Source of the DNA: Clostridiales bacterium
GTDB taxonomy: Bacteria; Bacillota; Clostridia; Peptostreptococcales; Anaerovoracaceae
Direction: 5' to 3'
Length of the DNA: 64,000 nt
NCBI GenBank assembly: GCA_022763735.1
Contig: JALEQY010000019.1
Span: forward strand, 1-64,000
The notes beneath the pieces are model-generated. The model was not told the DNA's origin. It did not search any database and saw only the letters and a list, made by a program, of their open reading frames with translations. Of the stretch, positions 1 through 64,000 are shown one piece after another (the stretch's first letter is position 1; every line of letters begins with the position of its first letter). A program made the position numbers and the translations under genes.

Positions 1-629
1 TTTTCATTTTTCTCACACCCTTTCACTTGATACACCTTAAAAAACTGCCGCACGTGCTTTTCCACCATATCCATAATCTCACTTTCACGATCCGGTTCCC
101 TGTCACACAGGTTTATCCATACGGTAATCGGCAGACATAATTGAGCTGCCATAAGCTCCGGCTCTTCTCCTGTAATAACACCATGATGGATCAGATGTTC
201 AATCATTTCAGTAAAATAATCGAGAACATCTGAATAATTCTGCTTTGTCTGCAGCTTTGCCAGCTCCGGATTCTGGAACTGTTCAATTACAAGCATTTTC
301 CTCGCCTTGCTGATATATGGATCATGTATGATATAAGACAGCTGATTCTGAATCATCTTTACGGCTGCATCTGATGTCAGAGGAATGTTCTCAATACCTT
401 TCTCACGGTTTTTCTTTGAGAAAACAGAATGCTTCTCATACTGCTCCAGTACCTCATCGATCAGTGCCTCCAATATAGCTCGTTTGTTCTCAAAATGACT
501 GTAAAGCGATGCTTTACGAATACCGACCGCATCAGTAATCTGAGAAATCGACGTAGACTCAAATCCCTGCACCGAAAACAGACTCAGAGATGCATCCAGA
601 ATTTCCTGTTTTGTATTTCCTCGCTCCAT
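1..629 (-). CDS. TetR/AcrR family transcriptional regulator (3' end truncated by window edge)
   Basis: Open minus-strand frame from ATG at 629 reading MERGNTKQEILDASLSLFSVQGFESTSISQITDAVGIRKASLYSHFENKRAILEALIDEVL..., a typical TetR N-terminal HTH; SD AAAGGAGAA upstream; no stop before position 1. Confidence 0.9.
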   Translation of the reverse strand, partial: MERGNTKQEILDASLSLFSVQGFESTSISQITDAVGIRKASLYSHFENKRAILEALIDEVLEQYEKHSVFSKKNREKGIENIPLTSDAAVKMIQNQLSYIIHDPYISKARKMLVIEQFQNPELAKLQTKQNYSDVLDYFTEMIEHLIHHGVITGEEPELMAAQLCLPITVWINLCDREPDRESEIMDMVEKHVRQFFKVYQVKGCEKNE

Positions 630-668
630 AACCGATTCTCCTTTGCTGAAACAAATTTTTACAGCATC

Positions 669-697
669 ATTATAACTTACTACCGTTCGGTAGTCAA
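669..697 (-). promoter_or_regulatory. sigma-A type promoter TTGACT-N17-TATAAT with a palindromic operator ACTACCG-TT-CGGTAGT (679-694) in the spacer
   Basis: Minus-strand TTGACT (692-697), 17-nt spacer, TATAAT (669-674); perfect 7-bp inverted repeat at 679-694, upstream of the tetR ATG. Confidence 0.75.
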
Positions 698-773
698 TGT
701 AAAATGCATATATACTTTTAAAATCGATCATATCAAGCCAGAGATATTTCCTGTTAATTATGAAACATAGAAT

Positions 774-820
774 ATAAAAATCCCTCTGCTTTATATGAAT
801 CATATACGCAAAGGGATTTG
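774..820 (-). terminator. Rho-independent terminator downstream of tRNA-Ser
   Basis: Minus strand AAATCCCTTTGC ... GCAGAGGGATTTTTAT; 12-bp stem with one mismatch followed by a T-run. Confidence 0.6.
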
Positions 821-823
821 TTC

Positions 824-911
824 TGGCGGAGAGTCCGGGATTCGAACCCGGGGCCCGGTTAAGGGCACGGCATTTCGAGTGCCGCACGATCGACCACTCT
901 GACAACTCTCC
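824..911 (-). tRNA. tRNA-Ser (anticodon CGA), CCA encoded
   Basis: Reverse complement GGAGAGTTGTCAGAGTGGTCGATCGTGCGGCACTCGAAATGCCGTGCCC...GGGTTCGAATCCCGGACTCTCCGCCA; acceptor stem GGAGAGT/ACTCTCC, anticodon stem CGGCA/TGCCG with loop CTCGAAA, long variable arm. Confidence 0.95.
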
Positions 912-1064
912 ATATTGATTTTAACAGGATAAACTGCATGTCAGTTCCATACACGTCAGTTCTCCGATGGCTTCTAGTATACCTTAATTTCCGGTTGTAT
1001 GCAATAGCCTAAAATGATATTATTTATATATAAGGTTATAGTTAACAAACCAGTGAGGTATCAA

Positions 1065-1922
1065 ATGTACGATAATTTAGATGTGGTCATTGCCGACCCG
1101 GCCGGAAATATCACAATAATGGTTCTGACCCCTGTTGACAGGAAAGATTATGCTCAGGTGGCTCAGAAACTTCTCAAAAACAAAACGCTTAATGGAGAAC
1201 AGGTGGCATTCATGCTGCCGGATTCTGACCGTAAGCAGACCACAAATCATAACGATTCATTATCAGATAACGATCTGTCCGCCGGCTACCCTGCTATGGA
1301 AATGTGCGGTCTTGAATTCTGCGGTAATGCATCCAGAGCCTTCGCTCTTTACAGGTCATCTCTCTCTGTACCGCATAAGAACGAAATAACAGTCAAAGTA
1401 AGCGGGTGCGATAAACCGCTTACTGCCAGGATCGATCACAGTACAGGCAATGTCGAAATGGATATGCCCACACCTGATGAAATCAGAGAATTTACTGATA
1501 AAGAGCTTTCTCTCAACAAAGGCGGAACACTTGTGTGTCTGGACGGTATCGCCCACCTGATTCTTCAGGATGTCCCACCTATGAAGGACACCTTTGAGAT
1601 GCTCCGGGACTGCATATATGAAAATTACGATCCAGATCTGCCGGCATTCGGAGTAATGTTCTGCGATACAGTAAACCAGATGATGACACCGGTGGTTTAC
1701 GTCAAGGATGTAGATACCACTTATTTCGAAGGAAGCTGTGCATCAGGCACCGTAGCTGCGGCGTATGCGCTGGCCACCACTCTGGAGGACGGGACGCACC
1801 AGCTTAACCTGCAGCAGCCCGGCGGTACCCTCTGCACAACCACAATAAAAAAAGAAAACCGCATCGAGAAGATTTCTCTCAGCGGCATAATAACTTTGTC
1901 GGATGTCATACATATAAGCTGA
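1065..1922 (+). CDS. DapF/PhzF-fold epimerase/racemase-like protein
   Basis: Two cysteine motifs typical of the fold (MCGLEFCGNASRAFALY and FEGSCASGTVAAAYA). ORF opens at 1014, but ATG 1065 has an SD-like GTGAGGT upstream. Confidence 0.65.
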   Translation: MYDNLDVVIADPAGNITIMVLTPVDRKDYAQVAQKLLKNKTLNGEQVAFMLPDSDRKQTTNHNDSLSDNDLSAGYPAMEMCGLEFCGNASRAFALYRSSLSVPHKNEITVKVSGCDKPLTARIDHSTGNVEMDMPTPDEIREFTDKELSLNKGGTLVCLDGIAHLILQDVPPMKDTFEMLRDCIYENYDPDLPAFGVMFCDTVNQMMTPVVYVKDVDTTYFEGSCASGTVAAAYALATTLEDGTHQLNLQQPGGTLCTTTIKKENRIEKISLSGIITLSDVIHIS

Positions 1923-1934
1923 TATGGAACGGGA

Positions 1935-2885
1935 TCACACAGACGGCACGATGAATCTGAAAGCATCCTCCACAATGGAGAACCTCACCTTCTTCTGTGT
2001 CGTGATCTCACCATCGGTGCACAATCTCAGGCTCTTGCCGTTAGCAGTAACGGTGAGAGCTTTTTCTTTCGTATATCTTATAATATTTCTGTCTATTATT
2101 TTTTTCTTGTTAAGATGTGTTCCCTTTGCATAGCTTGGAAACAAAGTAACAAAAGTCAGCCTGGAAATATCCTTCACAACACTGACATCCATCAGCCCGT
2201 CATCCAGCACTGATTCCGGTACACCTTTGACACCGCCTCCGCAGAAGCAGCCGTTGGCAATAGCTATAAGAAGAATACTGCCATCAAGTACAGTTCCGTC
2301 ATCGTATTTAATCGTAAGGTCGGCGCCCTTTTTTTCTATCAGTATTATTGCCACAGAAATCAGATAAGCCAGTGAACCGCCTACAAAAGGCCAGTCCTTG
2401 ACTCTGGCAGTCATATCCACCACATTGCAGTCAAATCCGATATTGAACATATTTGCGCAGTACCCTTCGGTCACATTGCCTTCATACTCTGCACAGAAAT
2501 GAATAGCATCACTATGCCTTGACTTTCCCGTTATCTGAGCCTTGATATCGAGAAAAGAGGACACGTCCCCGTAGTTGCGTATGTAATCGTTGCCGGTGCC
2601 CATAGGTATAACACCGATTTCCACGTTGTCAAAACCGTATACACCATTGACAAGCTCATTGACCGTTCCGTCCCCGCCGCAGCCGTAGATTCTCAGTTCC
2701 TGTCCTGCGGCATCAGCCTCCTCGCACAGCTGCCTCGCGTGCCTTTTGCAGTCCAGCGGCTCACTGGTAAAATATATGTCGTAGTCCACACCAAGCTCTG
2801 TGCATGCCGATGTAATGGCATCTGTGATATGACGGCGGCTTCTCTTCCTGCCGGATAAAGGGTTCATTATAAAAATATGCTTCAT
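1935..2885 (-). CDS. Diacylglycerol/lipid kinase family protein (DAGK catalytic domain, YegS-like)
   Basis: FIMNPLSGRKRS, YGCGGDGTVNELVNG, IPMGTGNDYIRNYG motifs. Confidence 0.9.
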   Translation of the reverse strand: MKHIFIMNPLSGRKRSRRHITDAITSACTELGVDYDIYFTSEPLDCKRHARQLCEEADAAGQELRIYGCGGDGTVNELVNGVYGFDNVEIGVIPMGTGNDYIRNYGDVSSFLDIKAQITGKSRHSDAIHFCAEYEGNVTEGYCANMFNIGFDCNVVDMTARVKDWPFVGGSLAYLISVAIILIEKKGADLTIKYDDGTVLDGSILLIAIANGCFCGGGVKGVPESVLDDGLMDVSVVKDISRLTFVTLFPSYAKGTHLNKKKIIDRNIIRYTKEKALTVTANGKSLRLCTDGEITTQKKVRFSIVEDAFRFIVPSV

Positions 2886-2981
2886 AAAATCCTCCTGCTT
2901 TCCCCTCTTTTAAAAATAACACAGTTAGGGTATAATACGCTATAGGAAAATAATGAAATTGACATAAATAAGGAGGAAAAA

Positions 2982-4091
2982 ATGGATCCAAGAATCAAAA
3001 AACTGGCTGACCTGCTGGTCGGATACTCATGCGATGTGCAGAAAGGCGAAAAAGTCCTCATCAGCTACGAAGGTGAATGCTGCAAGAACCTTGTAAGACA
3101 GATAATCAAGAACGTATATGACCGTGGCGGCATGCCGTACACTGAAATCCGCGACTCTGCCATAACAAGGGAAATCCTGTTAAACTGCAGTGAGGAACAG
3201 ATAGAATTCATGAACGACTGCCAGCTGACGCAGATGAAAGGCATGGACGCATACATCGCCATCAGAGCCGGCGGCAACACTGCAGAGCTGGCAGATGTAC
3301 CGTCAGAAAAGCTGAACATGTACTACAAGCTGACAAGACCTACCCTTGATTACAGAGTTAACCACACTAAATGGGTAGTTCTGAGATATCCGAACAACTC
3401 AATGGCGCAGCTTGCCAATACGAGCCTTGAAGCTTTCGAAGATTTCTATTTCGATGTATGCACACTGGACTACAAGAAGATGAGCAAAGCAATGGATTCC
3501 CTCGTTGAACTGATGAACAATACGGACAAAGTTCACATCAAGGGACCGGGCACTGATCTGAAATTCTCCATCAAGGGCATTCCAGCCATCAAGTGTGACG
3601 GTTTGAGAAATATACCTGACGGTGAAGTTTATACGGCTCCTGTCAGAGAATCAATGAACGGAACTATTTCATACAATACTCCGTCAGAAGAACAGGGATT
3701 CACTTATGAGAACATAGTTTTCAAGGTTAAGGATGGTAGAATTGTCAAGGCAACCTCTAATAACGACGAGAGAATAAACCAGCTTCTGGATACCGATGAA
3801 AATGCACGTTATTTCGGAGAATTCGCTCTCGGTGTCAATCCGTTCATCATGGATCCGATGAAGGATACTCTGTTCGACGAGAAAATTTCAGGAAGCTTCC
3901 ACCTGACTCCAGGCGCTTCCTATGAAGATGCTTTTAACGGCAACAAGTCCGCCATTCACTGGGATCTCGTAATGATACAGAGACCTGAATACGGCGGAGG
4001 TGAAATATATTTTGACGGCAAACTCATCAGGAAAGACGGTATGTTTGTTCTCCCTGAGCTTGAATGCCTCAATCCGGAAAACCTCAGATAA
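2982..4091 (+). CDS. Aminopeptidase, peptidase family M29
   Basis: MDPRIKKLADLLVGYSCDVQKGEKVLISYEG N-terminus and C-terminal ...IHWDLVMIQRPEYGGGEIYFDGKLIRKDGMFV; SD AAGGAGGAAAA. Confidence 0.9.
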   Translation: MDPRIKKLADLLVGYSCDVQKGEKVLISYEGECCKNLVRQIIKNVYDRGGMPYTEIRDSAITREILLNCSEEQIEFMNDCQLTQMKGMDAYIAIRAGGNTAELADVPSEKLNMYYKLTRPTLDYRVNHTKWVVLRYPNNSMAQLANTSLEAFEDFYFDVCTLDYKKMSKAMDSLVELMNNTDKVHIKGPGTDLKFSIKGIPAIKCDGLRNIPDGEVYTAPVRESMNGTISYNTPSEEQGFTYENIVFKVKDGRIVKATSNNDERINQLLDTDENARYFGEFALGVNPFIMDPMKDTLFDEKISGSFHLTPGASYEDAFNGNKSAIHWDLVMIQRPEYGGGEIYFDGKLIRKDGMFVLPELECLNPENLR

Positions 4092-4107
4092 ATCATTTTA
4101 AATCTTA

Positions 4108-4173
4108 TAAAAAATAAGAGCTGCAAGGCTGGTGGAATGATGATTCACACAGCCTGCAGCTCTTATTTTCATT
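4108..4173. terminator. Bidirectional terminator between convergent genes
   Basis: Long inverted repeat AAAATAAGAGCTGCAaGGCT...AGCCTGCAGCTCTTATTTT with A-tract left and T-tract right. Confidence 0.85.
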
Positions 4174-4198
4174 TTGTATTCTGTTTATGATAACGGGG

Positions 4199-5101
4199 TT
4201 ATTTTATCCAGTCATCATCATCTCCATTGTCGATGCCCTGCCATTCATCCCAGAGTTCAGTTTCCTGACTGGCTTTTTTTCTGATTGCTTTCTGTTTCTC
4301 ATGTTCTTCCTGGAATTCTCTGCGGCGTTCTTCCCTTTCGGAGCTCCAGTCTCTGAGTTCCTCAGCAGCTGACCCGGTATCGTCGGCCATATGGTCAGAG
4401 ACAGCAGAACGTTTCACATTCCTGTTTTTCATGTTTCTCCTGCTTATCAGAACAATGGCTATTATTGCGATCAGTGCAGCCAGAATTGCTGCTGTGATTA
4501 CCAGTATCTTTGTTATATCCGCATCTTCAGAAGATGTATCAGCCTCAGTCTCATCGTCAGGTCTTTCATCTACACCGTAGAGCATAGTTTCTTCAGTGGC
4601 AGCAGTATCAGATGACGGCCTGCCGGTATTATCCGAAGCAGCCGATCCCGAAACATGTATTGTTTTTGATGCTGACGGCTGATCATCCAGCATCATTTCA
4701 TCCAGGTCATAAATTTCATTGGTTATTACCTCCAGCGTTGTATCGCCGTCCTTCAGAGCTTTGAACTTCAGTTCGAAGGATATTGTGCCGTCGATTCCCG
4801 CTTCGTTAAGCTGAATATACCCTGAATCACCTGTGCTGCTTCCTCCCGAAATATACGATATTCTGCTGGAATCGTAATTCATGTATGCGATTACACGACC
4901 TACAGAGCCGCCGCCGAAGGCCACATTTACAGTAAAGGTTTCCCCTCCTTTAATCTCGCTTCCGCAGCCGATCGATACCGTCGAGGCTGCAAAAACCTTC
5001 GGTGTTATGAAAGGTAATGCCAGAGCTGTTATCACTACTATGATAATCAGTTTTCTGAGCACCTTTTCCATAATACTGTCATTATCATTATAATTTGCCA
5101 T
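4199..5101 (-). CDS. Cohesin-domain-containing exported membrane protein
   Basis: Signal peptide/TM; cohesin-like VSIGCGSEIKGGETFTVNVAFGG..VGRVIAYMNYDSSRISYISG..; C-terminal TM (ILVITAAILAALIAIIAIVLISRR) and charged tail. Confidence 0.7.
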   Translation of the reverse strand: MANYNDNDSIMEKVLRKLIIIVVITALALPFITPKVFAASTVSIGCGSEIKGGETFTVNVAFGGGSVGRVIAYMNYDSSRISYISGGSSTGDSGYIQLNEAGIDGTISFELKFKALKDGDTTLEVITNEIYDLDEMMLDDQPSASKTIHVSGSAASDNTGRPSSDTAATEETMLYGVDERPDDETEADTSSEDADITKILVITAAILAALIAIIAIVLISRRNMKNRNVKRSAVSDHMADDTGSAAEELRDWSSEREERRREFQEEHEKQKAIRKKASQETELWDEWQGIDNGDDDDWIK

Positions 5102-5133
5102 AATAAACTCCTATCCCGTTTATGTCTGCTGCT

Positions 5134-7104
5134 TTAAGGCAGCGGGCATGCACTTGCAGGCATGCTGTTATATACAGGTATCTCAAATGTGATCTTAGCA
5201 CTGCTCCTGTATCCTCTCTTGACTATACCGCCTTCACTTGCCGCACCTGATACGTTTGTCATATACTGATGTCTTCCTACATTGCTGATTCCGTTTTTAA
5301 CATTGAATTTCTTGGTGTAGTACGAATCCTGACCGCAGTTCACGTAAGACTGGGCATAGAACTGTGCTCCGCCTTTAATTGATTTATAAGGTGAATTCCA
5401 AGGCCTTGAGTATGAGCCTGAACACGACGCATACCACAGACCTCTCTGTACAGCGGTCATCGTGCTTGTAGGATATGCACCGATATTAAAGAAATTGTAG
5501 TAGCCCCTGTATCCTGATACTGTGCCTGTCACCATCTTGCTTCCGCTCCATCCCTGCTCCTGGATTATCATGGCAGCAAGGACATTAGGATTGACGTTAG
5601 AAGCTTTACCTGCCGCATAAATCAGGCTCTGATACGAGGAGTAGTCTCCAGGAGGATTCACACCTTCCATGAACGAACCTGCAATCACAGATTTTACAGT
5701 TGATTTGCTCTGGGAGCTGCTGTCAAATTTATGGGTCATAAACTGATATATGCCTGTTTCGTTAAGGAAATTCCTCGGATCCATATAATGTGCTATAACA
5801 GTTTTGCTCGCTTTATACCATCCTGGTTCAGGCTGTGTGTACTTATCGTCCGGATCCCTGTATGAAGACGGATATATACCGCTTATCAGGTTGCCGCCTC
5901 TTGATTTCTGATATGAAACCGCACTTCTCCAGCTGTATCCTGCCTTATAAGCCTTGAATACCCAGTTCGGATGTTCAGCATGTAGAGCTCTGAGACCCGG
6001 CTTATAGCTTTCAGGGAATCCCTGCGCTGTAAGATAGTCTTCAAATTCACTGTCGGATTTAACTGTCTTTACTGTTACATAATCAGAACAGATATAGCCT
6101 TTCTGGCTTGTGCTGTATTTGTATATGTACCATGTTTTGCCGTTGCTGTCCTTGGCTGAACCTGTAATTACTACAGTAGTGCCTTTGGCAAGCACTGTAA
6201 GCTTGCTGTAGCCTGTACCTGCTCCTGTTCTCACATTGAGTCCGTCTGATGTAGTCACAGTTCCTGTTTTGAAAGTTACTGTGCTCGATGATGAAGCTGT
6301 GCCTGATGATGATGACGTTCCTGATGTTTTGACATAACCTGAATGCACATATCCTGTTTTGCTGTTATAGGTGAATCTGTACCACCATGTACCGTTTTTA
6401 TCCCTGGCTTTGCCGGTTATCGTGAAAGTTTTCCCTTTTGATAGACTTCCTAATCTTGTATAGTTTGTCCCAGGGCCTGTTCTGACATTAAGGGAACTGC
6501 AGGTTACCGTTCCTTTTGTATTTTTTACCTCTGTAACAGAAAAACCGGATGTCACTTCAGTGGTTTTAACATATAAAGCACGCACGTATCCTGTTTTACC
6601 ATTGTATGTCAGTCTGTACCACAGCTTACCGTTTATATCATTAGTCTTACCGGTGACAGTAAATGTTTTGCCTTTTGCCATACTTCCTAGTCTGGTATAG
6701 CTTGTCCCCGGACCTGTTCTGACATTCAGAGGTCCGTCTGAAACAGTTCCTTTGGTATTTGACACAGATGTTACAGTAAACTTTATTATGTTAACGTATT
6801 TCGATATCACATATCCGGTCTTATTGTTGTATGTAAGCTTGTACCATTTCACCCCGTTCTTATCGCTGGCGGTGCCTTTGACTGTAAAGGTTTTACCCTT
6901 TAACATAGTACCGATGCACTTATATCCGGTGCCCGCTCCGGTCCTTACATTCAGTGCATCTGCAGTTACTTTGGCTGTTTCTCCTGTAGCGTATGCTTTT
7001 TCATGCGATACCGCAGATACAGCAGCAAACAGGAAGAAAATCATCGTCAGCACAAGCAATGCAGATATAGTATTCTTTCTTATTGCGGCATTATTTGTTA
7101 ACAT
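5134..7104 (-). CDS. Secreted multi-SH3b protein with C-terminal glucosaminidase-like (peptidoglycan hydrolase) domain
   Basis: Signal peptide; four SH3b repeats (xLNVRTGxGTxYxxLGxxxKGKTFTxxG...YxxKTGYVxxxYVK); C-terminal PNVLAAMIIQEQGWSGS...GYYNFFNIGAYPT...GAQFYAQSYVNCGQDSYYTKKFNV. Confidence 0.85.
   Translation of the reverse strand: MLTNNAAIRKNTISALLVLTMIFFLFAAVSAVSHEKAYATGETAKVTADALNVRTGAGTGYKCIGTMLKGKTFTVKGTASDKNGVKWYKLTYNNKTGYVISKYVNIIKFTVTSVSNTKGTVSDGPLNVRTGPGTSYTRLGSMAKGKTFTVTGKTNDINGKLWYRLTYNGKTGYVRALYVKTTEVTSGFSVTEVKNTKGTVTCSSLNVRTGPGTNYTRLGSLSKGKTFTITGKARDKNGTWWYRFTYNSKTGYVHSGYVKTSGTSSSSGTASSSSTVTFKTGTVTTSDGLNVRTGAGTGYSKLTVLAKGTTVVITGSAKDSNGKTWYIYKYSTSQKGYICSDYVTVKTVKSDSEFEDYLTAQGFPESYKPGLRALHAEHPNWVFKAYKAGYSWRSAVSYQKSRGGNLISGIYPSSYRDPDDKYTQPEPGWYKASKTVIAHYMDPRNFLNETGIYQFMTHKFDSSSQSKSTVKSVIAGSFMEGVNPPGDYSSYQSLIYAAGKASNVNPNVLAAMIIQEQGWSGSKMVTGTVSGYRGYYNFFNIGAYPTSTMTAVQRGLWYASCSGSYSRPWNSPYKSIKGGAQFYAQSYVNCGQDSYYTKKFNVKNGISNVGRHQYMTNVSGAASEGGIVKRGYRSSAKITFEIPVYNSMPASACPLP
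6055..6990 (-). repeat. Tandem SH3b repeat-encoding region (four copies)
   Basis: Four successive ~70-aa repeats in the translated ORF; copies 2 and 3 are the most alike (NTKGTV..LNVRTGPGT.YTRLGS..KGKTFT.TGK). Confidence 0.8.
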
Positions 7105-7171
7105 AAAACTCTCCTTGTAAACTTGTTGTTTTATCTTGATTTTTGTCGTTATTCATGTATAGTCTGACAGA

Positions 7172-7200
7172 ATTATATAACAAAAACGTTGAAAAGTCAA
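7172..7200 (-). promoter_or_regulatory. sigma-A type promoter for the SH3b/glucosaminidase gene
   Basis: Minus strand TTGACT-17-TATAAT (7195-7200 / 7172-7177). Confidence 0.7.
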
Positions 7201-7307
7201 CATTTACAGCCTTTTTTGCAATTCGTCGGCAAGTGTTTTTTTTCACCAGTTTTATTTTTTCAAAAATTATTTTTTTGAAACTGCTCTGCCAGATTTCCGT
7301 ATTCATG

Positions 7308-7340
7308 TAAAAAGGACCTGAGCATTAAAGTCAGATCCTC
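7308..7340 (-). terminator. Rho-independent terminator
   Basis: Minus strand GGATCTGA-CTTTAATGC-TCAGGTCC-TTTTTAC. Confidence 0.65.
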
Positions 7341-7347
7341 TGTATAT

Positions 7348-7575
7348 TCAATTGATATATATTTTCTGTTCAACATGTATGCCTTCTCTTTCGAGAATGC
7401 TGCAGCTCGCCTCCACATCTTTTATATCTGTCATCACTGCAAAGCTGCAGCTGTCTCTGATATATACAGGAAGCTTTATTATTCTGTTGTCTATCTGATT
7501 TTTTATCAGCGCATCTGAACATGCAGCTACACTGCAGTATCCGTTAAACACAAAACAGCATTTTTTGTTTTCCAA
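7348..7575 (-). CDS. Small DUF3343-like protein (putative Se/S carrier-like)
   Basis: 75 aa with CCFVFNGYCSVAACSDALIKNQIDNRIIKLPVYIRDSCSFAVMT; similar in layout to DUF3343; followed by a terminator. Confidence 0.5.
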   Translation of the reverse strand: MENKKCCFVFNGYCSVAACSDALIKNQIDNRIIKLPVYIRDSCSFAVMTDIKDVEASCSILEREGIHVEQKIYIN

Positions 7576-7598
7576 AGGGATTCCTCCCTCCTGTCAGA

Positions 7599-8843
7599 TC
7601 ATATGAGATTTTTCATCATCCGTATGTATATAGTCATAAGATCTGCAGGTTTCACGTCTCTGTCAGAGACAAGATCATACTCTGCCGTAAGCTCCTTGCC
7701 TTCATAGATCATAAGCGTGCCTATTTTTTCACCTTTGCTGATTCTTGACGGCATATCTTCCTTTATTATACTTTTAGTCCTGACCTGATCGGCTGTACCC
7801 TTTTTTACAGTAATTCCGATATCTTCAGAGGCTACTGCGAAGATATTTCTTACATCGCCCTTCTCTATTTTTATTTTCTTTACAGCTTCGCCTTTTTGGG
7901 AAATCTCCACTGTTTCATAGTTTGCGAATCCATAATCAAGCAGTTTACGCATCTGGTCAAACCTTATATCACTTGTTTTGCACCCCAGCACCACAGCGAT
8001 CAGTCTTGTGGAATCCCTCTGAGCTGCTCCTGACAGGCAGTATCCTGCATCCTGCGTAAAACCTGTTTTAACTCCTATTGCACCATCATAACTTCGTATG
8101 AGTTTATTTGTATTGGTCAGTGTGAATTTGTGCTGCTTGCCCGGAAGCCCTACTTTGATATCCTCCTGCCACGCTGTGAACCAGGCATGTGCTTTTTCGA
8201 ACTTCATAAGCTCTTTTGATATCATACCTATATCATATGCACAGGAATAATGATCTGCCACAGGAAGTCCGTTGGTATTAACAAAATTACTGTCCTCAAG
8301 TCCCAGCTCGGAGGCTCTTTCGTTCATCGCCTCCACGAAACTCTCCACACTGCCGCTAAGGTGTTCAGCCAGAGCCACACAGCCATCGTTGGCACTTACC
8401 ATTATGACTCCTTTTATGAGTTCCTCCACTGAATGCTGTTCTCCCGGTTCCATATACATCTGACTTCCGCCCATTCCGGCAGCACGATCCGAAATAGTGA
8501 CTTTATCATCGAGTGCAATTCTGCCCGACTGACAGCCTTCCATTATCAGCAGCAGTGTCATTACCTTCGTGACTGATGCCGGCGGCAGATGTTTTCTCTC
8601 ATTCTGTGCAAAAATCACTTTGCCGCTGCTTCCGTCGATGAGAACTGCCGCTTTGGCTTTTATCTTCATTTCCTCTCCCGAAACAGGAACGGCTTCTGAT
8701 ACTGTCGATGCGTCTTCCACTATTGTAAGGACTCTCTCCTGCGGCATGAAGTTCTGGATACCCATAAAACCACCGGCTGCCAGAAGCACTGCGGTCATTA
8801 TACCGCAAAGAGCCTTTTCCCACTTCTTCAATTTTCTTTTCAC
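7599..8843 (-). CDS. D-alanyl-D-alanine carboxypeptidase (PBP5/DacF family)
   Basis: LPPASVTKVMTLLLIMEG (SxxK), SANDGCVAL (SxN), GVKTGFTQDAGYCLSG (KTG). Longest ORF starts at 8876, but a strong SD (AGAGGAGG) precedes GTG at 8843. Confidence 0.92.
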   Translation of the reverse strand: MKRKLKKWEKALCGIMTAVLLAAGGFMGIQNFMPQERVLTIVEDASTVSEAVPVSGEEMKIKAKAAVLIDGSSGKVIFAQNERKHLPPASVTKVMTLLLIMEGCQSGRIALDDKVTISDRAAGMGGSQMYMEPGEQHSVEELIKGVIMVSANDGCVALAEHLSGSVESFVEAMNERASELGLEDSNFVNTNGLPVADHYSCAYDIGMISKELMKFEKAHAWFTAWQEDIKVGLPGKQHKFTLTNTNKLIRSYDGAIGVKTGFTQDAGYCLSGAAQRDSTRLIAVVLGCKTSDIRFDQMRKLLDYGFANYETVEISQKGEAVKKIKIEKGDVRNIFAVASEDIGITVKKGTADQVRTKSIIKEDMPSRISKGEKIGTLMIYEGKELTAEYDLVSDRDVKPADLMTIYIRMMKNLI

Positions 8844-8897
8844 AGAATAACCTCCTCTCTCCTTAAATGTATGCACTGTATTATGGAAAAAGTCGGT

Positions 8898-9164
8898 TTA
8901 TATTTTGTAAAGCTGCCACTGACATTTAGGTACTATATATTTAAGCTCATACCGTTTATCCATACCGTCAATAATGCTCTGGCATTCATATATTATGCAT
9001 TCTGAACCTGCAATCCTGCTTCTGTGAGTATTTAACCTCTTATCCACCTTCACCGTGATTTCTTCACCGGAGTCCTCCATCATTTTGAATTTATACGGAA
9101 TCGGAGGCTTATCGGCATATTCAAATACCACGATAGTCTTTATCGGCTTTGCCACGATCTTCAC
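8898..9164 (-). CDS. Small conserved-looking protein, gene overlaps the upstream Y-family polymerase gene by 4 bp
   Basis: 88 aa, beta-rich; start codon overlaps the polymerase stop (ATGA at 9161-9164), indicating co-translation. Confidence 0.7.
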   Translation of the reverse strand: MKIVAKPIKTIVVFEYADKPPIPYKFKMMEDSGEEITVKVDKRLNTHRSRIAGSECIIYECQSIIDGMDKRYELKYIVPKCQWQLYKI

Positions 9165-10408
9165 TGCTTATAACCTCCCATCATAATATAATTGCCATCG
9201 TTCACTCCGCCCTGCATCGGCTCCGTATCAGAATTGGCGAAGGTCCCTCTGAAAATACTCCTGTCTCCGAACATATTCCTGATTTCATCTACAGTTCTGT
9301 CCAGATGTTCAGCTTTCTCCCTTTCCTTCCTGTCAAATATGGAAAGCTGAACGTGTTCATCACATGTCAGCTCTGCCACAGAAATACTCATAGCCCTTAC
9401 AGGCTCCCCCTTCCACATTTCTCTGATAAGCTGTTTCGCAGTATCATAAATTTCAGTGGTTGTGTCTATACTGCTGTACAGTCTGACCTGGTGGCTGTAT
9501 CCGCTGAGACTGCTGCTTCTGAGATATACAGACACAAGACCTGCCGTTCGTTTAAGTTTCCTGAGTCTTGATCCGACTCTTTCACAGAGTGCCAGTACCT
9601 CTCTGAAAATCTCTTCTTCTGTTTCCATGTCATAGGGATAGGTTAGTCCGTTGCCGATACCCTTGCGTATAATTTCACTGTTCACTGTGACAGAAGAGTT
9701 GTCAATGCCATTGGCATATTCATATACCAGCTGCCCGTGGCTTTTCAGCAGGGTTCTCAGAAATACAGGATTCGCTTTTGCCAGATCTCCTATGGTCCTG
9801 ATATTGAACTTCGCCAGTTTCCTCTCTGTGGCTCTTCCCACCATAAAAAGCTCTCTGACAGGAAGCGGCCACAGCTTCTCCGGCAGCTCATCATGCCATA
9901 AAGTATGCACCATATCGGGCTTCCTAAGCTCTCCTGCCATTTTGGCACAAAGCTTATTTGTTCCTATACCTATATTAACAGTGAAACCGAGCTCGCTTCT
10001 GATGCGATCCTTAATCTCATATGCTGTCTTTACCGGGTCCTTCACGACCGCCGGCGAGCATGTCATATCACAGAAGCATTCATCCACACTGTATCTCTGT
10101 ATCACAGGTGTATATCCTGAAAGTATCTCATACATAGCATCGCTGCACCGCAGGAACAGATCATAATCGGGTGCAAACACCTGCAGATTCGGGCACTTTT
10201 TCCTCGCTTCATAAATACTCTCCCCCGTAATGACTCCATACTGCTTTGCCGGAATTGACTTGGCCAGTATAATGCCGTGCCGGTTCTCAGGATCTCCGGC
10301 TATCGCCGACGGAATTTCTCTGATATCTGTCTCACAGCCCTGCTCCAGCATGGCTGCCGCCGTCCAGCTGAGGTATGCACTGTTGGCATCCACATGAAAA
10401 ACAAGCAC
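9161..10408 (-). CDS. Y-family DNA polymerase (DinB/UmuC-like)
   Basis: VFHVDANSAYLSWTAAAML, QRYSVDECFCDMT, GIGTNKLCAKMAGELRKPD; SD GGGGAGGTG before GTG at 10408 (longest ORF 10429). Confidence 0.92.
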   Translation of the reverse strand: MLVFHVDANSAYLSWTAAAMLEQGCETDIREIPSAIAGDPENRHGIILAKSIPAKQYGVITGESIYEARKKCPNLQVFAPDYDLFLRCSDAMYEILSGYTPVIQRYSVDECFCDMTCSPAVVKDPVKTAYEIKDRIRSELGFTVNIGIGTNKLCAKMAGELRKPDMVHTLWHDELPEKLWPLPVRELFMVGRATERKLAKFNIRTIGDLAKANPVFLRTLLKSHGQLVYEYANGIDNSSVTVNSEIIRKGIGNGLTYPYDMETEEEIFREVLALCERVGSRLRKLKRTAGLVSVYLRSSSLSGYSHQVRLYSSIDTTTEIYDTAKQLIREMWKGEPVRAMSISVAELTCDEHVQLSIFDRKEREKAEHLDRTVDEIRNMFGDRSIFRGTFANSDTEPMQGGVNDGNYIMMGGYKQ

Positions 10409-10458
10409 ACTCTTCACCTCCCCGGACATCTGTACTGCAGCTTCACTTTGATATATAT

Positions 10459-10487
10459 ATTATAGCGAACACGTGTTCTCTTTGCAA
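10459..10487 (-). promoter_or_regulatory. Promoter TTGCAA-N17-TATAAT with Gram-positive LexA/DinR (SOS) box CGAACACGTGTTCT in the spacer
   Basis: SOS box 10466-10479 matches the CGAAC-N4-GTTCG-type consensus with one terminal deviation; -35 at 10482-10487, -10 at 10459-10464 on the minus strand. Confidence 0.85.
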
Positions 10488-10492
10488 GTGTT

Positions 10493-10537
10493 AAAAAATG
10501 GACTTCAACATTTATTTACTGATCTGCCAAAGTCCAT
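10493..10537 (-). terminator. Putative terminator downstream of the macro-domain gene
   Basis: Minus strand TGGACTT...AAGTCCA followed by TTTTTT. Confidence 0.5.
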
Positions 10538-10551
10538 ACCGATACATCATG

Positions 10552-11079
10552 TTATTTTTCACTGCACTTCTCATAGGTTCTGTGTGTTCTGTCATCAAAG
10601 CATGCTATCGTGACTTCCATTCCATATGACGGATTCTCTCTGAACCAGTCCATTATAGCATTCAGTGCAACTTCAGTAGCTTCCTGCAGCGGATATCCGT
10701 AAACTCCCGTGGAGATTGCAGGAAAAGCTATGGTGTGAATATTGTTGTCACGAGCAAGATTCAGTGAATTTCTGTAACAGTTTCCCAGAAGGACAGGGTC
10801 CCTGTCCGACCCGGAATAAACAGGTCCCACAGTATGTATCACATAATCGGCTTTCAGTCGATATCCCTTCGTTATTTTTGCCTCACCTGTTTCACAGCCG
10901 TTAAGGGTTCTGCATTCTCTGAGAAGCTCAGGTCCTGCAGCCCTGTGTATGGCTCCATCCACTCCGCCGCCGCCCAGCAGGCTTCTGTTGGCAGCATTTA
11001 CTATACACTCTGTTTCTGACTTGGTTATGTCCATAGTCCTGAAATTTATTGTATTTGTCAGAGCTTTTTTATCTGTCAT
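10552..11079 (-). CDS. Macro-domain protein (O-acetyl-ADP-ribose deacetylase-like)
   Basis: IVNAANRSLLGGGGVDGAIHRAAGPELLRECR, YVIHTVGPVY, AFPAISTGVYGYPLQEA; SD CAGGAGG precedes ATG 11079. Confidence 0.92.
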   Translation of the reverse strand: MTDKKALTNTINFRTMDITKSETECIVNAANRSLLGGGGVDGAIHRAAGPELLRECRTLNGCETGEAKITKGYRLKADYVIHTVGPVYSGSDRDPVLLGNCYRNSLNLARDNNIHTIAFPAISTGVYGYPLQEATEVALNAIMDWFRENPSYGMEVTIACFDDRTHRTYEKCSEK

Positions 11080-11096
11080 TTTATTATCCTCCTGTA

Positions 11097-12020
11097 TCAG
11101 ATACAATCATCATCCGACGGGTTCACATGTACCATCACATGCTTTACTTTCCTGAAATTCCTTTCGATATCATCCTTCACCTGATGTGCAATATCATGAG
11201 CCTGTCTCAGCGTGCATTTTCCATCTACACTTATCTCAACATCCACATACATCCTGCTTCCGAAGGCCCGTGTTCTGAGTACATCTGTTCCCATCACACG
11301 TTCATTTTTCATAATTGTCTCACGAATCTGTTCCTCTGTCTCCCGTCCGCACGAACGATCCACCATCTTACCTGTGGAATCCTTGAAAATTTCATATGCT
11401 GCCTTCAGTATAAAAATACTTATCAGCAGGCTGGCAATGGAATCCATGACAGGAAATCCCAGCATAGAGAATCCTATCCCGATGAAAGCGCTTACCGAGG
11501 AAAGCGCATCTGTATGGTTATGCCATGCACTTGCCATAAGTGCGCTGGAATCGGTTTTTTTCGCATAATGTCTCATGTACCAGAACATGATTTCTTTCGC
11601 AAAGATAGAACATGCTGCTACTATCAGAGCAGCTTTGCCGGGTACCGTAAGATCGCTGTAATTCATATCAAAGATATGTGTAAGTGCTTCGCTGCCTATC
11701 CCTAGTCCCATAAATACCAGAATCACTGACAGTATCACAGCCGCCACACATTCAAATCTTTCATGTCCGTAGGGGTGCTTATCGTCAGCTGCTTTTGAGG
11801 CCAGTTTAACACCTGCCATCACGATAAGCGTATTGAACACATCAGAAGCCGTGTGAACCGCATCACTTATCATGGCATGGGAATGTGCGAATATCCCTGC
11901 TGCCAGCTTGGCGATGGCGAGCATTATATTACCTGCTATTGCAACAAAAGATGCTTTGTTGACATCCCTGCGGAATTCTTCACTTACTGTATTCTGTTTT
12001 TCTTCATGTTCCATGCCCAT
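11097..12020 (-). CDS. Cation diffusion facilitator family transporter
   Basis: HSHAMISDAVHTASDVFNTLIV, DDKHPYGHERFE, SAWHNHTDALSSVSAFIG. Confidence 0.92.
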   Translation of the reverse strand: MGMEHEEKQNTVSEEFRRDVNKASFVAIAGNIMLAIAKLAAGIFAHSHAMISDAVHTASDVFNTLIVMAGVKLASKAADDKHPYGHERFECVAAVILSVILVFMGLGIGSEALTHIFDMNYSDLTVPGKAALIVAACSIFAKEIMFWYMRHYAKKTDSSALMASAWHNHTDALSSVSAFIGIGFSMLGFPVMDSIASLLISIFILKAAYEIFKDSTGKMVDRSCGRETEEQIRETIMKNERVMGTDVLRTRAFGSRMYVDVEISVDGKCTLRQAHDIAHQVKDDIERNFRKVKHVMVHVNPSDDDCI

Positions 12021-12191
12021 GCAATCATCTCCTGTATAACAAATCTGGAGTCAGAAACATACTGATTTGACATGTTCTCTGCCGTATATTGAATTATATC
12101 ACATTTTATCACGTTTGAATCACATTCGATATCTTTCCGAATATTTCACATATTTTTATTTTACATACTATTGGAACTATTTACCATATTA

Positions 12192-12220
12192 TTTACAATA
12201 ATATTTCGCAGTGCTACAAT
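12192..12220 (+). promoter_or_regulatory. sigma-A type promoter for the Rh-type ammonium channel
   Basis: TTTACA-17-TACAAT; an AT-rich dyad ATATTATT-TAC-AATAATAT (12186-12204) overlaps the -35. Confidence 0.6.
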
Positions 12221-12271
12221 TTTATAAATAAGGGGTATGAGGAAATCTGACGTAAGAGGAAGGAATATATC

Positions 12272-13489
12272 ATGTCAACAAAACCTCAAACTAATTCGAG
12301 AAATACAGTATTTCTCATCATCGCACTTATCGTTTGTATCGGTGTTGCGATTGCGTTCTGCCCTGCAGTAAACAAGAATATTGCAGAGGGAATGGCACAG
12401 CTTACCGGCCAGAGCATTGATACATCATCAATGTCCTATGATGCCAGAACTATATTCGATACTCTGTGCTACAACCGTTCAATCCATATCCTGGCAATGT
12501 TACTGCTAGGTTTCGGATTCCTCATGGTAGTGGTAAGAGGTCATGGATACAGCTCTATCACAGCAACTCTGCTGGCTGTCAGCACTGCAATCCCTGTTTA
12601 CATGCTCATCAAGAGCTTCATGGGAGAAGGCTCCGCTCTCAGCATCGATGCTTTCATGTGGGCTGAATTCGCCGCAGCAAGTCTTCTTATCGCAATTGGT
12701 GCTCCCCTCGGGAGACTCACCATGGATCAGTATCTGCTGATGGGTGCTCTGTTCATACCAGTGTATCTGTTTAACGAATGGCTTATCCTCGAGAGCGGAA
12801 TGTTCACAGGATTCCAGGATACAGGCGGCAGCGTCGTTATACACGCATTCGGTGCTTACTTCGGTCTGGGACTCGTAGCAACCACTGCAAAAAAATTCGA
12901 AAACGGCCCGTCATGTGAATCAGACAGTGTAAGCAATCAGTTCTCACTTCTGGGAAGCCTTGTTCTCTGGGTATTCTGGCCTTCATTCACAAGTGCCGTT
13001 GCTTCACCTGAACGCGTAGTGCTTACTGCTATCAACACCGTCTTCGCTTTAGCAGGAGCAACACTCGCTACTTACATCTGCTCCAAGCTCATCCGCGGCA
13101 AAGTGGACATCGAAGATATTGCCAACGCTTCACTTGCAGGCGGTGTTGCAATCGGATCAACATGTGATATAGCCAATCCGGGCATGTCAATGCTCATAGG
13201 TATTGCAGCAGGAATCCTCAGTACTGTAGGCTACAGCATAATCGCTCCTAAAGTACAGAAGCTTATCCGCGGCGCAGATACATGTGGAGTTCACAATCTC
13301 CACGGTATGCCGGGACTCCTCGGAGGACTTTCTGCCATCATTATTACAGGAAATGTCGGCACACAGCTGCTCTGCATGATCATCACAGTAGTTGTTGCAT
13401 TCATTGGCGGACGAATCGTTGGTGCTATCGTAGGACTGCTCAGAACCAAGGACGAGCTGTACAGCGATATCGACGAATTCGGGCACTAG
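12272..13489 (+). CDS. Ammonium/Rh-type (Rh50-like) channel
   Basis: GGSVVIHAFGAYFGLGL and DTCGVHNLHGMPGLLGGL motifs are Rh-like rather than AmtB-like; multiple TM segments. Confidence 0.85.
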   Translation: MSTKPQTNSRNTVFLIIALIVCIGVAIAFCPAVNKNIAEGMAQLTGQSIDTSSMSYDARTIFDTLCYNRSIHILAMLLLGFGFLMVVVRGHGYSSITATLLAVSTAIPVYMLIKSFMGEGSALSIDAFMWAEFAAASLLIAIGAPLGRLTMDQYLLMGALFIPVYLFNEWLILESGMFTGFQDTGGSVVIHAFGAYFGLGLVATTAKKFENGPSCESDSVSNQFSLLGSLVLWVFWPSFTSAVASPERVVLTAINTVFALAGATLATYICSKLIRGKVDIEDIANASLAGGVAIGSTCDIANPGMSMLIGIAAGILSTVGYSIIAPKVQKLIRGADTCGVHNLHGMPGLLGGLSAIIITGNVGTQLLCMIITVVVAFIGGRIVGAIVGLLRTKDELYSDIDEFGH

Positions 13490-13558
13490 AGGGATCGTGC
13501 TCTGATTATTCGGTTCATAGATTCCTAAGGTACAGAAAAATAAATCATAAAAATATGA

Positions 13559-13598
13559 GGCACTGTCCATTGAACGTAATCGGACAGTGCCTTTTGTT
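13559..13598 (+). terminator. Rho-independent terminator of the Rh gene
   Basis: GGCACTGTCC-ATTGAACGTAATC-GGACAGTGCC-TTTTGTTG. Confidence 0.85.
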
Positions 13599-13649
13599 GT
13601 TATATTGTCTTCAAATGATTTTTTCCAGCTCCAGTCACACTAAACCTGC

Positions 13650-16412
13650 TCACACCACGATCTCCACCCGGCTCCCGTTACATCTGTCCTTTGTGACCAC
13701 AATCTGCCGGTCAATACGCTCCTTCAGCTCCGACACATGCGAAATAATACCTACAAGCCTGTTACCATCAGCCAGCCCGGCCAGCGCCCGGACAGCCTGC
13801 TGTAGTGACTCCTCATCGAGAGAACCGAATCCCTCGTCCACGAACATAGTGTCCAGCCTTATACCACCCGCTGAAGCCTGTATCTCATCCGAAAGCCCCA
13901 GCGCCAGAGACAGCGACGCCTTAAAAGACTCTCCGCCCGAAAGACTCTTCACACTGCGTCTCGTCCCATTGTAGTGATCAATCACATCAAGTTCCAGCCC
14001 GCTCTTGCTGCGATTGTTCTCAGATACCTGACGGCGCACCAGCTCGTACTGACCGCCGGTCATAACCATCAGACGAGTATTCGCCCGCACCAGTATCCTG
14101 TCAAAACACCTCATCTGCACATACGTTTCCAGCATGATTTTCTCTTTACCTGAAATATTCCCGTTGGCGGTATTTGCCAGCGACCTGACCCATGACCAGC
14201 GTTTCTCAAGCCCGGCAAGCTCCCGTGATTTGTTCCGGATGTTTTCAAGAGCAGTTCTGTTAGCCGCTATCCTGACATTCACCCGCTTTAACTCCTGTGA
14301 AATCCCCGTCTTTTTCATAGAAAGAGCACGCTTTGCATCCTCTTCACCCTCAAGGTCAGTTCCGGATCTGTCCCTCAGCTGTTCCTGCAGCTGCTGTATC
14401 CTGCCCGTAATTTCCGCAAAGGATTTTTCGGCATCTGCAAGCTCTTTCTCAGCTTTGTCAAGCTTCTCCTTCATTGCCTTTACCCTGTCTGATATCTGTC
14501 TCATAGCAGTCTGCACAGCTGACCTGCTTTCATACTTCAGACCACCCGCAATATTTTCAGCCTGCTTCCATAACTGATCAGAACCTGCCTGTGATGAGGC
14601 AATCCTCCTGTCCAGCTCCGATGCCGACTCATTTAGAGAACTTATGTAAGCTTCCTTCTCCTGAATCAGTTTCTCCAGCTCGCCCTTTCTTTTTATACGG
14701 ATATCTTCCTCTGCAAGCTCATTTTTTAAAGCTTTTATTTTCTCATCCGTCTCTGCCAGAAGCATCATTACAGTATCTCCGGCTTCACTGACAGCAACAT
14801 TTCCTGCAAACCGCTGAAGCTGATCTGCAAGGGTCTTTTCCACCGCATCAGAGCGGCCTCTTATCTCCCCGGCGGAAATACTCGCCTGCTGGACATCTCT
14901 CTGAGCTCGATCCCATTCGGACTTGGCATTCCTGAGTTCAGCCTCAGTCGGGGCAGCCTCGGATCTTACCGCCACATGAGGATGCACCAGCGAACCGCAG
15001 ACAGGACACGGCCGGCCTTCCTCCAGCATCTCTCCCAGCAGGCCGGCCTGATCATCCAGAAACGCTTTGTTCTGCCTGTTATATACATCCAGCAGCTTTG
15101 CAGCCTCCGCCTCAGCACTGCGATACACATTCTGTGCTTCAGCAAGCTTAAGCTTCATATCTTCCCACGATCTTATATCAGCTATGCATCTGCTGATGTC
15201 AGCCTTTGTGCTTTCGACCTTTTCTATGTCATGAAGCAGCTTTTCCCGGCGGGCACCAGCATTTTCGAGAGATTTCTGCTCCACCTTCATTGCATCTATG
15301 GTATCCCGGGCCTCCATCAGCTTCCGGTCACATTCCTGCCGCATAGCAGTATCCTGCCTGAGCCGCTTTTTAAGGTTCCTGATTTCAAGTTCTGCAGCCT
15401 CAAGCTCATCGTATCTGGGCAGCTCTGCCTCCATGAGAGCAAGTCGTTCTTCCAGCTTCTCACGCTCAGATATTCCTGATCTCTCCGCCACAGCAGACAG
15501 CTCAGCCTGTTCACGCACTGCTGAAATTTCCCCAAGGCGCACCTCAGCCTCACTGAGAGCCATTTTTCGTTTTTTATATTCCTGAGCCTCCACTATCCTG
15601 GCATTTATCATTTCCAGCTGTTTTTCACAGATTGCGATATCGTCCTCCAGCTGCTTTGCCAGTTTCTCATCTGCTTCGGCAATGCCGGCAATCAGCTCCT
15701 CGGCATCTTCTGTCAGCATATGTCCTTCAGCAGCAAGTGCAAGCTCAGCCATCACCTCATCATCATCTGAAACAGCACCGCTGATATACTGCTTCACACT
15801 GCTGCGTCCTGCATCCACCTGACGCCCCAGTTCCGCAGCCTCTGCAGCAAGCCTGTCCTGAAAAGCTCTGAAATTACCTGTGCCGAAAATTTCCCGGAAA
15901 ATATTCTGGCGCTCCTTCGTATCCGCCAGCAGCAGCTTCAGGAAATCCCCCTGGGCAATCATGGCAATCTGCGAAAACTGGCTGCGGTCTATACCCATAA
16001 TCTCACGCACTGCAGCATCCACATCCCGCAGCTTCGTTATAACCGAGTCGTCAGGCATCACAAGCTCCGCCTCCGCTCTCTGCTTCGTGAATCCGCCGCC
16101 ACGCTTTGCCGGTCTCTCATACTCCGGATTCCGTTTCACGCAGTATACCTTGCCGCCATACTCGAAGGTAAGCTCCACTTCAGTCGGCACATCAGCTGCA
16201 GCATACTGTGAACGCAGCATCCCGACCTCTCTGTTCCTGCCGCTTGCCTCACCATACAATGCGAAGGTTATGGCATCAAAAATCATCGTCTTTCCTGCTC
16301 CCGTATCACCGGTTATAAGATACATGCCGCTGTTTCCAAGAGCACTCATATCTATCTCGACTCTGCCCGCATAAGGGCCGAAGGCAGAAATCACAAGCTT
16401 CAAAGGTCTCAT
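13650..16412 (-). CDS. sbcC: SbcC-type exonuclease ATPase subunit
   Basis: YLITGDTGAGKTMIFDAITFALYGEASG Walker A, long coiled coil with PCPVCGS zinc hook, KSLSGGESFKASLSLALGLS signature, MFVDEGFGSLDEES Walker B. Confidence 0.95.
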   Translation of the reverse strand: MRPLKLVISAFGPYAGRVEIDMSALGNSGMYLITGDTGAGKTMIFDAITFALYGEASGRNREVGMLRSQYAAADVPTEVELTFEYGGKVYCVKRNPEYERPAKRGGGFTKQRAEAELVMPDDSVITKLRDVDAAVREIMGIDRSQFSQIAMIAQGDFLKLLLADTKERQNIFREIFGTGNFRAFQDRLAAEAAELGRQVDAGRSSVKQYISGAVSDDDEVMAELALAAEGHMLTEDAEELIAGIAEADEKLAKQLEDDIAICEKQLEMINARIVEAQEYKKRKMALSEAEVRLGEISAVREQAELSAVAERSGISEREKLEERLALMEAELPRYDELEAAELEIRNLKKRLRQDTAMRQECDRKLMEARDTIDAMKVEQKSLENAGARREKLLHDIEKVESTKADISRCIADIRSWEDMKLKLAEAQNVYRSAEAEAAKLLDVYNRQNKAFLDDQAGLLGEMLEEGRPCPVCGSLVHPHVAVRSEAAPTEAELRNAKSEWDRAQRDVQQASISAGEIRGRSDAVEKTLADQLQRFAGNVAVSEAGDTVMMLLAETDEKIKALKNELAEEDIRIKRKGELEKLIQEKEAYISSLNESASELDRRIASSQAGSDQLWKQAENIAGGLKYESRSAVQTAMRQISDRVKAMKEKLDKAEKELADAEKSFAEITGRIQQLQEQLRDRSGTDLEGEEDAKRALSMKKTGISQELKRVNVRIAANRTALENIRNKSRELAGLEKRWSWVRSLANTANGNISGKEKIMLETYVQMRCFDRILVRANTRLMVMTGGQYELVRRQVSENNRSKSGLELDVIDHYNGTRRSVKSLSGGESFKASLSLALGLSDEIQASAGGIRLDTMFVDEGFGSLDEESLQQAVRALAGLADGNRLVGIISHVSELKERIDRQIVVTKDRCNGSRVEIVV

Positions 16413-17545
16413 CTCACGTCCTCCCAGATATCACTTATAAGTTTCTCACAGAAATCCCTCTGCTCATCGCTCATGGCAGCATTGTTCTGCTTCTCATAAA
16501 ACTCCGCAAACAGCTCCATCGGCGATTTCGTCTCAACAGCTTCAGCCGCCTCCACACAGCTGCTGCTTCTAGTCCTTTTATTGTCATAATCAAGTTTCAT
16601 TATGTTCGGATAAACAGCCCTGAGTCTGCCGACAGCATCAGGAATATCATCCTCATCCGTCAGAGTCACATGGATATAGTCATCTGTCGCCGTCCCGGCA
16701 TAACTGTTCCTGTCGGTAAGCTCCATATACGGTCCCTTTATTTCTCTCATATCATGCAAAGGAACAAGCGATGCAGTCCTGACAGTGACACGGCCCTTCG
16801 CGGCAAACTCCACAACAGTCACGGATTTGTCATGGGAGCATTCGGAAAAGGAATACTTAAGGGGTGTACCGCAGTATCTGATGTTATCAGCTCCAGCACT
16901 CTGAGGTCTGTGAATATGTCCCAGCGCAGTATAATCAAAATCCCCGAAAACCGCTGCATCAACATTGTCAGCACCACCTATGGAGATCTCCTCTGAATCG
17001 GAACGCAATGCTCCTGTCACAAACTGATGGGTCACCAGTATATTCCGGTGTGACGAATCCACGTTCATGTTTTTCACACAGGCACGAAGGGCATCAGTAT
17101 ATGAATCGATCTGCTCGTCCTTAAATAACCTTCGCACGCCGGCAGGCTTTACAAAAGGCAGCATATAAACATCAACAATGCCGTATTCATCCTCCAGAGA
17201 AACAGGTGCAGCATTCCCATCGTAAACAGGAGCCATGTGTATACCGCTTTTATCCATGAGCCGCGAACCGAAAGCAATACGTTCAGCAGAATCGTGATTG
17301 CCGCTTATAACAAAAACCTGCAGCCGCCGCAAAGCAAGACTGCAGAGGAAATCGTCAAAAAGCCGCACCGCCTCGGCAGGCGGCACCGGTTTATCATATA
17401 TATCGCCTGCGATAATGACAGCGTCCGGCTTTTCATCATCTATAATATTGATTATTTTATTAAGGATATATTCCTGATCCTCAATCAGAGAAAACTCATT
17501 GAGACGCTTCCCGAGATGAAGATCAGACAGGTGTATGAATTTCAT
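16409..17545 (-). CDS. sbcD: SbcD-type exonuclease subunit
   Basis: MKFIHLSDLHLGKRLNEFSLIEDQ, IIAGDIYDKPVPP, VISGNHDSAERI; 4-bp overlap with sbcC. Confidence 0.95.
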   Translation of the reverse strand: MKFIHLSDLHLGKRLNEFSLIEDQEYILNKIINIIDDEKPDAVIIAGDIYDKPVPPAEAVRLFDDFLCSLALRRLQVFVISGNHDSAERIAFGSRLMDKSGIHMAPVYDGNAAPVSLEDEYGIVDVYMLPFVKPAGVRRLFKDEQIDSYTDALRACVKNMNVDSSHRNILVTHQFVTGALRSDSEEISIGGADNVDAAVFGDFDYTALGHIHRPQSAGADNIRYCGTPLKYSFSECSHDKSVTVVEFAAKGRVTVRTASLVPLHDMREIKGPYMELTDRNSYAGTATDDYIHVTLTDEDDIPDAVGRLRAVYPNIMKLDYDNKRTRSSSCVEAAEAVETKSPMELFAEFYEKQNNAAMSDEQRDFCEKLISDIWEDVR

Positions 17546-17558
17546 GTCCGTTTCTCCT

Positions 17559-18947
17559 TCATTTAAGCTTCTTATAGGCTCTGTAAAACAATATAGACGT
17601 CGTCATAACAGCACAGAAATCCGCTATCGGCTCTGCCAGAAAAACAGCAGACGATTTATCCTGCATGAACACCGGCAGAATAAATATAAGCGGGATAAGC
17701 AGAATCACCTTTCTCAGCAATGCCAGGAAAATGGACGTCTTCGCATTCCCCAGAGCTATGAAGGTCTGCTGACACGCAATCTGTATACCGAACAGCAGCA
17801 TCGCCGCCATATATATTCTTATAGCGTGAACACTGTAGTCTATAAGCTCCTGATAAGATGTAAACGCCATAATAAAGAACTTTGGCAGAAACATACATAT
17901 CACCCACATGGTCACAGTATAACAAAGAGAACATTTCAGCAGCAGACTGAAGGTCTGCCTGATACGTCCATAGTTCTGCGCTCCATAATTATAGCTTATG
18001 ATCGGCTGCGCTCCCTGAGTAAGCCCTTGCACAGGCAGCATGGCAAACTGCATTACAGTCGTCAGGATCGTCATGGCACCTACCGCCAGATCTCCTCCAT
18101 ACTTCAGCAGCGAAACATTAAAGCATACTGTTATAACACTTTCAGTAAACTGCATAATAAACGGAGATAATCCCAAGGCTATACATGGCAGAATAACCTT
18201 CGGCCTGATTCTCATATTCTTTAGCTTTATTTTCAGTACCGGCTTCTTCGACGTGAGAAATTTAAGTACCCATATGGCTGAAATTCCCTGTGACATCACA
18301 GTCACCAGAGCGGCTCCCCTGACGCCCATTCCAAGAACGAATATAAAAACCGGATCAAGCACTATATTGATCACAGCTCCGATTATTACTGTAAGCATAC
18401 TGGTTGCAGCATATCCCTGAGTTGAAATAAATGCATTCAGACCGATTGACAGCAATACGAATACAGTCCCAAGGCAGTAGATATCAAGATAACTCAGCGC
18501 ATAGCCTATAGTATTGTCACTGGCACCGAACATCATTAATATAGGTTCTCCAAAAACGCGAACAACAGCTGTCAGCAAAACAGCTGTTATAATCAGCAGA
18601 CTGAAACAGTTTCCCAGTATTTTCTCAGCATCATCCAGCTTCTTCCGCCCCATCATTATCGCTGCTCTCGGAGCACCGCCCATCCCCGCCAGGGCAGCAA
18701 ATGCCGTCATTGCTACAACCACAGGCATTGCCACTCCCACACCTGTGAGAGCATCAGCACCTGCACCTTCAATATGCCCTATGAACATTCTGTCAACCAT
18801 ATTATACAGAACGTTCACTATCTGCGCCGTAATGGCAGGAAAAGCCAGCTTGAGAAGTAATCCCCGCACTGGCTCTGTTGCTAATCTCTGATTATCATTA
18901 TTAATATTCTTATCGTCATTCCTGTGTTCTTTTTCAAAGTTTTTCAT
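17559..18947 (-). CDS. MATE family efflux transporter
   Basis: LKLAFPAITAQIVNVLYNMVDRMFIGH, QGLTQGAQPIISYNYGAQ. Upstream TTG at 18983 extends the ORF but ATG 18947 is preferred. Confidence 0.92.
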   Translation of the reverse strand: MKNFEKEHRNDDKNINNDNQRLATEPVRGLLLKLAFPAITAQIVNVLYNMVDRMFIGHIEGAGADALTGVGVAMPVVVAMTAFAALAGMGGAPRAAIMMGRKKLDDAEKILGNCFSLLIITAVLLTAVVRVFGEPILMMFGASDNTIGYALSYLDIYCLGTVFVLLSIGLNAFISTQGYAATSMLTVIIGAVINIVLDPVFIFVLGMGVRGAALVTVMSQGISAIWVLKFLTSKKPVLKIKLKNMRIRPKVILPCIALGLSPFIMQFTESVITVCFNVSLLKYGGDLAVGAMTILTTVMQFAMLPVQGLTQGAQPIISYNYGAQNYGRIRQTFSLLLKCSLCYTVTMWVICMFLPKFFIMAFTSYQELIDYSVHAIRIYMAAMLLFGIQIACQQTFIALGNAKTSIFLALLRKVILLIPLIFILPVFMQDKSSAVFLAEPIADFCAVMTTSILFYRAYKKLK

Positions 18948-18949
18948 AT

Positions 18950-18983
18950 TACTAAGTCTATCACGACTTAGTATGAATTGCAA
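18950..18983 (-). promoter_or_regulatory. Promoter TTGCAA-17-TAGACT overlapping the palindrome TACTAAGTC-N6-GACTTAGTA directly upstream of the MATE gene
   Basis: Perfect 9-bp inverted repeat 18950-18973; right end abuts the ATG at 18945-18947. Confidence 0.65.
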
Positions 18984-19028
18984 TGAAGAAGCATCGTTAA
19001 AACCTGCAGACTCAGATATTTTATAAGA

Positions 19029-21170
19029 CTAAAACAATTCTTTAAGCTTCTGCCAGAAGCTTTTGTGTTCCTCCGGCTTTCCGTTCTGCCGGTCTGCGGA
19101 ATTTCCCTGAGTATGCACCGGCCTGACTGCAGCTATTATTGCTCTGTTTATAAGCTCCTGCTGACAGTCTACCGCAGAATCCGAGATGGCCTTCTTCTCA
19201 TAAATGCCGTCATACCGCAGATTTCTCGCCTTCAGGTTGTCCTGCAGCATCAGCTCCAGTATACTAATGATCTGTTCTCTGATTCTGCTGTCTCTTACCG
19301 GACATGCCACTTCAACTCTTCTGTTGAGATTTCGTGTCATGTAATCAGCTGAGGATATATACATCTTCATATCTTCACCTTCACCGAAGCAGTATACTCT
19401 GGAATGCTCAAGAAATCTTCCTACAACGCTGGTGATATGTATATTGTCAGTATAGCCTTCAACTCCCGGAAGCAGGCAGCAGATCCCACGTATTATCATA
19501 TCGATCCTGACGCCCGCCTGGGACGCATCTTTAAGAGCATCTATAGTTTCTCTGTCGGTGAGAGAATTTATCTTTACCATTATGCGGGCAGGTTTACCCT
19601 GCTGAGCCTTGACAATTTCACCATGTATCAGCGAAAGGATCCTGTTTTTCATGCTGTTTGGAGCCACCATAAGCTGATGATATTCCCCGTTCAGATTGGC
19701 AATCGCCATGTTCTTGAAATAAACAGCCGCATCATTTCCTATTTCCTGATCTGCAGTTATAAGGGACAGATCTGTATATAACGCGGCAGTCTTCTCATTG
19801 TAATTGCCTGTTCCTATCTGAGTTATCCGTTTCACTCTGCCGTTGTCCATCATGGTTATCAGACATACCTTGGAATGGACCTTATAGTCCTGTATTCCGT
19901 ATATTACCGTGCAGCCTGCATCCTCCAGACTCTCTGCCCAGTTAATATTGTTGGCTTCATCGAATCTTGCTCTAAGCTCCATGAGGACAGTCACATCCTT
20001 GCCGTTTTCTGCTGCTGTCCTGAGATAATCCACAAGCTTTGCCCTGCTTGCCAGCCTGTAAATCGTGATCTTTATCGAGATTACATTCGGATCATTGGCC
20101 GCCTCTTTTATCAGCTGCAGGAAGGGCTCCATCTGCTCATAAGGATATGACAGCAGCACATCACCGGACATCACCTTCTGCATCATGTTATCCCCTGTAT
20201 TGAACCACGACGGCTGCTGAGGAGTAAATGGCTCATAGGTTACCTCGGAGGCAAGCTGTTTCGGCAGCTTATCCAGCAGAGGGAACACGTAGCTCATCTC
20301 AAGAGGCGCTCTGCTGCCGAAGATCTGCTCTTTTGTCAGTTCCAGCCTGCTCCTCAGGAATTTTTCTATCTTTTCGTTGATAGTGCCGTAATATTCAAGT
20401 CTGACAGGAGCAAGGCGTGCTCTTTTCTTCAGGATCTTCTTCATGTGATGCCTGAAGTCCTCATCCTCATCCACCAGCCTGCTGGTGTTGATGTCTGCAT
20501 TTCTCGTGACACTTATGATGTTTTTGGCCTGTACCTTGCAATTGTCAAACAGCTTATCTATATGTTCATATATGATATCCTCAAGAAGCACATATTTTGC
20601 CTTGCCGTCGTGAAGACATTTGATTCTCTCTATACCCTGGGGCACCTGAACTATGCCGAAAGCCGTCTTTTCACTTATCTTAAGCTGCAGTATTATGTAA
20701 ATAGCTTTATTCAGAAGATGTGGAAACGGATGATGACTGTTGATTATCTGCGGCGACAGGACAGGCTGCACATTCATTTCAAAATACTCTTCCAGTCTGG
20801 CATATTCATTTTCATCCAGAGATTTCATATCCCCATATACAATCCCCTTGTCTGCCAGTCTCCTCGTAACATCCAGATATATCTGGTCTTTTTTCCTGTA
20901 AAGAGGACGCACCGCACTGAATATGGCATCCAGCTGCTCCTGTGCATCCATACCGGTCTTGTTGTCTATCTGCGGCTCCGGCAGGAAAGTCTGATCATAG
21001 AGACTTCCTACACGTATCATGAAGAACTCATCCAGATTGCTCGTAAATATGGATATGAATTTGAGCTTCTCAAATTCAGGCACATTCTCCTCCACGGCCT
21101 CCTCAAGAACCCGCTCGTTAAAACGGAGCCATGAAAGCTCCCTATTCTGTGTATAAATCGTCTCTTTCAT
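19029..21170 (-). CDS. ppk: Polyphosphate kinase 1
   Basis: YTQNRELSWLRFNERVLEEA, MIRVGSLYDQ, EARFDEANNINWA, VKRITQIGTGNYNEKTA, SADYMTRNLNRRVEVACPV. Confidence 0.97.
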   Translation of the reverse strand: MKETIYTQNRELSWLRFNERVLEEAVEENVPEFEKLKFISIFTSNLDEFFMIRVGSLYDQTFLPEPQIDNKTGMDAQEQLDAIFSAVRPLYRKKDQIYLDVTRRLADKGIVYGDMKSLDENEYARLEEYFEMNVQPVLSPQIINSHHPFPHLLNKAIYIILQLKISEKTAFGIVQVPQGIERIKCLHDGKAKYVLLEDIIYEHIDKLFDNCKVQAKNIISVTRNADINTSRLVDEDEDFRHHMKKILKKRARLAPVRLEYYGTINEKIEKFLRSRLELTKEQIFGSRAPLEMSYVFPLLDKLPKQLASEVTYEPFTPQQPSWFNTGDNMMQKVMSGDVLLSYPYEQMEPFLQLIKEAANDPNVISIKITIYRLASRAKLVDYLRTAAENGKDVTVLMELRARFDEANNINWAESLEDAGCTVIYGIQDYKVHSKVCLITMMDNGRVKRITQIGTGNYNEKTAALYTDLSLITADQEIGNDAAVYFKNMAIANLNGEYHQLMVAPNSMKNRILSLIHGEIVKAQQGKPARIMVKINSLTDRETIDALKDASQAGVRIDMIIRGICCLLPGVEGYTDNIHITSVVGRFLEHSRVYCFGEGEDMKMYISSADYMTRNLNRRVEVACPVRDSRIREQIISILELMLQDNLKARNLRYDGIYEKKAISDSAVDCQQELINRAIIAAVRPVHTQGNSADRQNGKPEEHKSFWQKLKELF

Positions 21171-22068
21171 CTTTTCCCATCACTTTCTTGTATAAATAGC
21201 CTTCACGAACTCCAAAGCTGCTCATATGTATCTCGCGGCACTGACATTTCTTGAAAATAGTGCGCAGTATCAGCATTCCCGGTATCAGCGTATGTATTCT
21301 GTCAGGAGCCACCCGCAGAACCTTGCTGAGAGTCTGTTTCTCCTCGTCACGCAGCTCCTCCAGCAGATATTCCAGATTGCCGTCTATTATTATATTGTTC
21401 TCTTTTGACAGTCCGAAAATATCATTATTGAATTTTTTCACGGCTCTGATGGTGCCGCCTATGCCAATCATTACAGGAAATGGTCTGTTGTCGAGAAATT
21501 CAGCTTTTCTGAGTTCCTGCTCCACCTTCCTGCATATGGCTTTCGCTTCGCTTTTCTTAGGAAAAAGCTTGCTTACATATGTTCTGTACATTGATAAAGA
21601 GCCGAAATTGAGGCTGACAGCATCTCTGATTTTTCCTTTTGAGAAATATAGTATCTCTGTACTGCCTCCTCCTATGTCAACCATGATACCGTCATCAAGC
21701 TTCTCCGAATGAGCTGCACCCTCAAAATCAAGAACCGCCTCCTCGTATCCGCTGAGGACGTCCACATGCAGCCCCGTTTTCTCATAGATTGTGCTGACTG
21801 CCTCATCGCTGTTTGTTATATTTCGCAGCGATGCCGTGGCAAAAACATACAGCTCCTTTATCTGAGCAAAGGATGCCATTTTCTTATATGTGTTCAGCAC
21901 ATCACAGGCTCTGCTGATGCCCTTGTGGCTCAGTTCACCGTCATTGACATACCCTATAAGACCTGCCGTAGTTTTGTTGTTGAACAGTGATGTTATTTCT
22001 CCATGTTCCACTTTGTATATACAAAGCCTTATGGTATTGGATCCTACATCTATAACTCCGTACGTCAT
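21142..22068 (-). CDS. Ppx/GppA family phosphatase
   Basis: GVIDVGSNTIRLCIY, VDIGGGSTEILYF, GIGGTIRAVKKF; overlaps the ppk 5' end. Confidence 0.93.
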   Translation of the reverse strand: MTYGVIDVGSNTIRLCIYKVEHGEITSLFNNKTTAGLIGYVNDGELSHKGISRACDVLNTYKKMASFAQIKELYVFATASLRNITNSDEAVSTIYEKTGLHVDVLSGYEEAVLDFEGAAHSEKLDDGIMVDIGGGSTEILYFSKGKIRDAVSLNFGSLSMYRTYVSKLFPKKSEAKAICRKVEQELRKAEFLDNRPFPVMIGIGGTIRAVKKFNNDIFGLSKENNIIIDGNLEYLLEELRDEEKQTLSKVLRVAPDRIHTLIPGMLILRTIFKKCQCREIHMSSFGVREGYLYKKVMGKDERDDLYTE

Positions 22069-22198
22069 GCTTTGCCTCCCTTTTCACTAACACTTTATTC
22101 TATTATATATTTTACAGATCAGTGTTAAATCAGATATACATCAAAGTTATGTAAAATGTACGTTAAACTTGTCTGCCGCCTGTTCATAATTTACGGCA

Positions 22199-22226
22199 AT
22201 AAAAAAGCCGGATAACTCCGGCTGGT
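22199..22226 (-). terminator. Rho-independent terminator of the deoB-pdp-bmp-tetR operon
   Basis: Minus strand AGCCGGAGTTATCCGGCTTTTTTATT. Confidence 0.85.
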
Positions 22227-22257
22227 ATGTAAAGCGAGCATATAAAGTTCCGGCTGC

Positions 22258-22821
22258 TCACCTGATTATACAGGAATCTATGACTGCAAGTATATTCGAT
22301 CTGCGATCCGCGTTATCTGAACCGAGCCCTGTGAACTGGGCTTTCATCAGCAGAATAATGTTTTCAGCCAGGATTTTTACCCTGTCTTCTGCCATATCTG
22401 CTACCCTGCCTTCTGCTATCCAGCTTGCAATAAAAGCTCTGACATCTTCAATAGATGTTTCCAGTCTGGCATCATACAATTCTCCGAGTTCAGGGTCATT
22501 GGCAAATAAAGTGGCTGTTTCACTGTAAAAGAACATATACTTTTCGTAATGATCAAAACATTCGTTTATGAGTGTTTCCAGTTCTTCACAATCTGTAACT
22601 TCTATGAGTCTTCCTGCCAGATGTTCGATTTGATCAAGCATTCTTTCTCTCCACAAACATCTGATCAGTTCTTCCTTGTTGGCAAAATAGTAGTATAGAT
22701 TACCCGGGCTTATCTTCATAGCTGCAGAAATCTGAACAGTGCTTACATTAGATGCTTTCTTCTCGTTAAAAAGCTGCAGTGACACATCTAAAATTTTTTC
22801 TCTGGTTTTCTTCGATTTCAT
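22258..22821 (-). CDS. TetR family transcriptional regulator
   Basis: KTREKILDVSLQLFNEKKASNVSTVQISAAMKISPGNLYYYFANKEELI. Confidence 0.9.
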   Translation of the reverse strand: MKSKKTREKILDVSLQLFNEKKASNVSTVQISAAMKISPGNLYYYFANKEELIRCLWRERMLDQIEHLAGRLIEVTDCEELETLINECFDHYEKYMFFYSETATLFANDPELGELYDARLETSIEDVRAFIASWIAEGRVADMAEDRVKILAENIILLMKAQFTGLGSDNADRRSNILAVIDSCIIR

Positions 22822-22836
22822 TTCTGTCCTCCATAT

Positions 22837-23901
22837 CTACTCAATTGAAATCCATTTATTCTCCAGTTCGCTAACCGATTTTACTTTTTTGTCTTTCTTT
22901 AACTCCACCTTTCCATTTCTGAGTTTATCCATAACAGTATTATACTGTTCGTTATCAAATAATGTGAATCTGGCATTATCCATTTCAAGCATGATGCCAT
23001 TGTTCTTTACGGCATAATTGAACGCAGTACCGCCGATAAACTTATCGTCTGCATATCCGTCTATAACATCTTCAACAGCCGCATCAACACCCTTCACTGC
23101 AGATGTCATCACAGTTTCCGACAGATGACTTTTATCTGTATCTGCACCGATAACTCTGCCGTTAGCCGCCTCAGCGGATCCGATGACAGCAGGAACGATG
23201 TCATCACCACACACGAAAATCACCTGTACACCGCTGCCGTACCATTCTGAAGCCAGTTTTCCCACCTTCTCCGACGTACTCTCATATTCATGTTTCAAAG
23301 ATACTTTTGTTTCCGTTTCTTCAGCAGCAGCTGCTGCTCCCTGAAGGAATCCATATCCGTATCTTTTGATTTCAGGTGTATTTTTTTCACCGATAAATCC
23401 TGCACTTGTACAGCCATCTTTCACTGCCGCATACCCGGCAAGATAACCTGCTTCCTCTTCCGCGAAAACTATACTTATCGTATTCTCTGTCGTTTTGTAT
23501 TTATCATCTGAATTATGAGGAACTCCATCCATCAGCAGGAAACGGATATCTTTATATTTCTTCTGTGCCTTGTACGCAGTCTCCTCAAAACACCTGCCCG
23601 GCAGAACGATGAGCCCTGCTCCCCTGTCAGCAGCTGACTGTATTGCTGCCATATATGCTTTCTCCGATGACTTTTCCGGTCTGAAGCAGTCTGCTCCAAG
23701 AGAATTTTCTGCGGCATATCGTGATACACTATCCCAGACCCTTTCTGTAAAAGAGTCCTCTGCTATCTCTTCAGAGTCAGCAATTACAGAAACTTCACAG
23801 CCTTCAATCACTGCAGGCTCCGTTTTTTCATCATTACTGCTGCAGGCAGTCAGACTCAGTATTGTTATCAACGCGATGAACAGTACAGCAATTTTTCTCA
23901 T
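22837..23901 (-). CDS. BMP (Med/PnrA-like) family substrate-binding lipoprotein
   Basis: Lipobox LTAC; FVCGDDIVPAVIGSAEAANGRVIGADTDKS and IRFLLMDGVPH patterns of BMP nucleoside-binding proteins; downstream of deoB/pdp. Confidence 0.8.
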   Translation of the reverse strand: MRKIAVLFIALITILSLTACSSNDEKTEPAVIEGCEVSVIADSEEIAEDSFTERVWDSVSRYAAENSLGADCFRPEKSSEKAYMAAIQSAADRGAGLIVLPGRCFEETAYKAQKKYKDIRFLLMDGVPHNSDDKYKTTENTISIVFAEEEAGYLAGYAAVKDGCTSAGFIGEKNTPEIKRYGYGFLQGAAAAAEETETKVSLKHEYESTSEKVGKLASEWYGSGVQVIFVCGDDIVPAVIGSAEAANGRVIGADTDKSHLSETVMTSAVKGVDAAVEDVIDGYADDKFIGGTAFNYAVKNNGIMLEMDNARFTLFDNEQYNTVMDKLRNGKVELKKDKKVKSVSELENKWISIE

Positions 23902-25207
23902 CTGAATATACCTCCGATTTTATCAAAGCTGGAATATGAGGTCGTACTGTTTCTATTTTAACAGCTTTTATGGCTTCTTCCAATGCTTTTTGAACTTTAT
24001 CAGGATCATTGCCGTAAATTGTACATATAATATCTCCAGTTGCGACTTGATCTCCGACTTTATGCTGCAGTCTGATTCCCGCAGACAGATCTGCCATATC
24101 TTCCTTTGTTTCACGGCCCGCACCGGTGTGCTGAGATGCAAGACCAATTTTCATTGCATCAATCTGGACGATATATCCATCCTGCCATGCAGTCAGATCC
24201 ATTCTGCAGCTTCCATGAGGAAGTACGGAGGTATCTTCGATCACAGCAGGATTGCCTCCCTGTCCAGCTATAAACTCTCTGAATTTTTTCAGCGCACTGC
24301 CATCTTCAAGGGCTCCGCGTGCCATTTTTATACCTTCCTGACTGTCAGATGCTTTTCCGCCAAGATAAATCATAAATCCGGCTAGGTTTACAGAAAGTTC
24401 AGTTATGTCATCAGCGCCACGGTTTTTCAGCACTTCTATAGCTTCCTCCACTTCGAGAGAATTTCCGACAGCCATACCGAGAGGCTGGCTCATGTCTGTA
24501 ATCAGCGCCATAGTTTTCCTACCGGCCGCATTGCCTATTTCAACCATAAGTGATGCAAGCTTTTCTGCATCTTCTCTGGTTTTCATGAAAGCTCCGCTGC
24601 CGCATTTTACATCCAGCAGTATGGCATCCGAACCTGCTGCCAGTTTTTTACTCATTATACTGGATGTGATAAGACTGAGATTCTCTACAGTCGCAGTCAC
24701 ATCCCGCAATGCATATACCTTTTTGTCAGCGGGAGCTATCTGCCCTGTCTGCCCTATAACAGCAATTCCTTTATCATTCACCTGATTTATAAAATCCTGT
24801 TCAGACAAAGATGTTCTGAATCCGGGAATAGACTCAAGTTTATCAACAGTTCCTCCTGTAAAACCAAGTCCCCGTCCGCTCATCTTGGCAACAGGTACCC
24901 CGCAGGCGGCCGCTATAGGGCCTGCTATGAGAGTTGTCTTGTCTCCCACACCTCCGGTACTGTGTTTATCCACCTTGATTCCCCTGATATCACTAAGATC
25001 CACAGTATCACCTGATTCTTTCATGATCTGTGTCAGATCTACAGTCTCTTCTCTGGTCATACCTCTGAAATACACAGCCATTAGAAATGCGGACATCTGA
25101 TAATCAGGTATTTCACCTTTTGTGAACCCCATAACCAGATATTCCAGTTCTTCTCTGCTGAGCATATCCCCATTGCGTTTTTTTGTTATAATGTCAACTG
25201 TATTCAT
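23834..25207 (-). CDS. pdp: Pyrimidine-nucleoside phosphorylase
   Basis: MNTVDIITKKRNGDMLSREELEYLV, DKHSTGGVGDKTTLI, KMSGRGLGFTGGTVDKLESIPGF. Confidence 0.93.
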   Translation of the reverse strand: MNTVDIITKKRNGDMLSREELEYLVMGFTKGEIPDYQMSAFLMAVYFRGMTREETVDLTQIMKESGDTVDLSDIRGIKVDKHSTGGVGDKTTLIAGPIAAACGVPVAKMSGRGLGFTGGTVDKLESIPGFRTSLSEQDFINQVNDKGIAVIGQTGQIAPADKKVYALRDVTATVENLSLITSSIMSKKLAAGSDAILLDVKCGSGAFMKTREDAEKLASLMVEIGNAAGRKTMALITDMSQPLGMAVGNSLEVEEAIEVLKNRGADDITELSVNLAGFMIYLGGKASDSQEGIKMARGALEDGSALKKFREFIAGQGGNPAVIEDTSVLPHGSCRMDLTAWQDGYIVQIDAMKIGLASQHTGAGRETKEDMADLSAGIRLQHKVGDQVATGDIICTIYGNDPDKVQKALEEAIKAVKIETVRPHIPALIKSEVYSDEKNCCTVHRVDNNTESDCLQQ

Positions 25208-25231
25208 GTCAGCTCCCCTCATAAAACATCT

Positions 25232-26410
25232 CTATTTCAGAATCAGACTTCTGAAGCTTTCTCCTATGGAAGTTTTCATGCCGCCATCTGTAAGAATATC
25301 TGTGACTGTCGCACCGATATCCGCAAAAGATTTCCTTGTTCCAAGATCAGTTCCGTTTTTTATCTGCTCCCCTGCAATCAGACCGAAAATATATTCTCTG
25401 GTATGATCCCATCCGCTGTGGACAGGATCATTGCCGTGATCTGAACATATTATGAGCATATCATCCGGCTTCATGGCATCCAGTATCTGCGGAAGCCTGC
25501 TGTCGAATTCTTCTATAGCTCCGGCATATCCGGCAGGATCACGCCGGTGACCGAATTTCGAATCAAAATCAACGAGATTGGTAAAGACAAGCCCCTCAAA
25601 ATTCCTGTTCAGAGCTTCTATTGTTTTCGTAACACCATCATCATTGTTTTCCGTATGCACCGCTTCTGTAACTCCGCTTCCGTTAAAAATATCACGTATT
25701 TTACCTATAGCATATACAGTTTTACCTGTTCTGCTTACCAGATCAAGCATCGTTTCATCGGGAGGAGATACGGCATAATCTCTCCTGTCAGACGTACGGA
25801 TTCTTTTCCCGTTTTTCATAATATAAGGTCTTGCAATAACTCTGCCGCATGAATATTCACCTTTCAGGAGTTCTCTTGCTTTACTGCATATGTCGTAAAG
25901 TTCTTCAAGAGGCACTATATCTGTATTGGCCGCAATCTGAAATACACTGTCTGCAGAAGTATATACGATCACTTTGCCTGTTTTCTCATGTTCATCTCCA
26001 AGCTGTTCTATTATCTCAGTTCCTGAGGCAGTACAGTTTCCCAGATATCCTCTGCCGATCCGGCGGCAGAATTCATCCATCAGTTCCTGTGGGAACCCAT
26101 CAGGATAGGTTTTAAAAGGTACCTGAGTGTATATCCCTGCAATTTCCCAGTGACCTGTTATGGTATCCTTACCGTTCGATCTCTCCATAAACCGCCCGAA
26201 AGCTCCTGAAGGCTCCTTTACCTCCAGACGCCCTCCTGCTGCACCTGTTATGTTTCCCATCCCCAGCTTTCTCAGATTAGGTATCCGCAGACTGCAGCTG
26301 TCCAGTATATGACCCAGAGTATCTGCACCCTCATCGCCGAATCTGCCGGCATCAGGCAGAGCACCTATGCCGAGACTGTCCATAACTATAATTGTAACTC
26401 TCTTTATCAT
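25232..26410 (-). CDS. deoB: Phosphopentomutase
   Basis: MIKRVTIIVMDSLGIGALPDAGRFGDEGADTLGHI, TITGHWEIAGI, ICSDHGNDP. Confidence 0.95.
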   Translation of the reverse strand: MIKRVTIIVMDSLGIGALPDAGRFGDEGADTLGHILDSCSLRIPNLRKLGMGNITGAAGGRLEVKEPSGAFGRFMERSNGKDTITGHWEIAGIYTQVPFKTYPDGFPQELMDEFCRRIGRGYLGNCTASGTEIIEQLGDEHEKTGKVIVYTSADSVFQIAANTDIVPLEELYDICSKARELLKGEYSCGRVIARPYIMKNGKRIRTSDRRDYAVSPPDETMLDLVSRTGKTVYAIGKIRDIFNGSGVTEAVHTENNDDGVTKTIEALNRNFEGLVFTNLVDFDSKFGHRRDPAGYAGAIEEFDSRLPQILDAMKPDDMLIICSDHGNDPVHSGWDHTREYIFGLIAGEQIKNGTDLGTRKSFADIGATVTDILTDGGMKTSIGESFRSLILK

Positions 26411-26430
26411 AATATCACCCCTCAAGCAGT

Positions 26431-26449
26431 TCAGGATATACAATCCTGA
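26431..26449. promoter_or_regulatory. Candidate operator: TCAGGAT-ATACA-ATCCTGA upstream of deoB
   Basis: Perfect 7-bp inverted repeat in the short gap upstream of deoB; the operon ends with a tetR gene. Confidence 0.45.
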
Positions 26450-26471
26450 TACGAGAAATTAAAATCTTGTA

Positions 26472-27182
26472 CTATAAAACTTTTACCGGTCTGCAGTTAA
26501 GATAATCCAGAGAAATAAGCTGATAATCTACTTTGTCAAAGACACCCTGAATAGTATTCCTGAATCCATCCTCTCCATGGACATGTCCGTACAGTACTTT
26601 TTTTACACCATACTCCTCGAACAGTCTCTGAAATCCTGAATACGCATTAAGCTTCGATACAGGCGGGAAATGCATCACCCCCAGAATCTCATGATCTGAT
26701 TGTTCTTTTTCCAGAAATTTTCTTGCTCTGGACAGGGAATTTTCCAGTCTCAGAAGCTCACGTTTATATATTTTCTCATCCTCTGATGTAAAATCCTCGT
26801 TATCCGGTGTAAGCCAGCCTCTTGTTCCGCATATCACAACACTCTCAGCCGGATAAAAATCATTCTGAACGAATGTGATACTTTCATACATTCTGTTAAG
26901 TCTGCTGATTCCTGACCACCACAGATCATGGTTGCCCTTGAAAATCACTTTATGACCGGGCAGAGAATCCACCCAGTCAAGGTCATACTTAGCTTCATTC
27001 AGTTTAAGTCCCCAGGATATATCTCCGGCAATTATCACCGTATCCTGATCAGTTATCTGTGCACACCAGCTTTTTCTGAGGCGTTCCACATGATTGAACC
27101 ATCTGGGGCCATAGATGTCCATAGGCTTTTCGATACCGGGTGCCAGTGAAAGGTGCAGATCTGCCACAGCATATATACTCAT
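26472..27182 (-). CDS. Metallophosphoesterase
   Basis: MSIYAVADLHLS, VIIAGDISWGL, VIFKGNHDLWW, YGHVHGED. Confidence 0.92.
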   Translation of the reverse strand: MSIYAVADLHLSLAPGIEKPMDIYGPRWFNHVERLRKSWCAQITDQDTVIIAGDISWGLKLNEAKYDLDWVDSLPGHKVIFKGNHDLWWSGISRLNRMYESITFVQNDFYPAESVVICGTRGWLTPDNEDFTSEDEKIYKRELLRLENSLSRARKFLEKEQSDHEILGVMHFPPVSKLNAYSGFQRLFEEYGVKKVLYGHVHGEDGFRNTIQGVFDKVDYQLISLDYLNCRPVKVL

Positions 27183-28256
27183 CTATTTTAAATTCTCCAT
27201 TTCGTCATCAGTTGTTTCTGAAACATTTTTCAATGATTTCTGTATTCCTCTTGTTCTTACTCCTACCAGCGTTTCAAGATCCTTCTGGGTCAGTTCCATT
27301 CTGTTCTGGGTCCTTGTAAGAACATCTGCAAACTTGTCAAACTCCGCCCTGACCTGAGCCAGTGTGTTCCACACCTCTCCGGACCTCTTCTGCAGAGCCA
27401 GTGATCTGAATCCCATCTGAAAACTGTTCAGCATTGCCGCCATATTAGACGGTCCTGCTATACTGACTCTGTAATCACGCTGCAGCGTTTCCATGAGCCC
27501 AAGTCTCAGTACTTCGGCATAAAGCCCTTCAAAAGGCAGAAACATTACAGCGAATTCTGTAGTCTGCGGGGGATGTATATATTTATTCTTTATATCTCTG
27601 GCAGCCTTTATCACTGCGTTTCTCAATCCGTCCGAAGCTGCTTTAACAGCTGCTCTGCTGCCGGTATCATATGCATCCTGCAGTCTGACATACGCATCTG
27701 CAGGAAACTTGGCATCGATGGGCAGATATACATATTCACCATCCTCACCGGGAAACTTCACCGCATATTCAACCCGTTCGCTGCCGCCTCCTGTGGCAAC
27801 ATTCTCATCATACTGATCCGGAGCCAGTATCTGTTCCAGAATAGCACCCAGCTGTATCTCACCCAGTATCCCCCTTGTTTTAACATTTGCAAGAACTTTC
27901 TGCAGTTCACCCACATCAGATGCAAGGTTTCTCATTTCACCCATGCCTTTTGTCACCTGCTCAAGCGTATCCTGCATCCTGCGGCTGATTTCTCCAAGCC
28001 TCATGTTCTGCATCTGAGCATTTTCACGCTGGTTCTCAGTAATCATATTACCAAGGTTTCTGAAACTGCTCTGCATCGTTTCAAGGGTTTCCTGACGTGA
28101 TCTGTCTATCTCATAACGCACTTCCCTGCGCATGTCCGAAATACTGCCTCCTGCCGCCCCTTTTCCCGAAAGTTTTATAATTATAATGATCATCAGCACT
28201 ACAGCAATGATCATCACCGTGAAAAGTCCTATCAGAATAAGACTCATGTTTTCCAT
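27183..28256 (-). CDS. rmuC: RmuC family DNA recombination protein
   Basis: N-terminal TM; coiled coil; LPIDAKFPADAYVRL, TEFAVMFLPFEGLYAEVLR, NSFQMGFRSLALQKRSGEVW; SD GAGAGGAT before ATG 28256. Confidence 0.93.
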   Translation of the reverse strand: MENMSLILIGLFTVMIIAVVLMIIIIIKLSGKGAAGGSISDMRREVRYEIDRSRQETLETMQSSFRNLGNMITENQRENAQMQNMRLGEISRRMQDTLEQVTKGMGEMRNLASDVGELQKVLANVKTRGILGEIQLGAILEQILAPDQYDENVATGGGSERVEYAVKFPGEDGEYVYLPIDAKFPADAYVRLQDAYDTGSRAAVKAASDGLRNAVIKAARDIKNKYIHPPQTTEFAVMFLPFEGLYAEVLRLGLMETLQRDYRVSIAGPSNMAAMLNSFQMGFRSLALQKRSGEVWNTLAQVRAEFDKFADVLTRTQNRMELTQKDLETLVGVRTRGIQKSLKNVSETTDDEMENLK

Positions 28257-28278
28257 CTTTATCCTCTCTGTTATATTA

Positions 28279-29271
28279 TTATTCGCCTGCGGAATATCTG
28301 TCATTCATATCAGCTGCCATTTTTCCCACAGCTGCTCTCAGGTCCGGCGGCTCAAGCACTTCCACCTTTTCGCCGAACTGTACTGCCCAGTATTTCATAG
28401 CCTGCTTGTTTGTCACAGTATCTACCAGCAGATAATCTCCCTCGTCCCTTATACCTACATCGCGGCCGAGCCAGTCAATCACATCATTGATACCATCCGG
28501 CCTTACCTTCAGGATCACTCTCGCAGATTCCCCGGAAAACATATACACATGCTCCAGCATATGTTTTGACAGCCCCTGCCCATCTCTGAAATCCCTGAGC
28601 TGTTCCTTTGGTTTTCTGGCGGAATCCGTTATTTCAATACTGCTGATACGCTCGATTCTGAAATGAGTGACATCATCGTATCGATCATTGTTGCCTACCA
28701 GATAATACCTGCCGTTGGCAACAGCTATATAATATGGATTGACCAGATGTTTTTTATCGGTTGTTCTGTGAAGCTTTCTGTCTGCTCCGTACTTATTGTA
28801 AAAAAACGCTATCTTACTGTCAGCTTCGATTGCTTCGCCTATACATTCAAGATTCCAGAAAAGCTCATTGTTCTCTGCGCGTTCCATATTATCCAGGCTG
28901 TATACATGTTTCACTCTGTTCTTGAAATAAATGCTTGCCTGGCCTATAAGCTTGTCTATAAGTGAAGCGGCCTGTTTCCTGGGAATATATCTTGAAGCCA
29001 GCACACTGTCGATAAGCAGTCTGAGTTCACTTTCCTCAAAAGTTCTCCCGTCAAAATAATAGCCATCGCTGTCATACTCTATTTCATATCCTGCATCTCT
29101 AAGATCCCCCAGATTTCTGGAAACCGTCTTCCGCTCACAGATAACATCATAATCCCGTTTCATATAATCGATTATGTCCTGCTGTCTGAGCTTGTGATCG
29201 ATGTCCGAGTATTTCTGAAGTATCTCCAGGATATATAATATATAGAGCTTCTTGATCTCTCCTCTGCTCAT
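28279..29271 (-). CDS. WYL-domain transcriptional regulator (YafY-like)
   Basis: N-terminal HTH (KRDYDVICERKTVSRNLGDLRDAGYEIEYDSDGYYF), VNPYYIAVANGRYYLVGNNDRYDDVTHFRIERISSIE. Confidence 0.88.
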   Translation of the reverse strand: MSRGEIKKLYILYILEILQKYSDIDHKLRQQDIIDYMKRDYDVICERKTVSRNLGDLRDAGYEIEYDSDGYYFDGRTFEESELRLLIDSVLASRYIPRKQAASLIDKLIGQASIYFKNRVKHVYSLDNMERAENNELFWNLECIGEAIEADSKIAFFYNKYGADRKLHRTTDKKHLVNPYYIAVANGRYYLVGNNDRYDDVTHFRIERISSIEITDSARKPKEQLRDFRDGQGLSKHMLEHVYMFSGESARVILKVRPDGINDVIDWLGRDVGIRDEGDYLLVDTVTNKQAMKYWAVQFGEKVEVLEPPDLRAAVGKMAADMNDRYSAGE

Positions 29272-29283
29272 TTTTTATACCGC

Positions 29284-29742
29284 TTACTCTTCATCATCTT
29301 CAAACGCATAATCCGTATAAACTATATCAAGATCATGCAAAGCGCTGTTCAGTGTATTCCTGGCGGTCTGCACCTTCTGAAAAATCTCTTTGTACTCTGA
29401 AAATTTCAGTTCTTCTTTGTTTGCTTTTTTCTTCAGAGCAACCTGCAGCTGTATATATGAATCACACAGGCTGTTGAAAACCACAAGACATTTTTCGAGC
29501 CTTCCGGCAACTTCCTTTGATTCTTCATCTTCTGCAGGAAATTCTATCTGCCTGACATCGATGGAGAGAGCTTCCTTCTTGCACGATCTGAGATGCATGA
29601 TATTTCCGTCATAATCCTTTTTTCTGAACATATTCTTGAACTTTGAATCTGCTATTATCTGAAGTTCACCTTCCTTGAACTCCTCAACCACATCTATATA
29701 AAACTTCTCTGTCATATCTATCAGCTGTTTTCTGTGATCCAT
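29284..29742 (-). CDS. Hypothetical protein, predicted helical
   Basis: 152-aa ORF with SD-like GGAGGTAATC upstream, in an apparent operon with the WYL regulator; no family recognised. Confidence 0.6.
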   Translation of the reverse strand: MDHRKQLIDMTEKFYIDVVEEFKEGELQIIADSKFKNMFRKKDYDGNIMHLRSCKKEALSIDVRQIEFPAEDEESKEVAGRLEKCLVVFNSLCDSYIQLQVALKKKANKEELKFSEYKEIFQKVQTARNTLNSALHDLDIVYTDYAFEDDEE

Positions 29743-29869
29743 GATTACCTCCTGAAATTGTTTCTGTATATGCTCTATTATTATACTCCTTTTCTCTCTT
29801 CAAGTCACCTAAAAGAACTATAGAAGCAGAAATAGCTATACCCATAAATATCCACGCTGCTGTCAGCAT
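29684..29869 (-). CDS. Possible small single-TM protein overlapping the downstream ORF
   Basis: SD GTGAGGTG upstream of ATG 29869; MLTAAWIFMGIAISASIVLLGDLKREKEYNN TM segment; ~59 bp overlap with the next ORF. Confidence 0.35.
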   Translation of the reverse strand: MLTAAWIFMGIAISASIVLLGDLKREKEYNNRAYTETISGGNHGSQKTADRYDREVLYRCG

Positions 29870-29969
29870 TATCAACACCTCACTTTCTTTCTATAACTGT
29901 ATTATACAAAAGCAGGTGTACCAAAAATGTCGCATTAACTCCACTCAACTGCATAAAGTCCGTTATCAT

Positions 29970-30003
29970 CAAAAAAAGAACTGTATCTATATACAATTCT
30001 TCT
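29970..30003 (-). terminator. Rho-independent terminator downstream of recX
   Basis: Minus strand GAATTGTAT-ATAG-ATACAGTTC-TTTTTTTG. Confidence 0.7.
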
Positions 30004-30024
30004 TCCGGACATATAATTATATGC

Positions 30025-30483
30025 TCACACCAGCCGTTTCATGACTTTATAGGCAATATCCTGTGAATACCCTCTGCTGACAATTCTTCTGCCGATTCTG
30101 GCCTGAATCTTCCTTCTCTCATGGTAATCCAGCTCATGAACATCGATCCCTGATACCACCTGTCTTCCGATTCTCATAGCTGCCTCAAACTGATCAGGTA
30201 CATTGTCGAGCTCCTCATAAACGATTTCTATCACATCATGTGCGACGCCTTTTTCCGCCAGTTCACGCTTTATCCTGTCTGTACCTCGTCCCTTTTCGAA
30301 GCCATATTCGAAATAAAGCCTGCAGTACCGGGCATCATCGATATAGTGGTACTCCTCAAGCTCTTTTAAGGTTTCATGTATTTCATCCTCACCGAATCCT
30401 TTGCCCCGCAGATATTTTATCACCTGCTGCTTTGTGCGGGGTTTTATATTCAGATAGCTTACCGCTTTTTCTCTAACACCCAT
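30025..30483 (-). CDS. recX: RecX family regulatory protein
   Basis: REKAVSYLNIKPRTKQQVIKYLRGKGF, DDARYCRLYFEYGFEKGRGTDRIKRELAEKGV; SD GCAGGAG before ATG 30483. Confidence 0.88.
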   Translation of the reverse strand: MGVREKAVSYLNIKPRTKQQVIKYLRGKGFGEDEIHETLKELEEYHYIDDARYCRLYFEYGFEKGRGTDRIKRELAEKGVAHDVIEIVYEELDNVPDQFEAAMRIGRQVVSGIDVHELDYHERRKIQARIGRRIVSRGYSQDIAYKVMKRLV

Positions 30484-31309
30484 CAAAAACATCTCCTGCC
30501 GTTGCAGCCACACATGCTTCTCCCATATGAGATTTCAGTTCACATATAGCCTTGATTCCTGTACAGTGTACCGGCATCACTCTGTCGATTTTTTCTGACG
30601 CCACCTGTTCCACCACACGCTTTCTATCCTCTTCGGATGCACTGTAAAGATGCATTCCGGCCACAAGGACAGCAACACGTTCTCCCGTAAACATCGCCTT
30701 GCCCGCGTCCAGTGCAGATATCACTCCTCTGTGACTGCAGCCCGAGAAAATATAAAGTCCTTCAGGCTGCCTTATTACAAGGCACTGCTCGTGGGACATA
30801 TCATCCTCTCGCATCTCACCATCAGCATCATAATAGAATTTTTCTGTCGGTCTGAACCCTTCTGCAAAAGGCACTGTGCCGGTTATACAGATATTCTCTG
30901 TTATATGCACAGGTCCGTCCGTCAGTATCAGACGCTCCTGCATTCTTTCTCTGTCCTCACTGCTCCATCTGATCCCGCTTGGGTCTTTTCTCAGGCCATC
31001 CTTCATCAGACCATAGGATTCTCTGAAAGCATTTTTATGAATGTATACCGGAGCACTGCAGTTCACTCTGCAGAACGCAGGAAATCCTCCTGTGTGATCA
31101 TAATGACCATGGCTTGCCACAGCTAAATCCACTTCATCGAGGGGAACATTCATTTTACGGGCATTTTCAATGAGAAGATCGGTAGCTCCTGCATCAAACA
31201 GGATTTTTTTATCATCGGCTTCAATATATACGGAAAGTCCGTGCTCCGCCATAATGCCGGGATTATCAGTTTTATTCTCAACAAGAAATTCAAATTTCAC
31301 AGTTCTCAT
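30473..31309 (-). CDS. MBL-fold metallohydrolase
   Basis: LFDAGATDLL, VASHGHYDHTGGFPAF, FSGCSHRGVISALDAG, PVHCTG. Confidence 0.9.
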   Translation of the reverse strand: MRTVKFEFLVENKTDNPGIMAEHGLSVYIEADDKKILFDAGATDLLIENARKMNVPLDEVDLAVASHGHYDHTGGFPAFCRVNCSAPVYIHKNAFRESYGLMKDGLRKDPSGIRWSSEDRERMQERLILTDGPVHITENICITGTVPFAEGFRPTEKFYYDADGEMREDDMSHEQCLVIRQPEGLYIFSGCSHRGVISALDAGKAMFTGERVAVLVAGMHLYSASEEDRKRVVEQVASEKIDRVMPVHCTGIKAICELKSHMGEACVAATAGDVFDGC

Positions 31310-32286
31310 TCCTCCTTTATTTCAGACGCCGTTTTTTTCCCTCCGCTCAGGCAGAGCCCGATAACACCGGCAATAATAAGCAATGTGCATACAATATGAT
31401 ACCATTCAAGAGGTTCGCCCAGTATAACGACTCCTGCCACGATGGATATAGCTGTCGAAAGATTGCCGAATATCGTGCCTTTTACAGCTTCCATCTTGCT
31501 GAGCATATAACTCATCAGGTGAGCTGACAGCAGTATGCAGCCTATTCCCAGATATGCAGTCGCTACGAAGACCTGCGGGTGCATCAGAGGAGCGAAATAA
31601 TCTCCGAAAGACTCACCATTTATAATCGAGCTTACAGCAGCGGCACAGTTGAATACTATAAAACCGAGCATTACTATTGTAACTGTTATTTCGATCGGCC
31701 TGCAGTCATTTCTCGCATAGCGCATAAATACGTTGCTGAGTGCCATTGAAACGCTGGAAAGCAGCAGAAGAACCGCTCCCAGCGGATCCATATCCAGTGT
31801 ACCTGCTCCCATCAGAATCATCAGCAGAAGAGCTGATACCGAAAGCCCCACGAATACATTCTCTTTCCATGTGGATTTTTCTCCAAGAAAAATAGATGCT
31901 ATCACTTTGACGATAATTGGAATTATGGCAAACACAATAGCACCTTCCACAGATGTGGCAAACACCAGTCCTGCGACCTGCAGAGCCATGAATCCCACAT
32001 AAAATGCAGCTGTCAGAATCAGCTTGCCTTTAGGTCTGCTTCCTATATTTGTTCTGACAATTCCTGCCAGCATCATTATTACGATAACTGCAAACGCAAA
32101 ATCGTATCTGTAACATAAAATATTCAGACTGTCAGCATATGGCTGGCTTACTTTGATTCCAAGGAATGAGAATCCTACCAGAACTGAAAAGAAGACAGCT
32201 GCCGTATATCCTTTTCTTCTGTCTGATATTCTCTGTTCCTCCTCAGATAACCGTTCCTGTTCTATTTTTCTCTGCAGCATGAACAA
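31306..32286 (-). CDS. DMT superfamily (EamA) transporter
   Basis: Ten TM-like segments, two EamA halves; FVGFSFLGIKVSQPYADSLNILCYRYDFAF, SNVFMRYARN. Confidence 0.88.
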   Translation of the reverse strand: MFMLQRKIEQERLSEEEQRISDRRKGYTAAVFFSVLVGFSFLGIKVSQPYADSLNILCYRYDFAFAVIVIMMLAGIVRTNIGSRPKGKLILTAAFYVGFMALQVAGLVFATSVEGAIVFAIIPIIVKVIASIFLGEKSTWKENVFVGLSVSALLLMILMGAGTLDMDPLGAVLLLLSSVSMALSNVFMRYARNDCRPIEITVTIVMLGFIVFNCAAAVSSIINGESFGDYFAPLMHPQVFVATAYLGIGCILLSAHLMSYMLSKMEAVKGTIFGNLSTAISIVAGVVILGEPLEWYHIVCTLLIIAGVIGLCLSGGKKTASEIKEE

Positions 32287-32750
32287 TACAATCCTTTCTC
32301 CAGCTGAAAATCAAAAAACTCCACATCGTCACGGTCTAAAACCGATGTTCCCTTCAATATCTCCTCAAGACCCCTTCCAGTATACTTGCAGTATGCCTCT
32401 TTTCTCGTCCACAAAAGAAAAAAGCCTGCACTGCCGGCCCTGTCCACATACATACATTCCTCCGGAGTGAAATACCTACGGCATATTGCAGTCATATCTG
32501 CACGGCGCTCCGTCTGGATGTCAACACCTGCAGGTCTGTCACTTATGAGACATACAAAATAATCTCCGCTGTGACTGACCGAAAAGAAAACATCCTCATC
32601 TGTATATGGTCTGCCCTTTTCCGTCCGGTGCACCGTATCAGCAGGGGTGCCATGTTCCGCCAGAGCTTTCATAATAAGCCTGTCTGTCAGCTGCCGGCCT
32701 TTCAGCTCTGGAAATAATGTTTTGTAGTTTTCAAAAATATACAGCTCCAT
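32262..32750 (-). CDS. 4'-phosphopantetheinyl transferase superfamily protein (Sfp type)
   Basis: FFSVSHSGDYFVCLISDRPAGVDIQTERRAD..., FFLLWTRKEAYCKYTGRGL. Confidence 0.92.
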   Translation of the reverse strand: MELYIFENYKTLFPELKGRQLTDRLIMKALAEHGTPADTVHRTEKGRPYTDEDVFFSVSHSGDYFVCLISDRPAGVDIQTERRADMTAICRRYFTPEECMYVDRAGSAGFFLLWTRKEAYCKYTGRGLEEILKGTSVLDRDDVEFFDFQLEKGLYCSCCREK

Positions 32751-32806
32751 AATATGTTTAAAAGGCGGTACATAATGTCCCGCCAGTCCTCTTTGTTATC
32801 TATCTG

Positions 32807-33112
32807 TTATTTATTATCCTGCTCCTTCATCCTGTCAAGTATACGTTTGTATCCTTCTGCTCCGTACACAAGGCATTTGTTTATTCTGCTGATGGTAGCA
32901 GTTGACGCTTTTGTTATACGCTCTATCTCGCTGTATGTCTTGTTCTCTGAAAGCAGCTTCGCAACCTGAAGCCTCTGGGAAATTGAATGTATTTCATTGA
33001 TAGTACATATATCCTCGAAAAACCTGTAGCAGTCTTCTTCATCTTCGAGTAAAAGTACAGCTCTGAACAGTTCATCGATATCGTCCCTCTTGAATTTAGA
33101 CTCGTATGCCAT
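32807..33112 (-). CDS. YerC/YecD family TrpR-related regulator
   Basis: CTINEIHSISQRLQVAKLLSENKTYSEIERITKASTATISRINKCLVYGAEGYK. Confidence 0.92.
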   Translation of the reverse strand: MAYESKFKRDDIDELFRAVLLLEDEEDCYRFFEDICTINEIHSISQRLQVAKLLSENKTYSEIERITKASTATISRINKCLVYGAEGYKRILDRMKEQDNK

Positions 33113-33206
33113 AACTGACTCCTTTCTGCCAAATATACTCCATGTAGATTATACCATTATGCAATAATTCAGTCAACGATTACTTTAGTGACTTAAAGTG
33201 TACATA

Positions 33207-33235
33207 TTGACACCAATGTCTGACAGGTTTATAAT
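33207..33235 (+). promoter_or_regulatory. Consensus sigma-A promoter
   Basis: TTGACA-17-TATAAT, upstream of the CaCA antiporter. Confidence 0.85.
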
Positions 33236-33262
33236 ATATTAGTTTTATATAAAGGAGATATT

Positions 33263-34225
33263 ATGGTTTATATTTTACTGATAATCGGGTTTGTCTGTCT
33301 CGTAAAAGGAGCAGATTTCTTCGTCTCGGGAAGTTCTGCCATAGCAAGATATTTCAGCATTCCCACTTTTGTGATAGGTCTTACTATTGTTGCTTTTGGT
33401 ACAAGCCTGCCTGAAGCGGCTGTGAGCGTGACTGCTGCGCTTAAAGGTGCCAACGGTATCGCTGTAGGCAATGTGATCGGATCAAATATGTTCAATCTTC
33501 TCATTGTTCTTGGAGCATCGGCACTCATCAAAGCATGTCCTGTATCAAGGGACACTCTGAAATTCGAATATCCGCTTTCTATCATCGCAGCAGTCGCAGT
33601 TGCCCTGATGTGTATAGGTAAAGGAAGCAACGCCCTTGTGCTGTCAAGGATAGACGGTGTGATACTTCTCTGCATTTTTGTTTTCTTCATTTTCTGGACT
33701 GTAAAAGGTGTTCTCATGACTAAGAATCAGCTGGCTTATGAGGGTGAAACCGATGACAGCGCAGAGCCTGCCATGTCTCCGGCTAAAGGAGCGGTATATA
33801 CAGTCATCGGCATTGCCGGAATAATAATCGGAGGTGATGTTGTCGTGGACAGTGCAACGGAAATAGCAGCTGCTTTCGGCGTTGATGAAACCCTTATCGG
33901 TCTCACAATCGTTGCTATGGGCACTTCACTGCCGGAACTTGTCACCAGTGTGGTTGCAGCTTTCAAAGGAGAAACCGATATTGCTGTCGGCAATGTTATA
34001 GGTTCCAACCTGTTTAACCTGCTGTTCGTTCTCGGAATTTCAACAGCAATACATCCGATACACACGACAATGTATTCAGTTTTTGACTGTATGATACTTA
34101 TAGCTGTCAGTCTGATAATATTCATTCCTCTTGCAAGAAAAAAGGAGCTCACCCGCGGCTGGGGCATACTCCTTCTCATACTTTACGCTTTATATCTTGC
34201 ATACATCATTATGCGCACAATGTGA
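33263..34225 (+). CDS. Calcium/sodium antiporter (CaCA family, YrbG-like)
   Basis: Duplicated alpha-repeats GLTIVAFGTSLPEAAVSVTAALKGANGIAVGNVIGSNMFN and GLTIVAMGTSLPELVTSVVAAFKGETDIAVGNVIGSNLFN. Confidence 0.95.
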   Translation: MVYILLIIGFVCLVKGADFFVSGSSAIARYFSIPTFVIGLTIVAFGTSLPEAAVSVTAALKGANGIAVGNVIGSNMFNLLIVLGASALIKACPVSRDTLKFEYPLSIIAAVAVALMCIGKGSNALVLSRIDGVILLCIFVFFIFWTVKGVLMTKNQLAYEGETDDSAEPAMSPAKGAVYTVIGIAGIIIGGDVVVDSATEIAAAFGVDETLIGLTIVAMGTSLPELVTSVVAAFKGETDIAVGNVIGSNLFNLLFVLGISTAIHPIHTTMYSVFDCMILIAVSLIIFIPLARKKELTRGWGILLLILYALYLAYIIMRTM

Positions 34226-34237
34226 TATAACTGTCAT

Positions 34238-34277
34238 ATGCCCGTGATAATATTCAGTAATCGCGGGCATCTTTTTT
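34238..34277. terminator. Terminator between convergent CaCA antiporter and ctpA-like gene
   Basis: ATGCCCGTGA...TCGCGGGCATCTTTTTT. Confidence 0.75.
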
Positions 34278-35388
34278 AAAACATGCTCAGGGCTTTCTGC
34301 AGCTGTTTATCCTCATCAGATTCATCATCGTTTTCCACTTCATAGTCAGGCTTGACTCCCTTCTCGTGGATTGCATTCCCATCAGGTGAGAAATACTGCA
34401 TTACTGTGAGCTTAAGGGCTGATCCGTCGTCCAGCTTAGTAGTGGACTGTATTATGCCTTTACCAAAAGTATTCTGTCCCACCAGCTTCACACCATTGTC
34501 ATGCAGCGCTGCCGCCAGTATCTCCGATGCGCTGGCGCTGTTCTCATTTATAAGCACCACCACCTCCATGTCTGTTTTGCCTTTTTCTGATCTGTAATCC
34601 TGCCTGTTTCCGTTTTTGTCTTCAACATATACCACGACGCCTTCATCAAGGAATTCATCAGCAATTTTTATACATGAATCCACTAGTCCTCCGCCATTGT
34701 TTCTGAGATCAAGAACAAGGCCGGATGCTTTCTGTGATTCAATATCATCAAGAGCATCTCTGAAATCATCATATGTACTGTCAATGAATGAATTTATTGA
34801 AATATACCCGGTATTATCATTCAGCATTTCATACTCGACACTGTGCTGCACAATGTGTTCTCTTGTGACTTTTATCTTTTTCTCCTCACCATCTCTGATA
34901 TAACCTATCTCTACGTCTGTACCTTCTTCTCCCCGTATATCTGCTGCCATAAGTTCCATATCATCATATGTTTTACCATCCACCGAGATGAGGAAGTCTC
35001 CCGGCCTGAATCCCGCACGTTCAGCCGGTGAATCTTTCTGAACTTCTATTATCACATAATTCCCGCTCATATCTTCCGAAAAAGTTATACCCACACCTGA
35101 ATACTCCCCAAGAGTCGATGCTTCAAAAGATTCATATTCCTCAGCAGTCATATATGCGGAGTATGGATCACCAAGACCTGAAATCAGACCTTTGCATGCA
35201 CCATCTATCATTTTCTGATCATCTGTATCCATATAAAAATTATCCTGTACAGTCTGATACAGCTCATCAAGCTTGATATATCTGTCATTACCGTTATGAC
35301 CTGCAGCAGCAATACCGCCTGAGACTACTGCTCCTGCCAGGAAAGCAGCAATAAGACATACTGTAAATTTTTTCTTTCCCACTTGCAT
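34276..35388 (-). CDS. S41 family C-terminal processing peptidase with PDZ domain
   Basis: GLGDPYSAYMTAEEYESF, PGDFLISVDGKTYDD, LDLRNNGGGLVDSCI, VLINENSASASEILAAALHDNGVKLVGQNTFGKG. Confidence 0.95.
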   Translation of the reverse strand: MQVGKKKFTVCLIAAFLAGAVVSGGIAAAGHNGNDRYIKLDELYQTVQDNFYMDTDDQKMIDGACKGLISGLGDPYSAYMTAEEYESFEASTLGEYSGVGITFSEDMSGNYVIIEVQKDSPAERAGFRPGDFLISVDGKTYDDMELMAADIRGEEGTDVEIGYIRDGEEKKIKVTREHIVQHSVEYEMLNDNTGYISINSFIDSTYDDFRDALDDIESQKASGLVLDLRNNGGGLVDSCIKIADEFLDEGVVVYVEDKNGNRQDYRSEKGKTDMEVVVLINENSASASEILAAALHDNGVKLVGQNTFGKGIIQSTTKLDDGSALKLTVMQYFSPDGNAIHEKGVKPDYEVENDDESDEDKQLQKALSMF

Positions 35389-37013
35389 TAGATTATCTCC
35401 TCAACTATAAATTGTGAACTTTCCCTGCCGTTCCAGCTGTTAATGCTGACAGAACCGAGAATATCAACCGGCCGACCTGAACGGAGTATATGTTCGAAAT
35501 CATGAGCTTTCTGAAAAAGCACGCATTCGCTGCGATATCCGCTGTCCGACAGTGCAGTGAATCTGACATGTATTCCCTCAGCTCCCATCGGTTTGATATT
35601 TGCTATATGTACATGCTTCATAAGCAGGACAGGTCTCTGGTTATCCTGTCCGAAAGGTTCCATTCTGTCAATCTCTCTGGCAAGTTCGACCGTTATTTCT
35701 TCCGGGCTTATCTCAATATCCCAGTAAAGTGGATTCTCAAACAGTTCCGGGTTTTCTTCCAGCAGCAGCGTCATATCTTCATTGACGGCATCAGTAAGCT
35801 TATCGTAATTATCTGCCGTCATTGTAAGACCGCAGGCACTTCTATGTCCCCCGAACCTCTCAAAAAGGCTGTCGTGCTTTTTGAGAAGTCTGAATATATC
35901 TACCGAGGGGATGCTTCTTCCGGTTCCTTTGAGTTTTCCTTCTCCAGTTTCTGTCAGTATTATCACCGGACGGTTGTAATTCTCTTTGATTTTCCCGGCT
36001 ACAATTCCTGCAATACCTTCGTGGATGTCATCCGCCTTCAGAATGATGAAATTCTCATCACCAGCTATCATGCCGATACAGCGTTTATATGCATCCTCCT
36101 GAAGCTTTTTGCGTTCCACATTGAGTGCCACAAGTCTGTCGGCTTTATTTCTGATTACGGTTTCATCATCTGACATAAAAAGCTCAACTGCTTCTGAAGC
36201 ATGTGCCATACGACCGGCCGCATTGATATGAGGTGCGATTCCGAAAGCAATATTCTCCGAAGTAACATTTTTCAGGGAAATTTTCTCATTGAGGCATCTC
36301 AGGGATCTGCGCTGCCTTGCATTTATTTTGTTCAGGCCATATTTGACAATGGTTCTGTTTTCATCTTTTAATGATACGATATCTCCTACAGTTCCGACTG
36401 CTGCCAGATCAAGCACCTCTGTAACGACACTTTTCGGCAGACCTGCACGCTGCTGTATTGCCTGTACCATCTTGAATGCAATTCCGCACCCGGCAAGCTC
36501 TCTGAACGGATAGCTGCATTCTTTCTGCTTAGGGTTGATAAGTATGCAGTCAGCTTTTATGTCATCTATTGAGTGATGATCAGTAACGATCACTTTCATT
36601 CCCAGTTCTTTCGCATATTCAACTTCTTCATACGATACGCTCCCGCAGTCAACAGTTATTATCATTCCAGCCCCTGATACACGGATTTTCTTTACAGCTT
36701 CCTTGTTAAGGCCATAACCTTCATCAAACCTTGATGGAATATAATATGTGAAATTATCCGTCAGCATTCGTAATGCATTTGATAAAATACATACAGATGT
36801 GACTCCATCAGCATCATAGTCACCATATATGCAGATCTTTGTTCCGTTATTTATCTCATTTAACAGTAAATCCACTCCCGCTTCCATATTATGAAGCAGG
36901 AATGGATCATATGTTTTCCGGGGTCTTTCTGATAAAAACTCTGAAATATCATCCGGATCTGTTATGCCACGGTTTCTGAGAATATCGTTCAGTATTTCTT
37001 CTGTTTTTCTCAT
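35388..37013 (-). CDS. recJ: Single-stranded-DNA-specific exonuclease RecJ
   Basis: ICIYGDYDADGVTSVCIL, VTDHHSIDDIKADCILINPKQ, GGHRSACGLTM. Confidence 0.95.
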   Translation of the reverse strand: MRKTEEILNDILRNRGITDPDDISEFLSERPRKTYDPFLLHNMEAGVDLLLNEINNGTKICIYGDYDADGVTSVCILSNALRMLTDNFTYYIPSRFDEGYGLNKEAVKKIRVSGAGMIITVDCGSVSYEEVEYAKELGMKVIVTDHHSIDDIKADCILINPKQKECSYPFRELAGCGIAFKMVQAIQQRAGLPKSVVTEVLDLAAVGTVGDIVSLKDENRTIVKYGLNKINARQRRSLRCLNEKISLKNVTSENIAFGIAPHINAAGRMAHASEAVELFMSDDETVIRNKADRLVALNVERKKLQEDAYKRCIGMIAGDENFIILKADDIHEGIAGIVAGKIKENYNRPVIILTETGEGKLKGTGRSIPSVDIFRLLKKHDSLFERFGGHRSACGLTMTADNYDKLTDAVNEDMTLLLEENPELFENPLYWDIEISPEEITVELAREIDRMEPFGQDNQRPVLLMKHVHIANIKPMGAEGIHVRFTALSDSGYRSECVLFQKAHDFEHILRSGRPVDILGSVSINSWNGRESSQFIVEEII

Positions 37014-37029
37014 TTATTGCTCATTTCAA

Positions 37030-38118
37030 TTACTGCAGATAGTCAAGAGGATTAACATAATTACCATTTACCCTCACTTCAAAATGGCAGTGAGGACCGG
37101 TGGAATTACCGGTAGATCCTGCATTGGCAATCTGCTGTCCGCGAGAGACTTTCTGTCCATATGATACAGAAAGTGATGAATTATGACCATACAGAGTTGT
37201 TATACCGCCTCCATGATCTATTATCACACAATTGCCGTATCCTCCATACCATCCGGCCATTATTACAGTACCGGAATTGGCGGCTACAATTGATGCGCCG
37301 TAGGATGCTCCGATGTCAAGTCCTGTATGCAGCTTGGAATAACCGTATATAGGATGTATTCTGTATCCGAAATATGAAGTGATCGTATGGCATGAAGGCA
37401 CAGGCCATGCCATTTCCCCTCCATCGTATTTTGATGATTCAGAGGAGGAAGCTTTTGCCTCATTCCTGAGTTTCTCAGTAAGAGCATCTGCATCAGCCTG
37501 CAGTTCATCAATCATTTTTTCAGTTTCTTCATTTGAAGCTGCTATTTCCTTTTTCTTTGCTTCTACATTAGCTTTCTCTGTTTCAGTAGTTTCTTTTGAT
37601 TCTTTCAGTTCAGCCTGAAGGGTTTCCACTTCTTTCTTTTTGGCCTCTACTTCATCATGAGCTTTCTGGAGTTCATCCAGAAAATCCTTATCGCTGCTGT
37701 ATATTCTCTTTACAAGATCAAAATTTGTCAGGAATTCAGAGAAACTGCCTGAATCGAGCAGTACGTCAAGAAAACCTATTGATCCGCTTTTATACATTGT
37801 TCTCAGCCGGGCGTTGAGATTCTCGTTCTGCTTTTCGAGCTTCTTCTGTGCTTCAGCCAGCTCTTTTTCCAGCTTGACAAGCTTTTTCTCTCCCTCGGCA
37901 ATTGCTGCACTTAGTTCTTCAAGCTCCTCTTCAAGTTCAGTAACCTGCGATGCCAGGCTCTTTTCAGTTTTCTCACCTTTTTCTAGTTCTTCTTCCTTCT
38001 GCTCGATCTTTTTACGTATATCGCTCAGTGAATCGTCGGCACATACGAATGTTGTCTGAACACACAGGGCGAAGATGATCATCAATGAAACAACAAATGC
38101 CAGTCTACTTTTTCTCAT
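37030..38118 (-). CDS. Murein hydrolase activator EnvC-like, M23 peptidase with N-terminal coiled coil
   Basis: Signal peptide, long coiled coil, HPIYGYSKLHTGLDIGASYGASIVAANSGTV...VIIDHGGGITTLYGHNSSL...GPHCHFEVRVNG. Confidence 0.93.
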   Translation of the reverse strand: MRKSRLAFVVSLMIIFALCVQTTFVCADDSLSDIRKKIEQKEEELEKGEKTEKSLASQVTELEEELEELSAAIAEGEKKLVKLEKELAEAQKKLEKQNENLNARLRTMYKSGSIGFLDVLLDSGSFSEFLTNFDLVKRIYSSDKDFLDELQKAHDEVEAKKKEVETLQAELKESKETTETEKANVEAKKKEIAASNEETEKMIDELQADADALTEKLRNEAKASSSESSKYDGGEMAWPVPSCHTITSYFGYRIHPIYGYSKLHTGLDIGASYGASIVAANSGTVIMAGWYGGYGNCVIIDHGGGITTLYGHNSSLSVSYGQKVSRGQQIANAGSTGNSTGPHCHFEVRVNGNYVNPLDYLQ

Positions 38119-38132
38119 TCAGCATTCCTCCT

Positions 38133-39029
38133 TTACGCATCAAGGAATTTTCTCATGGAAATGATACTCCCGCATGCTCCTATGCTTATTCCCAGGGCCA
38201 GGAATATCCATGTGAAATTATACACAAGGAAATTCACCGGAACCATCGGCATGGACAATACTGAAAACACCTGATCTCCTATAACTTCTACTATTTTCCT
38301 GTACATTGCCGCTGAAACACCTACAGAAATTCCTGCAGATATTATTCCTATAATAATGCCTTCAGCAAGAAATGGTCCTCTGATAAACCAGTTTGTAGCA
38401 CCTATGTATTTCATTATGCTGATTTCATTAGATCTGTTGAAAACAGTAAGCTTAATTGTATTTGATACGACAACCACAGATACTATGATAAGGAATACCA
38501 TTATTACTATTGCTGCCAACTGTATGAATCTTGTCGCATCAAGGAGCTTGTCCACAGTATCTTTGTAGAATTTGACATCTTCCACTCCATCATAGGTCGC
38601 TGCGGTTTCAGCCAGTGATGTCGCCTTTTCAAGATCTGAAATCATTATAACTATACTGTTCGGCAGAGGATTCTCTTTGAGACTGTCAAGGAGATATGCA
38701 TTCTTGCCCCATCTAGCCTTGAATTCATCCATAGCTGTCTCTCGGCTTTTATAATAAGCTTCATCAACACCTTCTCTGACAGAAATATCATCCACTATTG
38801 TCTGTGCATCCTGCTTTGTCATATCATCTTCAAGAAATATTTCTATAGAATCATAATCATTCTGTATCATCTGTGCCGCAGTATTGACATTGATGACCAG
38901 AATAAAGAAAATGCTCAGAATAAGCAGCATTGCTGTAATAGCAAAAATCGATGCTATTGACATTGTCCTGTTTCTGAAAACCTGGAGAAAGGCCTGTTTC
39001 AGAGTATAAAAAAATCTCTTTATGATCAT
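38133..39029 (-). CDS. ftsX: Cell division protein FtsX
   Basis: TLKQAFLQVFRNRTMSIASIFAITAMLLIL; NEISIMKYIGATNWFIRGPFLAEG; overlaps ftsE by 4 bp. Confidence 0.94.
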   Translation of the reverse strand: MIIKRFFYTLKQAFLQVFRNRTMSIASIFAITAMLLILSIFFILVINVNTAAQMIQNDYDSIEIFLEDDMTKQDAQTIVDDISVREGVDEAYYKSRETAMDEFKARWGKNAYLLDSLKENPLPNSIVIMISDLEKATSLAETAATYDGVEDVKFYKDTVDKLLDATRFIQLAAIVIMVFLIIVSVVVVSNTIKLTVFNRSNEISIMKYIGATNWFIRGPFLAEGIIIGIISAGISVGVSAAMYRKIVEVIGDQVFSVLSMPMVPVNFLVYNFTWIFLALGISIGACGSIISMRKFLDA

Positions 39030-39796
39030 TCCTCTTCATTGCCTCCTCTCTTGAATTTTGATCTGAAAGTGCGTTTGCTCTGAATAGTATCGGAGGTGAG
39101 ATCCAGATCTGCCAGAGCCTCTTCATATCCGTATGCTCCGAATTCATCACGTACTATTCTGCCATGCTCTATTGCAATTACCCTCTTGCCCATTTTATCC
39201 ACTATATCTTTAGCGTGTGTGACCATCAGTATAGTAGTTCCTCTCATGTTTATCTGTTCAAGCAGCTGCATTATCTCCCATGCAGTATCCGGATCAAGAT
39301 TTCCCGTAGGCTCGTCCGCAATCAGTATACGAGGTTTATTGACTATAGCTCTGGCAATTGCGACACGCTGCTGTTCTCCGGCAGAAAGCTCGTCAGGGTA
39401 CTTGTTCGCCTTTTCTGCTATACCTACCATGCTGAGAACCTGAGGAACATATTTTTTTATCAGTTTCTTCGGCTGATGAATTATCTCCATAGCAAATGCA
39501 ACATTCTCATAGACAGTTTTTTTCGGGAGAAGTCTGAAATCCTGAAATACGATTCCTATATTTCTCCTGAGTTTCGGAATCTGTCTGTTCGACAATGTTG
39601 TGACTTCAGTTCCTCTTACCTTGATACTCCCTGAATCCGCATTGATTTCCTTGAGTATAAGCTTGATAAATGTGGATTTGCCTGCACCGCTCGGTCCGAC
39701 CAGAAACACGAAATCACCCTTCTTTATTCTCACCGAAACATTTTCAAGTCCTACATTGGATTTATAATATTTGCTTACATTGTTGAATACGATCAT
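39026..39796 (-). CDS. ftsE: Cell division ATP-binding protein FtsE
   Basis: [50 protein letters not shown]. Confidence 0.94.
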   Translation of the reverse strand: MIVFNNVSKYYKSNVGLENVSVRIKKGDFVFLVGPSGAGKSTFIKLILKEINADSGSIKVRGTEVTTLSNRQIPKLRRNIGIVFQDFRLLPKKTVYENVAFAMEIIHQPKKLIKKYVPQVLSMVGIAEKANKYPDELSAGEQQRVAIARAIVNKPRILIADEPTGNLDPDTAWEIMQLLEQINMRGTTILMVTHAKDIVDKMGKRVIAIEHGRIVRDEFGAYGYEEALADLDLTSDTIQSKRTFRSKFKRGGNEEE

Positions 39797-39947
39797 ATAC
39801 GTTATGCCCCTTTCTTTAATGCAAAACATACATTAACATATTACAACATCTAGTTGTTTTTTTCAACATTTTAAAGCAAAATATGCATCATATCCAGGTA
39901 TTTCGCCCTGTCTTCGTGACGGTTATGTGAAAGATTATCTCCTATTT

Positions 39948-40415
39948 TCAGTACTGGATTCTAAGCTCTATAGTATCAGGCAGCGTCTTCAGTTCCGTTT
40001 TTACCACTTCTGCAGGATAAGTTATTATCTGAGACAGTGCAGTTTTTTTCTGCGGATCCTCAAACAGCGCATATACGATAAGATTCTCTTTGTTGTCTTT
40101 ATGTTCAACAGCTATTTTCTTTACAGATACCCTGAATCCGGAAGTCGGTTTTTCTCCTCTTGTCACTATTACATATATATCATCATCCACTTTACATGCA
40201 AGTGCTCTTTCCAGAGTTTTATACTCTGGTATTATTTCTGCTGCAATTTCCTGAGGCATTTCATTTTTCTCACACACCTCAAATCCTATTTTTTCCTCAC
40301 CACCTGCAAACTTAAGAATAATCAGAGCCGCACAGATCCCTGCTATGAGAAAGAAAGCTGAAATCATCAGTAATTTTCTGCTTTCCCACTTTTTATTCGC
40401 CTTTTCTTTTTTCAA
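39948..40415 (-). CDS. PrcB C-terminal-like domain membrane-anchored protein, TTG start
   Basis: N-terminal TM; DDDIYVIVTRGEKPTSGFRVSVKKIA typical of PrcB_C; start TTG at 40413-40415 preceded by SD AAAGGGGGT. Confidence 0.65.
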   Translation of the reverse strand: MKKEKANKKWESRKLLMISAFFLIAGICAALIILKFAGGEEKIGFEVCEKNEMPQEIAAEIIPEYKTLERALACKVDDDIYVIVTRGEKPTSGFRVSVKKIAVEHKDNKENLIVYALFEDPQKKTALSQIITYPAEVVKTELKTLPDTIELRIQY

Positions 40416-40421
40416 AACAAA

Positions 40422-40472
40422 ACCCCCTTTATAACAAGTTCCAGATATATAGAACTTATTATCAAAGGGGGT
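40422..40472 (-). promoter_or_regulatory. Long hairpin that sequesters the SD of the PrcB-like gene; possible tkt terminator/attenuator
   Basis: Minus strand ACCCCCTTTGATAATAAGTTC-TATATATCTG-GAACTTGTTATAAAGGGGGT followed by TTTGTTTTG; 20-bp stem with one bulge and one G-U. Confidence 0.75.
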
Positions 40473-40488
40473 GGTTTATTCCTTTTAT

Positions 40489-41424
40489 TTAACGCTGGAG
40501 GACTGATTTCACCGCATTTATTATATCTGCTGAAGTCATTCCATATTTTTCTTTGAGCTGGTCTGGCTTGCCTGATTCCCCGTAGGTATCCTGCTGCCCT
40601 ACCATGGCCATTCTGACCGGAGCACTCTTTACCACCACTTCAGCTACTGCACTTCCGAGACCTCCAACGATAGAATGCTCTTCAGCAGTGACTATGGCTT
40701 TCGTTTCTTCTGCAGCTTTTATAATAGCATCAGAATCAATAGGCTTTATCGTATGTATATCGATAACTCTGACATCGATTCCTTCTTCCGCAAGCTTTTC
40801 TGCTGCAATAAAAGCTTCGTTCACCATTATTCCTGTAGCAATAACAGTGACATCCTTACCTTCTCTGATGGTATTTGCTCTACCTAAGGTTATATCTGCA
40901 CTCTCGTCATAAAACACAGGAACTGCCGCTCTTCCCAGTCTCACATAGCATGGACCGTACATTTCAACAGCCTGCTCCAGAAGTTTTTTCGCGGAGACAC
41001 CATCCGATGGATTGATAACAGTCATGCCCGGAATCGTTCTCATGAGAGCGATATCCTCAAAGGTCTGATGACTTGCACCATCCTCACCTACAGTTATACC
41101 GGCATGTGTTGCGCATATTTTGACATTGGCTTTAGTATAGCCTATTGAATTCCTTATTATTTCGAAGGCTCTGCCTGTCGCAAACATGGCAAATGTGCTG
41201 GCACATACCACTTTGCCTGAAAGAGCCAGTCCTGCTGCAGCCCCGTATAGGTTCTGTTCAGCAATACCCATATTAAAAAATCTTTCCGGATAGGTTTTTC
41301 CGAATTCAGCTGTCATCGTTGACTTGGAAAGGTCTGCATCCATAACCACCAGCTCAGGTTTTTTAGCACCGAGCTCAACCAGAGCCTTGCCATAAGCCTG
41401 TCTCGTTGCCATTTTATCTGCCAT
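40489..41424 (-). CDS. Transketolase, C-terminal subunit
   Basis: [63 protein letters not shown]-like signature ([26 protein letters not shown]). Confidence 0.95.
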   Translation of the reverse strand: [311 protein letters not shown]

Positions 41425-42242
41425 TACATTTCACCTCCCAGCTCTGCTACCGCCTGTCTTGTCTGTTCTTCATCAGGTGCTTTACCGTGCCATCCTGCTT
41501 CGCCCTCCATGAAGGATACACCTTTGCCTTTAATGGTGTTGGCAATTATCATTGTAGGTTTACCCTTGCACTCTCTGGCCTTTCTGAAAGCATCCAGAAT
41601 CTGTGTGAAGTCGTGTCCGTCAATTTCAATCACATTCCATCCGAAGGCTGCAAATTTTTCTGCTACAGGTGCCACCGTCATTACATCGTCGTTCTTTCCG
41701 TCAATCTGAAGGCCATTGTAATCGAGAATTCCTACAAGATTGTCCAAGCTGTTATGGGCTGCAGACATTGCAGCTTCCCAGACGATTCCTTCCTGTATTT
41801 CTCCGTCTCCAAGAAGCACATAAATTCTTCCCGGGTTATTGTCAAGCTTGTTAGCCATAGCCATTCCCCCGGCAACAGAAAATCCCTGACCCAGAGATCC
41901 TGTAGACATTTCGATTCCAGGAACCTTGTTCATATCAGGATGTCCCTGGAATTTAGAGCCGATCTTTCTCAATGTCATGAAGTCTTCCATTGGATAATAT
42001 CCTTTAACTGCCAGTGCAGAATACTGTACCGGACCTGCATGGCCCTTTGACAGTATGAACTTGTCCCTGTTTTCCATCTTTGGATTTTCAGGATCCACAT
42101 TCATTTCATCAAAATAAAGTGCTGTAACTATATCTGCAGCAGAAAGCGAGCCGCCCGGATGACCCGAGCCTGCATTATGTATGGCTTTAATTATTCCGAT
42201 TCTGACTTCCGCTGCTGTCTTTTCCAGAGCTTTTATGTCCAT
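41424..42242 (-). CDS. Transketolase, N-terminal subunit
   Basis: GSGHPGGSLSAADIVTALYF, LLGDGEIQEGIVWEAAMSAAHNSLDNLVGILDYNGLQIDG. Confidence 0.95.
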   Translation of the reverse strand: MDIKALEKTAAEVRIGIIKAIHNAGSGHPGGSLSAADIVTALYFDEMNVDPENPKMENRDKFILSKGHAGPVQYSALAVKGYYPMEDFMTLRKIGSKFQGHPDMNKVPGIEMSTGSLGQGFSVAGGMAMANKLDNNPGRIYVLLGDGEIQEGIVWEAAMSAAHNSLDNLVGILDYNGLQIDGKNDDVMTVAPVAEKFAAFGWNVIEIDGHDFTQILDAFRKARECKGKPTMIIANTIKGKGVSFMEGEAGWHGKAPDEEQTRQAVAELGGEM

Positions 42243-42312
42243 AATGTCCTCCGTTTTTTTATTTTGTATGTAATGGGCTGCATACGCAGCCGCTTCTTAC
42301 CTTATGATATTA

Positions 42313-42672
42313 TCAGAACATGGTATTTTCATCAATACCAAGACTGACACTCAAAGCTTCATTTACTTCCGGTAAACGGGTTTTATCTATTGTTCCTATT
42401 CTTTCTTTTAATCTTCTTTTGTCTATTGTTCTGAGCTGTTCCAGCAATACTACTGAATTCTTTGTCAGGCCGTTTCCTTCTGCCGCAATTTCCACATGTG
42501 TAGGCAGATCAGCCTTATTTCTCTTTGAAGTAACTGCCGCGACTATTATCGTCGGGCTGAATTTATTCCCTACATCATTCTGAACCACCAGGACAGGCCT
42601 TACGCCACCCTGTTCGGAGCCCATTACCGGACTTAAATCAGCAAAATAAAGGTCGCCCTTCTTAATGCTCAA
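42313..42672 (-). CDS. MazF/PemK family (NdoA-like) toxin endoribonuclease
   Basis: IKKGDLYFADLSPVMGSEQGGVRPVLVVQNDVGNKFSPTIIVAAVTSKRNKADLPTHVEI...LLEQLRTIDKRRLKERIG. Confidence 0.95.
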   Translation of the reverse strand: MSIKKGDLYFADLSPVMGSEQGGVRPVLVVQNDVGNKFSPTIIVAAVTSKRNKADLPTHVEIAAEGNGLTKNSVVLLEQLRTIDKRRLKERIGTIDKTRLPEVNEALSVSLGIDENTMF

Positions 42673-42704
42673 GTCCCTTCACTCCCTTTTGTTTGATTAT
42701 ATCG

Positions 42705-43577
42705 TTATTTCCCTATAATCTTCTTTAGTGCTGCAGGCAGTGCTTCTTCAATTTCTACAGCAGTCATTCCCCACTGTCCTGCTGTTTCAGCAGCTATATC
42801 GCCTGCCATTCCGTGAATGAACGCTCCGGTCTTCGCAGCATCAAAAGCCGGTATCCCTGAGGCGGCTATAGCTGCAATCACACCTGTAAGCACATCTCCG
42901 CTGCCTCCCGTAGCCATTCCCGGATTTCCTGTAGTATTAATATATGTAGATTCTTCTGCATGCGTCACCACAGTGCCGTTACCTTTGAGCAGAACACATG
43001 CCCCTGTCCTGCGGCTTATCAGTTCTGCCGCCTCTGTTCTGCCGAGTATGCTCACTTTATCTTCTCCAAATGCCTCCAGTATTCTGTCTGCTTCTCCCTG
43101 GTGAGGTGTAAGTATAACATCAGCGCTGCAGTTTCTCACTGCACTGAAATCTTCATCATATATGCAGATGCTGTTTATTCCGTCAGCATCTATAACCACA
43201 GTTCCGTCATAATTTTTAAGGATTCTCTCTATAAGCAGATAGTTCTCTTCATCAGCTCCCATTCCCGGTCCTACAGCTATGGAGCCGTAAATATCGAGTG
43301 ACCGTCGGGAAAACCCATCAGGAATACTTCTGTCCATGCACGTAGCCTGAGGTACTGCAGTCTGTAGAATATTGAAAAGTTCTCCCGGGACTGCCGCCCT
43401 GACAAGACCTGCTCCAGACTTTAGTGCACCTCTGACTGACAGAACTGCTGCACCCGCCATTCCGACAGTTCCTGCAGCAATCAGTACCCGTCCGCATTGA
43501 CCCTTATGTATATCCTCCGGTCGTTCCCTGATTAAAGTATTCACATATTCAAGTGTAATTAAACCTGTTTCTGCCAT
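42705..43577 (-). CDS. nnrD: ADP-dependent NAD(P)H-hydrate dehydratase
   Basis: KGQCGRVLIAAGTVGMAGAAVLSVRGALKSGAGLV, ILTPHQGEADRI, TTGNPGMATGGSGDVLTGVIAA. Confidence 0.93.
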   Translation of the reverse strand: MAETGLITLEYVNTLIRERPEDIHKGQCGRVLIAAGTVGMAGAAVLSVRGALKSGAGLVRAAVPGELFNILQTAVPQATCMDRSIPDGFSRRSLDIYGSIAVGPGMGADEENYLLIERILKNYDGTVVIDADGINSICIYDEDFSAVRNCSADVILTPHQGEADRILEAFGEDKVSILGRTEAAELISRRTGACVLLKGNGTVVTHAEESTYINTTGNPGMATGGSGDVLTGVIAAIAASGIPAFDAAKTGAFIHGMAGDIAAETAGQWGMTAVEIEEALPAALKKIIGK

Positions 43578-43616
43578 AAAATCTCCGATTTATTTTTCTC
43601 CAGCAGTCACCTGCGT

Positions 43617-45020
43617 TCATATTGAAATTCCCAGTACTATTGATGCAATCAGCAGATATGTCACAGCTGACACCATATCTGTTACAGACGAAATCATCGG
43701 CGTTGCCATCAGAGCCGGGTCGATACCCAGTCTTTTCGCTGCCATAGGAAGCAGTCCGCCCAGCAGCTTGGCAAACATGATAACAACAACCATTGATGCC
43801 GCTACGGTAAGTCCTATGAGAGGAGGCTGCCCGTCAATGAACACAACCTTCGCAAAATTAAAAACGCTGAGCACAAGACCCAGAATAACGCTTATGCGAA
43901 GTTCCTTCCATGCTACTTTCAATGCATCCTTCAGGTCTATTTCATCAACCGACATACCCCTTATCACGAGGGTTGCCGCCTGAGTTCCTGTATTTCCTCC
44001 TGTTCCCATCAGAAGAGGCAGATATGAAACAAGTATAATAACCTGAGAAAGAACCGCTTCGAATTTGGCAATAATACTTCCGGTGATCATAAGGGCGATA
44101 GTCATGAACACCAGCCACGGCAGACGGTTCTTCACATGTCTGAATACACCCATATCCAGATACTCCTTGTCCGAATCATCCATTACACCGGCCATTCTCT
44201 CTATATCCTCAGTTGTTTCTTCCTCAATGACATCAAGGATATCATCAACCGTTATTATACCTACAAGTCTGTGTTCTTTATCAACGACAGGGATGGCAAG
44301 GAAACCGTATTTCTTGAACATTTCAGAGACTTCCTCCTGATCATCGTATACGTTGACGTATACATAATCGGTATTCATCAGCTCAGATACCTTGCGGTCG
44401 TCATCAGCGACAACCAGAGAACGGAGCGATACGATACCTTCAAGCTTTCTCCCGCCTTTTTTTACATAACATGTATAGACAGTCTCACTGTCCATTGCCT
44501 CTTTCTTGATATATGCCAGAGCTTCCTTCACCGTCATGGTTTCCTGAAGACTGATATAGTCAGGTGTCATCAGGCTGCCTGCACAGGTTTCAGGGTAGTT
44601 GAGAAAAGTATTGATAAGTTTACGCTCCTCTTTAGGAGTCTTTTCGAGAATTTTATCAACAATATTCGCGGGGAGCTCCTCCAGCACGTCGATTTTGTCA
44701 TCAAAGTCGAGTTCCTGAATTATATACGATATTTCTCTGTCAGTAATTCCTGATACTATCTCCAGCTGATCATCCGAAGGAAGATATGAGAATACATCAA
44801 CCGACACATCCTTCGGCAGCATTCTGAAAATAATTATAGTCTTTTCTACACCGAGTTTTTCAAGTACTTCTTCAAGAATTTCGCCAATATCCACTTCATT
44901 GTACTTCAGTATCTCATCTCTGGCTTTGAAGTACGATTTTTCCTCCAGCAGTTGAATTATTCTCTCAAGATCTTCATCAAACTGCTGATTTTTAGCATCC
45001 ATGTCCATAGATTCTGTCAT
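43617..45020 (-). CDS. mgtE: Magnesium transporter MgtE
   Basis: N domain, CBS pair, RLPWLVFMTIALMITGSIIAKFE, LPLLMGTGGNTGTQAATLVIRGM. Confidence 0.95.
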   Translation of the reverse strand: MTESMDMDAKNQQFDEDLERIIQLLEEKSYFKARDEILKYNEVDIGEILEEVLEKLGVEKTIIIFRMLPKDVSVDVFSYLPSDDQLEIVSGITDREISYIIQELDFDDKIDVLEELPANIVDKILEKTPKEERKLINTFLNYPETCAGSLMTPDYISLQETMTVKEALAYIKKEAMDSETVYTCYVKKGGRKLEGIVSLRSLVVADDDRKVSELMNTDYVYVNVYDDQEEVSEMFKKYGFLAIPVVDKEHRLVGIITVDDILDVIEEETTEDIERMAGVMDDSDKEYLDMGVFRHVKNRLPWLVFMTIALMITGSIIAKFEAVLSQVIILVSYLPLLMGTGGNTGTQAATLVIRGMSVDEIDLKDALKVAWKELRISVILGLVLSVFNFAKVVFIDGQPPLIGLTVAASMVVVIMFAKLLGGLLPMAAKRLGIDPALMATPMISSVTDMVSAVTYLLIASIVLGISI

Positions 45021-45051
45021 GATATTGCCTCCTTTCTCAAATCAAATAGTT

Positions 45052-46131
45052 TTAATCGCCTTTTCCGGCTGCCAGCAAATGCTTTCTCATATTTGCTGCA
45101 AAGGCTTCCGCTCTCACTTCCACCTCCGCATCACCAGGTATGGCTCCGGCATCATTTGCCGTTTCCAGTATAGCAAATTTCCCCGGCAATGCAAAGGTTT
45201 TATTCATATTAAGACCGCTTATAAGCTGCTCTGCAACTATGTCTCCTCCGCTGTATCCCGACACAATAATGCCGAACAGGCTTTTATCATAAAACCTGTG
45301 AGTTGTAAACAGTGCAGTCATTCTGTTGACAAAAGCAGTCAGATTCGCACCTACCGCATCATTGTAGTTAGGACACACCATTACAAGAGCATCGCTTTCA
45401 AGAATTGCAGGATATACTTTTTCTGTTATTGCGCCTCCATAAAAGCAGCCCTCCTCTTCTCCGAAATGTCTGCAGGTTTCATAGGAACAGCCTCTGCAGT
45501 CCATTATCTGGCCGTTTCTAAGAGATATTTCCTTTATTTCACATTCCGGCAGATGTTTTCTTACCATATTCCAGAGAGCCAGAGTATTGGAAGTCCTGCT
45601 GTTGCTTGAATGAAGCACCAGAACCTTAGGGTTTGCTTTTTTTACTGGTTCGTAATTCAGAATGTTATTCACGAGTGCTCTTCCCGCTGCCATATATGCA
45701 CCTATATTATCAGTGTGGAGATTCTGCGCCTGAATATTGTAGTTCTTAAGCGTTCGTGTACCTTCGACAAGAGGTCTTCCCGGGAAAGTGCAGCCTGCCT
45801 TGTTGGCTGTGAATACAAGGCTTCTTCCTGTAGATTTTGTGTAAAATTCACAGTTGCCGTCAAGTATCACTCCTCCTACAGAGCCTTCCAGTGCTTCGTG
45901 GTTCAGTCTGAAATATTTCATTATACTGTACCAGCTCAGGTTGATTCCTGATTTGCCCAGAGAAATTGTGAACAGAATTCTTTTATTCCTGAGATCAGCC
46001 GTTTCAACTTCCTCAACAGTTGTCAGGAGCCTGCATGAACACCCTTCGGTGCTGTATCTGATTATGTTTTCAAGCCGCTCTTTCTTGTTTTCCTCCGGAC
46101 AGAAGGGATTAATTATAACAAGGTCTTTCAT
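45052..46131 (-). CDS. Flavodoxin-like NAD(P)H-dependent FMN reductase / possible iron-sulfur flavoprotein
   Basis: KVLVLHSSNSRTSNTLALWNMV, Cys motif CRGCSYETCRHFGEEEGC, ESDALVMVCPNYNDAVGANLTAFVNRM; extra ~165-aa N-terminal domain. Confidence 0.75.
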   Translation of the reverse strand: MKDLVIINPFCPEENKKERLENIIRYSTEGCSCRLLTTVEEVETADLRNKRILFTISLGKSGINLSWYSIMKYFRLNHEALEGSVGGVILDGNCEFYTKSTGRSLVFTANKAGCTFPGRPLVEGTRTLKNYNIQAQNLHTDNIGAYMAAGRALVNNILNYEPVKKANPKVLVLHSSNSRTSNTLALWNMVRKHLPECEIKEISLRNGQIMDCRGCSYETCRHFGEEEGCFYGGAITEKVYPAILESDALVMVCPNYNDAVGANLTAFVNRMTALFTTHRFYDKSLFGIIVSGYSGGDIVAEQLISGLNMNKTFALPGKFAILETANDAGAIPGDAEVEVRAEAFAANMRKHLLAAGKGD

Positions 46132-46149
46132 ATTTTATTATGCCTCCCC

Positions 46150-47130
46150 TTAAAGCTTCTCAAGATTCCTGTATGCTTTTTCTATTCTGCCGAACAGTAT
46201 ATCATCAAGAGGCAGGTTCTCTATCTCTATTCCATCAGCAGTTCTTCTGTTCCTGCATCCCAGAAATGCGCCGGAACCGTCTTTACCGAAATATACAGAA
46301 GAATAGTTCCAGCCCCCTTTCAGAGTTTCCAGCAGTGATATCGCACCGGATGAAAGCGCCGGAGCAATATATGGTTTGAAACCGTCTGCCCTTGTTTCCA
46401 TATTGGAATTCACTGTCAGAGCAGTAAGTTCAAGAGATTTCTCATGATCATAACTCGATACACTGTCGGCTATCACAAGATCTTCACCATGAGGCCCAAA
46501 AGCCCTTCCTTCATCAATATAACGCCTGAACCTGGCATCTTTTTCGGCAAAATACATTGCTCTGCCGTTCATAACTCCAAGTCCGTATCCCTGAATCTGA
46601 TCATCATCAAGTCCACATTCCAGTGCTGCTTTGCACAGAGGATCCACAGGATCTGACACCACTGCGAAAATTCCTCCGAAACCTGATTCCGCAGCCTGTC
46701 CTGCATATATGGATACTAGCTGCTTATTTGCCTGAAGCTGAGCCATCCTGACATCACCTGACGTTCCTACCGGAGGGACACCTCTGGAGGCACAGAATAT
46801 GAACATGTCACAGTCAAACAGCTCGTCCTGCTGAAGTATCCTGACATGAGGCATTTTCCTGCCGTCGGGGAACCATATCTGATTGATCTCACGTTCATAC
46901 CTTCTCAGCAGTTTTTCATTCAGATCATAAATACCGATCTGAGAAACAACACCTGTTCCCAGAAGTCTCAGACCCATCAGAACCGTACCTCCCACGTCAC
47001 CAAGAGCAAGAAGGTTCACACTTTTACCGCTTCTTTCTCCTATCCTGCGGATGCCTGAACTTAAATAGAATCCTTTATCTGTTCTGCCGGCTATTCTGCC
47101 ACTGTATGCCAATTCACTCAAATATCTCAT
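46150..47130 (-). CDS. Lactate/malate dehydrogenase-like NAD-binding protein
   Basis: NLLALGDVGGTVLMGLRLLGTGVVSQIGIYDLNEKLL; FAVVSDPVDPL; AFGPHGEDLVIADS resembles the catalytic-His GEHGDS loop; 4-bp overlap with the upstream gene. Confidence 0.65.
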   Translation of the reverse strand: MRYLSELAYSGRIAGRTDKGFYLSSGIRRIGERSGKSVNLLALGDVGGTVLMGLRLLGTGVVSQIGIYDLNEKLLRRYEREINQIWFPDGRKMPHVRILQQDELFDCDMFIFCASRGVPPVGTSGDVRMAQLQANKQLVSIYAGQAAESGFGGIFAVVSDPVDPLCKAALECGLDDDQIQGYGLGVMNGRAMYFAEKDARFRRYIDEGRAFGPHGEDLVIADSVSSYDHEKSLELTALTVNSNMETRADGFKPYIAPALSSGAISLLETLKGGWNYSSVYFGKDGSGAFLGCRNRRTADGIEIENLPLDDILFGRIEKAYRNLEKL

Positions 47131-50100
47131 TTCAATGCACTTTCCAGTCTAAGTAATCTTTCCATATAATCAGCCATGTACACCGACGGCGACAGATTGA
47201 AATCGACTGCCACGCGGTTTGACCCATTAGGCATCCTCGGTGATATCACAGCATCTGATAAACGTTTTATTGTCAGCTTTCTCTCGAAAATATTCTGATA
47301 TTCGTCCTCGAGGGTTCCGAAAATCTTAGCTGCATTCTCCAGGCTGACTCTGGAGAGCTCAAACACGGCCTCTCTGCTTGAATCATGCAGGAATCCCGGT
47401 GCGGCAAACGGAAGAATCAGGTTGATGGACGGGATAAGCCCGGCCTCTGTTTTTTCCTCGCTTCGCACACCGTCACCTCCGATAAACGGGCATAATGTTG
47501 ATTCAACAAACCATGTCTTCAGATTTGGAATAAAATACGCACTTTCAACATCTCTTCCCTGTATCGTCATCAGATCTCTGCCATGTCCCGAAAGCAGCCC
47601 GGTGATCATTTTTCTTATCTCCAGACCGTTTTCCTTGAATATAGGATCCAGAGCCTTGATTCTGTAGCCCTTGTGCAGCAGATCATCCACCAGTATCACA
47701 GGTCTTCCGAAAGATTTGATGGTTCTTATCTGATCTTCTATACCTGCATACATCGGATATTCCTCTATAGTGAAGCTGTCCAGTGTAGGCGAGAACATTT
47801 TCTCCGTATGAAGAGTCTTGGTTACCGTGTTAGGCACAGCCATTCCCTTCAGTATCTTGCCAAAAGGTACACACATGCATTCACCCAGAGTTCTCACAGG
47901 CAGCGTGTGATTAGGAACATTGTTTGTCTTTGTCACCATATTCACGATTTTCTGATGCATTATCCCTGCATTGAAAGAAAGCACCAGATTACCCGGATTC
48001 AGACTGGTCAGAGCACGCTGCATTTCAGCATGAGTTTCTTCTAGGACATCCAGAATCCTCGGATTCGTATTGAAAGGAGCCTTAAGTACTGTGTCCATGT
48101 TTTCTATCATAGCTACAGGCTCCTTCATATTCACCTCATACACTCCCTGAGGCCTTCCGTCGATTATTATTTCTGTAAAGCCCTGCCTCATCAGCACATC
48201 TGTTATTCTGTGATTCGGCTTCCTGTCAAGGGGGTGGAACACAGCGTAAGTCACATCGTTTTCAGCAGCCTCTGCCAGCACCTCTGTCATTATTATCTGT
48301 ATCAGATTTCTCATATCAGCCTTGACAGCACAGTAAAGAGCCCGGATGATTATCATTTTTCCTGTTGCCTTGGATCTGAGATATGACGCTATCTCAGCAT
48401 CTCTGAATTCTTCATACAGCTGCCCTGTCTCAAGTCCGTTCACAGCTGCAAAAGCCGCAATTCTTCCGCTGCTGTCACGTATGACAGCCATCTTCACACG
48501 AGGATCATCAAGGTAAGCTTTCATAGTTCTGATATCAAGCCCGCCTGCACTGAGATCCCCTTTTACATCTTCCAGAATTGTACTGTCAGCTCTGCGCAGT
48601 GATTCAAATGAGATGTTTCTGATCTCAAATACATTTTTATACTGCGGCTCTCTTAAATACAGGCTGTTATCATATATGAAATTCTGTGCCACCGGATCTA
48701 TCAGATTGGAAATATCACGTCCGTGATCTATGTTTTCTCTTATTCGTGTGGAACTTATATCTTCAAGGTAAACCGGCAGCTGCAGCTCACGTATTCTGCC
48801 TGACATGCGTCCATATGTCTCTCTTAGTACATTTTCATCCTTGCAGCCTCCCTCCAGAGTTTCTCTCCTGAACACTATATGGTTCATAGTATGGATAGAG
48901 TTTTCTGAAGGCTCGGCCTTGTATGACGACGCATTGATTACAACATCACTGCCTGCCACCATGTACAGATCTCTGTCGGGGAACAACCCTCTTAGTTTCC
49001 TCAGATCTTCCGGGTTCGCAATATTTACAGGAAAATCATCCGGAAAAAGGAATACATCCGCTTCGTCAGCCACTGACATGGATATTATCTGTCTTCGTAT
49101 CATTCTCGCCTGGGTTTTCTTTGACCATGAGAATTCATCAATTGCCAGATAAACCTCAAACCCTTCATCTCTTATTGCCTGAACGATTCCTTTGTGGCTG
49201 AGGGAAAACGGATCGAAGGTTCCCGGGAAGAAAGCTATATTCCTGTTAACAGGAAGTTTCATTTCACCGCAGCTGAAGTTATACTCTGCAATAAATCTGT
49301 AAATGTGGTTCAGAGCAGCAGCATTTGTAAAAAAGTTCATATCGTACTCTTTGTACTCTTTGATGGATGAAATCAGAGTAAGCATCTTCTTGTATATCTG
49401 CCTGAATATATCAAACTTCTCATTCTGTGACAGCTCACAGCTTCCGAAAATATACTGTCCGATAACCATGAAGGCTTCCTGACTTACCACTTCATGATAC
49501 GTAGCCAGACCTCTGAGCAGCATACCCAGCAGTCTTGACTGCCTGCTTATATAATCCTCCTGACTTTCTGCATTCCTGTATCTGTATGATGAGTATTTCT
49601 TAAGTACCTCGCCGACTGTATCAAGGGCCACCGATCCTATTCTGTCATTTGTACTCTGAATAAGTTCTCCCAGATTGTCGATAAATTCATCCAGTTCACC
49701 TGGCTCAAGATACAGCACCATTTCTCCTAGGTACTCGGGTATATACTTCGAAAATTGATATTCACCTATCTCAAGGCCCTTTGTAAGCTCTATGACAAGC
49801 TCATTTATCTGCTCTACCGGGAGAGTTTTTATAAGCTTTATCAGTCCTCTTCCTGCGTTATGACGTACAGTGACACGCTCACTTACTTTAAGAAGATTGG
49901 ACAGATGTGTTGCCAGATGGAATTTCTGGGTATCCAGTCTGCCGTTTTCCACATTATCCAGCAGATATTCAATATTGATAATTTTTACAACCCATGGAGT
50001 CCCTACCTTCAGGTTTTCTCTCAGCAGTGCAGGAGTCACATTCTCAAGCTTCCTGCTGTCTGACAGTCTTGCCGGCACATCACAGTATTCATGCTTCAGA

Positions 50101-52004
50101 TCTTCATCACCGATGTTATCAAGAACTTTCTGAATAAGGTACACTATACTTATACTTGAATCATGACGTCTGACATTATCTATTATTTTCCGAACATAAT
50201 CCAGAGTATCCGTATATACCATTCCCAGCGAAGCAATATACTCTGCAGCACGCAGTGCACCGGTTTTTATTTCCACAGGTTCTCTGCCTGAAACCTCCGC
50301 AGCAAACCTGAGCACAGCAAAAGCCTTCTCGCTGCAGATTATTTCTTCAGGTACTGCAATTACAGAATCCAGCAGCACGAACACTTCACTGTCTTTAATA
50401 TCTCCAGGATCAAACAGTTCAAAATAGATGTCCATAAAACTTTTTATGTCAACTTGATCGGCATGATCCAGGATTCCCTGCATGACTACTTTAAGGGTAT
50501 ATCCGATCCAGCTTCTATGCTGATCTGTCACTTTGTAATCCGGGAAAACTATTTTATCCAGATATACTTTCCAGACATCTGCAGCTTCGGTTCTGACAAC
50601 ACCTTTGGCATTCTCAGGAAGTTCCTTTCTGTATATATCGTCATATCTGGCTATGATAGTTCCCATGAGCCTTCCTGCCTGGCGTCTGATATCTCCTTCT
50701 CTATGCGACAGAAGATCATACAGGAAATGAAGAGTCAGCAGTTTCTCCTGTTTTGTCATATATGTGTGATACTCTGACAGTATATTCAGATATGCTCTCT
50801 GACTTTTCCACAGCTTCTCACTTCTGGCCGCCTCCAGCAGACTTCCGAATGCTGATTCATTGTTGAAAATACTCATTATCTTCACATTGTGCTCTATTGC
50901 AGTATATTTGATATTCTCAACGACCTCATTTCCCATCATAAGAGCATAGTTTTTCTTTTTTCTTCCTTTGTTTCTTCCCGGAATCTTGCTGATATCAGTT
51001 TCGACGCCAAGACTTACAAGATAATTCTCGAAATCCTTAAGTTTCGCGTAGACTCTTTCATATCTGTGTTTCTTCGCTTCATCCACATTGTCAAGCTTTC
51101 CCAGAATAACATCAAAGGCTTCATTAAGTGTGTAAAAGAACACGACCTCCTCACCATCTATCCTGCTGCTCTTTACTCTGAAATCCGCGTATATCAGGAG
51201 AAGAGACTCCACAGAAAGATTCTCAAGCTCAAGATCCCATGTCGAATGATTGCTGGCTATATGAGCTATCATAGGCATTTTTTCTCTCTTCAGCAATTCA
51301 TCAGTATAATAGTAATGGAGATATGGTATTCTTCTCACTTCCTGCTGTGTACAGCCGTATTTACCGAGATCATGACCTGCTGCCGCTCCTGAAACAAGGG
51401 CTATATCAACAGGAACATCAGTATCGATAAGCTGCATTCCCACAAAGGTTGCTACATGATGCACGCCTCCGATATGACCTATAGTATTAAAAGGTGTAAT
51501 CTCTCTGCTGATTCTCATGAATTCAGTTATGAAATTATCATCCCAGTATTTTCGGAATCTTTCATATTCCCTGGAAGTGATACACTCCGATGTATATTCT
51601 TCAGATATGAATTCAATATGGTCAGTCGGCGAAAAACCTCTGACCTCCTTCTCGTGTTCCAGCATCGCTCTGTAATTTACAAGAAAAAAGTAGGCTGCCC
51701 GCTGCCGTTCTTCTGTTGTATCTGCCGAAAAATTATCCGGATACATATGAGCTGTGGTAACATCACATATGTATCTGAGCCATCCCTGCTCGGGTTCAGA
51801 AGCCAGAATATCCAGCATCGGCTTCAGTTCGGCAAGAAGTCCTTCTGAGGAGTAATCACCGTTTTCCACCAGCCTGCTGATTTTCTTCTTCCACTGGTAA
51901 TCCGCAAGCATCCGGTTAACAGCAGTCTTTGTCATTCCTGTATTTTTCAGAGTTTTTTTATTCAGCAGCATCTGCTGGGTCTGTCTGATAAAATTCATAG
52001 TCAT
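47127..52004 (-). CDS. Giant multidomain protein: HD hydrolase + helical region + NadD-like adenylyltransferase + GNAT-like + phosphoribosyltransferase-like
   Basis: Single ORF (longest from 52049; SD AGAGAGGTG before ATG 52004). Motifs: GGVHHVA...GHDLGKYG...HIASNHS...ADFRV; FFPGTFDPFSLSHKG...ISSTRIRENI; GNAT-like C-terminal core; RPVILVDDLLHKGYR. Confidence 0.85.
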   Translation of the reverse strand: MTMNFIRQTQQMLLNKKTLKNTGMTKTAVNRMLADYQWKKKISRLVENGDYSSEGLLAELKPMLDILASEPEQGWLRYICDVTTAHMYPDNFSADTTEERQRAAYFFLVNYRAMLEHEKEVRGFSPTDHIEFISEEYTSECITSREYERFRKYWDDNFITEFMRISREITPFNTIGHIGGVHHVATFVGMQLIDTDVPVDIALVSGAAAGHDLGKYGCTQQEVRRIPYLHYYYTDELLKREKMPMIAHIASNHSTWDLELENLSVESLLLIYADFRVKSSRIDGEEVVFFYTLNEAFDVILGKLDNVDEAKKHRYERVYAKLKDFENYLVSLGVETDISKIPGRNKGRKKKNYALMMGNEVVENIKYTAIEHNVKIMSIFNNESAFGSLLEAARSEKLWKSQRAYLNILSEYHTYMTKQEKLLTLHFLYDLLSHREGDIRRQAGRLMGTIIARYDDIYRKELPENAKGVVRTEAADVWKVYLDKIVFPDYKVTDQHRSWIGYTLKVVMQGILDHADQVDIKSFMDIYFELFDPGDIKDSEVFVLLDSVIAVPEEIICSEKAFAVLRFAAEVSGREPVEIKTGALRAAEYIASLGMVYTDTLDYVRKIIDNVRRHDSSISIVYLIQKVLDNIGDEDLKHEYCDVPARLSDSRKLENVTPALLRENLKVGTPWVVKIINIEYLLDNVENGRLDTQKFHLATHLSNLLKVSERVTVRHNAGRGLIKLIKTLPVEQINELVIELTKGLEIGEYQFSKYIPEYLGEMVLYLEPGELDEFIDNLGELIQSTNDRIGSVALDTVGEVLKKYSSYRYRNAESQEDYISRQSRLLGMLLRGLATYHEVVSQEAFMVIGQYIFGSCELSQNEKFDIFRQIYKKMLTLISSIKEYKEYDMNFFTNAAALNHIYRFIAEYNFSCGEMKLPVNRNIAFFPGTFDPFSLSHKGIVQAIRDEGFEVYLAIDEFSWSKKTQARMIRRQIISMSVADEADVFLFPDDFPVNIANPEDLRKLRGLFPDRDLYMVAGSDVVINASSYKAEPSENSIHTMNHIVFRRETLEGGCKDENVLRETYGRMSGRIRELQLPVYLEDISSTRIRENIDHGRDISNLIDPVAQNFIYDNSLYLREPQYKNVFEIRNISFESLRRADSTILEDVKGDLSAGGLDIRTMKAYLDDPRVKMAVIRDSSGRIAAFAAVNGLETGQLYEEFRDAEIASYLRSKATGKMIIIRALYCAVKADMRNLIQIIMTEVLAEAAENDVTYAVFHPLDRKPNHRITDVLMRQGFTEIIIDGRPQGVYEVNMKEPVAMIENMDTVLKAPFNTNPRILDVLEETHAEMQRALTSLNPGNLVLSFNAGIMHQKIVNMVTKTNNVPNHTLPVRTLGECMCVPFGKILKGMAVPNTVTKTLHTEKMFSPTLDSFTIEEYPMYAGIEDQIRTIKSFGRPVILVDDLLHKGYRIKALDPIFKENGLEIRKMITGLLSGHGRDLMTIQGRDVESAYFIPNLKTWFVESTLCPFIGGDGVRSEEKTEAGLIPSINLILPFAAPGFLHDSSREAVFELSRVSLENAAKIFGTLEDEYQNIFERKLTIKRLSDAVISPRMPNGSNRVAVDFNLSPSVYMADYMERLLRLESALK

Positions 52005-52031
52005 GTTACTCACCTCTCTTTGTATTGTATA

Positions 52032-52037
52032 ATTATA
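52032..52037 (-). promoter_or_regulatory. Extended -10 element (TGGTATAAT) for the giant multidomain gene
   Basis: Minus strand TGTGGTATAATTATAC; no strong -35. Confidence 0.5.
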
Positions 52038-52160
52038 CCACATATGCAATTAAAAAACAGAGATTTTAAGTGTGAAATTCATGTAAAGTGTATCTTAAGA
52101 AAGACAGTCGCGATGCATTTATCAGAAAATTACAACTTCCAATAACGAAGTTGAAATCCA

Positions 52161-52189
52161 TTGACGGCAATTTAACAAAGTGATATATT
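52161..52189 (+). promoter_or_regulatory. sigma-A promoter of gdhA, with dyad CAACTTC-N7-GAAGTTG (52133-52153) just upstream
   Basis: TTGACG-17-TATATT. Confidence 0.7.
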
Positions 52190-52245
52190 TAGATTAACAA
52201 GGCATTACCAAACTTTGCGAATTTTATAAAAAGAGGAGAAAAAAA

Positions 52246-53616
52246 ATGTCAAAAGAATATGTTGAAAGAGTCATCAACTGGGTTAAAGAAAGAAATCCGG
52301 GCGAAATCGAATTCCACCAGACAGTAGAAGAAGTACTTACTTCACTGGTTCCTGTTCTGGAGCAGCATCCTGAATACGAAGAATGCGCTCTGCTGGAAAG
52401 ACTGGTTGAACCTGAAAGAGGAGTTACTTTCAGAGTAGTATGGGTTGACGATGCTGGTAAAGTACAGGTTAACAAAGGTTACAGATACCAGTTCAACAGC
52501 GCAATCGGACCTTACAAAGGCGGTCTGAGATTCGCACCAAACGTATACCCTGGAATCATCAAGTTCCTCGGATTCGAACAGATCTTCAAGAACAGCTTAA
52601 CTGGTCTGCCTATCGGCGGCGGTAAAGGTGGTTCAGACTTCGATCCTAACGGAAAGAGCGATGCAGAAGTAATGAGATTCTGCCAGGCGTTCATGACTGA
52701 ACTTTACAGACACATCGGACCTAACACTGACGTTCCTGCAGGAGACCTCGGTGTAGGCGGAAGAGAAATCGGATACCTCTTCGGACAGTACAAGAGAATC
52801 GTTGACAGATATGAAGGCGTTCTTACTGGTAAGGGCCTCTCATACGGCGGACTTCTCGGAAGAGCTGAAGCTACTGGATTCGGTATCGTATGGTATGCAG
52901 AAGAAATGCTGAAGGCTAACGGCGAAGACTTCAAAGATAAGGTTGTTGGTATCTCAGGATTCGGTAACGTAGCATGGGGTGCTGCTTGGAAGCTGAAGGA
53001 TCTCGGAGCTAAGTGCGTTACTATTTCAGGTCCGGACGGATACATCTACGACCCAGATGGCGTAAACACTGATGAAAAGGTTGCATTCCTTCTTGATCTG
53101 AGATCATCAGGAAAGAACATCTGCGCACCTTACGCAGAAAAATTCCCTAACGCTAAGTTCTATGCAGGCAAGAAGCCTTGGGGCGTACAGCAGGATGAAG
53201 GCATCAAGGTTGACATGTTCATTCCTTGCGCTATGCAGAATGATGTTCACATGGAACACGCTAAGCAGATCGTAGAAGGCGGCTGCAAGTTCTACTGTGA
53301 AGGAGCTAACATGCCTACAACTAACGACGCTCTCAACTACCTCATCGAGAACATGACAGCAGTTGGTTCAGCTAAGGCTGCTAACGCTGGTGGAGTTGCT
53401 TGCTCATGTATCGAAATGGGACAGAACGCTGGTCACACTGTATTCCAGCACCAGGCTGTATATGATCAGCTGCACGACATCATGAGAAACATCTACAAGA
53501 ACAGTGCTAATGCTGCTGAAAAATACTTCGGCAACAAGAACCTTCTTGTACAGGGCGGAAACATCGCTGGTTTCGAAAAAGTTGCTGCTGCAATGATGGA
53601 ACAGGGCTTAGTATAA
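52246..53616 (+). CDS. gdhA: NADP-specific-type glutamate dehydrogenase
   Basis: GYRYQFNSAIGPYKGGLRFAPNVYPGIIKFLGFEQIFKNSLTGLPIGGGKGGSDFDPNGKSDAEVMRFCQAFMTEL; SD AGAGGAG. Confidence 0.97.
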   Translation: MSKEYVERVINWVKERNPGEIEFHQTVEEVLTSLVPVLEQHPEYEECALLERLVEPERGVTFRVVWVDDAGKVQVNKGYRYQFNSAIGPYKGGLRFAPNVYPGIIKFLGFEQIFKNSLTGLPIGGGKGGSDFDPNGKSDAEVMRFCQAFMTELYRHIGPNTDVPAGDLGVGGREIGYLFGQYKRIVDRYEGVLTGKGLSYGGLLGRAEATGFGIVWYAEEMLKANGEDFKDKVVGISGFGNVAWGAAWKLKDLGAKCVTISGPDGYIYDPDGVNTDEKVAFLLDLRSSGKNICAPYAEKFPNAKFYAGKKPWGVQQDEGIKVDMFIPCAMQNDVHMEHAKQIVEGGCKFYCEGANMPTTNDALNYLIENMTAVGSAKAANAGGVACSCIEMGQNAGHTVFQHQAVYDQLHDIMRNIYKNSANAAEKYFGNKNLLVQGGNIAGFEKVAAAMMEQGLV

Positions 53617-53645
53617 TCAAGCAAAGTTTAAGCTTACATAACTAA

Positions 53646-53676
53646 AATAACGATGCCGTAAGGCATCGTTATTTTT
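53646..53676 (+). terminator. Rho-independent terminator of gdhA
   Basis: AATAACGATGCC-GTAA-GGCATCGTTATTTTT. Confidence 0.9.
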
Positions 53677-53729
53677 ATGTTTTCTTCATTATTTTTATAA
53701 TACATGAAACTGTATCAGCTGTACCCTTC

Positions 53730-54428
53730 TTATTTTCTGACTTCAGACTGAAATACCACAGTATCATCCGCAAGCTTTCCTACTACTACAATGCTCTCTC
53801 CCTTTTCCTCTATATACAATCCAATCACATCCCCCAACCGTGCTTCCTTGGAGAAATTAATTGTAAAGTCACTGTACTCCTTACCTGCAATGATATCCTC
53901 AACCATATCAGCATATCGGCAATTGTTTGTGTGCTGATTGATATCAATGTCTTCCTGCACAACAACATGTTCTCCAGCATATACAGGATTATCAGCTCTG
54001 ATTTTACCGATGCCGTCATCAAAGGCAGCTTTATCTATGTACTCATCGTCAAAATCAATATCTGTTTTTTCTATTCTGCGAGTTCTGAAATTAATGACAC
54101 ACCAGTGACTGATACCGGCAGCAGCAAGTCTGTCATCCTTATCATATACATAATAGTCTCTGTAAAATGTGACACCGCGCTTCGGTCTGGGATAGGTTTC
54201 GATTCTGTAGTGCTGCCCTTCTTTCAGTTCAATGTACTTCCTGAATCTCAGCTTTGACATCACCCATATCCTGTTATCTGCCATCAGCTCATCAAATCCT
54301 ATTCCAAGCGCCTCAGCATGTGAGGTTGCAATTTCCTGGAATTCATACATCAGACTCCCGGCTCTGATGCTGCCATTGCAGCCTATATCTTCTGCTCCGA
54401 CCTCGAAATCACCTGTAAATTTCAGCAT
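53730..54428 (-). CDS. Acyl-ACP thioesterase
   Basis: SLMYEFQEIATSHAEALGIGFDEL, VMSKLRFRKYIELKEG, ETYPRPKRGVTFYRDYYVYD, DIDINQHTNNCRYADMVED. Confidence 0.9.
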   Translation of the reverse strand: MLKFTGDFEVGAEDIGCNGSIRAGSLMYEFQEIATSHAEALGIGFDELMADNRIWVMSKLRFRKYIELKEGQHYRIETYPRPKRGVTFYRDYYVYDKDDRLAAAGISHWCVINFRTRRIEKTDIDFDDEYIDKAAFDDGIGKIRADNPVYAGEHVVVQEDIDINQHTNNCRYADMVEDIIAGKEYSDFTINFSKEARLGDVIGLYIEEKGESIVVVGKLADDTVVFQSEVRK

Positions 54429-54442
54429 TGTTATCTCTCTCC

Positions 54443-55114
54443 TTAATATCTCAGCATCATTCGCTCGAAACGGTCTGCATCTGCGAATCTGCCTGCAACT
54501 ACTATCGCATCATCATTATCAAATGTGTCGCTGTTTTTAAAATCTGTTATTGTTATATCCGGTTCCTTCTCAATAGCGACCAGCTTCAGATCATATTTTT
54601 GAAGATGAAGCTCCTGTACAGTTTTTCCAGCAAATTTAGAAGTTATTTTTATTTCTGATACTACATAATCACCATTTAATCTCATAAGATCAATCGCTGT
54701 AGAGCCGAGAAGTATTGAAGCCAGCCTTGTTGCCGTATCCATCTCAGGATGTATTACGTCTGCTCCGATTTTCTCAAGTATCATACCGTGCTCCAGACTG
54801 TCCGCCTTGGCAATAACTCTGGGAACCCCCAGACTGAGCACATTGAGAGTGGTCAGCAGATTCACATCAACTTTGTCTCCGATACATACTATAACTGTTT
54901 CACATTCACCTATCCCGGCATCTTCCAGTGCATCTTTTGTAAGCTTGTCTATATACAGTGCATCCTGTACATAATTACGGATACGTTTGAGTTTATCTTC
55001 ATTATTATCTATGACCATAACTTCGGCATCAGCATCAGCAAGAGTTCTGGCAAGTGCTGTCCCGAATCTTCCCAGTCCTATGATGCAGAATCCGGATTTT
55101 TTACCTTTTGACAT
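54443..55114 (-). CDS. Trk/Ktr potassium uptake regulatory subunit (RCK)
   Basis: CIIGLGRFGTALARTLADADAEVMVIDNNEDK, VIAKADSLEHGMILEKIGADVIHPE. Confidence 0.94.
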   Translation of the reverse strand: MSKGKKSGFCIIGLGRFGTALARTLADADAEVMVIDNNEDKLKRIRNYVQDALYIDKLTKDALEDAGIGECETVIVCIGDKVDVNLLTTLNVLSLGVPRVIAKADSLEHGMILEKIGADVIHPEMDTATRLASILLGSTAIDLMRLNGDYVVSEIKITSKFAGKTVQELHLQKYDLKLVAIEKEPDITITDFKNSDTFDNDDAIVVAGRFADADRFERMMLRY

Positions 55115-55123
55115 TTTACCCTC

Positions 55124-56419
55124 CTATCCTATCATAACGTCCTCTTCAGAATATTTGACATCCGAAAGTTCTCTGTTAAGCCAGATCGTAGCAATGGTAA
55201 GCGGGCCAAGTCTGCCGATAAACATCGTGAACACAAGTACGATTTTACTTAAAACACATAATTCAGGGGTTATTCCCATCGACAGCCCAGTAGTGGTAAA
55301 TCCGCTTACAACCTCGAACACGATCTCCTGCATTGAAAAATCCGGCTCGGTAAGGCTCATGAGGAATGCTGCTGTTATTATAACTGACAGAGCCATAGCG
55401 GCAACAGTAAAGGATTTCATTACAGTCTTATCCGATATATTTCTTCTGAAAGCACTGCAGTGCCGTGTGAGGATAACACTCACAATCCGTTTGAATATCA
55501 CGAATGCAGTTACAGTTTTTATACCTCCGCCGGTAGATCCAGGAGATGCTCCGATAAACATGAGCACCATTAAAACCAGCAGTCCGGCGTTACTCATATC
55601 TCCCGTCGGCAGAGTCGCAAACCCTGCGGTCCTTGATGATACACTCTGAAAATAGGATTCAAGCCATGAGGCTCCGCTTCCCTCACTCAGCTTAATGAGC
55701 AGAGTTCCGGCAATAATCAGGAACAAAGTCACTGTAACGACAATTTTAGTATGAAGAGACCATCTGCGAAACGACTTTTTCTCCTTAAGCTCAGAAAAAA
55801 CAAAAAATCCTATACCACCAGCAATTATCAGTACGCTGGTAACAATACAGAGCCAGATATCCCTGTTATAATCTGTCAGACTTCTGAAATCTCCCAGTAT
55901 ATCGAATCCGGCATTATTGAATGATGCGATGGAATGAAACACACTTATGCCGACAGCATCCAGAGTGCCGTAATCTCTGTAAAACGTGATATAGCTCAAT
56001 GCGGCACCAGCCGTCTCAAACAGTATTGTCATATATGCAACACCGGCAATAACACGTGAAAGATCCCTGCCGGAATTAAGATTCAGCGATTCTTTAATAA
56101 GCCGCTGATTTCCCATACTCAGTCGTCCTCCTGCGGCTATAATCAAAATAACACCGATAACGGTTATTCCCAGTCCGCCTGCCTGTATCAGCACCGCCAG
56201 TACAATCTTGCCAAACACAGAAAGCGATGTTCCCGGATCAATACATGCCAGACCTGTAACACATACTGCACTTGTGGACATGAAAAGGCTGTCTGTAAAA
56301 GTGATTCCTTTACCGGTAGATGAAGACACCGGCAGCATCAGTAAAGCAGTGCCTGTAAGTATGACGACGATAAACCCGAAAACCACCATCCTCCTTGGTG
56401 CCAGCCTTTTTGATTTCAC
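55124..56419 (-). CDS. TrkH/KtrB family potassium channel subunit
   Basis: SLFMSTSAVCVTGL, HSIASFNNAGFDI, QSVSSRTAGFATL, GASPGSTGGGIKT, VVSGFTTTGLSMG. Confidence 0.95.
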   Translation of the reverse strand: MKSKRLAPRRMVVFGFIVVILTGTALLMLPVSSSTGKGITFTDSLFMSTSAVCVTGLACIDPGTSLSVFGKIVLAVLIQAGGLGITVIGVILIIAAGGRLSMGNQRLIKESLNLNSGRDLSRVIAGVAYMTILFETAGAALSYITFYRDYGTLDAVGISVFHSIASFNNAGFDILGDFRSLTDYNRDIWLCIVTSVLIIAGGIGFFVFSELKEKKSFRRWSLHTKIVVTVTLFLIIAGTLLIKLSEGSGASWLESYFQSVSSRTAGFATLPTGDMSNAGLLVLMVLMFIGASPGSTGGGIKTVTAFVIFKRIVSVILTRHCSAFRRNISDKTVMKSFTVAAMALSVIITAAFLMSLTEPDFSMQEIVFEVVSGFTTTGLSMGITPELCVLSKIVLVFTMFIGRLGPLTIATIWLNRELSDVKYSEEDVMIG

Positions 56420-56448
56420 CAGTAATCCCTTCCTTTCTGATACTATGG

Positions 56449-59394
56449 TTATTCCACAGATTTAAGAGCCTCTGCCATATTTATCTTTCTGAGCTTGCGT
56501 CTCATGATCAGATCAACAATAAAAGCAAAGCACAATACAACAGCAACGGCTAAGCCATAACTCTGTATTTCTATTATTTCATTAAAAGAAACTGCATCTA
56601 CTACTATTTTTGACATAATGAATTTATGTAAAAAATATCCGGCAGGAAGACCTGCAATAATTCCCATGATAACCAGTATCAGATTCTCTCTGAACACATA
56701 TGCGCCTGTCTCCCTTGGATAGAAGCCCAGCACCTCAATAGTCGCAATTTCACGTACCCTCTCAGTGATATTGATATTGCTCAGATTGAACAGCACTATG
56801 AATGCCAGTGCACCGGCACATGCTATAACAAGAATAACGATATAGTTCAGGCTGACCATCATGTCATCTACACGGTTTCTCACATCCTCATTGAGAGAAA
56901 TACCTATCACTCCATCGTAGCTGTTAATTTCCTCTGATACTGTTCTGAGATTTTTATTTTCATTTACCGACACAAAAGCTGTTGCCGGTTCATATTTCTT
57001 ATCGAATATATTCTCATAGGTATCATCATTTATGAATATATAATTCGAAACATAATTTCTGTAAATACCGGTGACAGTCAGCTGTACCTTTTCGGTATCA
57101 TCATATTCGACAGTGATGACATCTCCCTTCTTCACACCTGTCATTTCCGCCAGCCTGTTATTGATAACAGCATCGCCTTCATCTGGATACTCAAGGGTAT
57201 TCCCATCTTCCGAAAAGCTGACTGCTGTGCATATATTTTCATCGCCTGTAACCATCAGACTTGCTGATTTGACTGCCTTTCTGCCTCTGAGATTTACGGA
57301 TGTCTGCTGAAGTACTGCTATATTGTCAATATCATCTCTGAATTCCTTTTTGAAATCTCTCAGATTGCGCTCATCAAGCTCGTCAGAAAAAGCAACTGTC
57401 ATATCATACTTTTCAATTTCAGTATACTGGTGATCAGCAATTCCCGCAACTGAGTCGTTTATTCCGAAACCTGCAAGAACAAGTGCTGTACATCCTCCGA
57501 TACCCATTATCATCATTATCATTCGCTTTTTATACCTGAGTATATTCCTGGCCGAAACTTTATGAAGAAACTTCATATGATTCCAGATAAAGCCTATGTG
57601 CTCCAGAATAATGCGTTTTCCAGCCTTCGGTGCCTTTGGCCTCAGTATTTCGGCAGGAGTATGCTTAAGCTGGCCTCTGCATGCAAAAAATGTGGTACCG
57701 GTAGAACATACCAGAGACACAATTAATGAAATTACAGCCAGAGGCAGATCAAAATAATATTCGAGAGGTGCAAAACCGAACATCATTCCGTATGCTATCC
57801 ATATAGCATACGGGAAGAACTTTGAACCCAGCATGAATCCTGCAATGCACCCTATCAGAGCTGCAGATCCGGAATATATCATGTATTTCCACATTATTCT
57901 GCCGTTTGAGAAACCCAGCGCACGCAGAGCACCGATCTGAGTTCTCTCCTCTTCTATCATTCTGGTCATTGTGGTTGAGCATACCAGTGCTGCTATAAGA
58001 AAGAAAAACACAGGAAACACTTTAGCAATGCTGTCAACTATATCCGAATTGCTCTCAAATGACGAGAATCCCATATTGTCATCTCTGGTCTGCATGTACA
58101 GTTCAGGCTCTTCTATTTCTTTCAGTTCTTTCTCTGCATCTTCAATCTTTCTTTCTGCCTGTGCTAGTTCAGCTTCAGCGTCCCTGAATCCGGCTTCTGC
58201 ATCTGCCTTCCCCGAATAATATTCAGCATATCCATCATCCAGCTTTTTTTCACTGGATTTCAATTCTTTTTCTTTTTCTGATATCTGTTTAAGCCCGTCA
58301 TCTATCTGCTCTATTGACGTTTCAATGGTCTGAATCTGTGCGGCAATGCCGGCTGCAGTCTCCGGCGGTGTTTCCGGAACAGCCTGTGCTGCCTCCAGAG
58401 CTGCCTGTGCTTCAGCAAGACCTGCTTCAGCACTCTCCTTTTTATCCAGCAGGTCTGATTTGTTTTCACTCAGGGTCTTTTTGCCGGATTCCAGTCTGCT
58501 TTTATTCTTATCCAGCTTTTCCTTAGCCTCCCTCAGTTCAGCCAGAGCATCAGCCTTCTCTCTTTCATAATCATCTCTGCCGTCCTGAAGTTCTTTTTTG
58601 GCTTTGTCGATTTCATCCTCTGCTTCTTCTATGATTTCATCATATCTTATCTGTCCTCTTTCTTCAGCAGCAGCCTTCACTTTATCTTCAGCAGCAGCTA
58701 TATTGTCATTATATTCATCACTGAATATAAATCCCTGGTTACGGCATACTACAAACATCTCAGTGAAGTATTCAGAATCAAAACTCTTCTCTGGCAGATA
58801 AATATAAGCAGTAATACTGCCGTCTCCCAGAGAAGTTGTGCCTCTCTCGGTTTTCATCAGATAATAAGGTGATTTTGTTATTCCTACGATTTTGTATTCT
58901 CTGTATCTGAACAGATCCTTCGTATCCTTGTCATTCTCATCTGTCACTCTGACAACCTTGCCTATATCATCTTCTGTATAGAAGTGATCGTCCGCCAGAC
59001 ATTCATCACCCGCCTCCGGCATCCTGCCGTACTGTACATCTACCAGATTCAGTTTCTCTGTTATCATATGAGCTCTGAGTACAATTGAATTGCCCCTGCT
59101 GTCAGCTGAGAAGAAATCTTCGGTTATGCCGGCTTCTGCAAAACGCACTTCATCATTATCTTCAATGGCTTCTTCATCTTCCTCCGTATATCCGTATGTA
59201 GATATGAGCCTGAAATCATACATTCTCTGCTGCTCAACATATTCATTGCACGTTTCCATCATAGAAGCCTTGGTATTCTTGACGCCTGCGAAAAAACCGA
59301 CCCCCAGTGCTATTATTGCCATAATGGAGATATATCTTCCCATACTTCCGAATATCGTCCGTCTTATATTCTTGTTGTAGGTTTTATTTGACAT
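56449..59394 (-). CDS. FtsX-like ABC transporter permease with large extracellular coiled coil
   Basis: Two FtsX-like permease domains; Glu/Lys/Ala-rich coiled coil between TM1 and TM2. Confidence 0.92.
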   Translation of the reverse strand: MSNKTYNKNIRRTIFGSMGRYISIMAIIALGVGFFAGVKNTKASMMETCNEYVEQQRMYDFRLISTYGYTEEDEEAIEDNDEVRFAEAGITEDFFSADSRGNSIVLRAHMITEKLNLVDVQYGRMPEAGDECLADDHFYTEDDIGKVVRVTDENDKDTKDLFRYREYKIVGITKSPYYLMKTERGTTSLGDGSITAYIYLPEKSFDSEYFTEMFVVCRNQGFIFSDEYNDNIAAAEDKVKAAAEERGQIRYDEIIEEAEDEIDKAKKELQDGRDDYEREKADALAELREAKEKLDKNKSRLESGKKTLSENKSDLLDKKESAEAGLAEAQAALEAAQAVPETPPETAAGIAAQIQTIETSIEQIDDGLKQISEKEKELKSSEKKLDDGYAEYYSGKADAEAGFRDAEAELAQAERKIEDAEKELKEIEEPELYMQTRDDNMGFSSFESNSDIVDSIAKVFPVFFFLIAALVCSTTMTRMIEEERTQIGALRALGFSNGRIMWKYMIYSGSAALIGCIAGFMLGSKFFPYAIWIAYGMMFGFAPLEYYFDLPLAVISLIVSLVCSTGTTFFACRGQLKHTPAEILRPKAPKAGKRIILEHIGFIWNHMKFLHKVSARNILRYKKRMIMMIMGIGGCTALVLAGFGINDSVAGIADHQYTEIEKYDMTVAFSDELDERNLRDFKKEFRDDIDNIAVLQQTSVNLRGRKAVKSASLMVTGDENICTAVSFSEDGNTLEYPDEGDAVINNRLAEMTGVKKGDVITVEYDDTEKVQLTVTGIYRNYVSNYIFINDDTYENIFDKKYEPATAFVSVNENKNLRTVSEEINSYDGVIGISLNEDVRNRVDDMMVSLNYIVILVIACAGALAFIVLFNLSNINITERVREIATIEVLGFYPRETGAYVFRENLILVIMGIIAGLPAGYFLHKFIMSKIVVDAVSFNEIIEIQSYGLAVAVVLCFAFIVDLIMRRKLRKINMAEALKSVE

Positions 59395-59411
59395 ACGGCC
59401 GCCTCTCTGCT

Positions 59412-60113
59412 TTACCATTCAATATCTTCAATAGGTACAGAATTTTCGTTCACATGTATGGAGTCCACAGTACCGTTCTTGATTTTAACGACTCTGTCCG
59501 CCATTGCTGTAAGTGCAGAATTATGTGTTATTATAACCACAGTCATTCCGTTCAGTCTGCAGGTATCCTGAAGCAGTTTGAGAATGGCTTTACCTGTCTC
59601 ATAATCAAGGGCACCGGTAGGCTCATCACACAACAGAAGCTTCGGATTTTTGGCAAGTGCTCTGGCTATGGCTACCCTCTGCTGCTCACCACCGGACAGC
59701 TGTGCAGGGAAATTGTTCATCCTGGCCTTAAGTCCGACCATTTCCATTACCTGACGGCTGTCAAGCGGATCCTTTGACAGCTGTGAAGAAATTTCAACAT
59801 TCTCCAGTGCGGTCAGGTTCGGTATCAGATTATAAAACTGAAATACGAAGCCTATGTCAAAACGTCTGTAGCTGGCAAGCTGCTTGGTATTAAGAGAAGA
59901 AATATCTCTCTCATCGAGAATCACTCTGCCCTCGGTCAGACTGTCCATTCCTCCCAGAATATTAAGAAGGGTGGTCTTGCCTGCCCCGGACTGTCCTACG
60001 ACGATACATATTTCGCCTTTTTCTATCTCAAAACTTACGTCATGCAGAGCTCTCACCTCGACATCACCAGTCATGTATACTTTGCCCACATTCTCAAAAG
60101 TTACAAAAGACAT
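59412..60113 (-). CDS. ABC transporter ATP-binding protein (LolD/MacB-type)
   Basis: [54 protein letters not shown]. Confidence 0.94.
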
Positions 60114-60237
60114 AATTACATTCAGCAGACAACAGATATATCCGCTTACTCCTTTCAAAGTCTTGTTTTATTCTACTATCTTTTTCCGTATTTATCTATA
60201 TAATACCAGTAAATTTTGTTTTTTACCTGATGATTTA

Positions 60238-60266
60238 TTGTTGTTTTTTTCGTATAGTGCTATAAT
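60238..60266 (+). promoter_or_regulatory. Putative promoter for the crotonase gene
   Basis: TTGTTG-17-TATAAT. Confidence 0.55.
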
Positions 60267-60331
60267 GAGAATTGTATCGTTTCGGCACATGTAAAATGCC
60301 GCAGTGATAAAAAGAAAGGAAGGAAGTTAAA

Positions 60332-61108
60332 ATGTTTGAAACCATCAAATATGAAGTAAAAGAAGGTATCGCTTATGTAACTGTCAACAGACCGAAAGCA
60401 ATGAACGCTCTCAATACTGAAGTTCTTGGAGAACTCCATACAGCATTTGAGCAGGTCGCTGCTGACGATGAAGTAAAAGTTGCTATTGTTACAGGTGAAG
60501 GTAAAGCTTTCGTAGCCGGCGCAGATATCGCACAGATGAAGGATCTTGATGCCGTTGCAGGAAGAGCCATGATTGCCAAGGGTCACAGTGTTATGAATCT
60601 CATTGAAGCCATCGATAAACCTGTTATCGCTGCTATTAACGGATTTGCTCTTGGCGGAGGCTGCGAGCTTGCTATGGCCTGTGATATCAGAATAGCTTCA
60701 GAAAAAGCCAAATTCGGTCAGCCGGAAGTAAACCTCGGAATTATCCCTGGCTTTGGCGGAACTCAGAGACTTCCTAGACTCGTAGGCAGATCAATGGCTA
60801 AATACCTGATCATGACTGCAGAAATGATCGGTGCTGAAGAAGCGAAGAATATCGGTCTCGTAGAAAAGGTCGTACCTGCTGAAGATCTTATGGCGGAATG
60901 CGAGAAAATCGCCAGAACCATCATGTCCAAGGCTCCAATAGCAATCTCTGTTGCAAAAACCGTTATCAACAACGGCTACAGCCTTGATCTGAGAGCAGCT
61001 TCAGCTCTGGAAGTAGAAGGCTTCGTAGCACCTTTCGCATCAGAAGACAAAATGGAAGGCATGACAGCATTCCTCGAAAAAAGACCTGCAGAGTTCAAAA
61101 ATAAATAA
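60332..61108 (+). CDS. Enoyl-CoA hydratase/crotonase family protein
   Basis: GIAYVTVNRPKAMNALNTEVLGEL, AFVAGADIAQMKDLDA, NGFALGGGCELAMACDIRIASEKAKFGQPEVNLGIIPGFGGTQRLPRLVG. Confidence 0.95.
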   Translation: MFETIKYEVKEGIAYVTVNRPKAMNALNTEVLGELHTAFEQVAADDEVKVAIVTGEGKAFVAGADIAQMKDLDAVAGRAMIAKGHSVMNLIEAIDKPVIAAINGFALGGGCELAMACDIRIASEKAKFGQPEVNLGIIPGFGGTQRLPRLVGRSMAKYLIMTAEMIGAEEAKNIGLVEKVVPAEDLMAECEKIARTIMSKAPIAISVAKTVINNGYSLDLRAASALEVEGFVAPFASEDKMEGMTAFLEKRPAEFKNK

Positions 61109-61128
61109 ACTGCATAATCTACGATTAC

Positions 61129-61157
61129 AAGCCCCGTCCACTTCGGGCGGGGTTTTC
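61129..61157 (+). terminator. Rho-independent terminator after the first crotonase gene
   Basis: AGCCCCGTCC-ACTTCG-GGCGGGGTTTTC. Confidence 0.8.
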
Positions 61158-61215
61158 TGTTGACACAAGTGATATAATATAAATATAGAATTATTTATAG
61201 AAAGAGGACGGTAAA

Positions 61216-62523
61216 ATGGATGTATCAGTTATTATTTCCGGGCTTGGCCTTATTGCTGCGCTGGCAGGAATGGCAATTCTTATCTTCAAACGTGTCTCCC
61301 CTATCATAATCGGGCCGCTGGCCGCAATTCTGGTATGTCTGACAAGTGGCGAACCCCTGTTTAAAGGAGTCACAGAAACATACATGTCAGGAGTTACAGG
61401 TTTTTTCCTTTCATATTTCTTTATTTTTCTTCTCGGAAATATTTTTGGAAATATCTATCAGAACTCAGGTGCCGCAGCCAGAATCGGCGACATGATATCA
61501 AAGCGATTCGGAGCAAGACACTGTATGCTGGCATGCCTGATATCAGCTGCTATACTAAGCTACGGCGGTATCAACAGCTTTGTAATAATATTCTCGGTAT
61601 ATCCGATTGCCCTTAAGCTTTTTGAAGATGCCGATATTCCTACATATCTGCTTCCAGGTATAGTCTGCGGAGGCATGTGGACCTTCGCCATGACAGGCCC
61701 TTTCACTCCGCAGATACCTAATATCGTTTCCATGCAGTATCTGGGAACACCTTCATATGCAGGACTTCTTCCTGGACTTTCCGGCGCAGCCGTCATGGCA
61801 GTTTCCATTGTGCTCTTCATGAAGCACGCCGCGAAAAAGGCACGTCTCAGAGATGAACACTTCCAGTGGCCTGATGAGGTCAGACGTATAGACAACATCG
61901 ATAACGCTCCCGGAGGGATTGTCTCTGTAATTCCTATACTGGCCGTGCTGCTCATATTCAATATAGCCAAGCTCGATATAGTTATATGTCTGCTGATAGG
62001 TATTATTCTGGCGCTGATTCTGTTCTGGAAGCATCTTCCGAAACCTGAAATGCTGGACATGTTCAACAGTGCTGCAGTCACTTCCATTACAGTAATCATA
62101 AATACTGCTGTAATCGTAGGGTTCGGTTCTGTAGCTAAAGCGACACCGTTCTATTCATATGCTACAGATGTGCTGCTTAACTCCGATGCCAACCCTTATA
62201 TCGTTGCAGCCTTTGGCGCAAATATTTTCGCAGGAATACTGGGCTCCGCATCAGGAGGTATAGCCCTTATGTATGAAACTCTCAGTGATGCATTTCTTGA
62301 TTATGCAAATCAGGGATACAATCTCGGATTCATCCACAGATTATGCTCCGACGGCTCCGGGGGACTTGACTCCCTGCCGTGGAACGGATCTATCGTTTCA
62401 GTATTCGCGATATGCCACACCACCCACAAACTTTCATACAAATATAATTTTGTTACCTGTCTGGTAATACCGGTTGCCGCAACCTTCCTGGTAGCACTGC
62501 CCCTTTGTATTATTTTCGGCTGA
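61216..62523 (+). CDS. GntP family permease
   Basis: LTSGEPLFKGVTETYMSGVTGFFLSYFFIFLLGNIFGNIYQNSGAAARIG, SYGGINSFVIIFSVYPIALKLF; ~12 TM. Confidence 0.85.
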   Translation: MDVSVIISGLGLIAALAGMAILIFKRVSPIIIGPLAAILVCLTSGEPLFKGVTETYMSGVTGFFLSYFFIFLLGNIFGNIYQNSGAAARIGDMISKRFGARHCMLACLISAAILSYGGINSFVIIFSVYPIALKLFEDADIPTYLLPGIVCGGMWTFAMTGPFTPQIPNIVSMQYLGTPSYAGLLPGLSGAAVMAVSIVLFMKHAAKKARLRDEHFQWPDEVRRIDNIDNAPGGIVSVIPILAVLLIFNIAKLDIVICLLIGIILALILFWKHLPKPEMLDMFNSAAVTSITVIINTAVIVGFGSVAKATPFYSYATDVLLNSDANPYIVAAFGANIFAGILGSASGGIALMYETLSDAFLDYANQGYNLGFIHRLCSDGSGGLDSLPWNGSIVSVFAICHTTHKLSYKYNFVTCLVIPVAATFLVALPLCIIFG

Positions 62524-62567
62524 CCCTGGTATTTTACATCACAGACAAATAAAACGGAGGAGATTAT

Positions 62568-63344
62568 ATGTCAGAAGTAATACTTGAAAAACATGAACAT
62601 ACAGCAGTTATAACCCTCAACAGACCTGAATGTCTCAACGCACTGTGCGTTTCCTTCATGAATGAAATCAGCGATGCCCTTGATCAGGTGGAAAAGGACC
62701 CGGAAATATATACTCTCATCATCACAGGTACCGGTCGGGCCTTCATAGCCGGTGCTGATATAAATGAAATGTACGGCAAAGACAAGGATGCCATATTCGC
62801 ATGGTCAGGAGTCGGAAGCACTCTTAATCTGAGGATCGAAACCATGGCGATTCCTGTAATTGCTGCTGTCAACGGTTATGCACTGGGCGGAGGTCTTGAG
62901 CTTGCCATGGCCTGTGATATCAGAATTGCTTCTTCGGATGCCATGATGGGGCTGCCTGAAACAAGTCTGGGTGTTATCAGCGCCGCCGGCGGTACACAGA
63001 GACTGCCCGCCATTGTAGGAGAAGGCATCGCCAGAGAAATGATATATACCGGCAGGAAAATTACTGCCCGGGAAGCTCTCAGGATTCATCTGGTAAACAA
63101 AGTGACTCCACCGGAAGAACTGATGCAGGAAGCCATGAACATGGCTTCTGAAATTAACAGCAGAGGACAGCTGGCTGTACGTGCAGCTAAAAAAACCATA
63201 ACCTTCGCCAGGAGCTCAGGCATTGAAGAAGGCTGTATGTACGAACGTGAAATCTTCAGTGAACTGTTCGGGACGGAAGATCAGAAAAACGCCATGGGTG
63301 ATTTCCTGAACAAAGAGAAGAAAACAGAATTCAGGAACAAATGA
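62568..63344 (+). CDS. Enoyl-CoA hydratase/crotonase family protein (second paralogue)
   Basis: HTAVITLNRPECLNALCVSFMNEI, AFIAGADINEMYG, NGYALGGGLELAMACDIRIASSDAMMGLPETSLGVISAAGGTQRLPAIVG. Confidence 0.95.
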   Translation: MSEVILEKHEHTAVITLNRPECLNALCVSFMNEISDALDQVEKDPEIYTLIITGTGRAFIAGADINEMYGKDKDAIFAWSGVGSTLNLRIETMAIPVIAAVNGYALGGGLELAMACDIRIASSDAMMGLPETSLGVISAAGGTQRLPAIVGEGIAREMIYTGRKITAREALRIHLVNKVTPPEELMQEAMNMASEINSRGQLAVRAAKKTITFARSSGIEEGCMYEREIFSELFGTEDQKNAMGDFLNKEKKTEFRNK

Positions 63345-63365
63345 TTTCAGAAGAAAGGTATAAAT

Positions 63366-64000
63366 ATGTCAGTAAAATTCATCAGCGCCCGGGAAGCGGC
63401 AGAGCTGATTCAGGACAATTCCACCGTAGGAATCGATGGTTTCATCGGTTTCTGCCTGCCAGAAGATATACTTGGAGAAATAGAAACACGCTATATTAAA
63501 GAGGGGCATCCCCGTGCACTTTCCATAGTAAATGTTGCGGGACTTGGCGGGGACGGTAAAGACAGAGGAATAAACCACTTCGCCCACAAAGGTCTTATGC
63601 GCCGTTTTCTGTGCAGCAACCTCAGCCTTGCACCAAAGATATATCCCCTCATAATGGATGACGCATTTCCGACATTCATGCTCCCTCAAGGGGTACTGTC
63701 CCATATGATGCGTGCTATTGCTTCACACAAACCAGGAGTTATCACTCAGGTAGGGATGAAAACCTTTGTGGATCCCAGAATTGACGGCGGATGCATAAAC
63801 AGATCCGCCAGAGAAAGCGGTGAGAAAATTGTACAGCTTCTTAACCTCAACGGTACAGACTACCTCTTCTACCCTGCTTTCCCGCTGGACATCGCCCTTA
63901 TAAAAGGCACCTGTGCTGATACCCGCGGCAATATTTCTCTGGAAAACGAGGCAATACATATAGAGCAGTTTGAAATGGCAGCAGCAGCCAGAAACTCAGG
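63366..64000 (+). CDS. Acyl-CoA:acetate/3-ketoacid CoA-transferase (YdiF/Pct-like), truncated at window edge
   Basis: MSVKFISAREAAELIQDNSTVGIDGFIGFCLPEDILGEIE..., ITQVGMKTFVDPRIDGGCIN; SD AGAAAGG; no stop before 64000. Confidence 0.85.
   Translation, partial: MSVKFISAREAAELIQDNSTVGIDGFIGFCLPEDILGEIETRYIKEGHPRALSIVNVAGLGGDGKDRGINHFAHKGLMRRFLCSNLSLAPKIYPLIMDDAFPTFMLPQGVLSHMMRAIASHKPGVITQVGMKTFVDPRIDGGCINRSARESGEKIVQLLNLNGTDYLFYPAFPLDIALIKGTCADTRGNISLENEAIHIEQFEMAAAARNS

Follow-up and report, generated by a model that had tools for sequence, protein, structure and literature searches.

A conserved hairpin over the Shine-Dalgarno sequence of a PrcB-like gene probably holds a sporulation promoter in its 5' arm

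The window analysed here is a stretch of 64,000 nucleotides from a Clostridiales bacterium of the family Anaerovoracaceae (GenBank assembly GCA_022763735.1, contig JALEQY010000019.1). The PrcB-like gene (39948..40415, minus strand) encodes a protein of 155 amino acids with one N-terminal transmembrane helix and a PrcB_C domain (PF14343; E = 1e-14, 54.8 bits against a cut-off of 24). The AlphaFold model of this protein has a pLDDT of 90, and a fold search with the model found nothing related in the PDB (best E 0.1, TM about 0.2). The genes ftsE and ftsX and an M23 peptidase gene are located downstream. The upstream gene on the same strand, found in the open reading frame list and by its Pfam domains (PF02779/PF02780), encodes the C-terminal subunit of transketolase (40489..41424) and is the presumed source of read-through RNA.

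Between the two genes we found a terminator-like hairpin that sequesters the Shine-Dalgarno sequence (SD) of the PrcB-like gene (40421..40472, minus strand; 5' arm from 40472, 3' arm 40440-40421). The stem has about 22 pairs, continuous apart from one bulged G, and encloses a loop at 40446..40452 (minus strand). The SD, AAAGGGGG (40423..40430, minus strand), lies within the 3' arm, and the U-rich tail TTTTGTTTTG (40413..40422, minus strand) overlaps the TTG start codon at 40415-40413. Both the sequence and the position of the hairpin are as the first-pass annotation of this DNA had given them, and its choice of the TTG start also holds. Homologues have ATG (L048) or GTG (L045) at this position, after the same SD and U-run, and the first in-frame ATG falls inside the predicted N-terminal transmembrane helix.

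The hairpin stands out in the window. Its energy is about -31 kcal/mol over the span from the predicted -35 box to the start codon. The 141 nt at 40380-40520 fold with a minimum free energy of -38.3 kcal/mol; shuffled sequences average -23.9 (sd 3.3), giving z = -4.36, and none of 200 shuffles folded equally well. Among the 56 genes of the window, the PrcB-like gene comes first on two measures, the extent to which upstream sequence pairs with its SD and the energy of the hairpin, and the hairpin occurs once in the genome. We also observed that the SD of a large open reading frame at 47127-52004 (minus strand) pairs upstream and that a sigma-E-like motif is present there; this motif is too close to the start codon for a promoter and probably arose by chance.

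A promoter-like motif runs into the 5' arm of the hairpin. Its predicted -35 box, GAATA (40477..40481, minus strand), is of the sigma-E type K-M-ATA, and its predicted -10 box, TAATA (40457..40461, minus strand), is of the sigma-E type [C/A]ATA and lies in the 5' arm. The 15-nt spacer between them, AACCACCCCCTTTGA (40462..40476, minus strand), is the arm that pairs with the SD. The two boxes keep a fixed 20-nt offset in nearly all homologues. The motif K-M-ATA-N15-N-[AC]ATA was found within 330 nt upstream of the gene at 77 of the 80 homologue loci, compared with 4.2% of control windows from the same contigs, and inspection showed near-matches at the other three. At the -35 position homologues carry GAATA, GCATA, GTATA or TCATA, followed by 15 bases and then by GAATA, TAATA or [A/T/G]CATA at the -10 position. 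The resulting profile is K-M-ATA at -35 and [AC]ATAnnnT at -10. Positions that the search had left free also fit sigma-E, since G occupies the first -35 position in 92% of cases and T the last position of CATAnnnT in 81%.

The -10 element is common to sigma-E and sigma-K, and the -35 element is ATA for sigma-E and AC for sigma-K (PMC3789822). The homologue motif agrees with the sigma-E consensus in its ATA at -35, its CATAnnnT-like -10 and its fixed spacing. It departs from the consensus in the window, where the -10 box is TAATA rather than CATA; homologues have AATA or CATA. The gene spoIVA is a canonical sigma-E gene. Upstream of it, several relatives from other families carry TCATA-N15-TCATA and the host genus carries GAATA-N15-CAATA, in the same register as at prcB. 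Upstream of spoIIIAA in the host genus, TCATATTT and GGAATAT are present, one base closer. No sigma-E-like motif was seen upstream of sigG in the host genus, at loci where the automatic choice of start was wrong. For listing a regulon, the pattern GAATATTT-N12-GAATA was too loose, as was a composite promoter/anti-SD pattern, whose counts equalled those of the reversed control.

The same mechanism could be served by sigma-H or another sporulation sigma factor in place of sigma-E, and sigma-H was our own first reading. The GGAATA...AAT of the window resembles a sigma-H promoter, and the -10 box in the genus is AATA. We dropped this reading after finding homologues with TCATA or GCATA at -35 and CATA at -10, a combination that many homologues share and that is unlike the sigma-H consensus. 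Register and letters also match those of spoIVA in the same genomes, and we consider a sigma factor other than sigma-E unlikely.

The promoter spacer and the SD are matched to each other locus by locus. Between the spacer and the 24 nt preceding the start codon, pairing had a mean energy of -14.7 kcal/mol within loci, -10.8 kcal/mol across loci and -8.2 kcal/mol for shuffled spacers. The advantage of own over cross-locus pairing gave p = 1e-12, a value that, like the other p-values here, overstates independence because the homologues are related. Canonical pairs made up 83% of spacer positions with the locus's own 3' arm, 59% with arms of other loci and 49-63% when slid by 1-3 columns, in a register that was anchored on the predicted pairs and so favours pairing. 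This structure-anchored register was used because MAFFT misaligned the stem arms. Two-sided changes were found across loci, with CCCCC/GGGGG, CCTCC/GGAGG, CTCCC/GGGAG and CTCAC/GTGAG as alternative pairings. Emergencia-type loci (L079, L082) have another solution, in which a GTCTC overlapping the -10 box pairs with GGAGAT. About 19 of the 78 loci, mostly from distant families, show weak pairing or none, among them those of Geosporobacter (L095, L097). At these two and at L105, the nearest upstream open reading frame is on the opposite strand, and the promoter motif is kept and the SD pairing lost. At L057 and L070, which have opposite or distant upstream genes, SD pairing is still present.

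The folding of RNAs with varied 5' ends indicates what the arrangement may do. RNA from the window with its 5' end at 40470 or farther upstream is predicted to leave the SD 1-11% unpaired, and RNA that begins at 40465 or farther downstream leaves it 55-93% unpaired. The switch is sharp, from 11% at 40470 to 88% at 40465. For 5' ends at 40452-40444 the value is 55-63%, and it is 63% at the predicted transcription start near 40449 (minus strand), which lies in the loop and was placed from the position of the promoter. Over 78 loci, the predicted mean unpaired fraction of the SD is 21% in read-through RNA versus 59% in the predicted sigma-E transcript. The SD is therefore paired in RNA entering from the upstream gene, as in systems of the T4 gene e and B. 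subtilis sigG type.

A simpler account would make the hairpin only the intrinsic terminator of the transketolase operon, with the SD overlap as a by-product of a compact genome. The GC-rich stem is followed directly by the U-run, as in an intrinsic terminator. Between the end of the transketolase stop codon and the -35 box lie 7 nt, which leave no room for another terminator. Among homologues, T makes up 71% of the bases between SD and start where the hairpin is strong and 33% where it is weak, so that a strong stem tends to be followed by a U-run. A scan for short-stem terminators did not list the hairpin. However, six loci keep the SD pairing without a U-run (L080, L083, L087, L091, L119, L122), and the promoter-like motif in the arm is left unexplained. 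SD pairing is also kept behind other upstream genes (L056, L063, L072, L093, L096), which indicates that the hairpin belongs to the PrcB-like gene. The first-pass annotation had tied the hairpin to transketolase: it does follow that gene directly, but it is not specific to it. The closer a co-directional upstream gene, the stronger the pairing (Spearman -0.37, p = 0.003). We consider it improbable that the hairpin is a terminator and nothing else.

The strong SD-occluding fold could also belong to a regulated leader (a riboswitch, thermometer or protein-bound switch) on an mRNA that carries the whole hairpin. An Rfam search found no relevant match. The conserved letters form two ATA boxes at a fixed DNA spacing rather than a loop or aptamer, and the loop varies freely in length and sequence, which makes such a leader very improbable. 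Least credible of all is a palindromic DNA operator for a repressor overlapping the promoter, since the inverted repeat around the -10 box that suggests it has an inter-arm distance that varies widely among homologues, tolerates G-T pairs and has a 3' arm that coincides with the SD.

The gene itself is linked to sporulation. In 100 genomes (the host and its relatives, counting strong PrcB hits), 27 have both the PrcB-like gene and spoIVA, none has spoIVA only, 71 have neither, and the two with the PrcB-like gene only are 81-86% complete. Within the host genus, both genes are present in nine genomes and both absent from 40, which places the PrcB-like gene in 9/9 sporulating genomes and 0/40 others. 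Fisher tests gave 2e-22 for the 100 genomes and 5e-10 for the genus, p-values that are too small given the relatedness of the genomes. Metagenome assemblies make up most of the genomes compared, and the homologues do not count as independent. The host also carries sigG and spoIIIAA. A search of the literature on PrcB and sporulation found nothing relevant. As its presence tracks spoIVA, the PrcB-like protein is a candidate uncharacterised sporulation protein.

The layout is repeated at spoIVA. In the host genus, the SD of spoIVA is 84-100% paired with its own promoter region at eight of nine loci, with GGAGGTTTTTATTTTG at the start. SD-promoter pairing was not seen at spoIVA in other families, and one locus from the same family as the host (L138) has it. 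A promoter-embedded SD hairpin, a U-run and a TTG start occur together at seven spoIVA loci (L204, L211, L212, L220, L227, L228, L230). The gene ahead of spoIVA in the host genus looks like miaB.

Furthermore, we searched for a pattern of SD, T-run and start codon. Nine sporulating genomes of the genus gave 31 matches (10 for the reversed control), and eight non-sporulating ones gave three (2 for the reversed control). Besides spoIVA and prcB, the matches include genes for an S11 D-Ala-D-Ala carboxypeptidase and for a phosphoesterase of the purple-acid-phosphatase-like kind; in read-through RNA, the SDs of both are completely paired. Three carboxypeptidase loci (L205, L215, L222) have a hairpin over the SD of up to -34 kcal/mol over 80 nt, with a CATAnnnT box in the loop region. 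Five phosphoesterase loci in sporulating genomes (L206, L207, L221, L223, L224) have a terminator-like hairpin over the SD. The carboxypeptidases and three of the five phosphoesterases have a CATA box within the hairpin, placed so that it would free the SD, suggesting that their -10 may also be inside the hairpin; their candidate -35 boxes disagree with the spacing of sigma-E. At a SpoIIAA gene (L232:1513-1875) with a GTG start, the SD lies in a hairpin ending in a U-run.

It is a tentative but serious possibility that a promoter placed inside a terminator inside an SD-blocker is a general insulator cassette of the Anaerovoracaceae lineage, evolved separately at prcB, spoIVA, the metallophosphoesterase and the S11 carboxypeptidase. 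If so, one hairpin of ~70 nt would end the upstream operon, block leaky translation and start the developmental transcript.

For the prcB locus, we consider it likely that the element is a mother-cell sporulation promoter of the sigma-E type, contained in the 5' arm of a terminator-like hairpin that blocks the SD. This reading joins the hairpin, its conservation and covariation, the promoter-like motif in its arm, the co-occurrence of the gene with sporulation genes and the spoIVA layout in the genus; from them we infer that sigma-E is used, where transcription starts and ends, and how translation is affected. In vegetative cells, polymerase that runs on from the transketolase operon would copy the whole hairpin, and much of the transketolase-derived RNA would end at the U-run. 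In the remaining read-through mRNA the SD would be paired with the promoter spacer, and no PrcB-like protein would be made. During sporulation, sigma-E RNA polymerase would start at ~40449, in the loop, and the resulting mRNA, without the 5' arm, would have a free SD and allow translation of the TTG-start gene.

Much of this had been raised in the first-pass annotation. Comparative evidence lends support to its proposals that the SD is buried in read-through mRNA (the conserved spacer-SD pairing), that an internal promoter may be the way out (the conserved promoter-like motif in the 5' arm) and that the hairpin may double as a terminator. It had named covariation in relatives as a check, and spacer and SD do covary. 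It overlooked the predicted promoter whose -35/-10 spacer is the 5' arm of the hairpin, and it counted a transcription start inside the hairpin as refuting its proposal, whereas the evidence suggests that a start there is how the hairpin works.

Two known systems resemble this one. For the B. subtilis sigG gene (spoIIIG), the account in PMC5942855, citing Sun 1991 and Masuda 1988, reports a proposal that a hairpin of 20+ bp keeps read-through mRNA of the spoIIG operon from being translated; this hairpin cannot form in mRNA from PsigG. As in that account, the prcB element concerns a sporulation gene behind another operon, with the hairpin predicted to be absent from own-promoter mRNA. Unlike prcB, sigG is a different gene under sigma-F/G, and the passages of that source on its hairpin describe no terminator tail; unlike the sigG hairpin as presented there, the prcB hairpin has counterparts with covarying arms in many genera, and the arrangement recurs at spoIVA. 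In T4 gene e (also soc, 49 and I-TevI), early read-through RNA has a buried SD, and a late promoter located in the DNA that encodes the 5' strand yields mRNA that lacks this strand and is well translated, an effect of about 100-fold for e (PMC3014915). At prcB, a promoter-like motif is conserved at fixed spacing in the 5' arm. Unlike prcB, T4 gene e uses a phage late sigma factor, with no terminator described, and the two are not homologous.

By analogy, it is well supported that the prcB element would work like B. subtilis sigG and T4 gene e. What appears new relative to them is the predicted terminator tail, the broad conservation with covariation and the apparent reuse at a second canonical sporulation gene. 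The prcB element brings deep comparative evidence to a mechanism so far represented by a few single cases, and suggests that a terminator has been merged into the SD-blocking hairpin. It implies that a lineage can reuse such a device to silence developmental genes within crowded vegetative operons. It also serves as a warning that a hairpin covering an SD is not necessarily a riboswitch and can conceal a promoter.
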